In this document: positions 1 to 47,696 of the stretch, in pieces
How the letters are laid out: each line of letters begins with the position of its first letter
How positions within the stretch are numbered: the stretch's first letter is position 1
NCBI GenBank assembly: GCA_019359015.1
Contig: JAHHID010000062.1
Coordinates: 1 to 47,696 of the forward strand
DNA length: 47,696 nt
DNA from: Spirirestis rafaelensis WJT71-NPBG6
GTDB lineage: Bacteria; Cyanobacteriota; Cyanobacteriia; Cyanobacteriales; Nostocaceae
Direction of reading: 5' to 3'
Position numbers and translations under genes: made by a program
The notes under the pieces: generated by a model
The model's input: only the letters and a program-made list of their open reading frames with translations
Told to the model about the DNA's origin: nothing
Database searches by the model: none

Positions 1-62
1 CGATAACAATTTTCTAGTTCGTCAATACTTAGATGAGGTTCTATGGAAATGCGTCTTGGCAT
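1..62 (-). mobile_element. IS630-type transposase, N-terminal start only (runs off window)
   Basis: Read on the minus strand, an ATG at 62-60 opens a frame that continues past the left edge and begins MPRRISIEPHLSIDELENCY. This resembles the start of cyanobacterial IS630-family transposases as I remember them (basic first residues, then EPHL and an LE-rich helix). Only about 20 residues are visible, so catalytic residues cannot be checked. The stretch from 63 to about 100 should hold one end of the element. Directly beyond it lies a haloperoxidase that lacks its N-terminal half, so the element probably inserted into that gene. The family call is from memory of related starts. Confidence 0.55.
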
Positions 63-100
63 ATACTTCGTAATCTAATCCACTTAGACGATTATACTAT

Positions 101-928
101 GTGCAATCAACCGGATTTGATATGACTCCATTTGCACTAACATCTGCGTCTCAATTGCGTTCCAGTCTAGCCAAAACTGAAGAATTTGGAAAACCAGGTT
201 TCATGTCCCAGGCAGAACAGTTGATTGCCCTAGCAGCAAATTTAACTCCTCAACAAAAAATGATTGCTGAATATTGGGCTGACGGTCCTGGTACTGAGTT
301 CCCTCCTGGGCACTGGCACTTATTTGGGCAGTGTGTTTCTAAACGGGATCAGCATACCTTGGATAGTGATGTAAAAATGTTTTTTGCCTTGTCCAATGCC
401 GTCTTCGATGCTGGTCTTGCTGCTTGGGACGCAAAGAGAATCTATGATTACGCGCGTCCTATCACCGCTATCCGATTTTTGTACCAGGGACAAACAATTT
501 TTGATTGGCGAGGCACTGTTCAAGGCGAAGCTTGGCAACCCTACCAAGAAGATACAGTAGTTACACCACCCTTTGCAGAGTTTATTTCTGGTCACAGTAC
601 ATTTAGTGCTGCTAGCGCAGAAATCTTAAAGCGGTTCACTGGCAGAGATACTTTTAACTCATCTGTCACCCAAAAAGCAGGTGTTCCCTTCCGCGTGCAA
701 CCGCAAAATCCCCCTGCACCTACACAAGATCTAACATTATCCTGGTCTACCTTTACAGAAGCTGCTGATGAAGCGGGTGCTTCACGTCTATACGGTGGCA
801 TTCATTTCAAGGATGGAGATTTAAGGGGCAGAAAGCTTGGTCGTCTAGTGGGAACGCGAACCTGGATTAAAACACAGGAATTTATTAACGGGCTTTCTGT
901 AACATCAACCACTACGACTTCTAACTGA
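101..928 (+). pseudogene. Vanadium-dependent haloperoxidase / PAP2-type, N-terminally truncated
   Basis: C-terminal part of a vanadium-haloperoxidase-like protein (PAP2 phosphatase superfamily), enzymes that oxidise halides with peroxide. The vanadate/phosphate pocket is complete: K112 with R119-P120 (K-x6-RP), SGH at 163-165, and SR with H235 (SRLYGGIHFKD). Family members are usually 400 residues or longer. Here the readable part is 275 residues starting at a GTG, and an in-frame stop lies at 71-73. The sequence upstream belongs to an IS630-type transposase start, so the N-terminal helices were probably removed by that insertion. The remaining piece has intact catalytic motifs but no sign of a proper start or ribosome site, so I read it as a disrupted gene rather than a short functional enzyme. 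Confidence 0.75.
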
Positions 929-982
929 TGATTAGAAGTAGCAAGTTTTTTCTTACCTGGAAGCGTGAAAGCTCTAGATTTA

Positions 983-1019
983 GTGAGCGTATCTTCTATT
1001 TTTCGGATAATACGCTCAC
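983..1019. repeat. Inverted repeat between haloperoxidase and aroF
   Basis: Perfect 10-base arms GTGAGCGTAT (983-992) and ATACGCTCAC (1010-1019) enclose 17 bases. There is no T-run on either side, so this is not a clear terminator. It lies in the 259-base gap between two convergent genes. A minus-strand frame crosses the gap, but it resembles nothing I know. Confidence 0.5.
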
Positions 1020-1187
1020 GCTGCAAGCAAGGTAAACAGCACTGCCCCCCTAAAATGCTTGTGGTAACTCGGTTGTAGGTTTGATACCGCCAATTTTTCT
1101 TACTTTCTTCTCTATCTGGTGTTGCTGAATGCCCTCTATTAAGTTTCTTCGGGCACTCAGCATCCCCCAAGCTATAGAAGTTCGAGT

Positions 1188-2057
1188 TCAAGCGGCACAA
1201 AAAATAGGGGCAGGCTTGAAACCTACCCCTACTTCTGGTATAATTCGCCCAACTGCTGCGGCTACGAGTCTTAAGCTATCAACCAAATTCACCATGTCTT
1301 CTAAAGACAGCGCTTGACGTGCGTCAGAAACGGATTTTTCTGGTTCTGGGTGACACTCGATAATTAACCCATCTGCGCCACAAGCTACCGCAGCTTTCGC
1401 CATAGCTGCTACTAATTCCCGTTTGCCGACGGCGTGGGAAGGATCGACAATTACAGGTAAGTGAGTAATTTGCTTGAGAGCCGCTACAGCCGCTAAATCC
1501 AACACGTTGCGGGTGTAATCATCAAAGCTGCGAATACCTCTTTCGCACAGTACCACATTTGGGTTGCCGTGACTTAAAATATATTCGGCTGCCATGACGA
1601 ATTCTTCAATTGTCGCGGCTAAACCACGTTTGAGGAGTATTGGCTTACCGGCTTGTCCTAAAGCTTTGAGCAAGTCAAAGTTTTGCATGTTGCGGCTACC
1701 AACTTGCAGCATATCAGCATTTTGGGCGATCGCTTCAATTTGGGAGATTGACATAACTTCGGTGACAACTGGGATATTGTAATGCGATCGCACTTTTGCC
1801 AAAATTTCTAACCCTTCTTCTCCCATTCCCTGAAAGGCGTAGGGCGACGTTCGCGGCTTGTAGACACCGCCACGCAAAGCTTGTACGGGCGCAGCAGATA
1901 GCTTTTGGGCGACTGTTTCCATTTGCTCTAAGCTTTCCACTGTGCAAGGTCCGCCGATAATCACCAGTTCTTTGCCGCCAAAAGCGACTTTTTCGGAGAC
2001 TTTGACGATTGTTTGGTGATGAAGATGAGATTGTGAGGCAAGTTTGGCATTAATCAT
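1188..2057 (-). CDS. aroF: 3-deoxy-7-phosphoheptulonate (DAHP) synthase, short type I-beta
   Basis: Condenses phosphoenolpyruvate with erythrose 4-phosphate, the entry step to Phe, Tyr and Trp, in the cytoplasm. Visible active-site motifs: GPC at 36-38, KPRT at 67-70, KRG at 143-145, CERG at 171-174, DPSHAVG at 205-211 and H236 in ECHPEP. At 289 residues it has the catalytic barrel with only a short N-terminal extension and no full ACT or chorismate-mutase regulatory domain, so direct feedback control may be limited. The ATG is preceded by AGGAG at good spacing. Upstream lie an aromatic leader frame and a terminator (see 2079-2204), implying control by attenuation. The last roughly 15 residues (VGVGFKPAPIF and beyond) are encoded by a hairpin repeat at 1205-1231 and look like a late extension. 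The symbol could equally be aroG; the function is firm. Confidence 0.95.
   Translation of the reverse strand: MINAKLASQSHLHHQTIVKVSEKVAFGGKELVIIGGPCTVESLEQMETVAQKLSAAPVQALRGGVYKPRTSPYAFQGMGEEGLEILAKVRSHYNIPVVTEVMSISQIEAIAQNADMLQVGSRNMQNFDLLKALGQAGKPILLKRGLAATIEEFVMAAEYILSHGNPNVVLCERGIRSFDDYTRNVLDLAAVAALKQITHLPVIVDPSHAVGKRELVAAMAKAAVACGADGLIIECHPEPEKSVSDARQALSLEDMVNLVDSLRLVAAAVGRIIPEVGVGFKPAPIFCAA
1205..1231. repeat. Hairpin repeat overlapping the aroF 3' end
   Basis: TAGGGGCAGGCTT and ACCTACCCCTA form an imperfect hairpin. It sits inside the last codons of aroF and encodes the GVGFKPAPIF tail. Similar tails occur at the ends of unrelated Nostocales proteins (from memory), which fits a dispersed repeat that landed at a stop codon. 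Confidence 0.55.
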
Positions 2058-2078
2058 CGGTTCGATTCTCCTTATAAC

Positions 2079-2111
2079 AAAAAAAAAGCCCAGAACCTAT
2101 GAGTTCCGGGC
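2079..2111 (-). terminator. aroF leader terminator (attenuator)
   Basis: On the minus strand GCCCGGAAC (2111-2103) pairs with GTTCTGGGC (2096-2088) through nine base pairs including one G-T, with a six-base loop, followed at once by nine T (2087-2079). It lies only about 20 bases upstream of the aroF start and between the leader frame and aroF, so it would stop transcription before the structural gene. Its 5' arm is complementary to sequence at the leader stop codon (see 2105-2147). Confidence 0.85.
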
Positions 2112-2147
2112 GCGTTCGATACATCAGCATGACGCTATTCACCCGGA
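2105..2147 (-). promoter_or_regulatory. Candidate antiterminator pairing in the aroF leader
   Basis: RNA UCCGGGU (complement of 2141-2147, overlapping the leader stop codon) can pair over seven bases with GCCCGGA (complement of 2105-2111), the 5' arm of the terminator. The two foldings exclude each other. A ribosome stalled at the upstream aromatic codons would leave UCCGGGU free and allow antitermination. A ribosome at the stop codon would cover it and let the terminator form. Pairing was worked out by eye, without energies. Confidence 0.65.
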
Positions 2148-2204
2148 GCTTGCCCCGCGCCAAAAGTAAAAACCATAAAACCAGCTACCGAAATGAGTCA
2201 TCAC
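2139..2204 (-). CDS. Aromatic leader peptide upstream of aroF
   Basis: Short frame on the minus strand: ATG at 2201-2199 (or GTG at 2204-2202 directly before it), stop TGA at 2141-2139. AGGAG (2218-2214) lies nine bases before the GTG and twelve before the ATG. From the ATG the product is MTHFGSWFYGFYFWRGASSG, 20 residues with four Phe, two Tyr and two Trp; seven of the eight residues in WFYGFYFW are aromatic. The frame ends just before a strong terminator and then aroF. The peptide probably has no function of its own: its translation would sense charged tRNA-Phe, -Tyr and -Trp. I infer this from composition, ribosome site, position and alternative pairing together. Confidence 0.8.
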   Translation of the reverse strand: MMTHFGSWFYGFYFWRGASSG

Positions 2205-2218
2205 GCTGAAAATCTCCT

Positions 2219-2254
2219 AAAAAAACAAAAAACCGCAGAGTTCGCTCTGCGGTT
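2219..2254 (-). terminator. Terminator of the small RNA upstream of the aroF leader
   Basis: Perfect 10-base-pair stem AACCGCAGAG / CTCTGCGGTT with a four-base loop, followed on the minus strand by six T, one G and seven T. It separates the upstream structured RNA from the aroF leader frame. Confidence 0.85.
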
Positions 2255-2310
2255 CACCGGGCTGTTTCCATTGGGAAACTTGACTCACCCCCGGTGAACC
2301 ACCCTAAACC
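2219..2310 (-). ncRNA. Small structured RNA upstream of the aroF leader, possibly Yfr2/Cyano-1-like
   Basis: On the minus strand, GGTTCACCGGG (2300-2290) pairs perfectly with CCCGGTGAACC (2261-2251). The loop contains an inner hairpin GTTTCC-CAAT-GGAAAC. Directly after it comes a 10-base-pair terminator stem with a GCGA-type loop (2254-2231) and a T-rich tail (TTTTTTGTTTTTTT). No reading frame fits. Two stem-loops with a GGAAAC-containing apical region recall the Yfr2 (Cyano-1) small RNAs of cyanobacteria, but I give that name from memory only. It may be an independent sRNA, or an outer leader of the same aroF transcript. Confidence 0.55.
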
Positions 2311-2497
2311 AAAAATAAAAGTAGGAATTACTGCTTAACATTTGTGCGGTGCAATATTTGTGAAATTTCATGTAAAACTACATTAACAAAGAAATTAACA
2401 CAGCGCCCTAAACGTTGTCAAGGCTCCCACAAGACGAAAAAAGAGTTAAAAGTGAGGAATGAAGAGTTATGAATTAGAAGTTATAAATTATAAATTA

Positions 2498-2540
2498 TGA
2501 CTCCTGACTCTTAACTCCTGACTCCTGACTCCCCACTCCC
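2498..2540. repeat. Short tandem repeats of the GACTCCT type
   Basis: Several imperfect copies of the heptamer GACTCCT (also AACTCCT, GACTCCC) follow one another just before the zinc-ribbon gene. These short tandem repeats are typical of intergenic DNA in Nostocales. The array ends within about 16 bases of the start codon and fills the region where a ribosome site would be expected. Confidence 0.8.
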
Positions 2541-2555
2541 ACCCCAAGTTTGATT

Positions 2556-3098
2556 ATGCCTAGTTCAAAAATATTAGCTGTGCCTTTAAATTATCAAGGA
2601 GTTTACCCCTGCCCAGTCTGTCGTGTTGGTAAAATTCGCGACATGCATTTAATGGAGGCTATGGCTTGTGACTTTTGTCATGAGATTTTTACCGTCAATC
2701 TAGAACAACAGCAACTGAAAATGCCTTCTCGTCAACCACCGCTGATTTGGCGTTGGAATGGCTTGAATTGGACAGAAACTCAGTTGGAAGGTGTGGAATT
2801 GGGTTGGGGTTATGCCTTAGGAGCCGCTGCTTTTGTACTTTTTCCGACTATTATCATCGGCATAGTCGCTTACAATTTTCCTTTAGATCCACATGCTCCG
2901 GTTACTTGGTTGCCTTCTATCTGGACTTGCTTAACCTTTTTGGTGCATTTTTCAATTATTGTTTGGCTGTTGATTGAAATTTATCAGATTCCTCTTGGCG
3001 CGTATTGGAGAGGTATCATTCGATGGAGAGAAGTCCGAGCGACGGTTACGAACGCTCGGAACTTTCAAGGAAATGGCGTTATCAGAAACGGGGAATAG
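2556..3098 (+). CDS. Zinc-ribbon membrane protein of unknown function
   Basis: About 180 residues. Near the N-terminus are two Cys pairs, CPVC and CDFC, about 17 residues apart, which form a zinc ribbon. A WRWNG...W segment follows, then two hydrophobic helices (around residues 80-105 and 118-145), and a basic tail. This suggests a cytoplasmic zinc-binding head anchored in the membrane by two helices. I know similar proteins only as conserved cyanobacterial hypotheticals. I start at the ATG at 2556 rather than the TTG six bases earlier. No ribosome site is visible, since tandem repeats precede the start. Confidence 0.7.
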   Translation: MPSSKILAVPLNYQGVYPCPVCRVGKIRDMHLMEAMACDFCHEIFTVNLEQQQLKMPSRQPPLIWRWNGLNWTETQLEGVELGWGYALGAAAFVLFPTIIIGIVAYNFPLDPHAPVTWLPSIWTCLTFLVHFSIIVWLLIEIYQIPLGAYWRGIIRWREVRATVTNARNFQGNGVIRNGE

Positions 3099-3115
3099 GA
3101 AATAAGGAATAGAAA

Positions 3116-3325
3116 ATGAGAAATAACCCTCTGTCTGTACCAGTCGCTAGTATTATTTCTTATGCATCAAAGAAAATTATGTCACTGCGTCAGGTAGCAT
3201 ACAAGTATGGCGTAGTTGGGCAGAAGAGTACTGCCGCTTTTGTTAGGTCTCAAGCTAGTCAAGTTGCTAGAAATCTCACGGATGGCGGTAAAAAATCGCT
3301 GAATATAGCTGATGCTGCCCAATAA
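3116..3325 (+). CDS. Small hypothetical protein (doubtful)
   Basis: Frame of 69 residues with many Ser, Ala and Lys and no recognisable domain, signal or Cys motif. It starts 18 bases after the zinc-ribbon gene on the same strand, which is the only support. No ribosome site is evident. It may be a chance frame. Confidence 0.25.
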   Translation: MRNNPLSVPVASIISYASKKIMSLRQVAYKYGVVGQKSTAAFVRSQASQVARNLTDGGKKSLNIADAAQ

Positions 3326-3405
3326 AACAGAAATTTGCCCTCAAATTAAGCAGATAAAGGGTTGCATCACTTCACTATTAACTTGATTTTCCACCAAAAC
3401 GTCTT

Positions 3406-4050
3406 ATGAGTGAGCTGGAGCGGTACTATAGAATCTTGGAATTAGAACCCGGAGCAACACTGGAGGAAGTAAACCAAGCTTACAAAGATTTGGTTTTTGT
3501 GTGGCATCCTGATCGCATTCCCTTAGATAATCTCCGCTTGCAACAAAAAGCACAAGATAAGCTGAAAGCAATTAATGAAGCTCGTGATAAATTGCGCTCT
3601 TTTAAGGCAAAGTATCAAGTTTCACAAACTTCATCATCTTCTCAGCCAAAAAAGTCTTCCGAAAGGCAGCAACCACCAAAGAAAAGCTCAGACTTGAGTG
3701 GGAAAGACTACAGTCGGGCAAATTTGAGCAACAAAGATTTATCTGGCAGAAACCTGAGTTACTCTAACTTGAATGGTGCTAATCTCAGCGATACGTTTAT
3801 GCACAAAGTTAATCTCAGAGGCGCCGATTTGTCTGACGCAAATTTGTTTAGGGCAAATTTACTTTTAGCCGATCTTCGAGAAGCTAATTTGCGGAATGCG
3901 AACTTAATCGGGGCAGATCTTAGTGGAGCAGATTTGCGCGGAGCCGACTTTACAGGAGCAAGAATTCGCTCTGGCGATCGCTTGCTTGTAAAACTAATTG
4001 GTGCTAACTTGGCTGGAGCAATTATGCCTGATGGCACAATTCATGCCTAA
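3406..4050 (+). CDS. J-domain / pentapeptide-repeat protein
   Basis: 214 residues. Residues 1-70 form a DnaJ-type J domain with the HPD motif (WHPDRIP, about 34-40), which would stimulate an Hsp70 ATPase. A Ser/Lys-rich linker (about 70-95) follows. From about residue 97 to 205 there are roughly twenty A(D/N)LXX pentapeptide repeats forming a right-handed beta-helix, a surface known for protein interactions. No transmembrane segment is seen. The architecture suggests a co-chaperone that brings particular partners to DnaK through the beta-helix; the partners are unknown. It appears to be a single gene, with AT-rich DNA on both sides. Similar fusions are, from memory, mainly cyanobacterial. Confidence 0.9.
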   Translation: MSELERYYRILELEPGATLEEVNQAYKDLVFVWHPDRIPLDNLRLQQKAQDKLKAINEARDKLRSFKAKYQVSQTSSSSQPKKSSERQQPPKKSSDLSGKDYSRANLSNKDLSGRNLSYSNLNGANLSDTFMHKVNLRGADLSDANLFRANLLLADLREANLRNANLIGADLSGADLRGADFTGARIRSGDRLLVKLIGANLAGAIMPDGTIHA

Positions 4051-4242
4051 TGAATTTAAAAAGTTTAATTTACGCTCTCATGACTTAGGTATTTTACCTA
4101 ATTAGAAAGTTATATTTATTCAATAAATAACAATCACAACTTGTATTCTCTCGTTTAAATTCGAGTTATGAAACTTTCTTTTAATGTACTGATTAATTAA
4201 CTATTAACATTTAATTGTAACGGGTTTATAAAAGTCAGAAAA

Positions 4243-4812
4243 ATGAACACAGATTTTTCATTGACCTCTTTCCCAAACCTAGAGACAGAACGTCTTTTTC
4301 TACATCAAGAAACACCAAAGGATGCTGAAGCCGTCTTTGCTGTGTTTTCTGATCCAAAAGTGACTCAATTTCATGACCTTGATACCTTCACTAAAATCGA
4401 GGAGGCATTTGGTGTCATTGAGCGACGGGCTAAACGATTTGAAATGGGACGTGGAATACGATGGGGAATTACGCGTAAGCAAGACAATACCTTAATTGGT
4501 TCCTGTGGCTTTACATGGGATCAACAAGCAATCGCTGCTGATATGGGTTATGAACTTGCCAGCAGCTATTGGAGACAAGGCATTATGACGGAGGCATTGC
4601 AAACTATTCTCCAATTCGCGTTTGATGAGATGCGCTTGCGCTTTGTTACTGCTGAAGTCATGTTGGATAATATTGCTTCCAAAAAACTATTGTCCAAGTT
4701 AGGCTTTCAAAGTCGGGGTGTGCTGAAACAGCATGGATTTTGGAAGGGACAGCATCATGATTTGGAGCAATTTGTACTAACCTCGTCTGACAATAATTAT
4801 CATTCTAATTGA
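4243..4812 (+). CDS. GNAT acetyltransferase, RimJ/RimL type
   Basis: 189 residues with the layout of ribosomal-protein N-acetyltransferases: an N-terminal LETERLFL strand, an IGSCGF segment, then the acetyl-CoA-binding region (GYELASSYWRQGIMTEAL) and the C-terminal ASKKLLSKLGFQSRGVL motif with IASKKLL in place of the usual N-x-AS. Such enzymes transfer acetyl from acetyl-CoA to protein N-termini or small amines; the substrate cannot be told. It stands alone on the strand. The C-terminus is complete. Confidence 0.85.
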   Translation: MNTDFSLTSFPNLETERLFLHQETPKDAEAVFAVFSDPKVTQFHDLDTFTKIEEAFGVIERRAKRFEMGRGIRWGITRKQDNTLIGSCGFTWDQQAIAADMGYELASSYWRQGIMTEALQTILQFAFDEMRLRFVTAEVMLDNIASKKLLSKLGFQSRGVLKQHGFWKGQHHDLEQFVLTSSDNNYHSN

Positions 4813-5407
4813 GATTTATATCTTGGCAGCGCCTTTCCTTTAATCAGTTTATATCTTTGCCTTTTTCTAGCAATAAATTCTAGAAGCTTGTACGAATTTC
4901 ATTTTTGATCCTTTCTTTGGTCATCCCCAGAAAACGCTTAGAATAAAACTGGGTGATGATTAAGATTGCAGATAACGGTTCTAGAATTTCCAGAAAATCA
5001 TGCAAAGATATTTGAAACTTTTTTGACCACCAAACCTATCGGAATTGGTACAGGTTTAGGCTTATCGGTTAGTCCCCAAATCATAGTAGAAAAACACGGC
5101 GCTATTTTGAACTTGCGAATCTGATATTGGCAAGGCTACAACATTTGCGATCGCCTTCTTCTATTCCCGCACCAATCTCTAAGCGCGACATCTGTGGAAA
5201 TTCCCTACTAGCTATTAGCCACAGTTTCTAGTTTTGCCATATATACGCTTGTATATCCAGAGGTTTACATCGCGTTAGTTGCAAATTAAACCAATATGCC
5301 TTAGGGCAGAAAAAGCGATTATTTTCATTCTCTGATGTAAGTTGTATTGTCATTCATGACCTCCAATATGAGAAACTTGGCAATATTCCCTAAAAGTCAA
5401 ATTTAAC
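4813..5407. other. Intergenic region containing a decayed kinase fragment
   Basis: 595 bases between the acetyltransferase and gpx. Apart from the histidine-kinase remnant at 4953-5124 I see one HIP1-like site near 5146 and no repeat, RNA or clear promoter. Confidence 0.5.
4953..5124 (+). pseudogene. Histidine-kinase HATPase domain remnant (frameshifted)
   Basis: One frame from 4953 reads [13 protein letters not shown], matching the N-box end ADNGxGI of sensor kinases. After a frameshift near 4990 another frame reads [16 protein letters not shown], then [17 protein letters not shown], and stops at 5122-5124. These are the F-box and G2-box of a HATPase_c domain in the correct order and spacing. 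Everything upstream (dimerisation and sensor domains) is missing. It is a dead relic of a PAS/GAF-type kinase. Confidence 0.75.
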
Positions 5408-5893
5408 ATGAGCAACACAATTTCTAATATTACAGTTAAAACCATCAGCGGTGAGGAAAAGCAACTAAAGGAGTACGCTGGTAAGGTACTCCTTATTGTG
5501 AATGTCGCTTCTCAGTGCGGTTACACCCCTCAATACGAGGGACTGGAAAAATTGAACCAGATGTATCGAGATGCGGGGTTACGTATCCTAGCGTTCCCCA
5601 GTAATGATTTTGGTGAGCAGGAACCAGGAAGCAATGAAGAAATTGTCCAATTCTGTACAAGCAACTATGGCGTTACTTTTGAGTTATTTGATAAACTTCA
5701 TGCTAAAGGTCCGCAGCAGCACCCACTTTATGCACGACTCACTAATGCTGTAGAGCCAACGGGACCGATTTCTTGGAACTTTGAAAAATTTTTAGTCAAC
5801 AAGCAAGGTGAGGTTATAGCTCGATTTAAAAGTAGTGTCAAGCCATATTCACCAGATTTAATTGCCACTCTAGAAGGGGAATTAGCAAAATAG
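5408..5893 (+). CDS. gpx: Glutathione peroxidase-like, Cys-type (probably thioredoxin-dependent)
   Basis: 161 residues, normal for bacterial and plant-type GPX. The peroxidatic Cys is C37 in NVASQCGYTPQY; Gln71 (FGEQEPG) and W123-N124 (WNFEKF) complete the catalytic tetrad. C83 in EEIVQFC sits where the resolving Cys of thioredoxin-dependent 2-Cys GPXs lies. The otherwise common Cys in the FPCN motif is Ser here (FPSND). The enzyme would reduce lipid or organic hydroperoxides using thioredoxin rather than glutathione; the reductant is inferred from family knowledge. No signal peptide, so cytoplasmic. Confidence 0.93.
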   Translation: MSNTISNITVKTISGEEKQLKEYAGKVLLIVNVASQCGYTPQYEGLEKLNQMYRDAGLRILAFPSNDFGEQEPGSNEEIVQFCTSNYGVTFELFDKLHAKGPQQHPLYARLTNAVEPTGPISWNFEKFLVNKQGEVIARFKSSVKPYSPDLIATLEGELAK

Positions 5894-5896
5894 TAA

Positions 5897-5974
5897 TTTG
5901 TTAGTGGATAGTGGGAATTTGAAGAGGGGAAAAGAATGATTACTAATGCCCATTGCCCATTGACAACTAACAAA
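5897..5974. repeat. Inverted repeat between gpx and the SDR gene
   Basis: TTTGTTAGT (5897-5905) and ACTAACAAA (5966-5974) flank sequence with further partial complementarity (gtggatagtggg / cccattgcccattg). It is the usual kind of Nostocales intergenic hairpin repeat and could act as a transcript end. Confidence 0.5.
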
Positions 5975-5996
5975 TAACAAAATTTATACCTAAAGC

Positions 5997-6824
5997 ATGA
6001 TGAATATTGCAATCATTGGTTGTGGTTATGTTGGTTCTGCGATCGCTCAATATTGGCAAGAAAATTCATCTTTTGTTGTCACTGCGACTACAACCACTCC
6101 TGAACGTGTCCCAGCACTTCAATCAGTAGCCCAAAAGGTTGTAGTAGTCTCAGGTAATGACCCAGAAGCTTTACAATCGGCATTGCAAAATCAAGATGTT
6201 GTATTGTTGAGTGTGGGTGCAAAAAGTGCCAATGTCTACGAAGAAACTTATCTCCACACCGCCAGAAATGTAGTTTCCGTCTTGCGGCAGATTCCTAATG
6301 TACGTCAATTGATATATACAGGAAGTTATGCAGTTTACGGTGACAGAAACGGTGCTTGGGTTTCGGAAGAAACACTTGTTGCACCTGCCAATTCTAATGG
6401 AGAAATTCTCAGTCAGACTGAGGATATGCTGCTATCAGCGAATAGTGAAAATCTGCGGGTTTGTATCTTACGATTAGGGGAAATTTATGGACCAAATAGA
6501 GAATTGGTGAAAATATTTGGTCGTTCTGCTGGTACAACCCGTCCCGGTGATGGTAATGATACAACTAATTGGATTCACCTTGATGATATCGTTGGTGCTA
6601 TCGAGTTTGCCCGTAAACACAACTTACAAGGTATTTATAATTTGGTTGATGACGCACATCTTAGAAGTCGAGAATTGCTTGAGAGTTTGTTGAAAAAACA
6701 CAATTTACCTCAAGTTATATGGGATTCTTCCCTGAAAAATAATCGCCCATATAATGCGAAAGTGTCGAATCAAAAGATAAAAGATGCCGGATATCAATTG
6801 ATTCATCCACAAATGATTTTTTAG
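5997..6824 (+). CDS. NAD-dependent epimerase/dehydratase-like SDR protein
   Basis: 275 residues of extended-SDR type. The N-terminal Rossmann fold carries GCGYVG at 8-13 (GxGxxG). A YTGSYAVYGD segment supplies the Ser/Tyr region, but the canonical YxxxK is not clear. LRLGEIYGPNR and the WIHLDDIVGAI block are typical of NAD-dependent sugar epimerases and atypical SDRs. The substrate is unknown. The gene ends 26 bases before the hydrolase-fold gene on the same strand, so the two are probably co-transcribed. A second ATG follows the first immediately. Confidence 0.82.
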   Translation: MMNIAIIGCGYVGSAIAQYWQENSSFVVTATTTTPERVPALQSVAQKVVVVSGNDPEALQSALQNQDVVLLSVGAKSANVYEETYLHTARNVVSVLRQIPNVRQLIYTGSYAVYGDRNGAWVSEETLVAPANSNGEILSQTEDMLLSANSENLRVCILRLGEIYGPNRELVKIFGRSAGTTRPGDGNDTTNWIHLDDIVGAIEFARKHNLQGIYNLVDDAHLRSRELLESLLKKHNLPQVIWDSSLKNNRPYNAKVSNQKIKDAGYQLIHPQMIF

Positions 6825-6850
6825 TAGATATTTAATTAAGGCTGGGAACT

Positions 6851-7765
6851 ATGCAACAATTATCTTCAATCACAGCATCTCCCACCCAGTTTTATACTTG
6901 GGATAATTACCGCTGTGCCTACGAAGTTCATCAGCCAATTAATGCAACGCCAGAAGGTGTTCCCCTGGTTTTAATTCATCCTATCGGTGTTGGGTTATCG
7001 CGGCAATTTTGGCAGCGGTTTTGCCGTGAATGGTATGATGCAGGTCATCAGAATTTAATTTACAATCCTGATTTACTCGGATGCGGTGAAAGTGATAAAC
7101 CTCATGTGGCTTATACTCCTACTGATTGGGCAAAGCAGTTGCAACAATTTTTACAAACAGTGGTGCAAAAACCTGTAATTTTAGTGGTGCAAGGTGCTTT
7201 GTTTCCTGTTGCTATAGAATTAGTTCAAAGAGAAGCACTCTTTATTGCTGGACTTGTACTTTCTGGTCCTCCTGCTTGGGCTGTAATTACGAAACAATCA
7301 CCAGAATGGCGACAAAAATTAGCTTGGAATTTGTTAGATTCGCCTTTTGGTAATCTTTTTTATCGATATGCGCGACGCAAAGAGTTTTTACGTTCTTTCT
7401 CAACTCGCCAACTTTTTGCTGATAGCGATGCTGTTGATCAAGAATGGTTAAATACTTTGGTTGCAGGTGCGGAAAATACTCAAACTCGCCATGCAGTGTT
7501 TTCTTTTTTAGCTGGGTTTTGGCGACAAGATTATAGTAAGGCGATCGCCTCCATCAAACAACCAACTTTGGTAGTAGTTGGCGAAACCGCTTCCAGCATC
7601 AGCCAAGCAGGTAAAAAAGAATCACCTGATGAACGCTTGGCTGACTATCTCGCAGTTCTACCTCAAGGTAAAGGAATCAAAATTACTGGACGAAATGTCC
7701 CACCATATGAATCTACCGCTGAATTTGTTAAGGCGATCGCCCCATTTATCGATGAAGTTTCTTAA
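6851..7765 (+). CDS. Alpha/beta-hydrolase-fold protein lacking its catalytic Ser and His
   Basis: 304 residues with a clear alpha/beta-hydrolase core: LVLIHPIGVG oxyanion strand, PDLLGCGESDKP, and a lid region. At the nucleophile elbow, where family members have GxSxGG, the sequence is VVQGALFP, placing Ala116 at the nucleophile position. Near the C-terminus the expected GHxP motif reads GRNVPPYES, so the catalytic His is also missing. The protein is thus probably not a serine hydrolase; it may be a binding or scaffold protein or use other residues. It follows the SDR gene closely. The C-terminus is intact and there is no sign of decay, so it seems to be kept by selection. Confidence 0.8.
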   Translation: MQQLSSITASPTQFYTWDNYRCAYEVHQPINATPEGVPLVLIHPIGVGLSRQFWQRFCREWYDAGHQNLIYNPDLLGCGESDKPHVAYTPTDWAKQLQQFLQTVVQKPVILVVQGALFPVAIELVQREALFIAGLVLSGPPAWAVITKQSPEWRQKLAWNLLDSPFGNLFYRYARRKEFLRSFSTRQLFADSDAVDQEWLNTLVAGAENTQTRHAVFSFLAGFWRQDYSKAIASIKQPTLVVVGETASSISQAGKKESPDERLADYLAVLPQGKGIKITGRNVPPYESTAEFVKAIAPFIDEVS

Positions 7766-7841
7766 AGCTGTAAAATAGCTTAATTTAACTGAATTTCATT
7801 TTTAAACTCGGTTTTTTTGCAAAACTGGGTTTTTAGTATGC

Positions 7842-7871
7842 TTGACATGTCATAATCATTATGACTACGCT
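7842..7871 (+). promoter_or_regulatory. Promoter of the Prx-Grx gene
   Basis: A perfect -35 TTGACA at 7842-7847 is followed after 18 bases by TACGCT (7866-7871) as a weak -10. The Fur/PerR-like palindrome lies exactly between them, so binding there would block RNA polymerase. Confidence 0.5.
7849..7865. promoter_or_regulatory. Fur/PerR-type operator upstream of Prx-Grx
   Basis: GTCATAATCATTATGAC is a perfect 17-base palindrome around a central C. It closely matches the 7-1-7 PerR/Fur box (TTATAATnATTATAA). It sits 39 bases before the start of a peroxidase gene, where a peroxide sensor such as FurC/PerR would be expected to act. Confidence 0.65.
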
Positions 7872-7903
7872 TAGTTTGAACTGCTATTTAAGGAACCAAA
7901 ATT

Positions 7904-8638
7904 ATGTTGTCTAATCGCGAAGGACAAAAAGTACCACAAGTTACTTTCCGTACTCGTCTGAACAACGAGTGGGTGAATGTTACCACCGATGAACTGTTTG
8001 CTAATAAGACAGTGGTTGTCTTTTCGTTACCAGGTGCTTTTACACCGACTTGTTCATCTACCCATTTACCTGGTTACAACCAAATGGCAAAAGCCTTTAA
8101 GGAAAATGGTGTAGATAGCATCGTTTGTATTTCTGTAAATGACACCTTTGTAATGAACGAGTGGGCAAAAGACCAAGAGTCAGACAATATAATATTAATT
8201 CCCGATGGTAACGGTGAATTCACTGATGGCATGGGAATGCTAGTAGATAAAACAGATTTAGGTTTTGGTAAGCGATCGTGGCGCTATTCCATGCTAGTAA
8301 AGAATGGCGTAGTTGAAAAGATGTTTATTGAGCCAGACGAGCCAGGAGATCCGTTTAAAGTCTCGGATGCAGAGACAATGCTCAATTACATCAACCCCGA
8401 AGCTGCAAAGCCCAAAGCTGTTTCTTTGTTTACAAAAGTGGGTTGTCCTTTTTGCGCTCGTGCTAAGGAAATGCTGAACCAGAATGGTATTGATTACGAA
8501 GAAATCGTTTTAGGTAAAGGTGCTTCCACACGCTCTCTAAAAGCGGTTACAGGTGCAACAACAGTTCCCCAAGTATTTATCGATGGTAAATTAATTGGCG
8601 GTTCTGAAGCGCTAGAAGCTTATTTAACAGTTAAATAA
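7904..8638 (+). CDS. Peroxiredoxin-glutaredoxin fusion
   Basis: 244 residues. The N-terminal domain (1 to about 160) is a Prx5/type II peroxiredoxin with its peroxidatic Cys50 in [16 protein letters not shown]. The C-terminal domain (from about 170) is a glutaredoxin with the dithiol motif CPFC (about 180-183) and [14 protein letters not shown] for glutathione binding. The glutaredoxin part recycles the peroxidase using glutathione, so one polypeptide reduces peroxides without a separate partner. Such hybrids are known in cyanobacteria and some pathogens. Cytoplasmic, single gene, with a palindromic operator in its promoter. The likely control is peroxide-dependent derepression. Confidence 0.95.
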
Positions 8639-8653
8639 GCTTCCTATAGAAGA

Positions 8654-8734
8654 GTAGGGCTATACATACAGAGCTTACCTACGCGGGCTAAAATTTTTCT
8701 AGCCCGCGTAGGTGGGCTTTGCTTGTATAGCTAC
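8654..8734. repeat. Long hairpin repeat (MITE-like) between Prx-Grx and sbtA
   Basis: The inner arms CCTACGCGGGCTA (8678-8690) and TAGCCCGCGTAGG (8700-8712) are perfect. The outer arms (GTAGGGCTATACA at 8654 and TGTATAGCTAC at 8724) extend the stem to about 35 base pairs with mismatches. Elements with a GGGCTTTGCTTGTATAGC arm are dispersed repeats in Nostocales (from memory). It may also terminate the Prx-Grx transcript. Confidence 0.75.
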
Positions 8735-8810
8735 ACCCTTATAGGGTGTTGGCGCTTTCCTCACCTTTCCCACAACCGAGTAACTTAAAATTTATGCGGC
8801 GTTGTCACTC

Positions 8811-8849
8811 CTCATGTAAGAATTCATAAAGGAATATAAATTACATGAG
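8811..8849. promoter_or_regulatory. Inverted repeat in the sbtA upstream region
   Basis: CTCATGTAA (8811-8819) and TTACATGAG (8841-8849), separated by 21 bases, end about 16 bases before the sbtA start. This could be an operator for a LysR-type CO2 regulator or a leader hairpin; nothing shows which. Confidence 0.4.
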
Positions 8850-8864
8850 TGAGGATTGGTGGAA

Positions 8865-9836
8865 ATGGATGTAAGTCTGATAGTGTCTAACATCTTAAAC
8901 CCACCTGTATTGGCTTTCTTTTTGGGGATGTTGGCAGTTTTACTCAAGTCCGACCTAGAAATTCCCCCACCTTTGCCGAAGCTGTTTTCACTGTATCTTT
9001 TGTTTGCGATCGGGTTTAAGGGAGGTGTGGAACTAGTCAAAAGTGGCATCAATCAAGAAGTAATTCTTACCCTTTTGGCAGCAATATTAATGGCGTGTAT
9101 TGTTCCTGTTTATACATTTTTTATCCTGAGGGTAAAACTTGACGCTTATAATGCCGGAGCGATCGCTGCTACTTATGGTTCTATTAGTGCTGTTACCTTT
9201 ATTACTGCTGGTTCATTCCTGACTCAACTGGGTATTGCCTTTGATGGCTATATGGTTGCAGCTCTAGCCCTGATGGAATCGCCAGCAATTATTGTCGGTA
9301 TAGTTTTAGTGAATTTCTTCGCAGCAGAACCTGGGAAAAATGAATTGAGTTGGTCTGAAATACTACGAGAAGCTTGTTTAAATAGTTCCGTATTTATACT
9401 AGTTGGCAGCCTCGTCATGGGTCTATTGACAGGGGAACACGGTTGGGAAAAGTTGAAACCTTTTACCCAAGATATGTTTTACGGTGTCCTCACCTTCTTT
9501 TTATTGGATATGGGATTGCTTGCCGCCAAAAGAATAAAAGATTTACAAAAAACAGGTGCTTTTCTGATTATATTTGCCATACTTATCCCAATTGTTAATG
9601 CTGGAATTGCTTTATTAATTGCAAAACTGATTGGTATGTCGCAGGGAGATGCATTGTTGTTTTCCGTGCTGTGTGCAAGTGCCTCTTACATCGCAGTTCC
9701 CGCAGCGATGCGGCTAAGTGTTCCTGAGGCAAATCCCAGTTTGTATGTATCAACTGCTTTGGCAGTTACATTTCCATTCAATATCATTGTGGGCATTCCT
9801 CTATATTTATACGGCATTAATATGTTTTGGAGATGA
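8865..9836 (+). CDS. sbtA: SbtA-family sodium-dependent bicarbonate permease
   Basis: About 323 residues, nearly all hydrophobic, with about ten membrane helices in two inverted halves, as in SbtA. Characteristic segments are LLFAIGFKGGVEL and AATYGSISAVTFITAG in the first half and LLDMGLLAAKR and ASASYIAVPAAMRL in the second. SbtA takes up bicarbonate with sodium across the plasma membrane to feed carboxysomes. The gene is four bases upstream of a PII-like gene, the standard sbtA-sbtB arrangement. The ATG at 8865 is chosen; TTG (8856) and GTG (8859) in the same frame are possible, and GAGG at 8851-8854 suits either the GTG or the ATG. Confidence 0.9.
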   Translation: MDVSLIVSNILNPPVLAFFLGMLAVLLKSDLEIPPPLPKLFSLYLLFAIGFKGGVELVKSGINQEVILTLLAAILMACIVPVYTFFILRVKLDAYNAGAIAATYGSISAVTFITAGSFLTQLGIAFDGYMVAALALMESPAIIVGIVLVNFFAAEPGKNELSWSEILREACLNSSVFILVGSLVMGLLTGEHGWEKLKPFTQDMFYGVLTFFLLDMGLLAAKRIKDLQKTGAFLIIFAILIPIVNAGIALLIAKLIGMSQGDALLFSVLCASASYIAVPAAMRLSVPEANPSLYVSTALAVTFPFNIIVGIPLYLYGINMFWR

Positions 9837-9840
9837 AATT

Positions 9841-10152
9841 ATGCAGTCAGTTAAACGGATAGAAATCTTTGTCAATTACGTTGAACTTGCAAAGATTTTA
9901 GAAGCTTTAGAAAAAGCAGGTGTACCGGGTCATACAGTTATTCGCAATGTTGCCGGCAAAGGTAGAAGAGGAAGCTTCAGTGATGATTTAGCAATGACTA
10001 TGTTAGACAATGTTTATGTCATCGCTTTCTTTCCCCCGGAAAAAATGTCTACAGTGGCAAATTATATTAGACCTATTCTTAATAAGTTAGGGGGGACATG
10101 TTTTATTTCCGATGCGGTGGAATTGATCACAACCAGATGCCTTGGTAGTTAA
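9841..10152 (+). CDS. PII-like regulator of the bicarbonate permease (SbtB-like)
   Basis: 103 residues with the ferredoxin-like PII fold: KRIEIFVNYVELAKILEALEKAGV, then a T-loop region (about 38-58, AGKGRRGSFSD), then the VYVIAFFPPEKM strand and the C-terminal GGTCFISDAVE segment. Its gene follows sbtA with a four-base gap, so the product most likely binds the permease from the cytoplasm and gates it in response to adenine nucleotides, as SbtB does. The C-terminus (ELITTRCLGS) has one Cys and not the two-Cys loop (CGPEGC) of the best-studied SbtB, so it may lack that redox switch. Confidence 0.82.
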   Translation: MQSVKRIEIFVNYVELAKILEALEKAGVPGHTVIRNVAGKGRRGSFSDDLAMTMLDNVYVIAFFPPEKMSTVANYIRPILNKLGGTCFISDAVELITTRCLGS

Positions 10153-10172
10153 TCTTAATTTATGTAGTCAAC

Positions 10173-10188
10173 ACTTCAGCGCTGAAGT
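10173..10188. repeat. Perfect 16-base palindrome between two converging genes
   Basis: ACTTCAGCGCTGAAGT, with GTAGT and ACTAC on the outside, forms a hairpin between the ends of the PII-like gene and the FkbM gene. It is a dispersed repeat type in Nostocales and could serve as a weak two-way transcript end. Confidence 0.6.
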
Positions 10189-10209
10189 ACCAACTACAAA
10201 TTTATCGGG

Positions 10210-11049
10210 TCACTGCACCAAGTTTAAAAATGATTGGTGAAGTCTATTTGGAACTAAAAATATCATTTTCGGCCGAACATTTTTTGGTTGTTCTGTTATC
10301 TGTACAAACTTTGCTTTCAAGTGTGTTAAAGACTTATTTTTCGGTTTGACAAAGGCAAAAACTAGATAATTTAATGTTTCCAGATATTTAAATAAACGCT
10401 TGTCAGGATAAACTTCTGATAAGATTAACGGTTGATCTCGCGTAATCAAATTTCTGGCTCCCAGCAAGACATCAAAGTCAGCACCCTCAACATCAGTTTT
10501 GATTGCTGTCACCTTTAACTGAGCATTAACGATCGCAAAGTTATCAAGTGTATTAACTTTAACATTTACACAATCAACTGTCTCGGAAGTTTTTTTCAGG
10601 TGGCTGAACTCAGGTGGTCCGGCAATATTAAATTGCATTTCTCCGACTTCTGAGTAAACTGCTTCTTGAACAATAATAATATTGTCAACTTTTAAAGCAT
10701 TTTTCTGTAAAGCGGTAATACTTCTTGGGTCTGGTTCAAAAGCGTAAACGCTACGACAATAAGGAGCAACAACTAAAGAATAATATCCAATATTAGCACC
10801 AACATCTAAAAAAGTTTTGTTTTCTTCTAAATGCTGAATTAGATATTCTTCACTTCCCCAATCAACAGAGCCATTATTTAAAAAGACTTCTGTCCCAAAG
10901 CGACTATTTCGCGGAAGTTCCATGACAATTCCATTCTTGAGTTTGATGGTATTATCAATTCTCAAAATCCGCTTGCAAATTTGTCTTATTGGATATCGGT
11001 AGAAAAATTTATAATAACCAACTTCCTGAGCAAGACGCCAATCGAGCAT
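10210..11049 (-). CDS. FkbM-family SAM-dependent methyltransferase
   Basis: 279 residues. Motif I of the SAM-binding fold is FLDVGANIGYYS (about 97-108), with YAFEPDPRS at the end of the second strand binding the ribose. TDVEGADFDVL is the FkbM motif that follows. Members of this family O-methylate sugars or polyketides, often in exopolysaccharide or glycolipid clusters. No such genes are adjacent, so the substrate is open. It is transcribed away from the TetR gene at 11231. Confidence 0.88.
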   Translation of the reverse strand: MLDWRLAQEVGYYKFFYRYPIRQICKRILRIDNTIKLKNGIVMELPRNSRFGTEVFLNNGSVDWGSEEYLIQHLEENKTFLDVGANIGYYSLVVAPYCRSVYAFEPDPRSITALQKNALKVDNIIIVQEAVYSEVGEMQFNIAGPPEFSHLKKTSETVDCVNVKVNTLDNFAIVNAQLKVTAIKTDVEGADFDVLLGARNLITRDQPLILSEVYPDKRLFKYLETLNYLVFAFVKPKNKSLTHLKAKFVQITEQPKNVRPKMIFLVPNRLHQSFLNLVQ

Positions 11050-11170
11050 AAGCTGATAAGTTCCTTAATTGTTTCAGCTATTCTAGCTATATTAGCTGTA
11101 AGCAATCTGACAATATATAAACGTTGTATTGTCACGACTTGATAATTCAAGACAGATAATTAAAGAACCC

Positions 11171-11200
11171 TTGACTTCAAACCTCTCATCCTGGTAAAGT
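11171..11200 (+). promoter_or_regulatory. Promoter of the tetR gene
   Basis: TTGACT (11171-11176) and TAAAGT (11195-11200) are spaced by 18 bases. The expected transcription start falls at about 11206, on the operator-like repeat. Confidence 0.45.
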
Positions 11201-11205
11201 AAAAA

Positions 11206-11218
11206 AGACCAATGGGTC
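11206..11218. promoter_or_regulatory. TetR/NemR-type operator candidate 1
   Basis: AGACC-AATG-GGTC, an inverted repeat overlapping the predicted start of transcription of the regulator. The pattern AGACC-N4-GGTCT is that of NemR/AcuR-type TetR regulators. A second copy lies at 11848. Confidence 0.5.
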
Positions 11219-11230
11219 GGATAATTTTTC

Positions 11231-11818
11231 ATGTCTAAAGGCGAAGAAACAAAAGAAAAAATTCTGCAACAAGCAGCCGAACTGTTTAACCAACAGGGAT
11301 ATGCTGGTTCATCTATTTCTGACATCATGCGTGTGACAGGATTGCAGAAAGGGGGAATTTACAATCACTTCAAAAGCAAAGATGAGTTAGCGTTATTAGC
11401 TTTTGATTATGCGATCGCTCAAATCACAGGGCATTATCGAGGTGCATTGCGAAACAAACGCCATGCAATAGAACGCTTGCAAGCAATTATTGATGTATTT
11501 CGCAGCAATATAGATAACCCAACTATCAAAGGAGGGTGTCCGCTGTTGAATACCGCAGTTGAGAGTGATGATACTCATCCAGCGTTGCGCGATCGCGCTC
11601 AACAAGCGATGAATTCTTGGCGGAATATGATTTGTCGAATTATCCAAAAAGGCATCGAAAGAAGTGAAATTCGCTCAGATGTTGATGCTGATGAAGTTGC
11701 AACTATAATCATTTCTACACTTGAGGGGGCTGTAATGATGAGCAAATTATACGAAGATTCAAATCATTTAAAAATAGTAGTTAATCACCTAAATCAATAT
11801 ATTAAAAGTCTTTGTTAA
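11231..11818 (+). CDS. TetR-family regulator (NemR/AcuR-like)
   Basis: 195 residues. The N-terminal TetR helix-turn-helix is evident (SISDIMRVTGLQKGGIYNHF, about 28-47). The ligand domain has the GGCPLLNTAVESDD block (Cys around residue 101) found in NemR-like repressors, which react with electrophiles through a Cys. Operator-like sites overlap its own promoter and precede the next gene, so it probably represses itself and the thioesterase-GST pair downstream. The effector is inferred, not seen. The gene ends 68 bases before the thioesterase. Confidence 0.88.
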   Translation: MSKGEETKEKILQQAAELFNQQGYAGSSISDIMRVTGLQKGGIYNHFKSKDELALLAFDYAIAQITGHYRGALRNKRHAIERLQAIIDVFRSNIDNPTIKGGCPLLNTAVESDDTHPALRDRAQQAMNSWRNMICRIIQKGIERSEIRSDVDADEVATIIISTLEGAVMMSKLYEDSNHLKIVVNHLNQYIKSLC

Positions 11819-11847
11819 ATCAATAGTTATTTTTTTTGTAAATTAAC

Positions 11848-11861
11848 AGACCGAAAGGTTT
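11848..11861. promoter_or_regulatory. TetR/NemR-type operator candidate 2
   Basis: AGACC-GAAA-GGTTT, one mismatch from a perfect AGACC-N4-GGTCT repeat, 25 bases before the thioesterase start. It shares its outer bases and spacing with the site at 11206. Confidence 0.45.
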
Positions 11862-11886
11862 TAAATATCAACTACGAGGAATAATC

Positions 11887-12309
11887 ATGCAACTAAGCAG
11901 ACCATTAGAAGTGGAAATCGCAATACCTGTAAGGACATACGACATTGACTTTGTGGGAATCGTGAGCAACATTGTCTATATCAGATGGTTGGAAGATTTA
12001 CGTTTAAAGTTTTTAGATGAACACTGGCAATTATATAAACAGATGGAGCAAGGATATGCTCCCATCCTTGCCGGAACTGAAATTGAATATAAGCGTCCTA
12101 TCAAACTTATTGATAAAGTGATTGGGCGTTTATGGGTGAGTAATTTGGGACGGCTTAAATGGACTGTGCAAGCAGAAATTTTATCTAATTATGAAGTTGC
12201 AGCGATCGCTACCCAAAAAGGTGCATTTATCAGCTTGCAAAATAATCGTCCAATTCCCATTCCTGAGGAATTATATAAGAAATATTCAGAGTTTCAGCAA
12301 GTTAATTAA
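11887..12309 (+). CDS. Acyl-CoA thioesterase, hotdog fold (4HBT type)
   Basis: 140 residues. The hotdog signature appears as RTYDIDFVGIVSNIVYIRWLEDLR, with an Asp at the position of the 4-hydroxybenzoyl-CoA thioesterase catalytic Asp, followed by the central helix and the IEYKRPIKLIDKV strand. It would hydrolyse an acyl-CoA; the substrate is unknown. It starts 68 bases after the TetR gene, with AGGA at 11877-11880, and ends 22 bases before the GST gene, which makes an operon likely. Confidence 0.85.
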   Translation: MQLSRPLEVEIAIPVRTYDIDFVGIVSNIVYIRWLEDLRLKFLDEHWQLYKQMEQGYAPILAGTEIEYKRPIKLIDKVIGRLWVSNLGRLKWTVQAEILSNYEVAAIATQKGAFISLQNNRPIPIPEELYKKYSEFQQVN

Positions 12310-12331
12310 ACTATTTAAATTACACCAAAAA

Positions 12332-13102
12332 ATGAAAAATTTATCTTCCCAGCAAAAGCAACTTCGTTTGATTACAATTCCCGTGAGTCATTATTGTGAA
12401 AAAGCACGATGGGCATTGACAAAACTAAAACTTCCTTACGTCGAAGAAGCCCACATGCCGCCATTTCACCGACTTGCAACTAATCGTGTTTGCGGAAAAT
12501 CTACTCCAGTTTTGGTGACGGAAGACGGCGTTTTTACCGATTCAACTGATATTTTACAATATCTAGATAAAATTGCCCCGGACAACGCCAAACTTTATCC
12601 TAGTGACCCTCAACTGCGCCGACAAGTAGAAGAACTTGAAGATTTATTTGATGAGCAACTAGGAACAGCTACACGCCGTTGGGGTTACTTTTATACGATA
12701 AATGATTCCAAGTTTATCCAAAAAAGATGGACTCAAGGCGTTCCTTCTTTTGAGGAGGCATTATTTCCGGTAGTTTATCCTTTCATGCGTCCGGTTGTTC
12801 GCAAAGCTTTTAATATCACTCCAGAGTCTGCGGCACAAGCTTATGAACAAATTAAAAGCATTTTTGAGAAAGTAAATGAGCTTTTAGCAGATGGACGCAC
12901 CTATTTAGTTGGAAATAGGTTTTCAGCCGCAGATATAACTTTTGCTGCGCTTGCTGCACCCGTTATTTCACCACCAGAACACCCAATAAAGCCGCGTCAT
13001 GAGCAAGAGTTGCCTGATTCGGTTGCATCAGAAATTAGCGCTTTTAGAAAAACTCCAGCGGGTGCTTATGTGTTGCGTTTGTATCGCGATAGAAACAGTT
13101 AA
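12332..13102 (+). CDS. Glutathione S-transferase family protein
   Basis: 256 residues from the ATG at 12332, chosen because it follows the thioesterase stop and begins just before the domain. The thioredoxin-like N-terminal domain reads LRLITIPVSHYCEKARWAL with the glutathione-site motif STPVLVTEDG and TDSTDILQYLD. The all-helical C-terminal domain contains YLVGNRFSAADITFAAL, the GST N-capping box. It would conjugate glutathione to electrophiles. Its place behind a NemR-like regulator fits an electrophile or quinone response. Confidence 0.9.
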   Translation: MKNLSSQQKQLRLITIPVSHYCEKARWALTKLKLPYVEEAHMPPFHRLATNRVCGKSTPVLVTEDGVFTDSTDILQYLDKIAPDNAKLYPSDPQLRRQVEELEDLFDEQLGTATRRWGYFYTINDSKFIQKRWTQGVPSFEEALFPVVYPFMRPVVRKAFNITPESAAQAYEQIKSIFEKVNELLADGRTYLVGNRFSAADITFAALAAPVISPPEHPIKPRHEQELPDSVASEISAFRKTPAGAYVLRLYRDRNS

Positions 13103-13132
13103 TTTTCTCACTTGAAATTGGACAAATTCACC

Positions 13133-13237
13133 ATGCTGAAGTTTTACTATAATCCGCGATCGCCTATGGCTCGTTGTGTATGGCGAACTTTGATATGTGA
13201 TACACTAAAGATACACATCAAAAGTGTGGGTGCTTAA
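13133..13237 (+). pseudogene. N-terminal remnant of a second glutathione S-transferase
   Basis: From the ATG at 13133 the frame reads MLKFYYNPRSPMARCVWRTL, the first strand and helix of a GST. After about residue 21 the match stops and the frame runs into the promoter of a MazEF-type module, ending at 13237. The rest of the gene is absent. It lies 30 bases after the intact GST gene, so it was probably a tandem or operon partner cut off by arrival of the toxin module. Confidence 0.6.
13190..13220. promoter_or_regulatory. Candidate autoregulatory operator of the MazEF-type module
   Basis: TTGATATGTG (from 13190) and CACATCAA (around 13213-13220) form an imperfect inverted repeat just before the antitoxin gene, where ribbon-helix-helix antitoxins usually bind. 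Confidence 0.4.
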
Positions 13238-13240
13238 TAT

Positions 13241-13483
13241 ATGTATCAGCGCATCAATGTGACACTACCGAGTGAAACCTTGAAACAACTTGATGAGTAT
13301 GCCCCAAAAGGCGATCGCAGTCGTTTCATCCATGAAGCAATTCAACATTACATTAACCAAATTCAGAAACAAAAGCTGCGACAACAATTGCAAGAAGGGT
13401 CTATTCGCAGGGCTGAACGCGATCGCAATTTAGCAGAAGACTGGTTTGTAATTGAGGAAGAAGTATGGCAGCACGAAAGCTAG
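13241..13483 (+). CDS. Ribbon-helix-helix antitoxin (MazE/CopG-like)
   Basis: 80 residues. The N-terminal RINVTLPSETLKQLDEYAPK followed by SRFIHEAIQHYI is a ribbon-helix-helix DNA-binding fold. The C-terminal half is charged and ends in EDWFVIEEEVW, typical of a tail that wraps around a toxin. The next frame overlaps its end by 19 bases and encodes a MazF-type toxin, so translation is coupled. It should neutralise the toxin and repress the shared promoter. Confidence 0.9.
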   Translation: MYQRINVTLPSETLKQLDEYAPKGDRSRFIHEAIQHYINQIQKQKLRQQLQEGSIRRAERDRNLAEDWFVIEEEVWQHES

Positions 13484-13833
13484 CCCTTCCTCAACGAGGA
13501 GAAGTTTATTTAGTCAGTTTTGACCCGACAGTTGGCGCTGAAATTCAAAAAACTCGTCCGGCATTGGTGTTGCAAAATGATGTTAGCAATGAGTACAGCC
13601 CAATTACAATTGTTGCAGCAATTACATCTAAATTTGATGAACCTCTTTATCCCACAGAAGTCTTAATTCAAGTTCCTGAAGGGGGACTCACTATCAACTC
13701 GGTCGCGTTGCTCAACCATATCCGCTCAATTGACAAACAACGACTAATCAAACGACTAGGTAAACTAGAAGAATCGACAATGAAGCAAGTTAATCAAGCT
13801 ATTCAAATTAGTTTAGGTTTGGTTGAGCTTTAA
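13465..13833 (+). CDS. MazF/PemK-type endoribonuclease toxin
   Basis: 122 residues with the MazF signature RGEVYLVSFDPTVGAEIQKTRPALVL at the N-terminus, where the Arg and the TRPALV motif form the RNase site, and INSVALLNHIRSIDK with the conserved Ser/Thr region. It would cut mRNA at short specific sequences when the antitoxin is lost. The start overlaps the antitoxin gene by 19 bases. All core motifs are intact, so the toxin is probably active. Confidence 0.92.
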   Translation: MAARKLALPQRGEVYLVSFDPTVGAEIQKTRPALVLQNDVSNEYSPITIVAAITSKFDEPLYPTEVLIQVPEGGLTINSVALLNHIRSIDKQRLIKRLGKLEESTMKQVNQAIQISLGLVEL

Positions 13834-13865
13834 TTAATAGACGAATAAATTTTTAGGATTTAACT

Positions 13866-15176
13866 ATGGAACCGATACAAGTGATTGGAGGTGGACTAGC
13901 GGGAACAGAGGCAGCGTGGCAAATAGCGTCTGCGGGAGTGCCGGTGATTTTTTGGGAAATGCGACCAAAACGCTTTAGTCCGGCACATCATACAGAACAT
14001 TTAGCAGAGTTGGTGTGTAGTAATTCTTTTGGGGCAATGGCAAGCGATCGCGCTGCCGGTCTATTGCATGAAGAACTGCGTCAACTCAATTCTATAGTCA
14101 TTTCCAAAGCTGATGAACACGCGGTTCCCGCAGGTGGTGCGCTAGCTGTAGATAGAGGACAATTTAGCCAAGATTTAACAGAAACTTTAGCTAAACATCC
14201 TTTAATTGATTTCCGTCGTGGTGAAGTACCAGCTATTCCTGAGGGAATTGTCGTCTTAGCAACCGGTCCTTTAACCAGTCCCGACTTAGCGGAAGATTTG
14301 CGACGTTTCAGCGGAATGGAATATCTCAGCTTTTTTGATGCTGCTAGCCCGATTGTTGTGGGAGAATCGATTAATCGCGATATTGCTTTTATGGCATCGC
14401 GCTACGACAAAGGAGAAGCTGCTTATCTGAATTGCCCGATGAATAAAGAACAGTATTTGCGGTTTTGGGAAGAACTCCGCAAAGCTGAACAAACAGAATT
14501 AAAAGATTTTGAACGAGAAACGGCGAAGTTTTTTGAGGCTTGTTTGCCAATTGAAGAACAGGCACGACGGGGAGAAGATACCATGCGTTATGGTCCCGTT
14601 AAGCCTGTAGGATTGTCAGATAGTCGCACTGGGGAACGTCCTTACGCGGTGGTGCAGTTGCGCCAAGAAGATAAAGCTGGTCAACTTTGGAATATGGTAG
14701 GATTTCAAACTAATCTGCGTTGGGGCGAACAAAAGCGAGTATTTCAGCTAATTCCGGGTTTGGAAAATGCCGAGTTTGTGCGTTTGGGTGTGATGCACCG
14801 CAACACGTTTATTAATGCACCGCAGCTGATGTCTGCAAGTTTGCAATTTAAGCAGCGTCCCACATTATTTGCAGCTGGGCAGTTGATTGGTACTGAAGGC
14901 TACACCGCAGCATCTGCGGGTGGTTGGCTGGCGGGAACGAATGCAGCGCGGTTAGCGTTGGGTAAAGAACCCTTGACGCTACCCAATACAACGATGATGG
15001 GGGCGCTGTTTGACTTTATTAGTTCCGCTTCGCCGAAGCATTTTCAACCTATGCCGCCTAATTTTGGGATTATACCAGAATTGGGTGAGAAAGTAAAGAG
15101 TAAGCCTGAGCGTTATGGACGTTATCGCGATCGCTCTTTAGCTGACCTTGCTGCATGGAAAGCTAATCAGTTATAG
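13866..15176 (+). CDS. trmFO: tRNA (uracil-54-C5)-methyltransferase, folate-dependent TrmFO
   Basis: 436 residues, the normal length. It makes ribothymidine at position 54 of tRNA using methylene-tetrahydrofolate and FADH2. The FAD-binding [10 protein letters not shown] (8-17) is at the N-terminus. C51 in [18 protein letters not shown] and the Cys near residue 224 ([27 protein letters not shown] region) correspond to the two conserved catalytic cysteines. [20 protein letters not shown] closes the FAD domain. It starts 32 bases after the toxin gene; whether they share a transcript is unclear. Confidence 0.97.
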
Positions 15177-15204
15177 GGCATGGGGCATTGGGTATAGTGT
15201 TTAA

Positions 15205-15440
15205 TTAAACTTTTAGCACCCAAGCATCACGAGTTTCCATACTCACAAAAGATGTCGGCACAATTTCGAGGTTTACGCCAAGTGCTTTGAAAGTAGCACG
15301 AATAGCCGCAGCATGTGCCGACTCAGTAGTGCCAATACTTGCCCCGACAGTAATCAATGTTGTAATCCTTGTGTTAGAAGGCAAACAAAATTGATAAATA
15401 CCGCTTTTGAGTGAGTGAATCGGATTTTGGGAATAATCTT
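15205..15440 (-). other. Possible coding remnant, minus strand
   Basis: Between trmFO and the peptidase gene the minus strand is open and ends in a frame reading TTLITVGASIGTTESAHAAA, then IRATFKALGVNLEIVPTS and a stop at 15205. The composition looks protein-like and faintly recalls the first strand of inosine/xanthosine triphosphatases, but key residues differ and no good start exists. I cannot assign it. It may be a decayed fragment. Confidence 0.25.
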
Positions 15441-15467
15441 CATGGTGTTTGTGATTATCTAAACAAC

Positions 15468-16649
15468 ATGACAGTGCGATCGCTTCAAAAAAATCTGGTA
15501 TCTTACGGCATTTTGTGTATATTATTGGCATTAATTTTAGTATTGCCAGTATATGCAGCGCAGAGTGCAAACACAATTAACACTTTGCGTATTCAGCAAC
15601 AACAAGTTAAACAACAGCGTCAAAATGTTGTCAAAGAACGCGATCGCTTAACAAATCTTCAGCAAGAAGCGCAACAACGCTTAACTGGTTTAGAAAAAAA
15701 TCTGCAAACCACCGACAGTCACATTACTGACAGCGAATTGCGGTTAAGACTTGCAACTGAACGTCTTCAACAATTGCAAGCTGATTTAGGTATAGCTCAA
15801 CAGAACTACCAAAATAGACAAACAGCGACAATTGGACGATTGCGCTTTCTCCAGCGATCACCAACTTCTCTTGGATGGGCAGTTTTACTACAAAGCGAAA
15901 ATATCAGCGATTTTCTTGACCGTCGTCGGCAATTAAAGTTAGTTTATCAAGCTGACCAGAAAATTTTAGGAAAACTCACTCAACAAGCAAACCAGATAAA
16001 GAAGCAAAAAACTGATGTAGAACAGCAAAAAAATGAAATTGCTTTAATTCGTCAGCAGTTGCTAGCGCAAAAAGCCGATTATCAAGGACAAGCGCAGTCA
16101 CAGTCAGATTTGATTCTACGCTTAAATAGCGATCGCCTAGCTTTAGAAGCAGCGCAAAACCAGCTTGACAAAGATTCTGAAGCTTTAGGTACTTTAATTC
16201 AGCAAAAGATAGCCGAAGCGCAAAATAAAACAAACAGCCGTAATAGCATCATTCTTCGCGGAACTGGTATAATGGCTTATCCCAGTGATGCTTATACTAG
16301 CAGTCCTTTTGGTTGGCGGATGCATCCTGTTTTAGGATATCGCCGCTTTCATGCAGGTTTAGACTTTGCCGCTAGCTATGGTAGTACAATTCGAGCAGCA
16401 GATTCGGGAACCGTGATTATGGCTGGGTGGTATGGTGGTTATGGCAACGCTGTCATTATCGACCACGGCAAAGGCATTACTACACTTTACGGTCATAGTA
16501 GCCAATTGTTCGTTTCCGAAGGGCAAACAGTGCAGCCAGGACAAGCGATCGCCGCTGTTGGTTCCACGGGTTTATCTACCGGTCCTCACCTCCACTTTGA
16601 AGTGCGAAAAGATGGTACACCCGTAGATCCCATGAATTATCTCTCTTAA
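15468..16649 (+). CDS. M23 (LytM-type) peptidase with coiled coil, EnvC-like
   Basis: About 393 residues from the ATG at 15468, chosen because a signal sequence (SYGILCILLALILVLPVYA) follows. Residues about 35-260 are Gln/Leu/Arg-rich coiled coil. The C-terminal domain has the LytM metal site: HAGLDFAA (H and D), and HLHFEVRKDG (HxH), with FGWRMHPVLGYRRFH before it. EnvC/NlpD-type proteins cut peptidoglycan or activate amidases at the septum. Since all zinc ligands are present here it may cut murein itself. Located in the periplasm. Confidence 0.92.
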   Translation: MTVRSLQKNLVSYGILCILLALILVLPVYAAQSANTINTLRIQQQQVKQQRQNVVKERDRLTNLQQEAQQRLTGLEKNLQTTDSHITDSELRLRLATERLQQLQADLGIAQQNYQNRQTATIGRLRFLQRSPTSLGWAVLLQSENISDFLDRRRQLKLVYQADQKILGKLTQQANQIKKQKTDVEQQKNEIALIRQQLLAQKADYQGQAQSQSDLILRLNSDRLALEAAQNQLDKDSEALGTLIQQKIAEAQNKTNSRNSIILRGTGIMAYPSDAYTSSPFGWRMHPVLGYRRFHAGLDFAASYGSTIRAADSGTVIMAGWYGGYGNAVIIDHGKGITTLYGHSSQLFVSEGQTVQPGQAIAAVGSTGLSTGPHLHFEVRKDGTPVDPMNYLS

Positions 16650-16657
16650 GCTTTGTG

Positions 16658-16684
16658 TTGAGCGCTTCAGAAATGTGTTATAAT
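16658..16684 (+). promoter_or_regulatory. Promoter of the tRNA-Arg gene
   Basis: A perfect -10 TATAAT at 16679-16684 lies about 12 bases before the tRNA. TTGAGC at 16658-16663 is a -35 candidate with a short 15-base spacing; TTGTGT at 16653 gives 20. Confidence 0.5.
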
Positions 16685-16696
16685 TAAAAAAAGCGT

Positions 16697-16769
16697 GGGC
16701 GCGTGGCTCAGTGGATAGAGCAACAGATTCCGGTTCTGTGGGTCGGGGGTTCAAATCCCTCCGCGCTCG
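16697..16769 (+). tRNA. tRNA-Arg (anticodon CCG)
   Basis: 73 bases fold into a full cloverleaf. The acceptor arm GGGCGCG pairs with CGCGCTC with one G-T. The D arm has GCTC/GAGC, the anticodon arm ACAGA/TCTGT with loop TTCCGGT and anticodon CCG at its centre, reading CGG. The T arm is GGGGG-TTCAAAT-CCCTC. The discriminator base is G, and CCA is not encoded. A short T-run follows. Confidence 0.95.
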
Positions 16770-16845
16770 TTTTTGGTAAAAATACATTGTAGATGATATT
16801 CCTGACAAGCGCTCATCAGACGAAATCGAGCGGGATAATTTCAAG

Positions 16846-17286
16846 ATGACCAGGGTTTATCTAGACACAAGTATTTATAACCGCCCTTTTGATGACCAAA
16901 CACAGCCAAAAATCTTTCTGGAAACACAAGCAGTCATCTTAATTTTACAAGTGGTCGAAGCAAAATTAATTGAATTAGTTAGTTCCTCGGTTTTAGAATA
17001 TGAAAATAGCCGCAACTCTTTTTTTGTCAATCAGCAGGCAATGGAAAGATACCTACAAATGGCTACAATGAAACAAGAGGTCAACGAAGGCATCAGGTTA
17101 AGAGGCGAACAACTAGAGCAACAAGGAGTAAAAGCAGTTGATGCTCTCCACGTAGCTTGTGCAGAAGCATCTAACAGTGATTATTTCATAACTTGCGATC
17201 AAAGACTAATTAATCGCTGTCGTGGATTGGCACTTAAAGTTATCAATCCCACAGAATTTATTTTAGAGATGGAAGATGACAATTAA
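16846..17286 (+). CDS. PIN-domain ribonuclease, VapC-type toxin
   Basis: 146 residues with a PIN fold: VYLDTSIYNRPF at the N-terminus (catalytic D7), a Glu in the EYENS region, VDALHVACAEA with the second acidic cluster, and DYFITCDQRLINR at the end. PIN toxins cut tRNA or other RNA using magnesium. The stop overlaps the start of a 69-residue partner by 11 bases, so the pair is translationally coupled with the toxin first, the reverse of the usual VapBC order. Confidence 0.85.
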   Translation: MTRVYLDTSIYNRPFDDQTQPKIFLETQAVILILQVVEAKLIELVSSSVLEYENSRNSFFVNQQAMERYLQMATMKQEVNEGIRLRGEQLEQQGVKAVDALHVACAEASNSDYFITCDQRLINRCRGLALKVINPTEFILEMEDDN

Positions 17287-17485
17287 AGTTATTAACGAAC
17301 AGCAAGTTTTACAAGAAGCGATGCAAGTTTTGATGACGCACTTAGAGCCATCTAAAGTATTGAAATTTTGGGCAGCTTGTAAACTAGGTGACGGTGATTA
17401 TCTAAAATTGAAAGAGCAAATGTTTGAGAAAGAGACCGTTGCTAGTCTTTATGACAAAATAAAAGCTTTTCAAGATTATAAATAA
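17276..17485 (+). CDS. Small partner of the PIN toxin, putative antitoxin
   Basis: 69 residues, helical and charged, with no recognisable DNA-binding fold. It reads IKVINEQQVLQEAMQVLMTH near the start and a Lys/Glu-rich C-terminus. Overlap with the PIN gene suggests it is the cognate antitoxin, but sequence alone does not show it. Confidence 0.55.
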   Translation: MTIKVINEQQVLQEAMQVLMTHLEPSKVLKFWAACKLGDGDYLKLKEQMFEKETVASLYDKIKAFQDYK

Positions 17486-17789
17486 AATTTTAGATGTTTA
17501 TTACAACAAATCTCCGGAACTGTATACGGTGTCTGATAGTTGGTAGATTTTAAGAATCGCGGCGGACTAAATGACATTAATTACTATAGCAATCCTGAAT
17601 CAAAAAATACCGCAGGCGATCGTGGCGGATGAGCCAGAAACTCTGGGGTATAAAAAGAGGCTTTCAGTAGTGAGGACTTCAGTCGTCATCTTATAAGATA
17701 AGGACTGAAGTCCTTACTATGTAATGTAATGCGTGTTAAAATTGTAACTTCTGTAAGTTCGTGGATGGACTAGAAAACAGGAGAATATC
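17486..17789. other. Intergenic region before the FAD oxidoreductase
   Basis: 304 bases, containing one HIP1-like site and the hairpin repeat at 17667-17719. An AGGAG lies about six bases upstream of the next start (17780-17784). I see no other gene. Confidence 0.5.
17667..17719. repeat. Hairpin repeat of the GGACTTCAGTC type
   Basis: GTAGTGAGGACTTCAGTC and GACTGAAGTCCTTACTA form an imperfect hairpin of about 17 base pairs with an 18-base loop. It belongs to a dispersed Nostocales repeat family (from memory) and resembles the palindrome at 10173. Confidence 0.7.
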
Positions 17790-19298
17790 ATGACAGAAGG
17801 GTCACAACAAAAACGGGTGGTAGTTGTAGGTGCAGGTTGGGCTGGTTTAGGGGCAACTTACCACTTAGCCAAACAAGGTTACGATGTGACGCTTCTCGAA
17901 GCCGGCGCTAATACTGGTGGACTGGTGGCTGGTTGGAAAACAACAAAAGGACAATCTGTAGAAGCCGGTGTTCATGGCTTTTGGTATCCTTACAAAAATA
18001 TATTTTCCCTCATCAACGAATTAGGAATAAATCCCTTTACAACTTGGACTCGTTCATCTCAATATTCGCCTTTTGGTTTAGAAGTTGAATCACCAATTTT
18101 TCAAGATTTACCGCGACTTCCCACACCTTTGGGAACATTTTTATATACACAATTTAAACGTTTACCATTAATAGACCGAATCAGCGCTTTACCTTTACTT
18201 TACGCCCTAATTGACTTTGATAATTCCGATGAAGCTTGGCGACGTTATGACTTAGTGACAGCGCGGGAATTATTCAAAGATTTTGGAGTTTCAGCGCGGC
18301 TTTATCGTGACTCTTTTGAACCGATGTTGTTGGTGGGTTTATTTGCCCCAGGCGAACAATGTTCTGCCGCTGCAACTTTGGGAATGCTATACTTTTTTAT
18401 TCTCGCCCATCAACCAGATTTTGATGTCGTTTGGTGTCGCGGAACAGTCGGAGAAAAGATATTTCGTCCTTGGGTAGAACAAATTGAAAAAGCTGGCGCG
18501 AAGGGGTTAGCAAATCGCCGCGTTACCGACATAATAGTTGAAGATAATCGTGCAACAGGTGTTGTCTGCGGTAATGAAGTGTTTGATGTCGATGCGGTAA
18601 TTTTTGCAGTTGGTATTACGGGGATGAAGAAAATCGTTTCAAGTAGCCGTAATTTACAAAGCCGTCAAGAATTTCGCAATTTGAGCAATTTAGGGGCAAT
18701 TGATGTTTTAGCAACTCGGCTGTGGTTTGATAGAAAAATTGAGATTCCGCGTCCTTCTAATGCTTGTTTTGGATTTGATGCGACTACCGGATGGACATTT
18801 TTTAATTTGAATGAATTACATGACGAATATAAAAATGAACCAGGGACAGTTATTGAAGCAGATTTTTATCACGCCAATCAGTTTTTGAATTTAAGTGATG
18901 AAGAAATTGTACAGAGAGTTCAACGTGATTTAGCAACTTGTATTCCCGAATTTCGGCAAGCGAAAGTGATAGATAGTAGTGTGATTCGTTTAGCAAATGC
19001 TGTGACTCACTTTGCACCTGGTAGCTATCGCTATATGTTGCCAGCTTCTACAAGTTATGAAAATGTATTTATGAGTGGTGATTGGATTGTTACCCGTCAC
19101 GGATCATGGTCACAAGAAAAGGCTTATGTGACAGGTTTAGAAGCGGCGAATTTAGTAGTTGATTATTTAAAACAGGGTAAACATGCTGAGATTTTACCTG
19201 TAGAAGCGGATGAACCGCATATTCAAGTTGCCAGAGCTGTTAATAAGACAGTGCGTGACTTAGGGAATTCTATTTTGCCCGATTTTTGGTTGCCGTGA
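17790..19298 (+). CDS. FAD-dependent desaturase/amine-oxidase family protein (carotenoid-desaturase-like)
   Basis: 502 residues. The N-terminal FAD-binding motif is VVVVGAGWAGLGATYHLAKQ, followed by TLLEAGANTGGLVAGW (dinucleotide-binding end and the GG doublet of the PDS family) and EAGVHGFWYPYKN. The C-terminal FAD motif is VFMSGDWIVTRHGSWSQEKAYVTGLEAA. This is the layout of phytoene and zeta-carotene desaturases and their relatives. It is not a clear PDS or ZDS by eye, so the substrate may be another isoprenoid or lipid. No carotenoid gene is adjacent. AGGAG precedes the start. Confidence 0.82.
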   Translation: MTEGSQQKRVVVVGAGWAGLGATYHLAKQGYDVTLLEAGANTGGLVAGWKTTKGQSVEAGVHGFWYPYKNIFSLINELGINPFTTWTRSSQYSPFGLEVESPIFQDLPRLPTPLGTFLYTQFKRLPLIDRISALPLLYALIDFDNSDEAWRRYDLVTARELFKDFGVSARLYRDSFEPMLLVGLFAPGEQCSAAATLGMLYFFILAHQPDFDVVWCRGTVGEKIFRPWVEQIEKAGAKGLANRRVTDIIVEDNRATGVVCGNEVFDVDAVIFAVGITGMKKIVSSSRNLQSRQEFRNLSNLGAIDVLATRLWFDRKIEIPRPSNACFGFDATTGWTFFNLNELHDEYKNEPGTVIEADFYHANQFLNLSDEEIVQRVQRDLATCIPEFRQAKVIDSSVIRLANAVTHFAPGSYRYMLPASTSYENVFMSGDWIVTRHGSWSQEKAYVTGLEAANLVVDYLKQGKHAEILPVEADEPHIQVARAVNKTVRDLGNSILPDFWLP

Positions 19299-19371
19299 TG
19301 GGAATCAGCGATCGCTTTGATTATTTCACGCGCATCTTTCCTCTATACCATAATTGTGTAACCCCTGAGAA

Positions 19372-19986
19372 TTACATGGGATTATTTTTGTATTTTTCTG
19401 GGACACCGATTGAAGACAAACCCGCGATCGCTCGTAAGTTTTGGCAGCGAATTAATTCGGTGAAATTTAAACCGGAACGTCCTTCTATTTTCGCTACCGT
19501 CTCAATTGCGGTTAACAGATGTTCTGCGGCTTCAGTTTCTGAGTAACCCCGACGTAGTGCGATTCTAATTGCGGCTGTATCAGCATTTAGCTCTAATTCT
19601 TGGGAAGTATTAGTACGCCAAATGCGAATTAAGGCGATCGCACTTAATCCCCCAGCGGCAACTACACCGACAACATCTTGTTGGGCTGATTCCACGAATC
19701 CGCCTAAAATCCCCGCCAATACTACACCTTGATAAATGTTGGGTTTAAACCACTTTACCCCGGTCAACCAAGTAATTGTCCGCAACAGCAGCAAATCGCG
19801 TTGTGGCTGCTTCAGACGACGCCACAAATCAAAGTTAATGTATACTGGTCGCTCCTGATTCCAAGGTAAGGGAAAAGAAGCATCAATCACTTTTGACTGT
19901 TCTGGCTGAGATACGAGTTTTACCGTCATTCGACCAGAAGCCGGCATCACATCTAACAAACGACGAATTTCAACATTAGGCTCCAT
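19372..19986 (-). CDS. DUF3318 protein
   Basis: 204 residues. N-terminal EIRRLLDVMPASGRMTVKLV and FPLPWNQERPVYINFDLWRRL are the DUF3318 signature, found as far as I know only in cyanobacteria and plastid relatives. Two hydrophobic segments lie around 110-145 (VVLAGILGGF and VVGVVAAGGLSAIALI). The C-terminal part is helical and contains ELELNADTAAI. No function is known to me. It is convergent with the FAD oxidoreductase gene. Confidence 0.85.
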   Translation of the reverse strand: MEPNVEIRRLLDVMPASGRMTVKLVSQPEQSKVIDASFPLPWNQERPVYINFDLWRRLKQPQRDLLLLRTITWLTGVKWFKPNIYQGVVLAGILGGFVESAQQDVVGVVAAGGLSAIALIRIWRTNTSQELELNADTAAIRIALRRGYSETEAAEHLLTAIETVAKIEGRSGLNFTELIRCQNLRAIAGLSSIGVPEKYKNNPM

Positions 19987-20035
19987 GATTAATATTATTA
20001 GGCATAATGAGCAATGAAATTAGAATTTTTGCTAC

Positions 20036-20296
20036 ATGGAAGCTTTTATTCCTATCCCACCTGAATGGACAAATCAGGCAATTCATGCTCATAAGTTTTG
20101 CTGTCCTAACTGCTCTGCAAGTAGCTTAGAAGCAGAAAAAGTTTGGCTCAATAGGCGATCGCCTGTAATTACAGAAGAACGTCGTCGCAAATGGCAGGAA
20201 TTTTACAATTGTAACTGCGGTTGTGTGTGGTGGGCTTGGAGTAGCGATCGCCCTCCAACAGATTTAACTAAGCAGCAAGATAATCATCCCACATAA
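20036..20296 (+). CDS. Small zinc-ribbon protein
   Basis: 86 residues with CCPNC near 23-27 and NCNCGC near 60-65, two Cys clusters that fit one zinc ribbon, and CVWWAWSSDRP after it. No other domain. It is divergent from the DUF3318 gene, with a gap of 49 bases. Function unknown. Confidence 0.65.
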   Translation: MEAFIPIPPEWTNQAIHAHKFCCPNCSASSLEAEKVWLNRRSPVITEERRRKWQEFYNCNCGCVWWAWSSDRPPTDLTKQQDNHPT

Positions 20297-20309
20297 CCAA
20301 ATTTTCAAC

Positions 20310-20340
20310 AAACAAAAGCCCGCCAACAAGCGGGCTAATC
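20310..20340 (-). terminator. Terminator after porin 1
   Basis: AGCCCGC-N6-GCGGGCT followed on the minus strand by TTTTG. It lies about 70 bases after the stop of the porin gene. Near-identical hairpins follow the other two porins, so it was copied with the gene. Confidence 0.7.
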
Positions 20341-20410
20341 TTTATGTATTTTACTCTTTCGCCGACGCTGGTAAGCTCTGCTCTTGTAGCTGCGAATTCC
20401 ATTCACTTCT

Positions 20411-22156
20411 TTAAAAACTGAAAGTGGTACGCACTGTACCTACATAAATGGTATCATTCCTATCATTATGCTCAGGACTCAAAATCACCAATAAACCGGG
20501 AGTAATAGCAATGTAGTCGTTGAGTCGGAACTTGTAAAGACCTTCTAAATGATAAGAGGTATCTGTATCTCTTAGCCCTCTACCATTAGAAGTCACATTG
20601 GCATCATTGCTGGTAGTTCTGGGTGGTTGACCAAAGATAAAACCAAGCACGCTACCCTTTGTACCAATATCTTGCAAACCGAGGCTAGCACCCCAGTAGT
20701 TGAATGTTGCACTATCACCACTAGAAACGGTTATAGGAACACCGGTGACCATTGAGTTAGCAGTGTTCTGCGCTTCAGCATCAGTGTAACCATACCAACC
20801 ATTAAGTAGCAACTTAGGGGTAAGTCTGAAGGAAGCTTCTACACCGTAATGATTCGCTGTGGTGGCAACACTACCAAAGGGGTTATTGGCAATGCTGCTG
20901 CCTGTGGCTTCAAACATGCTCACACCACTACCACTAGTCACACCATTAACAGTACTAACGCCATTTTGATAAGTACGTGCGTAGGTTAGACCGACATTAA
21001 AAGCTTTAGATGGTTGGAAACCTATCTGAGCTAAAGCTGCATAGTTCCCATCAAAAAGACCATCCCTATCCAAAGGATTGCTAGCTCTATTATTACGTCC
21101 ACCAGCCAGATAACCCACAGAGGCACTTAAAACTCCATTTGGGTTAAAGCTGATAGTTGCACCTGCACCACCCTGACCTTGACGATAGATGGGGCTGAAG
21201 CGACCATAGCGGGAGATAGCACCTAGACTAGTGCTGGCAAACAAGGGGCTGAAGCTGTTGATGTTTTCCCAAAATTCACCATTGTTTGCATCAACCTTGA
21301 CACGTATTGCGTCACTTAGGTTGAAAGCATAGTTGACTTTCTCTGCCTGGACATTGTCACCAGTGTCGTTCTCAAATATTAAACGGGCCATGTTAGTACC
21401 CGTTGAAGCGTTACCGATGTTAGGATTGTTGTTGGCAATGATATTGCCTGCTTGCAAACGAATTTGTAACTGGTCTTTTCCGGTGAAGCTGCTGAGGAAG
21501 TTCAAACGAATCCGCTCAGATAAAGTCGTGTTGCTGTCTAATTCGCGGTCTGGAGCATTTGGATTGCTTCTGAGTGTAGCAGCGCTTATTGCTGCGTTAT
21601 CACCGAAAGAATCAGACAAAACGAAAATCGCTTCTCCAAGCAACTTGGTAGTAGTTGAGAATTGATTGGATTCCAACTCAGCGGTTTTGGCTTCTAGCGT
21701 ATCTACACGACCGCGCAGAGTTGCTAATTCAGCGGAAAATTCTTCTCGCAAGCGCTGTAAGGTCGCTAAGTCTTCTTTAGTTACCAAGTCAGCGGTAGCT
21801 GTCGCAATCAATTCGTTAACGCGGTCTAAACAAGCATTCAAACCAGCGGCAAATTCATAACGAGTCAATGCACGGTTGCCGCGATAAGTGCCGTTGGGAT
21901 AACCAGCGATACAACCATAGCGCTCAACTAGAGATTGTAATGCTTGGAATGCCCAATCTGTGGGCTGCACATCTGAAAATTGAGAAACGGATGTTACCTG
22001 ACTCATAGTGTCAGTTTCAGACAACTGGGTAACAGGAGTTATTTCTTCATTGACTTCATCTGCTAAGGCGCTGTTTGCTGCACAAAAGCTGGCAACAAAA
22101 ACTAGTGGACTTAGTTTAAAAACGTTCCAGAATAATTTTATCAAAGTTTTTCTCAT
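20411..22156 (-). CDS. SLH/OprB iron-uptake porin, copy 1
   Basis: 581 residues. A signal peptide (about 1-32) ends near AANSALA. An SLH domain follows (about 60-110, VSQFSDVQPTDWAFQALQSL and AGYPNGTYRGNRALTRYEF) that binds peptidoglycan. Next come a short coiled coil (about 115-160, rich in Leu/Glu) and a C-terminal OprB beta-barrel (about 170-581) ending in Phe, as outer-membrane proteins do. It would form a channel in the outer membrane anchored to the wall, the cyanobacterial SomA/iron-uptake-porin type. It is followed on the chromosome by two paralogues. Copies 1 and 2 are almost identical in long stretches and in their upstream DNA. Confidence 0.93.
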   Translation of the reverse strand: MRKTLIKLFWNVFKLSPLVFVASFCAANSALADEVNEEITPVTQLSETDTMSQVTSVSQFSDVQPTDWAFQALQSLVERYGCIAGYPNGTYRGNRALTRYEFAAGLNACLDRVNELIATATADLVTKEDLATLQRLREEFSAELATLRGRVDTLEAKTAELESNQFSTTTKLLGEAIFVLSDSFGDNAAISAATLRSNPNAPDRELDSNTTLSERIRLNFLSSFTGKDQLQIRLQAGNIIANNNPNIGNASTGTNMARLIFENDTGDNVQAEKVNYAFNLSDAIRVKVDANNGEFWENINSFSPLFASTSLGAISRYGRFSPIYRQGQGGAGATISFNPNGVLSASVGYLAGGRNNRASNPLDRDGLFDGNYAALAQIGFQPSKAFNVGLTYARTYQNGVSTVNGVTSGSGVSMFEATGSSIANNPFGSVATTANHYGVEASFRLTPKLLLNGWYGYTDAEAQNTANSMVTGVPITVSSGDSATFNYWGASLGLQDIGTKGSVLGFIFGQPPRTTSNDANVTSNGRGLRDTDTSYHLEGLYKFRLNDYIAITPGLLVILSPEHNDRNDTIYVGTVRTTFSF

Positions 22157-22225
22157 TCACACCTAAATTAAGTTTTACCATAATAAACTTTTAAATCGTT
22201 AGAATTCCACATTACTTATCTGACT

Positions 22226-22260
22226 ATGGAAAAGCCCGCTTGTAAGCGGGCTAAGGTTTA
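22226..22260 (-). terminator. Terminator after porin 2
   Basis: AGCCCGCT-TGTA-AGCGGGCT (22233-22252), read on the minus strand into TTTTCC. Located about 40 bases after the stop of porin 2. Confidence 0.7.
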
Positions 22261-22289
22261 TCTAAATTGCTATTAAGCTGTGGAAAGCT

Positions 22290-24038
22290 TTAGAAATTGA
22301 AGGTGGTGCGGAGTGTACCGACATAGATAGTGTCGTTCCTGTCATTATGTTCTGGATTGAAGATGACCAACAAAGCGGGGGTGACAGAAATATTATTATT
22401 TAGTTGTAGTTTGTAAAGACCTTCTAAATGATAAGAGGTATCTGTATCTCTTAGCCCTCTACCATTAGAAGTCACATTGGCATCATTACTGGTAGTTCTG
22501 GGTGGTTGACCAAAGATAAAACCAAGCACGCTACTCTTTGTACCAATATCTTGCAAACCGAGGCTGACACCCCAGTAGTTGAATGTTGCACTATCACCGC
22601 TAGAAACAGTTATGGGAACACCAGTGACGGTTGAGTTAGCAGTGTTCTGCGCTTCAGCATCAGTGTAACCATACCAACCATTAAGTAGCAACTTAGGGGT
22701 AAGTCTAAAAGCAGCTTCTACACCGTAATGATTAGCTGTGGTGGCAACACTACCAAATGGTTGGTTCGCAATGCTGCTGCCTGTGGCTTCAAACATGCTC
22801 ACACCACCACCACCACTAGTCACACCATTAACAGTATTAACGCCATTTTGATAAGTACGTGCGTAAGTTAAACCGACGTTAAAGGTTTTAGTTGGTTGGA
22901 AACCTATCTGAGCTAAAGCTGCATAATTCCCATCAAAAAGACCATTTTTATCCAATGGATTGTTAGCTGTATTAGTACGTCCACCAGCCAGATAGCCCAC
23001 AGAGGCACTTAAAGCTCCCGTAGGATTGAAGGTGATGGTTGCACCTGCACCACCCTGACCTTGACGGTAGATGGGGCTGAAGCGACCATAGCGCGAGATA
23101 GCACCCTGACTAGTGCTGTTAAAGAAGGGGCTGAAGTTGTTGATGTTTTCCCAAAATTCGCCATTGTTTGCATCAACGTTGACACGTATTGCGTCACTTA
23201 GGTTGAAAGCATAGTAGATTTTCTCTAGCTGAACATCGTTATTAGTATTAGTGCTGATATCAAATATTAAACGGGTCATGTTAGTACCCGTTGAAGCGTT
23301 ACCGATGTTAGGGTCGCTAGTGTTGTTAGGAATTATATTCCCTGCTTGCAAACGAATTAGTAACTGGTCTTTTCCGGTGAAGCTGCTGAGGAAGCTCAAA
23401 CGAATCCGCTCAGATAAAGTCGTGTTGCTGTCTAAGTCGCGCTCTGGAGTATTTGCATCGCTTCTGAGTGTAGCAGCGCTTATTGCTGCGTTATCACCGA
23501 AAGAATCGGATAAAGCGAAAATCGCTTCCCCAACTAACTTGGTGGTAGTTGAAAACTGATTCGCTTGCATCACGGCGCTTCTGGCTTCTAGACCATCTAC
23601 ACGATCGCGCAGAGTTGCCAATTCAGCGGAAAATTCTTGTTGCACATGCTCTAAGGTAGCTAAGTCTTCTTTAGTTAGCAAATCGGTGGTGGCTGTCGCA
23701 ATCAATTCGTTAACCCGGTTTAAACAAGCATTCAAAGCAGCGGCAAATTCATAACGAGTCAATGCACGGTTGCCGCGATAAGTGCCGTTGGGATAACCAG
23801 CGATACAACCATAGCGCTCTACCAGAGATTGTAATGCTTGGAATGCCCAATCTGTGGGCTGCACATCTGAAAATTGAGAAACGGATGTTACCTGACTCAT
23901 GGTGTCAGTTTCAGACAACTGGGTAACAGGAGTCATTTCTTTATCGGCTTCACCTGCTAAGGCACTGTTTGCTGCACAAAAGCTGGCAACAAAAACTAGT
24001 GGACTTAGTTTAAAAACGTTCCACAAGAATTTTGTCAA
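22290..24038 (-). CDS. SLH/OprB iron-uptake porin, copy 2
   Basis: 582 residues from the TTG at 24038-24036. Domains as in copy 1: signal peptide, SLH, coiled coil, OprB barrel, terminal Phe. Its upstream DNA aligns with copy 1 base for base, but where copy 1 has the ATG this copy has ACG at 24050-24048. The nearest in-frame starter is TTG four codons later, without a clear ribosome site. The frame is otherwise undamaged. Translation may be weaker, or begin at ACG or TTG. Confidence 0.9.
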   Translation of the reverse strand: MTKFLWNVFKLSPLVFVASFCAANSALAGEADKEMTPVTQLSETDTMSQVTSVSQFSDVQPTDWAFQALQSLVERYGCIAGYPNGTYRGNRALTRYEFAAALNACLNRVNELIATATTDLLTKEDLATLEHVQQEFSAELATLRDRVDGLEARSAVMQANQFSTTTKLVGEAIFALSDSFGDNAAISAATLRSDANTPERDLDSNTTLSERIRLSFLSSFTGKDQLLIRLQAGNIIPNNTSDPNIGNASTGTNMTRLIFDISTNTNNDVQLEKIYYAFNLSDAIRVNVDANNGEFWENINNFSPFFNSTSQGAISRYGRFSPIYRQGQGGAGATITFNPTGALSASVGYLAGGRTNTANNPLDKNGLFDGNYAALAQIGFQPTKTFNVGLTYARTYQNGVNTVNGVTSGGGGVSMFEATGSSIANQPFGSVATTANHYGVEAAFRLTPKLLLNGWYGYTDAEAQNTANSTVTGVPITVSSGDSATFNYWGVSLGLQDIGTKSSVLGFIFGQPPRTTSNDANVTSNGRGLRDTDTSYHLEGLYKLQLNNNISVTPALLVIFNPEHNDRNDTIYVGTLRTTFNF

Positions 24039-24117
24039 AGTTTTTTTCGTTCACACCTAAATTAACTTTTACCATAATAAAGTTTTAAATCGTTATAATT
24101 CCACATTACTTATCTGA

Positions 24118-24152
24118 CTATGCAAAAGCCCGCTTGTAAGCGGGCTAAGGTT
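24118..24152 (-). terminator. Terminator after porin 3
   Basis: AGCCCGCT-TGTA-AGCGGGCT (24127-24146) with TTTTGC on the minus strand, about 45 bases after the stop of porin 3. Identical stem to the copy at 22233. Confidence 0.7.
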
Positions 24153-24192
24153 TATCTAAATTGTTATTAGCTATTAAGATTTGTGGAAAGTT

Positions 24193-25956
24193 TTAGAAAG
24201 TGAAGGTGGTGCGGAGTGTACCAACATAGGTAGTCTCGTTGTCGCTATTACCCTCTGGGCTGAAAATCACCAACACGCCGGGAGTAATAGCAATGTTGTC
24301 GTTGAGTTGCAGCTTGTAAAGACCCTCTAAATGATAGGTTGTGTCTCTATCTTCAATTACATCGCTGCTGGTCACTGTAGGTGGTTGACCAAATATTATA
24401 CCGAGGGTGCTGCCTTGTCTGCCAAAGTCCTGGAGAGCCAGAGAAGCAGCCCAGTAGAAGATCTCTGCATTATCACCGACAAATGGACCAGCTTCAGCTT
24501 CTGCGGTTGTATAACCTGCCCAACCTGCAAGAGTGAACCTAGAACTAGGACGTATCGCCGCTTCTATGCCGTAATTATTAGCGGTAGTAGCAAAGTTACC
24601 AAAGGGACGATTGGCATTAAAATTGCCCGTGGAACTAAAGAGATTGACACCACCTTCACTATTTTGATAGGTGCGTGCGTAGGTTGCAGCAATAGTGAAG
24701 GCATTGCTGGGTTTAAAAGCTAGTTGACCAAAAGCAGAATAAGAACCATTGATGAGACCGCGACCTAAATCTGGGCTCTCACCTGAACCTGCTTGATAAC
24801 CCACAGTAGCAGTAATAGGTCCTTTAGGAGCTAATACTACAGTTATACCTGCACCTTCAGAACCCTGACGGTAGATGGGGCTGAATCGTCCATAGCGGGA
24901 GATAGCACCAGTACCGCTGCTTGCAAAGGCAGGGTTGACGGTATCAACGAAGTCGTAGAACTCACTTCTGGCAGCGGATATATTCACACGCACCGCATCG
25001 CTTAGGTTGAACTGATAAAACAAGTCATCGAGAACAACGTCGTTATTCTCACTTCCGTCATAGGAAAGTCGGGTCAAGTTAGTACCCGTTCTAGTTGTAT
25101 CAAATGGGAGAATATTTCGGGCTTGGACACGGACTCGCAAGCGGTCTGTGCCAGTGAAACTGGTATCAAAGTTCAGACGTACCCGGTTTGCAAAGACAGT
25201 GTTACCTGCTGTGTCTCTTCTTGAGTTTCCAAAGTTGCCCGCACCATAAGCGTCTCTTATAGCATTTGCTTGTGCTTGTGTAAAACGACCCTCACCCAAC
25301 TCCTCTATTCTTGCACTTATAGCTGCTGGACTAGCTAAGTTAGCTTGTGAGAAATCACCTTGACTAAATCCGTAAGGAAGTGCTCGCTCCTCTGTGAAAA
25401 CGTCAGCCACACTAAAGATGACTTCCCCATTCAACTTGGTCGTGGTAGAAAATTGATTCGCTTCCAACTCAGCAGTTCTAGCTTCTAGGGCATCCACACG
25501 ACCGCGCAGAGTTGCCAATTCAGCAGAAAACTCTTCTTGCAAGCGCTGTAACGTAGACAGGTCTTCTTTTGTCACCAAGTCAGCGGTAGCTGTCGCAATC
25601 AATTCGTTAACCCGGTCTAAACAAGCATTCAAACCAGCGGCAAATTCATAACGGGTCATTGCACGGTTGCCGCGATAAGTGCCGTTGGGATAACCAGCGA
25701 TACAGCCATAGCGCTCAACTAGAGATTGTAATGCTTGGAATGCCCAATCTGTAGGTTGCACATCCGAAAACTGAGATACGGATGTTACTTGACCTATGCT
25801 GTTAGCTTCTTGGGATAACTGGGAAACAGAAGTAACTTCTTCTTTAGCTTCAGCTTCAGCTTTGACTTCGGCAGCTACGGCGCTGTTTGCCCCCAAAAAT
25901 GTGGCAGCAACAAATAATGGACTTAGTTTAAAAACGTTCCACAGAGGTTTTTTCAT
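24193..25956 (-). CDS. SLH/OprB iron-uptake porin, copy 3 (more diverged)
   Basis: About 587 residues from the ATG at 25956, chosen because it begins the signal peptide (MKKPLWNVFKLSPLFVAATF); a GTG five codons upstream is possible. The SLH domain and coiled coil are almost the same as in copies 1 and 2, while the barrel differs and carries an insertion around residues 180-240. All three lie in tandem on the minus strand; this one is first. Its promoter region differs from those of the others, so it may respond to different conditions. Confidence 0.92.
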   Translation of the reverse strand: MKKPLWNVFKLSPLFVAATFLGANSAVAAEVKAEAEAKEEVTSVSQLSQEANSIGQVTSVSQFSDVQPTDWAFQALQSLVERYGCIAGYPNGTYRGNRAMTRYEFAAGLNACLDRVNELIATATADLVTKEDLSTLQRLQEEFSAELATLRGRVDALEARTAELEANQFSTTTKLNGEVIFSVADVFTEERALPYGFSQGDFSQANLASPAAISARIEELGEGRFTQAQANAIRDAYGAGNFGNSRRDTAGNTVFANRVRLNFDTSFTGTDRLRVRVQARNILPFDTTRTGTNLTRLSYDGSENNDVVLDDLFYQFNLSDAVRVNISAARSEFYDFVDTVNPAFASSGTGAISRYGRFSPIYRQGSEGAGITVVLAPKGPITATVGYQAGSGESPDLGRGLINGSYSAFGQLAFKPSNAFTIAATYARTYQNSEGGVNLFSSTGNFNANRPFGNFATTANNYGIEAAIRPSSRFTLAGWAGYTTAEAEAGPFVGDNAEIFYWAASLALQDFGRQGSTLGIIFGQPPTVTSSDVIEDRDTTYHLEGLYKLQLNDNIAITPGVLVIFSPEGNSDNETTYVGTLRTTFTF

Positions 25957-26001
25957 TTTTTTGACTCTCACTCACACCTATTGATTTAATCGAAAAATTC
26001 C

Positions 26002-26015
26002 GATAATCATTTTAC
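26002..26015. promoter_or_regulatory. Fur-like site upstream of porin 3
   Basis: GATAATCATTTTAC resembles two of the three GATAAT-type hexamers of a Fur box. It lies about 45 bases before the porin start. Iron control of iron-uptake porins would make sense, but the match is partial. Confidence 0.3.
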
Positions 26016-26628
26016 AGTAATAATAGCAGATATTATGATTAATATTTACTTTTATATGTCTAATTTCTGGGTGATATTGTTGACTACTTGAAAGTACAAG
26101 TTAAAAGTCTACTTTTATCTACCTGTTCACCGATAACTGCTCTGAGGTTAAGTTTAGGTAAAATTGATATTTTGCAGCAATGCCAACAAGCGCCTTGATA
26201 TGAAAATCGTGGAATGATGGCGCAATTGCTCTGCACGGATTTTGCTCATAAACTTAAATTGAAGCATTGTCAATAGTCTTTTTATAGTTACCGTCAGAGG
26301 ATATTTACGACAGCGATAGCCGTATACATTAAGGTTGTCTCTACTGTCAAGTAAATTAACTCTATAAGACACAAAATATTTCAAAAATTGCTCTAAAACT
26401 AGCGATCGCTAATATAGTTATCAGACCGATTACATAACTTAGAGTTTATTTAAATTTTTTGGTAAGTTTATTTATATATCAAGATTTATCGTTGTTTTTG
26501 TGAGTTACCGCTTTAGTACTTATCTCTTGATTTTCGAGCCCAAGCAATATTATTTCATGAACTAGGAAGCGATCGCGTGAAAAAATCCCACAGACAAAAT
26601 ATTCACGCATCTCGTTGTTTCATAAGTT

Positions 26629-26754
26629 AGGACTTACGCCAAATCATAAAAAACTAACTCCTCCAGACGCACAAGTAATAAAGAGCGACTTTCGCGACTT
26701 CAAACTGAGCGTGAGACATAGAATAATCATTTGAGACAGTGTTGCGTAAGTCCT
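26629..26754. repeat. MITE-like element with AGGACTTACGC ends
   Basis: AGGACTTACGCC at 26629 and GCGTAAGTCCT at 26744 are inverted and enclose about 100 bases without a gene. The same ends bound the element at 30559-30706. Confidence 0.7.
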
Positions 26755-26828
26755 GACCTGGAAGGTTCCATTGTCTATTTAACCAAGTTTTCCATAGCAG
26801 AAACAAGTAAACTACTACACATCAGTCA

Positions 26829-27440
26829 TTATTTTTTTGTCGTTTGATTAGGAAAACACAGAACAATCCGACGTTTGTAGCGGAACATTTTTCCTTCTTC
26901 CTCAAACTGCTGTAGCAGCCGTGTTACTGTTACGCGTGTTGTATTTAAAACTTCGGCAATTTCTTGGTGGGTAACATTCAGGTCGATTAACTTGCCTTGT
27001 TCAACCTCACGACCAAACTTTTCACTCAACCATACCAAAAATTGCCACAAACGTAGAGAAATTGGTTTACGATGTACTATATTTAATAATTCCTCTGCTT
27101 GTTGAATGCGGCATAATAAAGCATTCAAATGTTCATGCCAAAGGTGAGGTGGTATGATACTTACTTCTACACTTGTCAAGCATTCAATTTGGTAGGGCTT
27201 GACTGTGGATAAAGGATAGCCAACTAAATCCCCAGGTCCCCAATAACCTAGAGTGATGAATGTTCCATCTTCACTCCAGGTTAAGGTACGAATTGTTCCC
27301 CGCTCAATGCGCCAAAGTACATCATTGCGTTGGGGGATTATTTCTCGACGGTTAAATAACCTCTGGGGCAGTTGTTTAGTTGGAGTTGTTAAGGGATTGT
27401 TAGATATAGGATTTGGTGTATTAATCGGCAAATATGTCAT
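26829..27440 (-). CDS. Crp/Fnr-family transcription regulator
   Basis: 203 residues. A cyclic-nucleotide-like beta-roll (about 35-115, LWRIERGTIRTLTWSEDGTFITLGYWGPGDLVGYP) is followed by the long dimer helix and a C-terminal winged helix with LNVTHQEIAEVLNTTRVTVTRLL as recognition region (about 155-178). The beta-roll lacks the full cAMP phosphate-binding motif, so the signal is unknown. No iron-sulphur Cys set. Single gene on its strand, with long non-coding DNA on both sides. Confidence 0.85.
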   Translation of the reverse strand: MTYLPINTPNPISNNPLTTPTKQLPQRLFNRREIIPQRNDVLWRIERGTIRTLTWSEDGTFITLGYWGPGDLVGYPLSTVKPYQIECLTSVEVSIIPPHLWHEHLNALLCRIQQAEELLNIVHRKPISLRLWQFLVWLSEKFGREVEQGKLIDLNVTHQEIAEVLNTTRVTVTRLLQQFEEEGKMFRYKRRIVLCFPNQTTKK

Positions 27441-28136
27441 GGAAATTAATCTCGCTTAATAGAAGTTGTTTGGTAGATTTAAAAATTATGAGAGGTATCG
27501 GCAAGAGCCTTTCTCAGCCAGGCATTTGCTTTATCAAAACGCTCATCACCACAAATTTAAGTCAAAGGATAGATGTTTTGTTTGAAAAAGCGCTTTAAGG
27601 TAAGTTGATAGGACTTAACCATTGACATAAGTTTGATTGTATGCATAAACAGTTACTTGGTTTGCAGCAACAGATGTTAAATATGAATGATCTTTCCTTG
27701 TGTATTTAGAATGGGTGTAAGCACAATCAAGTTATGCAGTTTTGGAATATAAATCGAAAAAATTGCCACTATCCTGATCAGTTTAATCAAGAAGACTGAG
27801 TGTATTTGCCTTATGCACATAAGTGTGTCTTTGGAAAGTGCGTAAGTCCTACTTGAGATAATTTGAGTCATGGGCAAATCTAAAATTACATTGCCAAATA
27901 CTGTCTTGAGATTATTCAACTAATAATTTGAGCAGGTAAAATCGCCTGAGGAAGCGTTACTAAAATCGGGTGGTAGCTTTTAAAAGTTCTGACATGCCAT
28001 TAGCATCATATTGTATTGTCAGGTGAATTTTATGTATTGCAGATGAAAATTTACTAATGATTTGTATAAAACTTGCTTGATTAAATTGTCTTAGCCTCAT
28101 ACGATGTAATTAGCGTCATACGATTGATAAAATTTT
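27441..28136. other. Intergenic region between the Crp regulator and phoX
   Basis: 696 bases, AT-rich. Possible MITE ends AGGACTTA (27610) and TAAGTCCT (27843) are about 240 bases apart. No gene or RNA is recognised. Confidence 0.4.
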
Positions 28137-30377
28137 TCAAGTAGATGAAGATTTAGTAATAGCAACAACTGCTGGCTTCGGTGGAGAATTCGGTGTTTTG
28201 CTGGGCCAATTGGAACCAATTGGAACTTGGCGAGTTTGCATAAATTCTTCACCCGTGGTGGTGGTCACTAAAAATTCTCTGGTTTGTGAGGCTTGGTTTT
28301 TGCGGGTGCCGTTGCTTTCACCTGGATGCTGCACTGCGAGGAACATTGTTTGCTCGTCTTGAGTAAAGCATGGACCTGTGGTTTCACATTCCATAGGTCC
28401 TGTGGCAAATAGAAAAGCTTTACCTGCTTCTTCACCACTGGTGGGAATAAACCACATAGCGTTGTTACCAAATAAACCCGATATGTTAGCAGGTTTACCT
28501 TGGTCGTCAGCACGACTTTTGATGGCACTATTCATTTTACCGCTGGACATATCTGTTACCATCCAGACATTTCCGCTACGATCTAACAGCAAATTATCTG
28601 GATTGGCAAAACCCATACCACCTGCTGCGGGTTCACCTCCTGTTGCTAACATTTGCCATTTAAATTTATCTGCTGCGGGATCGTTGTTGTCTTCGGTTAA
28701 ACGCATAACCCAGCCATACTCATACGGTGCTTCACTCTTAGGACTTTTGAAAACTCTCATATCTGGACCACCTTCTTTATCAGGAGAGCCAGAGGTAAAG
28801 CTAATGTACAAATCGCCATTGGGAGCAATTTCCGTATCTTCCGGACGCGCTGTACAGGTTGCACCGGCTGCATTTGCGGCATAATGTGCGTCAATTAAAA
28901 TTGCGCCTTGCTGTTCTTCACTACTACCCGTGTAAAGGTCGCCTAATCTTTTGTAATTTTGTTTAAACTGGCTAATTTCTTCGTCTTTGGTAATTTGTAA
29001 ATTAACTCCTTCAATTGGTTCTGGTAAAGGTTGAAAACCGACTTTGCCTTTTTCAGCTTTTGTCGCACCTTTTGGTAAGGGGATGACGTTTCCAGCGATG
29101 TTGCTAGGAATATCTGGATCTACGGGTGTGTCTGCTTTCAGGGGAATCCAGCGACCGGTACCATCGGGGTTGAATTTGGCAGCGTAAAGCATTCCTTTTT
29201 GCAGTAGTTGCGAATTAGCTTTATCTTTGGGGTTGGTAACGCGATCGCTACTCACAAACTTATAGATATGTCCTCCTCGGCGATCGCATCCGGAATAAAA
29301 TGCTAGTTGTTTCTCCGCTTCAACCCGCACACCAACCGCTTCATGATGATATCGTCCTAACCAAGTATGTTTTGTGCCGTAATCATTCGGGTTTGCTGGA
29401 TCGACTTCGACAATCCAACCATATTTATTTCCGGCTAATCCGAAAACATTACCTTGTCCGAAAAGTTCTTCATCACCCAAAGCAAAAGGTCGTTTACTTG
29501 GGTCTAAGGACGTTCCATCAGCATATACTGGTTCTGGTACTTGCGCTTGAAAGTTTTCTTCTGCACTCAACACTGTACCCCAAGGTGTTGTCCCACCGGC
29601 GCAGTTACCGAAAGAACCTATTATGCGATCGCCTAATTTATCAATATATCCCTGTCCCTGCTTTTTGCGAAACACTGTTACCGCAGGACCGGTTGCTTTT
29701 AAGTAACGCTTGTCTTCTAACCCGGAAATTCCACTTATGCGGCGATCGCTTGTAGAATTAGTTCTTTCCCACTTGCCATCTTTTGTTTTGCGAATCGAGA
29801 TAATCCCCAATCCTTGATCTAAAAGCGCTTCTGAACAGATTTCCTTTATTTTCGCTTTTATTGGGTCTTTATCTGGCAAACCATAAGCATTAATTTCATT
29901 TTTACCAGATGCATTCTTTTTCAGTGCTGTTTTTACCTCTGCAAATGGCAATGATTTGCCAATTACTTGCTGATATGTCTGCATCCAGGGGATGGCACTG
30001 ATATATTCAAAGTTAACTGAGAGATATCCTTCGTTTTCAGTTATTGGGACAAAAGATAAATAATCGTTGTTGTAACCAAACCGCGAATCACCTACTTTAT
30101 CACCCCAAGCTACGATAACTTGGTATTGAAAGCCTTGTGGTAGTACTAAATCATCTACTACTTCATAGGTGCTGTAATTTTCTTTTTGCTCTTCTGGCTT
30201 GAAGCCAGCCGTTTCTAACGGTATAGCACCTTTTATCGGTTTAAATAAAAATGAATTTTCGGTCGTAGCTACTTGCTGTAATGTATTTTTTTTATCACAA
30301 CCCCCCAGAGAGCCAAGTGCTACTGCACCTGCACTTCCTCCCAATAACAGCAAGAATTCCCTACGTTTGATACTCAT
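28137..30377 (-). CDS. phoX: PhoX-family alkaline phosphatase (DUF839), Tat-exported
   Basis: 746 residues. The N-terminus SIKRREFLLLLGGSAG is a twin-arginine signal, and GSLGGC a possible lipobox with the Cys at about residue 27. The body matches calcium/iron-dependent PhoX proteins: GNCAGGTTPWGTVLSAEE (about 255-272), HEAVGVRVE, YSGCDRRGGHIYKF, and CTARPEDTEIAPNGDLYISF. It would release phosphate from organic esters in the periplasm. Placed on the same strand as, and downstream of, the sphR-sphS-phoU operon; a phosphate-starvation role is likely. No clear Pho box was found. Confidence 0.9.
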   Translation of the reverse strand: MSIKRREFLLLLGGSAGAVALGSLGGCDKKNTLQQVATTENSFLFKPIKGAIPLETAGFKPEEQKENYSTYEVVDDLVLPQGFQYQVIVAWGDKVGDSRFGYNNDYLSFVPITENEGYLSVNFEYISAIPWMQTYQQVIGKSLPFAEVKTALKKNASGKNEINAYGLPDKDPIKAKIKEICSEALLDQGLGIISIRKTKDGKWERTNSTSDRRISGISGLEDKRYLKATGPAVTVFRKKQGQGYIDKLGDRIIGSFGNCAGGTTPWGTVLSAEENFQAQVPEPVYADGTSLDPSKRPFALGDEELFGQGNVFGLAGNKYGWIVEVDPANPNDYGTKHTWLGRYHHEAVGVRVEAEKQLAFYSGCDRRGGHIYKFVSSDRVTNPKDKANSQLLQKGMLYAAKFNPDGTGRWIPLKADTPVDPDIPSNIAGNVIPLPKGATKAEKGKVGFQPLPEPIEGVNLQITKDEEISQFKQNYKRLGDLYTGSSEEQQGAILIDAHYAANAAGATCTARPEDTEIAPNGDLYISFTSGSPDKEGGPDMRVFKSPKSEAPYEYGWVMRLTEDNNDPAADKFKWQMLATGGEPAAGGMGFANPDNLLLDRSGNVWMVTDMSSGKMNSAIKSRADDQGKPANISGLFGNNAMWFIPTSGEEAGKAFLFATGPMECETTGPCFTQDEQTMFLAVQHPGESNGTRKNQASQTREFLVTTTTGEEFMQTRQVPIGSNWPSKTPNSPPKPAVVAITKSSST

Positions 30378-30558
30378 CAGTTTTATTTATTACAGCACAA
30401 GCTTCACTAAGATATAACTCACGTTTAGCACTTTGGTTACTTTAAACGTCAAAGATTAAGAAGAGGTAAGCCTTTCATGAAATGTATGTTATTTAACAAA
30501 TATTTCCTTTAGCATGAAGCACGAACTATAAGAAAAAATCTACCTATTTGTAATATTT

Positions 30559-30706
30559 AGGACTTACGCAAGCGTCACAATATAAGGTCAACTGGCACAT
30601 ATATTTCAATTTGCCGTAAATGCTTGTAAGCATTGATTTATAAACCTTAGAGCCATATTAATTCTATGTGACAGTTTTCAGATAAATGTGCCAGTTGCGT
30701 AAGTCC
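30559..30706. mobile_element. MITE, 148 bases, AGGACTTACGCA ends
   Basis: The terminal inverted repeat AGGACTTACGCA (30559) / TGCGTAAGTCCT (30695) is perfect over 12 bases, with CAACTGGCACAT-type sequence repeated inside each end. It has no reading frame. Flanking AATATT-like sequence on both sides may be the target duplication. Confidence 0.75.
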
Positions 30707-31049
30707 TGATATTTTTGTTATATTTATAACTATACTTTATTAGGTAGCAGAGAACCAAGTTGAAAATTTGCTTGATTATTACTTTAACAATTAAAGTTTA
30801 ACCGAAAGTTATATCTAAGTGTTATGTATCTTTTTTAGCCAATATTTTATTGCTAATCACACATTACCAAAAAAAATGGTTGAAAACCGGTATCCAATAC
30901 TACAAAATTTCTAAATTGTCTTCAGAGATTTAATTTATACTTATCACCTGAAAGTTGCTTTTAGGTGATAAAGTTTTGAAGCAAACACGGTATAAAAGGA
31001 AACCATCAAATCATTTTACCCAATGCCCCATGCCCTTTGGCTAACTCCG

Positions 31050-31181
31050 GACAAATGTGGCTTGGAAATTGCGATAAAAAAACAGCCAGCCCTCATGTCC
31101 TCACAAAAAGCATCTAACACTATACGACTAGCCAATAAAGCCTGCCCTATTTCTTACGGCAACTTCCAACCCACATTTGTC
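31050..31181. mobile_element. MITE, 132 bases, GACAAATGTGG ends
   Basis: 24-base terminal inverted repeats, GACAAATGTGG at the left and CCACATTTGTC at the right, match at 21 of 24 positions. It lies directly after the phoU stop. The family differs from the AGGACTTACGC elements. Confidence 0.75.
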
Positions 31182-31201
31182 TATTTTTTATGAAACCCCA
31201 A

Positions 31202-31873
31202 TTAACCACGTTGACCGGTAACGATGTATGCTACTCGTTGACCGATATTAGTGGCGTGATCTGCCATACGTTCGAGACAACGAATTGCTAAAGCTAGCAA
31301 GACAATTGGCTCAACTACACCTGGGACATCTCGTTGGTGAGCTAAAGTTTGATATACGCTATCATAGGCATTATCTACCGCATCATCTAAGTGTTTGACA
31401 CTGCGTCCACTCACTTCATCCAAATCTGCCAAAGCCACCAAACTAGTAGCTAGCATGGCTTGGGCGTGGTGAGACATGACGGCAATTTCTGCTAAACATG
31501 GATGAGGCGGATAAGGAAAGATTTTGACAGCAATCTCAGCTAGATCCTCAGCATAATCGCCAATGCGTTCTAAGTCGCGCACTAGCTGCATAATTGCGCT
31601 CAAGGAACGCAAATCTTTAGCTGTAGGTGCTTGCAGCGTCATGATTGCTGTACAGTCTAATTCTATTTGTTTATAAAAACGGTCAATTTTTTTATCTAAT
31701 CGAGGAAGTTCCTCAGCTGCGGTTAAATTCCGGGCAATCAAAGCTTGGTGACTAAGGCGAAATGATTGTTCTACCAAAGCACCCATACGTAAGACATCCC
31801 GTTCTAAACGCCTCATGGCGCGTGCTAGCTGGGGTCTTTCAGGATTGGGACTATCAAGGACTGCTTTGGTCAT
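31202..31873 (-). CDS. phoU: PhoU phosphate-signalling protein
   Basis: 223 residues in two repeated three-helix bundles, each with the metal-binding motif: LPRLDKKIDRFY in the first, and DEVSGRSVKHLDDAVDNAYD in the second. RDLERIGDYAEDLAEIAVKI and LERMADHATNIGQRV are the typical PhoU blocks. It links the phosphate transporter to the sensor kinase and keeps the Pho response off when phosphate is plentiful. It follows sphS by 27 bases, so the two are in one operon. Confidence 0.97.
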   Translation of the reverse strand: MTKAVLDSPNPERPQLARAMRRLERDVLRMGALVEQSFRLSHQALIARNLTAAEELPRLDKKIDRFYKQIELDCTAIMTLQAPTAKDLRSLSAIMQLVRDLERIGDYAEDLAEIAVKIFPYPPHPCLAEIAVMSHHAQAMLATSLVALADLDEVSGRSVKHLDDAVDNAYDSVYQTLAHQRDVPGVVEPIVLLALAIRCLERMADHATNIGQRVAYIVTGQRG

Positions 31874-31900
31874 TTACCGTCTCAAACATGAAGATATTGT

Positions 31901-33232
31901 TTAACTATAGTCTTGGCTTTGGGAGTTTGCCACTACATCTGGAAATACAATTTGCAGCCATGCACCTTTTGTTTCGGGATGATTCATGGCTTTGATGGAA
32001 CCACCGTGTGCCTGGATAATTTGCTTAACGATCGCCAAACCTAAACCAGTACCACCAATTACCGTTTTTGAGTTTCCCTCTGGCTGTGACTCACGACTTC
32101 GGGCTGTATCTCCCCGGTAAAATCGCTCAAAAACATGAGGCAAATCGCTCTTGGAAAAACCAAATCCGGAATCTATTATATTGATTTCCACAGACTGGGG
32201 AGGAGAATTCTCGCCATAGTTATTGTTTTTGGGGATGATTTTCGCGTCTACGTAAATTTTTGTACCTGGGGGGCTGTATTTGATGCTGTTATCAAGCAAA
32301 TTGAGAAATACTTGGTAAATCCGTGATTTATCAGCTTTAATCCAGAGCTTTTCGCTTAATGAAGAGTCAAGAGTTAGTTGCTGCTGTTGTGCTATTGGTT
32401 CTAGTGTTGCCCAGACAGAGGCAATTACCGATCGCACTTCCACAACTTCTGGATGTAGTTCAATTGCTGGATTTGTTTCGATTTGGGTAAGTTCTAACCA
32501 GGTATGCACTAAGTTAATTAATCGGTCAACTTCTTGCATTAAGAGCTTAACCCAACGGTTTAAAGGTGATTCTAAGCGGTTTTGTAAAGTTTCTACAACC
32601 AGACGAATTGAAGTCAGGGGAGTTTTCAGTTCGTGTGCCAGATCGGAAAAAGCGCGATCGCGTGCAGCGTTCATATCTAGCAGTGGTTGGCGATTTTCGA
32701 GAAATACCCCTACTTGTCCATTAGGTAAGGGCAAGCTATATGCACGCAAAGCTAAAGAGTTTAGTTCTAACATGGCTGCGGCATTATCACGAGAAGGGTG
32801 AAACACCCACTCTTTGATTTGGCGAGAAGAGCGATCGCGAGTTTGCTCAATTAAGTGGTCAAGTTCATAGGATCTTACCAGTTCAAGCAACAAGCGCACC
32901 TGTCCTGGTTGCCACCTTTGTAAATACAATATCTCTCTTGCCTGCTGATTGCACCAGAGCAGTTGATTTTCTTCATCAACTTGCAAATATCCCATCGGTG
33001 CGAAATCCAGCAGTTTTTCATAAGTTTGCAGCGACTGCTGTAAATCTTGCTGATGCCGCTCAACTAAGGCAATTTGATGCCGCAAACCAGGTATCAGCGG
33101 TAGCATTACCTTAGAAGAGTGGGGGGTAAAAGGTTGCAGAAGTTGCCGCAAGTAGCGATTTAGTTGAATTTGTTGCCAAATCCAAAACCCAATGCCTATG
33201 GCTAAACCCAGAAAAAAAACCAATACCAGCAT
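31901..33232 (-). CDS. sphS: Phosphate sensor histidine kinase SphS (PhoR-like)
   Basis: 443 residues. The N-terminal hydrophobic helix (about 1-20) anchors it in the membrane. A PAS domain (about 65-165) is followed by the phosphoacceptor FSDLAHELKTPLTSIRL (H at about 201) and an HATPase_c domain with NSIKYSP, DSGFGF and GGTGLGLAIV. It autophosphorylates and passes phosphate to the regulator upstream in the operon. The N-terminal helix plus PAS arrangement is that of cyanobacterial SphS. Confidence 0.93.
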   Translation of the reverse strand: MLVLVFFLGLAIGIGFWIWQQIQLNRYLRQLLQPFTPHSSKVMLPLIPGLRHQIALVERHQQDLQQSLQTYEKLLDFAPMGYLQVDEENQLLWCNQQAREILYLQRWQPGQVRLLLELVRSYELDHLIEQTRDRSSRQIKEWVFHPSRDNAAAMLELNSLALRAYSLPLPNGQVGVFLENRQPLLDMNAARDRAFSDLAHELKTPLTSIRLVVETLQNRLESPLNRWVKLLMQEVDRLINLVHTWLELTQIETNPAIELHPEVVEVRSVIASVWATLEPIAQQQQLTLDSSLSEKLWIKADKSRIYQVFLNLLDNSIKYSPPGTKIYVDAKIIPKNNNYGENSPPQSVEINIIDSGFGFSKSDLPHVFERFYRGDTARSRESQPEGNSKTVIGGTGLGLAIVKQIIQAHGGSIKAMNHPETKGAWLQIVFPDVVANSQSQDYS

Positions 33233-33286
33233 CGCGAGTTTTTAGTTACTTTATGACAACTAAAAACTAACAACTATCCGAATGAA

Positions 33287-34048
33287 TTATCCAAATCGAT
33301 AACCAAAACCTCTCACAGTGACGATATATTCTGGACGACTAGGATCTTGCTCTAATTTTTCGCGTAACCAGCGGATGTGAACGTCTACAGTTTTACTATC
33401 ACCGACAAAATCTGGTCCCCAAACTTGATCTAGCAATTGTTCTCGCGACCATACCCGACGAGCATAACTCATGAACAATTCTAAAAGGCGGAACTCCTTT
33501 GGCGATAGGTTCACTTCTTGACCGCGAACTATCACCCGACACTCTTGGGGATTTAAAGTAACTTCTTTATAATGTAAAACTGGTACTATTGGCAAAGTGC
33601 TTAAGCGTTGGCGGCGAAGTAAAGCTCGACAACGAGCGACTAACTCCCGCATACTAAAAGGTTTAGTCAGATAATCATCTGCGCCCACTTCTAAACCCAA
33701 AACCCGGTCAGTTTCACTACCTTTGGCACTCAGCATCAAAATTGGCACTGGATTTCCTTGATGACGCAGCAAGCGGCAAATATCAAGTCCATTGATTTGA
33801 GGCAGCATCAAATCAAGGACAACCAAGTCAAAAACAACCTCTCCAGAGTTGGGTTCAAAATTTTTGAGATATTCTACCGCTGTTCGTCCATCTGAGGCAG
33901 TTACTACCCCGTAACCCTCCTCCTCCAAAGCGACAACCAACATTTCCCGAATTAATTCTTCATCTTCTACCACGAGAATGCGGCTTGTGTTTGCAATCTC
34001 TGTTCTGGGAGGATACTTAGTCAACTCACTTGTATACATCGGGATCAC
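33287..34048 (-). CDS. sphR: Phosphate response regulator SphR (PhoB-like)
   Basis: 253 residues (about 250 from the ATG at 34039; a GTG three codons upstream is the other start). The receiver domain has the acidic pair EDEE, the phosphorylated Asp in LVVLDLMLP and the Lys in DYLTKPF. The C-terminal OmpR-type winged helix has LSPKEFRLLELF and VDVHIRWLREKLEQDP...VRGFGYRFG. It is the first gene of the minus-strand operon sphR-sphS-phoU, with a 54-base gap to sphS. Confidence 0.95.
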   Translation of the reverse strand: MIPMYTSELTKYPPRTEIANTSRILVVEDEELIREMLVVALEEEGYGVVTASDGRTAVEYLKNFEPNSGEVVFDLVVLDLMLPQINGLDICRLLRHQGNPVPILMLSAKGSETDRVLGLEVGADDYLTKPFSMRELVARCRALLRRQRLSTLPIVPVLHYKEVTLNPQECRVIVRGQEVNLSPKEFRLLELFMSYARRVWSREQLLDQVWGPDFVGDSKTVDVHIRWLREKLEQDPSRPEYIVTVRGFGYRFG

Positions 34049-34195
34049 AAAGTTTGGGCTTGTGCTTGTATCAATATAATTATCTTATATCGGTGCAAGC
34101 ACTATATTTAAATAAAATTCTGGAAATTTTGTAACTCAAATCACATAATAATTTTACATTTTAAACCATTCTGAGTGCAAGCTGTCACTAAAAAA

Positions 34196-34290
34196 GGGGC
34201 ATTGGGCATGGAAAGAATTCTATTTATTATTCGCGCATTACTGACAGCCGCTTCTTTTAATTTTCAATGCGAGCGTGCCCAATTTCCATT
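34196..34290. repeat. GGGCATTGGGCATGG repeat, copy 1
   Basis: It starts GGCATTGGGCATGGA and ends CGAGCGTGCCCAATTTCC, with an AT-rich middle. A second copy of the same design lies at 36477-36575. The ends are partly complementary, which gives a large hairpin. Confidence 0.6.
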
Positions 34291-34906
34291 AAGCCATGAG
34301 AATGGTAAGATTTTCTTCTTGCATCAAAATTTGTAATAAAGCAGCGGCACCGATTTGCTCAGAAACTGCATTCGCATTCCATTTACCATCAGAGGTGTAC
34401 TTACCTTTGGTATAGTGGTTGGTGCCCGACCAGAGATAAGGGGTGAGAACATCTGGATAGTTTTGTCTATAACCAAAACCGTTGTATTGCTCAATTTGCC
34501 AAAGTTGTGCTGCTAGGCTCCAATCTTTTACTTTGTCTAAATCTTTCCCTCCTTTTGTCAAAGCATCAATAGCGCTTTCTTGCCATGTGTAGCCAACCTC
34601 CCAGCCATTAATGGGTTCGGGGACTGGTCTACCTGCTGGGACATTTACGGTACGTTTTTTTAGGGAATCCCCGTTATGTAGATGTTTGCTGAAGCTAAGG
34701 GAGGATTCCATATTGTGGATGACCGCAATAAAGTACCAAGGTACATTAATTTTTTGTTGTACAGCGAGGTAGCGATCGCGATTGAGAGTGATTTTCGCAA
34801 CTATCTGCTTGGTGGTATCTAATTGGTCAGGTTTGATTTGACAGGTTTGCCAAAGCTTCTGATATTCCGGTTTGAGATCGCGAAGACGAACTGATACTTC
34901 TGTCAT
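34289..34906 (-). CDS. Lysozyme-like cell-wall hydrolase (putative)
   Basis: About 205 residues from the ATG at 34906, which follows GAGGG at good spacing; a longer frame goes back to 34990. The block PWYFIAVIHNMESSLSFSKH, then LHNGDSLKKRTVNVPAGRP and WQESAIDAL, LAAQLWQIEQYNGFGY, matches a lysozyme-like family in phages and bacteria (known to me as uncharacterised lytic proteins). The Glu in HNMESS is the probable general acid. No signal peptide is visible. A peptidoglycan-binding protein lies on the opposite strand next door. Confidence 0.7.
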   Translation of the reverse strand: MTEVSVRLRDLKPEYQKLWQTCQIKPDQLDTTKQIVAKITLNRDRYLAVQQKINVPWYFIAVIHNMESSLSFSKHLHNGDSLKKRTVNVPAGRPVPEPINGWEVGYTWQESAIDALTKGGKDLDKVKDWSLAAQLWQIEQYNGFGYRQNYPDVLTPYLWSGTNHYTKGKYTSDGKWNANAVSEQIGAAALLQILMQEENLTILMA

Positions 34907-34990
34907 TTTTCTTCCCTCAAATGAGAACACAGACTTTCCTCCATGTTCTGAAATTAGCTCATTTAGGGAAAATTTGATTTTTTTATACAA

Positions 34991-35561
34991 AAATTAACCT
35001 TTTATTACTTTTAGGCTGGTTGCATAGAAATTAGGTATTTTTCAGCAAAGATTGCTTCTAACATGAAAAAAGATGGGCTATTAAGTTGCTCTGGTTAGAT
35101 CTTATTTATACAAAAAATTACTTTTTTTCAACACTATTTCTAAATCTACGAAGCTCTAATTGTTGCTAATACTGCCTCTATCAAACAGCAGTTTGAGTTG
35201 CAATTTATTTATCATTTTGTCGATTTTATAAATAATATTGCCTAATTTTTGAGTTTTTTTTTAATCAGTACCAGCTTTTTATTTAAATGTTTTTACTAAG
35301 TAAGGGTATGATTTTACACTAAATATTCAATTTTATTAAAAGTAATATTTTTGACTAAATTATAGGGTATATTTTCAGATGCAAACCTTGTTAAATAGCT
35401 TCTAAAACTCACGCACAAACAAGAAAAAACTGGGTTTTTGGATAAAAACCAATGATCCGAATAAAAGAATTTTCGCTTATCAAGCTGAGTGGTTGCATAA
35501 CTTCTTGAGTTTTGCACCTATTATTCAGCAGATGTGATAAGTAAGAGTTGAAGGGCGCAAT
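34991..35561. other. AT-rich intergenic region between the two wall-protein genes
   Basis: 571 bases including the 5' regions of two divergent genes. Very AT-rich with T and A runs. No gene, RNA or repeat is recognised. Confidence 0.5.
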
Positions 35562-36470
35562 ATGAAACTACAAGACTTTTTGGCAACAGATGATAAGTAT
35601 GGCTTTGAGGCGATCGCTGAAGATCCAGACTTGGCTCGTCAAGTTCAGATACAATTAATTGGCTTGGGTCTGTTGGAACCTCCTGCTGATGGCAAGTTTG
35701 GACCACTTTCAGCAGCAGCACTGAAAAAATTTCAAGATTTAATCAAGATAGGAGAAACTGAATTTTTAGGAAAAGTCACAGCTAAAGAACTGATTGAAAC
35801 TAAACGAGACGAACTTCCTAAACCCCCCTTAAAACTAGGTAATGACCTTGCAAGCCGAATTCTCAAATACATGCAATCCAAAAATTATGTAGTATTCACC
35901 GAACCCAAAGAATATAACATTGTTTACGTTGAGGGCATGAATGAAGACGGCAGCCTCAATAATGATGCACCCAATGAATTTAATGATCGACGGATAGTCA
36001 TTGAAGTCGTGGATGGTATTCCTAAAATCGTCAATCACTGGCAAGCTACTACCGAACCAGGTAGTCATTATACCTTCAAGCCGATGAATTCTCAAGGAGC
36101 TGCGAGAATTCAATTTGGGCAATATAAAGCTTGGCGTGTTGGAACCCACGGCAAGGCAGAGCCTCACGAAGCATTAGTTCAGGTTGATGATATCACTGTC
36201 TGCCGAGATTTTAACCAAGATTTTAAACGAACTGGCGACAAACTTGACACAGGTGATAACTTTGGGGTTAATCAACACTATGGTTTTGATTTTCCCCAAA
36301 ATAATATTCGCGTTGCCAGTGCAGGTTGTTTAGTGGGACGCAGACGTGAGGGACATCGCGAGTTCATGGCGATAATAAAAAGCGATCGTCGTTATCTAGC
36401 TAATCGCAACTATGTATTCTATAGTACAGTTATTCCTGGGGATGAATTCGTAAAGGCATTCCCAGCATAA
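35562..36470 (+). CDS. Peptidoglycan-binding protein with an L,D-transpeptidase-like C-terminus
   Basis: 302 residues. Residues about 25-75 form a PG_binding_1 three-helix domain (QIQLIGLGLLEPPADGKFGP, SAAALKKFQ). The C-terminal half has HYGFDFPQNNIRVASAGCLVGR, where H and the Cys of SAGC could be the His-Cys pair of a YkuD-type fold, but the spacing and the Arg after it are not canonical. There is no export signal. It might remodel the wall or be a phage-derived lysin. It diverges from the lysozyme-like gene. Confidence 0.65.
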   Translation: MKLQDFLATDDKYGFEAIAEDPDLARQVQIQLIGLGLLEPPADGKFGPLSAAALKKFQDLIKIGETEFLGKVTAKELIETKRDELPKPPLKLGNDLASRILKYMQSKNYVVFTEPKEYNIVYVEGMNEDGSLNNDAPNEFNDRRIVIEVVDGIPKIVNHWQATTEPGSHYTFKPMNSQGAARIQFGQYKAWRVGTHGKAEPHEALVQVDDITVCRDFNQDFKRTGDKLDTGDNFGVNQHYGFDFPQNNIRVASAGCLVGRRREGHREFMAIIKSDRRYLANRNYVFYSTVIPGDEFVKAFPA

Positions 36471-36476
36471 GGATTT

Positions 36477-36575
36477 GGGCATTGGGCATGGAGTATAAAA
36501 AAAATCTTTCCTTTCTAATTTTCAATTACTAATTACCAATTCGAGCGTGCCCATTGCCCAATTTCCGCTTTCATC
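36477..36575. repeat. GGGCATTGGGCATGG repeat, copy 2
   Basis: TTGGGCATTGGGCA near the left end and TGCCCATTGCCCAA near the right are inverted and enclose an AT-rich centre with ATTTTCAATTACTAATTACCA. Same type as 34196-34290. Confidence 0.65.
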
Positions 36576-36657
36576 GCTAATAATTCTACTTTTGAAGTAA
36601 GTGTCCTGGTCGCAGGAATGCTAGTTTAAGGATGAATTCAAAGAATGCAAAGTATCC

Positions 36658-37533
36658 ATGACCGCTGCTGTTTACCTAGAAAACGTCTACAAGCTCTACA
36701 ACAATGTGCCTGTGGTGAATGATCTTTCATTCACAATTGAAGCAGGTGAGATATTTGGTCTACTCGGTCCCAATGGTGCTGGTAAATCTACCACGATTCG
36801 GATGCTAACTACCCTAACAAAACCATCCCAAGGGGGGATTGAAGTATCTGGGTATGACGTGGTAAGGCAACCGATATTGGCAAAGCAAAGCATTGGTGTA
36901 GTTTTGCAACAAATTAGTGTAGATGCAGATTTAACAGTATGGGAAAATATGGAGTTGCACGGAAGGCTACATCACATTGCCAATCCACAGCGACAGCGAG
37001 TAATTAATCAATGGCTAGATTATGTAGAGCTAGCAGACAGACGCGATAGTTTAGTAAAAACTTTGTCTGGGGGGATGAAGCGACGGTTACAGATAGCAAG
37101 AGCTTTGTTGCATCAACCGCAAATTCTGTTTTTAGATGAACCGACGGTAGGACTAGACCCGCAAACAAGACGACGCCTTTGGGAAATTATTCGAGATTTG
37201 AATAAGCAAGGGATGACGATGTTACTAACGACTCATTATATGGATGAGGTCGAGTATTTGTGCAATGCTTTTGGCGCTGACAAGGCAGGACGCATTGGTA
37301 TTATGGATGGGGGAAAGCTGATTTCTTTGGGAACTCTACAAGAGTTGCGCTCCGCTCATGGTCAAGGTTTGGTGATGAAGCAAGTTGCAGACCGTTGGCA
37401 ATATCTGTTTTTTCCGACTGTGCAAGAAGCCAATATTTACCTGGATCAACAACAAGATAAAACCGGGATGATGGTGCGTGCTTCTAATTTAGAAGATATT
37501 TTTGTGGAACTCACAGGACGTCAGTTAGATTGA
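36658..37533 (+). CDS. ABC transporter ATP-binding protein, ABC-2/DrrA type
   Basis: 291 residues. Walker A GPNGAGKST (about 38-46), the Q-loop region VVLQQI, signature LSGGMKRR (about 135-142), Walker B ILFLDEPTVGLDP and the H-loop TTHYMDE are all present. The C-terminal extension with an EDIFVELTGR ending is usual in DrrA/CcmA-type exporters. The matching membrane subunit is not in the neighbourhood; the next gene is a folate enzyme. Substrate unknown. Confidence 0.88.
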   Translation: MTAAVYLENVYKLYNNVPVVNDLSFTIEAGEIFGLLGPNGAGKSTTIRMLTTLTKPSQGGIEVSGYDVVRQPILAKQSIGVVLQQISVDADLTVWENMELHGRLHHIANPQRQRVINQWLDYVELADRRDSLVKTLSGGMKRRLQIARALLHQPQILFLDEPTVGLDPQTRRRLWEIIRDLNKQGMTMLLTTHYMDEVEYLCNAFGADKAGRIGIMDGGKLISLGTLQELRSAHGQGLVMKQVADRWQYLFFPTVQEANIYLDQQQDKTGMMVRASNLEDIFVELTGRQLD

Positions 37534-37577
37534 TTTAACACTCATTTGTGGTTTAGTTACAAAGAAAATTTCTCTAA

Positions 37578-38165
37578 ATGGAAAAAGCAGAGTTACGCCG
37601 ATCGCTTCTGAAAAGACGTCAATCAATGTCGCTGGCAGAATGGAAACTTCATAGCGATCGCATCTGCACTTACATAACCACTTCACCGCTGTTTACCCAA
37701 GCAAAAACAATCCTGGCTTATTTCAGTTTCAAGAAAGAACCTGACCTCAGTCCACTGTTTGCAGATATTTATTTGGAAGGAGAGAAAAATACCCAGATTA
37801 AAAAAAGATGGGGATTTCCGCGCTGTGTCGGTGACTCGCTTTGCTGGCATCTCTACACAAGCGAAGATGCCCTACAAAAAAGCGCTTATGGTATCATCGA
37901 ACCTCATGCCGACGCAGCAACAATAAATGCTGCGGAAGTAGATTTGATTATTATTCCTTGTGTAGCTTGCGATCATCAAGGATATCGCTTGGGTTATGGG
38001 GGTGGATATTACGATCGCCTGCTGAGTTCTCCTGATTGGGCAACAAAGCCAACTATCGGAATTGTATTTGATTTTGCCTATCTACCCCAGCTACCTATTG
38101 AACCTTGGGATCAGCCGTTAAAAAATGTTTGTACCCAAATGGGGTTGACTGCTTGTGGAAGTTAG
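37578..38165 (+). CDS. 5-formyltetrahydrofolate cyclo-ligase
   Basis: 195 residues. Converts 5-formyl-THF to methenyl-THF using ATP. KAELRRSLLKRRQSMS at the N-terminus gives the basic ATP-site helix, and LIIIPCVACDHQGYRLGYGG followed by GYYDRLL is the folate/ATP signature at the C-terminal half. The length fits. It starts 44 bases after the ABC ATPase gene, so co-transcription is possible. Confidence 0.93.
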   Translation: MEKAELRRSLLKRRQSMSLAEWKLHSDRICTYITTSPLFTQAKTILAYFSFKKEPDLSPLFADIYLEGEKNTQIKKRWGFPRCVGDSLCWHLYTSEDALQKSAYGIIEPHADAATINAAEVDLIIIPCVACDHQGYRLGYGGGYYDRLLSSPDWATKPTIGIVFDFAYLPQLPIEPWDQPLKNVCTQMGLTACGS

Positions 38166-38472
38166 TTGTTAGGAGTTTTAATTAATTTGAAAAAATAAAT
38201 ATAGTTATGGTATTTGTTAATTCAATTAAGGTATAAATAAATTCTCTTTTTTCAAATTTATTAATTCCGCGCCGAGGACTATTGTCCTCGACGCACCAAC
38301 AACAACGCTATGTAGTTAGTAAAATACACTTACTATATTACTATGCTCGTTTGACAAACACAAGCAATTATAAATATTTATTGATAGATATTTGCCGGAT
38401 AAAGCGTTAAAAACTCAGCAAATAAATTATGGTAATTAATAAATAGTTCTAATTAAGAGTGAATAGAGAGAA
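38166..38472. other. Intergenic region before the sugar permease gene
   Basis: 307 bases, AT-rich, containing the short hairpin CGAGGAC-TATT-GTCCTCG at 38273-38290, which could end the cyclo-ligase transcript although no T-run follows. No gene is recognised. Confidence 0.5.
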
Positions 38473-39303
38473 ATGACAAAAATTAAAAGCAAAAATTGGT
38501 TATGGATGTATGCGTTATTAGGAGCGATCGCCTTAATAACGCTGTTTCCTTTGCTGTGGCTTTTGAGTACCGCGTTAAAATCGCCAACAGAAAATATTTT
38601 TGCTACACCGCTACAATTATTGCCTAACCAACCTACTTTTAATAACTTTGTTTCTGTTTGGCAGTCTTTACCTTTTGGGCAGTACTTATTCAACAGTACC
38701 TTAGTAGCGGTGCTGACCGTGGGTTTAAATCTACTGTTTTGTGCTTTAGCAGCTTACCCGATAGCTCGACTGTCGTTTCCAGGACGAGACTGGATTTTTG
38801 TGGCGATCGTCTCGACGATTATGATTCCCTTCCAAATCGTGATGATTCCCCTGTACATTTTGACAGTGCAGATGGGTTTAAGAAACACTTATTTGGGAAT
38901 GATTTTTCCTAGCTTGGCTTCTGCATTTGGGATTTTTTTGTTGCGGCAAGCTTTTATTAGTGTTCCTAAAGAAATGGAAGAAGCTGCTAGGATGGATGGC
39001 TGCTCAGAGTTAGGCTTGTGGTGGCATGTTATGTTGCCAGCGATTCGCCCAGCACTGGTAACTTTGGCTATTTTCGTATTTATTGGTTCTTGGAGTGACT
39101 TTATTTGGCCCTTAATTGTTATCCAAGACGAACAGTTATACACCCTACCTTTGGGAGTCGCGAAACTAGCGGGTACATTTTCTCTAGACTGGCGATTGGT
39201 AGCTGCTGGTTCGGTAATTTCGATTGCGCCGGTGCTGATATTATTTTTGTTTTTACAACGCTATATTGTACCGACGGAAACTGATGCGGGTGTGAAGGGT
39301 TAA
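38473..39303 (+). CDS. Sugar ABC transporter permease, MalG/UgpE type
   Basis: 276 residues with six predicted membrane helices. The EAA loop is EMEEAARMDGCSELGLWWHV, followed by MLPAIRPAL, which contacts the ATPase. The C-terminus ends in LQRYIVPTETDAGVKG, with the QRYIV motif usual in this family. The gene stands alone, with no partner permease, binding protein or ATPase adjacent, as often happens in cyanobacteria, where these parts are scattered. The sugar is unknown. AGAGAG precedes the ATG. Confidence 0.9.
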   Translation: MTKIKSKNWLWMYALLGAIALITLFPLLWLLSTALKSPTENIFATPLQLLPNQPTFNNFVSVWQSLPFGQYLFNSTLVAVLTVGLNLLFCALAAYPIARLSFPGRDWIFVAIVSTIMIPFQIVMIPLYILTVQMGLRNTYLGMIFPSLASAFGIFLLRQAFISVPKEMEEAARMDGCSELGLWWHVMLPAIRPALVTLAIFVFIGSWSDFIWPLIVIQDEQLYTLPLGVAKLAGTFSLDWRLVAAGSVISIAPVLILFLFLQRYIVPTETDAGVKG

Positions 39304-39460
39304 ATAATAGAAAATTATTTAATGAATGCATGAATTGGAAGATAGGAAGCATTTACGCTTTGTTAATGGAAAACGTAGACGCAACAAAGGTGCTTGCCGT
39401 AGGCTACCGCAGAGTACACATAGTTTAGGAGAGTTTGAGAGAGTTTTGGCGTAAGTCCTA

Positions 39461-40135
39461 TTAATAAGCACCGCTTTTTTTAAAGACTACGCGAATAGTT
39501 TTGGCTAGGAGACTTAAATCGTACATAACAGACCACTTCCGCTGATAGTCAATATCCATGCTGACGATAACTTCAAAGTCGTTAATAGAGGAACGACCAT
39601 TAGCTTGCCATTCGCCGGTAATGCCTGGTTTAACTCGCAATCTTTGCCAGTGATGTGGTTCGTATTGCATTACTTCGTCACGAGTAGGTGGACGAGTACC
39701 AACTAAACTCATGTCTCCTATTAAGACGTTCCAAAATTGAGGAAATTCGTCTAAACTGCTGCGCCGCAAAAATTTACCGACCCGAGTAATCCGAGGATCG
39801 TGAATAGATTTAAAAATATGACCTTTTGCCTCGTTTGTTACTAGATGCTTGAGTTTATCAGCACCAACGATCATTGAGCGAAATTTCCACATGCGGAAAG
39901 TTTTTCCGTTAAGACCACAGCGAATTTGAGAATAAAGTATCGGACCTGGGCTGTCAATCTTGTTGGCGATCGCCACCGGAATTGCGACTACTGCTGTAAT
40001 CATTAACCCGATGATCGCTCCAAAAATGTCAATTAATCGTTTTATAGTGCTTACTGTTGATGGATGTATAGAATGATTCAGCAGGCCCAAATCATCCACT
40101 GCAAAAGATTCTGTATCAGACGTACAGGTGGACAT
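39461..40135 (-). CDS. Undecaprenyl-phosphate sugar-phosphotransferase (WcaJ/HepC type)
   Basis: 224 residues. One N-terminal membrane helix (about 33-58) leads into a bacterial sugar transferase domain: KIDSPGPILYSQIRCGLNGKTF, MWKFRSM, PRITRVGKFLRRSSLDEFPQFWNVL, and SLVGTRPPTRDEV. These are the hallmarks of enzymes that load the first sugar phosphate on undecaprenyl phosphate for exopolysaccharide. In heterocystous strains such enzymes (for example HepC) help to build the envelope polysaccharide. Which polysaccharide is unclear, as no other glycan gene lies nearby. A solo TTGGCGTAAGTCC end abuts its stop codon. Confidence 0.9.
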   Translation of the reverse strand: MSTCTSDTESFAVDDLGLLNHSIHPSTVSTIKRLIDIFGAIIGLMITAVVAIPVAIANKIDSPGPILYSQIRCGLNGKTFRMWKFRSMIVGADKLKHLVTNEAKGHIFKSIHDPRITRVGKFLRRSSLDEFPQFWNVLIGDMSLVGTRPPTRDEVMQYEPHHWQRLRVKPGITGEWQANGRSSINDFEVIVSMDIDYQRKWSVMYDLSLLAKTIRVVFKKSGAY

Positions 40136-40555
40136 GGCTAAAATTCGGTTTTTACTGCTTTATATCTTGATAATTGCTAATATAAACAACCAATTTTTTT
40201 AAGTAAATGCCGAAACACGAAATTTTATCTAATCTTTCAATTAGGCAGGCTATTTTAAATTTTCAGTATTTTCTCGGTAGCATAAAGATAAAGAAACAAT
40301 AACGCGTAATTATCTAAATAGAAATACTTAGTTTACTTAGGTCACTTAGCAGTAAATAAATCTCCAGCCGTGTTTTGAATTTTTTCGCACGGCTTGTGCG
40401 GAAGGGTCGGTCTTCGGGCTGGAGATTTATTTTTACGGTTCTCCCTAGGATGACTGCGTATTGGGTAAAACTTTTAGGTAGTGAGCAAGAAAAACGCTTA
40501 ATTATAAGGGCTAGAGCCGCTTAATACAAACCATCAAAACTGACGACATCAAGCA
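40136..40555. other. Intergenic region with a branched hairpin
   Basis: 420 bases between two minus-strand genes. The structured element at 40356-40430 is the only feature I can identify; the rest is AT-rich. Confidence 0.5.
40356..40430 (+). ncRNA. Compact branched hairpin, possible structured RNA
   Basis: Perfect 14-base arms ATAAATCTCCAGCC (40356-40369) and GGCTGGAGATTTAT (40417-40430) enclose two further hairpins, CGCAC-GGCTT-GTGCG (40386-40400) and GAAG-N7-CTTC (40401-40415), making a three-way junction. On the plus strand TTTT follows directly. An alternative pairing CCGTG/CACGG also exists inside. No reading frame. It could be an ncRNA with its own terminator or a mobile-repeat hairpin; the strand is guessed from the T-run. 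Confidence 0.45.
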
Positions 40556-43500
40556 TTAATTGCTGACAAGTACGAAATTAACTGTATAAGGTTCCTCTAA
40601 GGATTGTTGAGTACTGGCTTTGATAGCATCGAGATAGCGACGCAGAACTTGTAGTTGTTGAGAGTTGGGACGATAAGTAAGACTACCTTGTTTGTCAAAA
40701 AGTGGGGCAGCGGCGATCGCTTTATAGTCAGGATTTTCTAAAGAAGTCTGAGTGAGCCAGTTGGAGTCTTGGCTCGAAGGAATCAAACCAGCAGGTAGCT
40801 CACCTTCCAAAAAAGCCAGCAAGCGTTGCTGACAAGTGCGGGTATTGATGCCTTGATTCTCGAATAACTGAATCACTTCGTTAAAAGATAGCGATCGCTC
40901 TGGCATTAGTCGCAACAATTCACTAAACAAGAAATAATCTGTATACTGTTGCTTGGCTACCTCTACAACTTGGGGATGCAAAGGCAACATCGCCAAACCA
41001 TAAGCAACCCGGCTACAAGTGGGAGCTGCGTCAGTAGTAGATAAATCTTGAATAATCTTAGCGTTGGGGAGTTTTTGCCGGAGCCAACTCCTGACTGCAC
41101 CGCAAGTTGCCACTCCACCAGTGAGTATAGCTTGATTAATTGTTTCTGTAGGAATTCCCTTCGCTACCAACAATCTGTTAAGTTCTCGGTTGAGACGACG
41201 CACAAACGGGACAAATACCTGAGCCTCTAAATCTCGCCGTTGCAACACCCACCGCTGATCTGCAAATTCTAAGGTAAAAGATTCTTGGTGTTGTAAAATC
41301 AACTTTAAAGCAAGTCCTGCATCTAACACCGCTTGTCCTAAAACAGAACTTTCGAGCCGTTGCTGAAGACGAATGCGAGTTGTGATATCCGGTTCCCCAG
41401 GTCGAGGTAGTTCTAATTCTTCTAAATTCAAACTTGACAGATGCATCTGGTCTAAACCAGGAATCGCTGGTTGCCAATGCCAAGCATTACTGTTAGTAGT
41501 TTTGTTATCATCTTGCGTCTGTTGCCGTGACTGTCGCCATTTTTGAGGAAACAGTAACTGACAGATAATGTCTTGCTCAATTCCTTTGCCAGCATAAGCA
41601 AAACCGTGGAGCATAAAATTACTGTGTGTCAGTTCTTGCAGGTTTTCTGGCAAATCGACCAGCGCCATTTCTGTTGAAGTTGCGCCAATATTAATCGTCA
41701 AAGTGCTACCAATGGGACGGCGATCGCTTTGAATTGGCGGAGGAGAACCTTCAGGAACACTGAATTGTACAGTCTCACCGTTAGCACCGTCGAGTTCACT
41801 GAGCAAACTAGCGATCGCTTCTTCTACAAAAAATACTTGCTGTGGATGCTGGACTATTTTGCTGGTGAGTAAAGCTTCGCGCACATTAAAGCGATATTGT
41901 TCCGACCAGTTAGATGGACAAGTGCAGATCGCACCAGCAATATTATTGATAATTGTCTGAAAACTTTGTTCATCTATACCAACAGCTGCCGCTGTTAAAC
42001 CAGGTGTAGTGCTAGTGCGATCGCATTTGAGAGTTAACAGCAATTTCGAGAGCGATCGTACGACCCAAATCAAAGGACCTGCGGAAAATTCATTTAATTG
42101 CAACACAGGTTCCCATTTGTCTCGTTCGTTTTTGTAGGGGATCGCTATTTGTAAATAAGGTTTCAACTGCGCTGAATAAAGGCTGTTTGTTTCTGCTTGC
42201 GGCTGAGATTCGGTCGAATTGCTACTAGCTAAATCCGACACCTTCTCAGAAGCTACAGCTACTGGCGCGAAGGAGTGGAGTGCTTCTGCACTGGACGTTT
42301 CCTCGCTGTGAGATACAGAAGGCGCAGGTAAATAAACTTCTGCTGGTAAACGAAACGATGGTTTTAAGGAAGCTGCTGCTGGTTGGTTTTGTGCTGACCA
42401 ATAAAGAGGATATACAACATTTGTGGAGCGATTCAACAGCGTCGCAGAAATTCCAGTTGTACCCAAATCGATTCCCAGATACCAGACTGAACCATCAAGA
42501 TTGAACGATTCTGGTTGATTTGTCGAGCCAGAATTGAAGATTGTCGCTTCAGTCTTTTCAGCAGATGCCGGGGAAATCTCTAACACCTCCAAAACAGATT
42601 CAGCCGCAGTCAAAGTATTCTCTGCGATAAATTGATTTTCTAAGTTAATTTGCGGTTGCGAGTCAGAATTTAACTGCCGATCAAAATCAGCTAAATCTTG
42701 ATTTAATTGCTCTAACTGGTCTTCGTCTAAGGAAATATCAAAAACAGAGTCAGCGATCGCTTCAGCTTGAGAGAGTAAATTTTCCTCCGGAGAAGCGCTA
42801 ATATACTTTGCTCGCTGTGCTTCTTCATCTTTCTGCACTACTTCCGAACTTGGAGTTTCTGAAGTATTTGAAGGTACATGAATTACCAACTCGCCCAAGA
42901 CTGTAATTGTATCAGCCATTGCCGGTTCTTCAACAGCCGCAAGGTTTACATCTTCTGGCTGGGGCAAATTACTAGCAGTATTATTCTCATCTTTAAATGT
43001 GTCCGAAACATCTGATTCTGCTGGTGTAGGGTTGCTTATATCCACAAGTTCCACGTTTGATTCTTGCAGCCAAGGATCTTGAGAATCCGATTGTTGCACT
43101 TCGTTTGTGGCGCTTTCTGGTAGGGATGTGGTCAAAGCAGATGCATCATCTATAAGATTTGTTTCTTGATTAATTACTTCCGGGGTGACTTCATTCTCAA
43201 CAACCTCAGGTTGCAATTTTGTGGGGCTTTCTGTTGGTTGGACGAGATTCGACTCCTTTATCGGTGTCGAAGCGGTTACAGATAACTTATCTGTAATATC
43301 CAATTCTGGATTTGTGTCAATTTGTCGGCTTTGCTCGGTGAAATTCTCAGCCCCAAACAAACTGGCGTAAAGCTGATCTACTTCATTAACAACTAACTGA
43401 GTATTCGGCTGTGATGGAGCTTTTGTTACAGGATTAGCAGTAGTTTGGGAGTTTGGCTGATCCACATCAAATTGCAATACTGTATCTAGATTTGTTGTCG

Positions 43501-44398
43501 CGTCGGCATCTTGTTGAATAATAGTCGGTGATGAAGATGTTTGGTTTTCTCCGCTTAAAGAAGTTGGAGGTTGCTGCAACTGAGATGTCAAATTATTAAG
43601 AAAGCTCCTCATTAATTGTTCGCCTTGCACCCCTTGGCTGTGCATTCTGGCTAATGCTTGAGATAATGACTCGTGGTAAGTGTGAATGTTACGCTGTAGT
43701 GCTTCAAAGACAACATTCACAGTTCCATCTAACGATAAGAGATGGCGATCCAAATCGGCAGTAAAGCGTGTTAACTGGTCTACCTGTGTTGATTCTAAAA
43801 ATGGTGGAGTCGAGGCAGATTGTAGTTCTGTTGAGTAATTAGTATCGAGATTCTGGCTTACACCTGATGCTAAATTATCTGTTATTTGTGGCGTTATTGG
43901 CACTACGCGATTGATCAACACCTGCAAAAATTCCGAAATCATCTGCTCCTGATTTGCCATCTGCTGGGTTAAGGAGTAGTTGTGCAATCGCCGTTGCTCT
44001 AATTGCCTGATTTCCTGCACTAAAGTGGCTCGCTCTTGCAACAAAGTTTGTAATTCTGCTTGCAACGGCTCAAGCAATGCCGAAAAATCAATTTTTTGCT
44101 GCTCAGGTATAGTAACATTACTCTGTTGTTGGTTTTGATCTGGCTGTGGTGAAGACTCACTATTACCTTGATCGGCAAATTTAGCTAATAAAGGCGATAA
44201 TTGTGGCTGTTGGGCAAGCTTGTTTTCTGATTCGCTTTCTCTTAATTTGATGAGAAAGTCGCGAATTCGTTCTAAAACCTGTCTTGGCTCTTGTGCTGCC
44301 TGACCGGATAAAAGTCTGGGTAGGCGTTTGCCGCTTTTAGCGAATAAGTCGTCAATATCTGCGATTAGTCTTTGTATTTCTTCGGCGCGGGAAGTCAC
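40556..44398 (-). CDS. Giant Hsp70-like protein with long disordered N-terminal half
   Basis: 1280 residues. Residues 1-300 are helical and coiled-coil-like (Gln/Leu/Glu-rich, with RAEEIQRLIADIDDLF at the start). Residues about 300-635 are acidic and rich in Ser/Thr/Glu, probably disordered. From about 640 an actin-like ATPase begins: YLGIDLGTTGISATLLN (phosphate 1), INIGATSTEMALVDL near 902 (phosphate 2) and AILTGGVATCGAVRSWL near 1092 (adenosine motif). No typical Hsp70 substrate-binding domain is visible; the C-terminal 150 residues are helical. It may be a dedicated chaperone or scaffold; the function is unknown. I recall similar proteins only in filamentous cyanobacteria. Confidence 0.85.
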   Translation of the reverse strand: MTSRAEEIQRLIADIDDLFAKSGKRLPRLLSGQAAQEPRQVLERIRDFLIKLRESESENKLAQQPQLSPLLAKFADQGNSESSPQPDQNQQQSNVTIPEQQKIDFSALLEPLQAELQTLLQERATLVQEIRQLEQRRLHNYSLTQQMANQEQMISEFLQVLINRVVPITPQITDNLASGVSQNLDTNYSTELQSASTPPFLESTQVDQLTRFTADLDRHLLSLDGTVNVVFEALQRNIHTYHESLSQALARMHSQGVQGEQLMRSFLNNLTSQLQQPPTSLSGENQTSSSPTIIQQDADATTNLDTVLQFDVDQPNSQTTANPVTKAPSQPNTQLVVNEVDQLYASLFGAENFTEQSRQIDTNPELDITDKLSVTASTPIKESNLVQPTESPTKLQPEVVENEVTPEVINQETNLIDDASALTTSLPESATNEVQQSDSQDPWLQESNVELVDISNPTPAESDVSDTFKDENNTASNLPQPEDVNLAAVEEPAMADTITVLGELVIHVPSNTSETPSSEVVQKDEEAQRAKYISASPEENLLSQAEAIADSVFDISLDEDQLEQLNQDLADFDRQLNSDSQPQINLENQFIAENTLTAAESVLEVLEISPASAEKTEATIFNSGSTNQPESFNLDGSVWYLGIDLGTTGISATLLNRSTNVVYPLYWSAQNQPAAASLKPSFRLPAEVYLPAPSVSHSEETSSAEALHSFAPVAVASEKVSDLASSNSTESQPQAETNSLYSAQLKPYLQIAIPYKNERDKWEPVLQLNEFSAGPLIWVVRSLSKLLLTLKCDRTSTTPGLTAAAVGIDEQSFQTIINNIAGAICTCPSNWSEQYRFNVREALLTSKIVQHPQQVFFVEEAIASLLSELDGANGETVQFSVPEGSPPPIQSDRRPIGSTLTINIGATSTEMALVDLPENLQELTHSNFMLHGFAYAGKGIEQDIICQLLFPQKWRQSRQQTQDDNKTTNSNAWHWQPAIPGLDQMHLSSLNLEELELPRPGEPDITTRIRLQQRLESSVLGQAVLDAGLALKLILQHQESFTLEFADQRWVLQRRDLEAQVFVPFVRRLNRELNRLLVAKGIPTETINQAILTGGVATCGAVRSWLRQKLPNAKIIQDLSTTDAAPTCSRVAYGLAMLPLHPQVVEVAKQQYTDYFLFSELLRLMPERSLSFNEVIQLFENQGINTRTCQQRLLAFLEGELPAGLIPSSQDSNWLTQTSLENPDYKAIAAAPLFDKQGSLTYRPNSQQLQVLRRYLDAIKASTQQSLEEPYTVNFVLVSN

Positions 44399-44780
44399 TG
44401 TGATTTACCTTAGCTAGAACTGTACGTTATCTTTTATGGAAGTTACTTTACAACTACCGAGGCTTTGAATGACATCTTATATGCCGCTCGGATTTTTCTC
44501 TTGATTTGTGGCTATGTCAAGACGGCTTTTGGAGAAGATTAACCTGAGAGCATATGTGTCACTTTGAGGGTAACGCAGTCGAGTAACGTTGACAGCATGA
44601 TGAAAACATTAGCGTTGCTTATCACAGAAAAGATAAAACAGCAAAAATTAATTATCATGAGTATCATTTATGTTTGAGTGCCCCCTGTGCTGCGATCGCG
44701 CTTGTGCTGAAAATGGCACTTTTGTTTGTTATGTATATTGCAGCTTTAGTAAATCTGTTGTTATGGGGGACTAATATACT
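44399..44780. other. Intergenic region between the Hsp70-like gene and the Crp regulator
   Basis: 382 bases between divergent genes. No repeat or RNA was recognised and no clean NtcA box (GTA-N8-TAC) was found. Confidence 0.5.
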
Positions 44781-45461
44781 TTGCACGCACCTCCCAATCC
44801 CTGGATCATCTCAGCGCCCTTTTTTCAAGGGTTGCCAGAAGAGGTTGTGGAACTAGCCTTAACTCATCTTGTTACCCGCACTCACCCAGCCAATCAGGTC
44901 ATTTTGCTGGAAAATGACTGGGGAGGCTCTGTATATTTTATTATCGATGGGTGGGTAAAAATTCGCACCTACAATTTAGAAGGCAAAGAGCTAACGCTAA
45001 ATATTATCGGCAAAGGCGAATTATTTGGGGAAATGGCAGCGCTAGATGAAGTGCCTCGTTCAACTGATGTGATTACTCTGACTCCGACATTGATAGGCAG
45101 TATGCCGGCACAGGATTTTGTGAAGTTGCTACACACAGAACCCTTGGCGGGAGTTAGATTATCGCAACTAATGGCACGACGCTTGCGACAAGTAAATCGA
45201 AGATTGCGATTGCGCGAATCTGATAGTCAGTCGCGGGTGGCTGACACGTTATTATTTTTGGCAGAAGGACAGGGAAAAAAAGGGCAGGCAGGAACGGAAA
45301 TTCCCAATTTACCTCACAGGGAATTAAGTAGTTTGAGTGGACTAGCGCGGGAAACAGTTACACGAGTATTGACAAAGCTGGAAAAAAAAGGCTTGATTAA
45401 ACGGGATCACGACATTATTTGTGTTCCCGATTTGTTAGCCCTAGAAAAAATGATAGTTTAA
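44781..45461 (+). CDS. Crp/Fnr-family regulator, DevH-like
   Basis: 226 residues from a TTG, the only starter after an in-frame TAA at 44772; GGGGA lies about ten bases upstream. The beta-roll (about 20-115) contains GGSVYFIIDGWVKIRTYN and GELFGEMAALDEVPRSTDV, close to the cAMP-binding motif FGE-x-A-x6-RS/T. The C-terminal winged helix has LSSLSGLARETVTRVLTKLEKKG. It resembles DevH, required for the heterocyst glycolipid layer, and also SycrpI-type proteins. A DUF2232 gene and a CobT-like gene follow on the same strand. The name DevH is probable, not certain. Confidence 0.8.
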   Translation: MHAPPNPWIISAPFFQGLPEEVVELALTHLVTRTHPANQVILLENDWGGSVYFIIDGWVKIRTYNLEGKELTLNIIGKGELFGEMAALDEVPRSTDVITLTPTLIGSMPAQDFVKLLHTEPLAGVRLSQLMARRLRQVNRRLRLRESDSQSRVADTLLFLAEGQGKKGQAGTEIPNLPHRELSSLSGLARETVTRVLTKLEKKGLIKRDHDIICVPDLLALEKMIV

Positions 45462-45521
45462 AAATTTATTTAAGTAATCGGTCATAAACTGCACTTGCCC
45501 AAAACAGATGAAAATCTCTTT

Positions 45522-45559
45522 CCTAATCCCTAGTCGCTAGTCCCCAGTCCCTAATCCCC
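45522..45559. repeat. Short tandem repeats of the CCTAGTC/CCCTAAT type
   Basis: Imperfect units of about seven bases (CTAATCC, CTAGTCG, CTAGTCC, CCAGTCC, CTAATCC) run up to the start codon of the DUF2232 gene. Confidence 0.75.
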
Positions 45560-45560
45560 T

Positions 45561-46295
45561 ATGAGTATTTCAGATTCTCTGCCAGATGAGCCATCACGCC
45601 ACTTTCCTAAATCGCAAATCGAGGTTGATGAATTGTTAGACAAACAAGAGAATTTTAGCCGACAAGAATTAAAAGCTGATGCGCCTTTGCGGATGGTGGA
45701 AACGGCATTTTTAGCAAGTGCCTCTAGTTTGATTTGGTTTATTAACAACTACTTTCCGTTGGGACCAGTTTTGCGGATATTTTTTCCCGTGCCGATCGCT
45801 TTAGTTTATCTTCGTTGGGGCAACCGCGCAGCATGGATGGCGGCAGTAGTTTCCGGGTTGCTGCTTTCGGTGTTAATGGGACCGGTTCGCAGTCTACTGT
45901 TTGTCATGCCTTTTGCTTTTATGGGGGTGCTTTTGGGCGCAACTTGGCATCGCCGCGTTCCCTGGATTGTTTCTATCATCTTGGGTACGCTGTTAGGTAC
46001 TTTAGGGGTGTTTTTTCGCGTCTGGTTATTATCTGTATTGTCGGGTGAAGACTTGTGGGTTTATTTGATTAACCAGACGACAGATTTTCTAGAGTGGCTA
46101 TTTTTAAAGCTGGGAATCTTGGCGACTCCCAGTGTCTTTTTCATTCAAGTGGGAGCGATCGCCTTAATTATAATTAACAATTTTATCTATCTATTCGTCG
46201 TTCACCTAGCTGCATGGCTGTTATTAGATCGCCTCGGCAATCCGATTCCCCGCCCCCCACGCTGGGTGCAAGTTCTGATGGATAATGAAGGATAG
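45561..46295 (+). CDS. DUF2232 membrane protein
   Basis: 244 residues. The first 50 are charged; then about six hydrophobic helices follow (from FLASASSLIWFIN to LFVVHLAAWLLLDRL). YLRWGNRAAWMAAVVSGLLLSVLMGPVRSLLF is the DUF2232 signature. Some members resemble the substrate-binding components of ECF vitamin transporters. The next gene is a CobT-like protein, 38 bases away, so a role in cobamide or precursor supply is conceivable. The start is preceded by tandem repeats rather than a ribosome site. Confidence 0.8.
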   Translation: MSISDSLPDEPSRHFPKSQIEVDELLDKQENFSRQELKADAPLRMVETAFLASASSLIWFINNYFPLGPVLRIFFPVPIALVYLRWGNRAAWMAAVVSGLLLSVLMGPVRSLLFVMPFAFMGVLLGATWHRRVPWIVSIILGTLLGTLGVFFRVWLLSVLSGEDLWVYLINQTTDFLEWLFLKLGILATPSVFFIQVGAIALIIINNFIYLFVVHLAAWLLLDRLGNPIPRPPRWVQVLMDNEG

Positions 46296-46332
46296 TCATT
46301 GGGCATTGGTTCAATAACTCTTAATTAATAAA

Positions 46333-47532
46333 TTGATTCGCATTTATACCCAAATAGAACAAGGTGAAGCATGGATCGCACGTTATAGGGGTACTTCACC
46401 TATTTTTGCCTGTGTATTAGGATTTACCGAAACTTGTTTAATTCCGGGAATTTCCGCAGCCGGTCGGACTCCAGAGGATCGCAAATACACAGCAGTTGCT
46501 GATGCTGAGTTTTTATACTACGGTGCAGGACGAAACCCGCAATATCCCTTACCACCTTTGGAGGCTGGCGCGTCACCTGTACTAATTTCTCGCGCTGTAG
46601 TTGAAGCACTCCAGATTCCAGTTTATTTGTTTAATGCTGGCTTACCCCAGCTGCCTGCTGTACCAGTAATTAATTTGGGTGGCTGTCCGGCTAAGTGTTT
46701 AAGTCAAGGTGCAGCAATGGATTTAGCAACGGTAAATCATTTGTTAAAGCAAGGGCTGCTTTGGGGTACACGGTTAAGTCAGAAAATTAAAGATGGCTAT
46801 TTAATTGTTGGTGAGTGCGTTGTTGGTGGAACTACAACCGCCCTAGCGATTTTAACAGGCTTGGGTATTGAAGCATTAGGCAAAGTCAACAGTAGCCATC
46901 CTGTTTGTAATCATACGCAAAAGTGGGCAGTAGTGCAGCAGGGGTTGGAGAGGATCAGGGGGAGATGGGGAGAGGGGGGGAGGGGAGATAGAAAGATAGA
47001 TTTCTCATCCCAACTCAATACTCCTAACTCCCAACTTTTAACTGTTATAGATCCTCTACAACTTGTGGCGGCAGTGGGAGATCCGATGCAGGTGGTGGCG
47101 GCAGGTATGGCTATTGCAGCGAGTCGCCGTTGTGGTGTTTTGCTTGCTGGTGGGACGCAAATGCTGGCGGTTTATGCTTTGATGAGTGCGATCGCTCAAG
47201 CTTATACTTTACCTTGGCGAAGTGAAGCAGTTGTTGTCGGTACAACTCGTTGGGTAGCAGAAGACTTCTCTGGCGCTACAGTTGAATTAGCTCAACTAAT
47301 TAATAAAGGTGAGAAAACTCAAAATAATGTTTCCCCACCTTTACTTGCAACTCAATTAAGTTTTGCTGATTCTCGTTATTCGCAACTCCAAGCTTATGAG
47401 CGAGGTTTTGTGAAAGAAGGGATGGGGGCAGGGGGCGCTTGCATTGCTGCCCATATCAGCCAAAATTGGCGACAAAACCAACTTTTGGCAGCTGTTGAAG
47501 TTCAACTCGAACGCTTGATCAAGAGTCAATAG
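46333..47532 (+). CDS. CobT-like nicotinate-nucleotide phosphoribosyltransferase family protein, with a repeat-encoded insert
   Basis: 399 residues from a TTG start; no ATG fits. TCLIPGISAAGRTPEDRKYTAV, the NLGGCPAKCLSQGAAMDLATV block and GECVVGGTTTALAILTGLG belong to the TIGR00303/CobT-like family, which uses nicotinate mononucleotide in cobamide assembly. DPMQVVAAGMAIAASRR and GVLLAGGTQMLAVYAL complete it. Between QKWAVVQQGLE and DPLQLVAAVGDPM lie about 30 residues (RIRGRWGEGGRGDRK and SSQLNTPNSQLL) encoded by purine-rich and ACTCC-type repeats at about 46950-47045, absent from relatives as I remember them. Frame and flanks are intact. Confidence 0.83.
   Translation: MIRIYTQIEQGEAWIARYRGTSPIFACVLGFTETCLIPGISAAGRTPEDRKYTAVADAEFLYYGAGRNPQYPLPPLEAGASPVLISRAVVEALQIPVYLFNAGLPQLPAVPVINLGGCPAKCLSQGAAMDLATVNHLLKQGLLWGTRLSQKIKDGYLIVGECVVGGTTTALAILTGLGIEALGKVNSSHPVCNHTQKWAVVQQGLERIRGRWGEGGRGDRKIDFSSQLNTPNSQLLTVIDPLQLVAAVGDPMQVVAAGMAIAASRRCGVLLAGGTQMLAVYALMSAIAQAYTLPWRSEAVVVGTTRWVAEDFSGATVELAQLINKGEKTQNNVSPPLLATQLSFADSRYSQLQAYERGFVKEGMGAGGACIAAHISQNWRQNQLLAAVEVQLERLIKSQ
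46950..47045. repeat. Low-complexity and tandem repeats inside the CobT-like gene
   Basis: A G-rich run (GGGGAGATGGGGAGAGGGG and neighbours) is followed by ACTCAATACTCCTAACTCCC. This is the same composition as the intergenic short tandem repeats at 2498 and 45522, but here it lies in frame within a coding sequence. Confidence 0.65.
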
Positions 47533-47603
47533 TCCAAAGGTTGTTGACTCTTGACAATTGACTATAAACTAACTAGTACAGTACGGCGGAAATAAGCCAA
47601 GTA

Positions 47604-47696
47604 TCAGATAGCCAACACTTTACCCTTATATGTCCACTTAAAAGGTTTAGCCATTGTTTTATTAAAATAGTCGATAAATTCAAGAATTTGAGTTTT
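47604..47696 (-). mobile_element. IS630-type transposase, C-terminal end only (runs off window)
   Basis: On the minus strand the frame entering from the right edge reads ILEFIDYFNKTMAKPFKWTY, then KGKVLAI and a stop at 47606-47604. FNKTMAKPFKWTYKGK is the familiar C-terminal end of cyanobacterial IS630-family (DDE_3) transposases. Only 30 residues are inside the window. Orientation is the same as that of the fragment at 1-62. Confidence 0.75.

Follow-up and report, generated by a model that had tools for sequence, protein, structure and literature searches.

The window, that is, the whole 47,696-nucleotide stretch of DNA analysed here, carries aroF on its minus strand, with its ATG at 2057 and an AGGAG at 2072-2068. 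The original prediction, made from the sequence alone, had named a DAHP synthase at this position, and the family matches of the encoded protein agreed with it. Upstream of aroF, we found a leader with the order promoter, P1, AT1/T1, P2, AT2/T2 and aroF, in which P1 and P2 are short leader peptide frames, AT1 and AT2 are predicted antiterminators, and T1 and T2 are predicted intrinsic terminators (Table 1).

Table 1. Features of the aroF leader and the aroF gene in the window
Feature	Position	Strand	Basis or remark
-35 element TTGACA of the predicted aroF leader promoter	2416..2421	-	reading and conserved position
-10-like element TAATTT of the aroF leader promoter	2392..2397	-	weak match; conserved position
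Leader peptide P1, MLSSNSYFYFWFRVVHRG and stop	2285..2341	-	regex and reading in near relatives; no Shine-Dalgarno
AT1 5' arm GTGGTTCACCGGG	2290..2302	-	within the last P1 codons; pairs with 2261-2249
Small hairpin GTTTCC/GGAAAC	2264..2279	-	directly 3' of the P1 stop, stacked within AT1
AT1 3' arm CCCGGTGAACCGC	2249..2261	-	overlaps the T1 5' arm
Predicted intrinsic terminator T1, stem 2254-2231 and T run	2219..2254	-	terminator scan, conservation
Shine-Dalgarno AGGAG of P2	2214..2218	-	directly after T1; Shine-Dalgarno in 71/76 near sequences
Leader peptide P2, MTHFGSWFYGFYFWRGASSG and stop (20 codons + stop, 8/20 aromatic)	2139..2201	-	frame of the original prediction
Candidate S helix, P2 start region 2209-2199 with post-stop region 2134-2124	2124..2209	-	crosses AT2
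AT2 5' arm TCCGGGTG	2140..2147	-	over the P2 stop; pairs with 2112-2105
AT2 3' arm CGCCCGGA	2105..2112	-	overlaps the T2 5' arm
Predicted intrinsic terminator T2, stem 2111-2088 (GCCCGGAACTCATAGGTTCTGGGC) and T run to 2079	2079..2111	-	scan, fold, covariation
aroF, 289-aa DAHP synthase core without ferredoxin-like domain PF18152	1188..2057	-	NF006421, TIGR01361, PF00793

The half of the leader next to aroF corresponded closely to what had been predicted. The 20-codon frame with its own AGGAG and eight aromatic residues was found as P2. The heptamer over its stop codon was correctly said to pair with the 5' arm of a terminator but had been drawn slightly short, since the pairing comprises eight bases. 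The strong terminator placed about 20 bases before the gene is T2, whose T run ends 21 bases before the aroF ATG. The proposed folding check also came out as expected, and the 140-nt leader fold beat 200/200 shuffles (z -3.56). The prediction had described a single attenuator, however. Its peptide, antiterminator and terminator stood, but they form the second half of a two-unit series, and P1, AT1, T1 and the promoter had been missed. This further unit, upstream of the frame noted earlier, was revealed by comparison with relatives.

A near set was collected by an AroF protein scan of genome contigs and comprised the best 80 of 549 loci, nearly all of which belong, by record title, to genera of the Nostocales. 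Three of the 80 loci had fewer than 103 nt upstream, and the other 77 together with the window gave 78 assessable sequences. Both P1 and P2 were present in 78/78. P2 was recognised by regex in 77/81 sequences (window included) and by reading in L083, which has one W to L change, the other three being too short upstream; the aromatic codons of the predicted frame were therefore kept in 77 of the 78 by regex. P1 was recognised by a strict regex in 65/81 sequences (window included) and by reading in 13 more, with three too short upstream; six of these 13 have VHWE, compensated by a U-A pair in AT1. In near relatives, P1 and P2 were also well conserved beyond the aromatic run. These results indicate that the short upstream ORF with codons for the products of the pathway, as found in attenuators, is present at this locus.

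The two frames differed in their start and stop signals. The P1 ATG was at the same codon in 62/65 near sequences, its stop was UGA in 65/65 near and 72/82 distant loci, and a Shine-Dalgarno sequence preceded it in 0/65 near sequences. The P2 start codon yielded 18-25 residues in 76/77 near sequences, and all three types of stop codon were used. Several copies of a tandem repeat, CGMGIPARPIDS, were seen between T1 and the P2 frame in L085.

The predicted helices of unit 1 were well kept in the near set. Among 60 near sequences, 98.9% of the cells of the small hairpin and 99.8% of those of the T1 stem were paired, and the T1 stem was equally well paired in 65 diverse sequences. One position of AT1 was C-G in 70, U-A in 6 and unpaired in 2 of the 78 near sequences. 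The close-set alignment A1 showed no AT1 pair altered on both sides, partly because the strict regex had omitted the six U-A sequences. AT1 and T1 overlap by 6 pairs only, and a partial AT1 is compatible with T1. In unit 2, the T2 5' arm was nearly fixed in the near set while the 3' arm drifted through G-U pairs (18/77 and 20/77 at two positions), a pattern to be expected of a 5' arm that pairs with two partners.

A further pairing, the S helix, was indicated in unit 2, where it may act as an anti-antiterminator. In the near alignment, 7/12 of its pairs and 28 cells were changed on both sides, values reached by 1/500 (pairs) and 0/500 (cells) shuffles. In the window folded without a ribosome, the S helix had a probability of 0.99 and AT2 one of 0.01, so that S blocks AT2; at the median near locus without a ribosome, the leader codons still held the T2 5' arm (0.98). 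An S-like helix beat 40 shuffles in 51/77 near P2, 9/74 distant P2, 0/65 near P1 and 4/82 distant P1 sequences, indicating that the S helix is not general in distant genomes and that P1 has no general S-like helix.

We analysed covariation in two alignments thinned by hand of near duplicates, A5 for P1 to T1 (the window and 64 of 83 candidate loci) and A6 for P2 to T2 (the window and 65 of 75 loci). In the 65 sequences of A5, 93.8% of AT1 cells were paired, and 7/11 pairs and 40 cells were changed on both sides; the shuffles had means of 4.0 pairs and 13.1 cells and reached the observed values in 1/500 and 0/500 cases, respectively. T1 was 99.8% paired in A5, with 3/7 pairs and 11 cells changed on both sides (both 0/500 shuffles). 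In the 66 sequences of A6, AT2 was 93.0% paired with 3/8 pairs and 33 cells changed on both sides, and T2 was 86.9% paired with 5/11 pairs and 65 cells; each cell number was reached in 0/500 shuffles. The number of both-sided pairs was not above shuffles for T2 (248/500), and for AT2 it was above neither the shuffles (179/500) nor the slid versions. Since the shuffles keep the relatedness of the sequences, the cell counts are to be judged alongside the slid controls, every one of which had fewer both-sided cells and far lower pairing. T2 also covaried in the near set. The results indicate that all four helices (AT1, T1, AT2 and T2) covary across distant genomes, and the compensating changes sought by the original prediction in antiterminator and terminator were seen across the class. 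In an alignment-free comparison, the tail of P1 paired downstream better than all 50 shuffles in 81/92 loci and that of P2 in 49/86; the pairing was equalled by at least 3 of 50 shuffles in 4/92 loci for P1 and 13/86 for P2.

The aromatic codons themselves were conserved in position. In 82 distant P1 frames, codons -13 to -8 were aromatic in 71, 82, 79, 77, 69 and 66, and in 74 distant P2 frames, codons -11 to -8 were aromatic in 67, 74, 71 and 70, fractions that arise partly by construction because the distant ORFs were chosen by aromatic regexes. The distant-set codon and switch counts start at L095 and omit L150, L155, L157 and L172 as well as loci with both regexes on one ORF. TTT, TTC, TAT, TAC and TGG swapped at the same leader positions, and T-rich non-aromatic codons were rare, which favours selection on aromatic residues over selection on a U-rich tract. 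We also scanned small ORFs upstream of aroF without any regex for a 6-residue window with at least 5 aromatics. Such a window was present in 102/107 class loci, in 0/107 on the reverse strand and in 1.4% of shuffles; the 107 loci were a biased draw, having been found with covariance model R2, which includes the aromatic codons.

The predicted promoter lies upstream of the P1 frame, as expected for a ribosome-mediated attenuator. A TTGAC-N16-19-TA...T element upstream of P1, and so of both terminators as the prediction had required, was present in 64/64 near loci and in 78/82 distant ones; the shuffles had a mean of about 1 and a maximum of 4. A generic promoter scan did not include the TTGACA/TAATTT pair in its output and gave another site at 2514-2487. 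From the promoter-like element, we infer a transcript start upstream of P1, so predicted transcripts should cross both T1 and T2. With the -35 element about 80 nt upstream of P1, transcription would run through two serial attenuators.

The distribution of the leader was determined with two covariance models built from near sequences, R1 (P1 to T1) and R2 (P2 to T2), which were searched against an even sample of 388 genomes of the class, with one match per genome. R1 matched in 140/388 genomes (72/160 genera) and R2 in 112/388 genomes (68/160 genera), and by hand count the leader was distributed over 17 family labels of the class. AroF was found at E <= 1e-90 in 149 genomes, in 143 of them with at least 63% identity. 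In 136/143, R1 lay upstream of aroF on the same strand, ending 64-371 nt before the AroF match; R2 was present in 108 of the 143, either model in 140 and both in 104. In the three without a model match (G230, G281 and G321), one or both leaders were visible on reading. AroF adjoined the R2 match in 108/110 R2 loci read, and the two that were dropped for having no AroF match were a contig end (L185) and a false match (L192). The R2 places in G261 and G279 fall outside these 110 loci, and G261 was read separately (L230). Model matches also occurred in five genomes for which the AroF search had given no aroF of at least 63% identity: in G109 and G261, AroF adjoined the leader match on reading (61.9% and 66.7% over the fetched part); in G128, the leader match reached the contig edge; the others were G116 and G299. 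The R2 match in G299 (E 2e-4) was rejected as chance, as there was no open aromatic frame; the neighbouring reading frame is, we assume, band-7/SPFH-like. In G116, from the same family, the locus L205 (G116:C48) holds a broken aroF remnant with a still recognisable promoter, P1 and AT1, and P2 and T2 were not seen there; remnant and leader are apparently decaying together. By sequence comparison, the arrangement of a tandem leader, in which two leader ORFs each with its own predicted attenuator precede one operon, is found before aroF.

Some genomes carried one unit only. On reading, P2 and T2 alone were present in G348 and G230 (loci L224 and L206), and P1 and T1 alone in G010, G045, G081 and G314 (loci L209, L210, L211 and L221). 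By model, 32 genomes were R1-only; among the 15 read, 11 had a diverged P2-like frame (L223 only roughly), and the other four were the genomes with P1 and T1 alone. A diverged P2 with a core such as NWYYGFFYTTGSGLW before the stop was seen in L214, L215, L217, L218, L219 and L222 (genus label g112). In this type, the antiterminator arm seems to occupy earlier codons, and R2 gives no match. Neither R1 nor R2 matched in six genomes with a DAHP synthase of 54-57% identity, and among the four of them that were fetched, three had no leader of the P1/P2 kind. In G020 (L226), a different single candidate leader, MKNSQFWYSFTFRSATGVRHRSG and a stop, lies about 370-520 nt before the AroF match and has a strong terminator after it; the DAHP synthase encoded there is of the full-length type, with 54% identity. 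The L226 leader is perhaps an independent aromatic attenuator.

The genome of the window encodes five PF00793 proteins. The N-terminal, ferredoxin-like domain PF18152 is present in 3/4 of the aroF paralogues (L001, L003 and L004). The paralogue without it, L002, is a DAHP synthase that we take to be of another subtype. We screened eight other loci of the same genome (four DAHP synthases, one pheA and three anthranilate synthase-like PF04715 genes) and found no such leader, in a coarse screen with mechanically placed gene starts. An ORF with nine aromatics before L002 and one with five before L237 were considered; neither was trailed by the pattern of the aroF leader. The P1 core pattern occurred once in the genome.

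Switching was predicted from how far the last codons of the leader hold the terminator 5' arm while the 3' arm has yet to be transcribed, under the assumption that the ribosome protects 12 nt. A terminator was present after the leader in 65/65 near P1, 77/77 near P2, 82/82 distant P1 and 73/74 distant P2 sequences, so that by sequence an intrinsic terminator of the attenuator type lies between leader ORF and gene. The difference between a ribosome stalled on the aromatic run and one at the stop codon exceeded 0.3 in 65/65 and 77/77 (near P1 and P2) and in 82/82 and 70/73 (distant P1 and P2). In all four sets, the median arm holding was 1.00 for the stalled ribosome and 0.00 for the ribosome at the stop. 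Covariation and this pre-terminator prediction together indicate that the antiterminator excludes the terminator and that the ribosome would switch between them.

We also calculated the equilibrium of the full RNA. With a stalled ribosome, the median P(T) was 0.55 for near P1, 0.70 for near P2, 0.66 for distant P1 and 0.82 for distant P2; with the ribosome at the stop, it was 0.96-0.98. For T2 of the window, P(T) was 0.98 both stalled and at the stop, and AT2 did not win at equilibrium. As yardsticks from E. coli, trpL gave a P(T) of 0.98 in every state, and pheL fell from 0.95 to 0.00. Since the terminators often win at equilibrium even when the ribosome is stalled, antitermination would need capture during transcription, including at P2 of the window, and the equilibrium by itself is not decisive.

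We propose the following mechanism for each unit. A ribosome would translate the short ORF, in which about six sense codons separate the Phe/Tyr/Trp run from the stop and the final codons also serve as the antiterminator 5' arm. When aromatic aminoacyl-tRNAs are plentiful, the ribosome would reach the stop and cover the arm, and the terminator would form. When they are scarce, the ribosome would stall on the aromatic run and leave the arm free to pair with the terminator 5' arm before its 3' partner has been synthesised, and the polymerase would continue. Because the polymerase must clear T1 to make P2 and T2 to reach aroF, the two decisions are expected to multiply. The S helix may favour termination when P2 is untranslated, in the window and perhaps elsewhere in the Nostocales. 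The series model draws on the anatomy of the leader, its conservation and covariation, the kept codons, the predicted structures and the conserved promoter; from these we infer that P1 and P2 are translated, that ribosomes stall and transcripts terminate, that the leader responds to the charging of aromatic tRNAs and that the two units multiply.

Three other explanations were weighed against this model. P1 and P2 might act through nascent-peptide arrest in the manner of TnaC, with free aromatic amino acid recognised in the ribosome tunnel as the signal instead of tRNA charging. The near-relative peptides are conserved beyond the aromatic run and have a fixed tail at the end, which speaks for such arrest, but these tails (VHR/VHL and SSG) are the antiterminator arms and are accounted for by RNA pairing. 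Moreover, F, Y and W swap at one position, and distant genomes differ in the residues outside the run. TnaC-type arrest by a free amino acid induces a catabolic operon, whereas a biosynthetic gene should go up under scarcity. We therefore regard arrest as very unlikely.

A leader that binds a ligand or a protein (riboswitch, T-box or RNA-binding protein) might control T1 and T2, with the ORFs incidental. AT1 with its inner hairpin is indeed a strong and conserved structure. However, no leader match to an Rfam family at gathering score was found in the window, a permissive Rfam scan of the leader gave only matches far below the gathering scores, and by family match the leader is neither a T-box nor a known riboswitch. 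At gathering score, the window contained a single Rfam match, a plus-strand tRNA gene elsewhere, at 16697-16769. Conservation of the aromatic frames follows codon class rather than nucleotide, and the antiterminator arms fall in the last codons before each stop, which makes a binding leader extremely unlikely. Finally, T1 and T2 are both good terminator matches that might merely release short, stable RNAs accumulating in the cell, with the leader ORFs aiding aroF reinitiation and no conditional control, but this is scarcely credible, as the covarying, mutually exclusive helices predict conditional control and fixed terminators before aroF in most carrier genomes would just silence it. The comparison of frames, covariation and promoter thus supports the attenuator reading of the original prediction, and aroF very probably lies behind two ribosome-mediated attenuators in series.

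Leader-peptide attenuation is a classical mechanism. Like the aroF leader, E. coli trpL and pheL have a short ORF rich in codons for the end product, an intrinsic terminator and a competing antiterminator. They are single units, whereas the aroF leader has two in series with F, Y and W codons. In stalled trpL and pheL, the terminator arm was not paired with leader codons (0.00), whereas in the aroF leader, the antiterminator arm lies in the last ORF codons; the antiterminator strand of trpL is located after the leader stop.

We compared the leader with three further systems from the literature. In Corynebacterium glutamicum, aroF is preceded by the aroR leader with Phe-Tyr-Phe (Neshat et al. 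2014, as given in PMC11802643; prediction in PMC4046766), and ribosome stalling raises transcription under Phe limitation (PMC11802643). This leader is likewise upstream of a DAHP synthase gene, but one leader with Phe-Tyr-Phe is reported, and the phylum is another. The uORFC-13-1 motif before Acholeplasma aroF, a proposed leader attenuator, comprises a predicted uORF with Phe codon(s), a promoter, an RBS and a terminator (PMC8632094); it has 24 representatives from one named genus and environmental sequences, one unit, and only at least one Phe residue. The Salmonella mgtCBR leader shares with the aroF leader two short ORFs, each with its own attenuation-like control, which act independently and additively and were called a singular example by the authors (PMC3641672). 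As described there, its ORFs respond to different signals (ATP and proline) and precede virulence and Mg2+ transport genes, whereas the aroF units would respond to the same amino acid class. P1 and P2 both carry F, Y and W codons, and differing signals were not obvious.

According to a 2016 paper, reliable data on attenuation in cyanobacteria were lacking (PMC4833913). In the open-licence literature, whose coverage could miss others, we found no report of leader-peptide attenuation in cyanobacteria, Anabaena or Nostoc. The kind of mechanism is known, and its tandem form before a cyanobacterial aroF appears new; the comparisons support it strongly, and its function in the cell is putative. If true, no ribosome-mediated attenuator would have been established in cyanobacteria before this one, and, within the literature searched, aroF would be the first gene of amino acid biosynthesis to carry two tandem leader-peptide attenuators for one signal.

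The aroF leader offers a concrete case of putative attenuation in cyanobacteria, with covariation in four helices, and may provide a handle for engineering aromatic compounds in these organisms. Its tandem layout raises the quantitative question of what two same-signal attenuators gain over one, for which the natural one-unit leaders are comparison material. It also implies that cyanobacterial transcription and translation may be coupled closely enough for leader-peptide control. We consider it reasonably probable that the leader is an old, class-wide cyanobacterial device, in which two serial aromatic-sensing ribosome attenuators multiply to give a bare-core DAHP synthase a switch that is steep or wide in range and the charging of three tRNAs replaces allosteric feedback. 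Such attenuation would suggest why aroF manages without the ferredoxin-like domain that three of its four paralogues carry.
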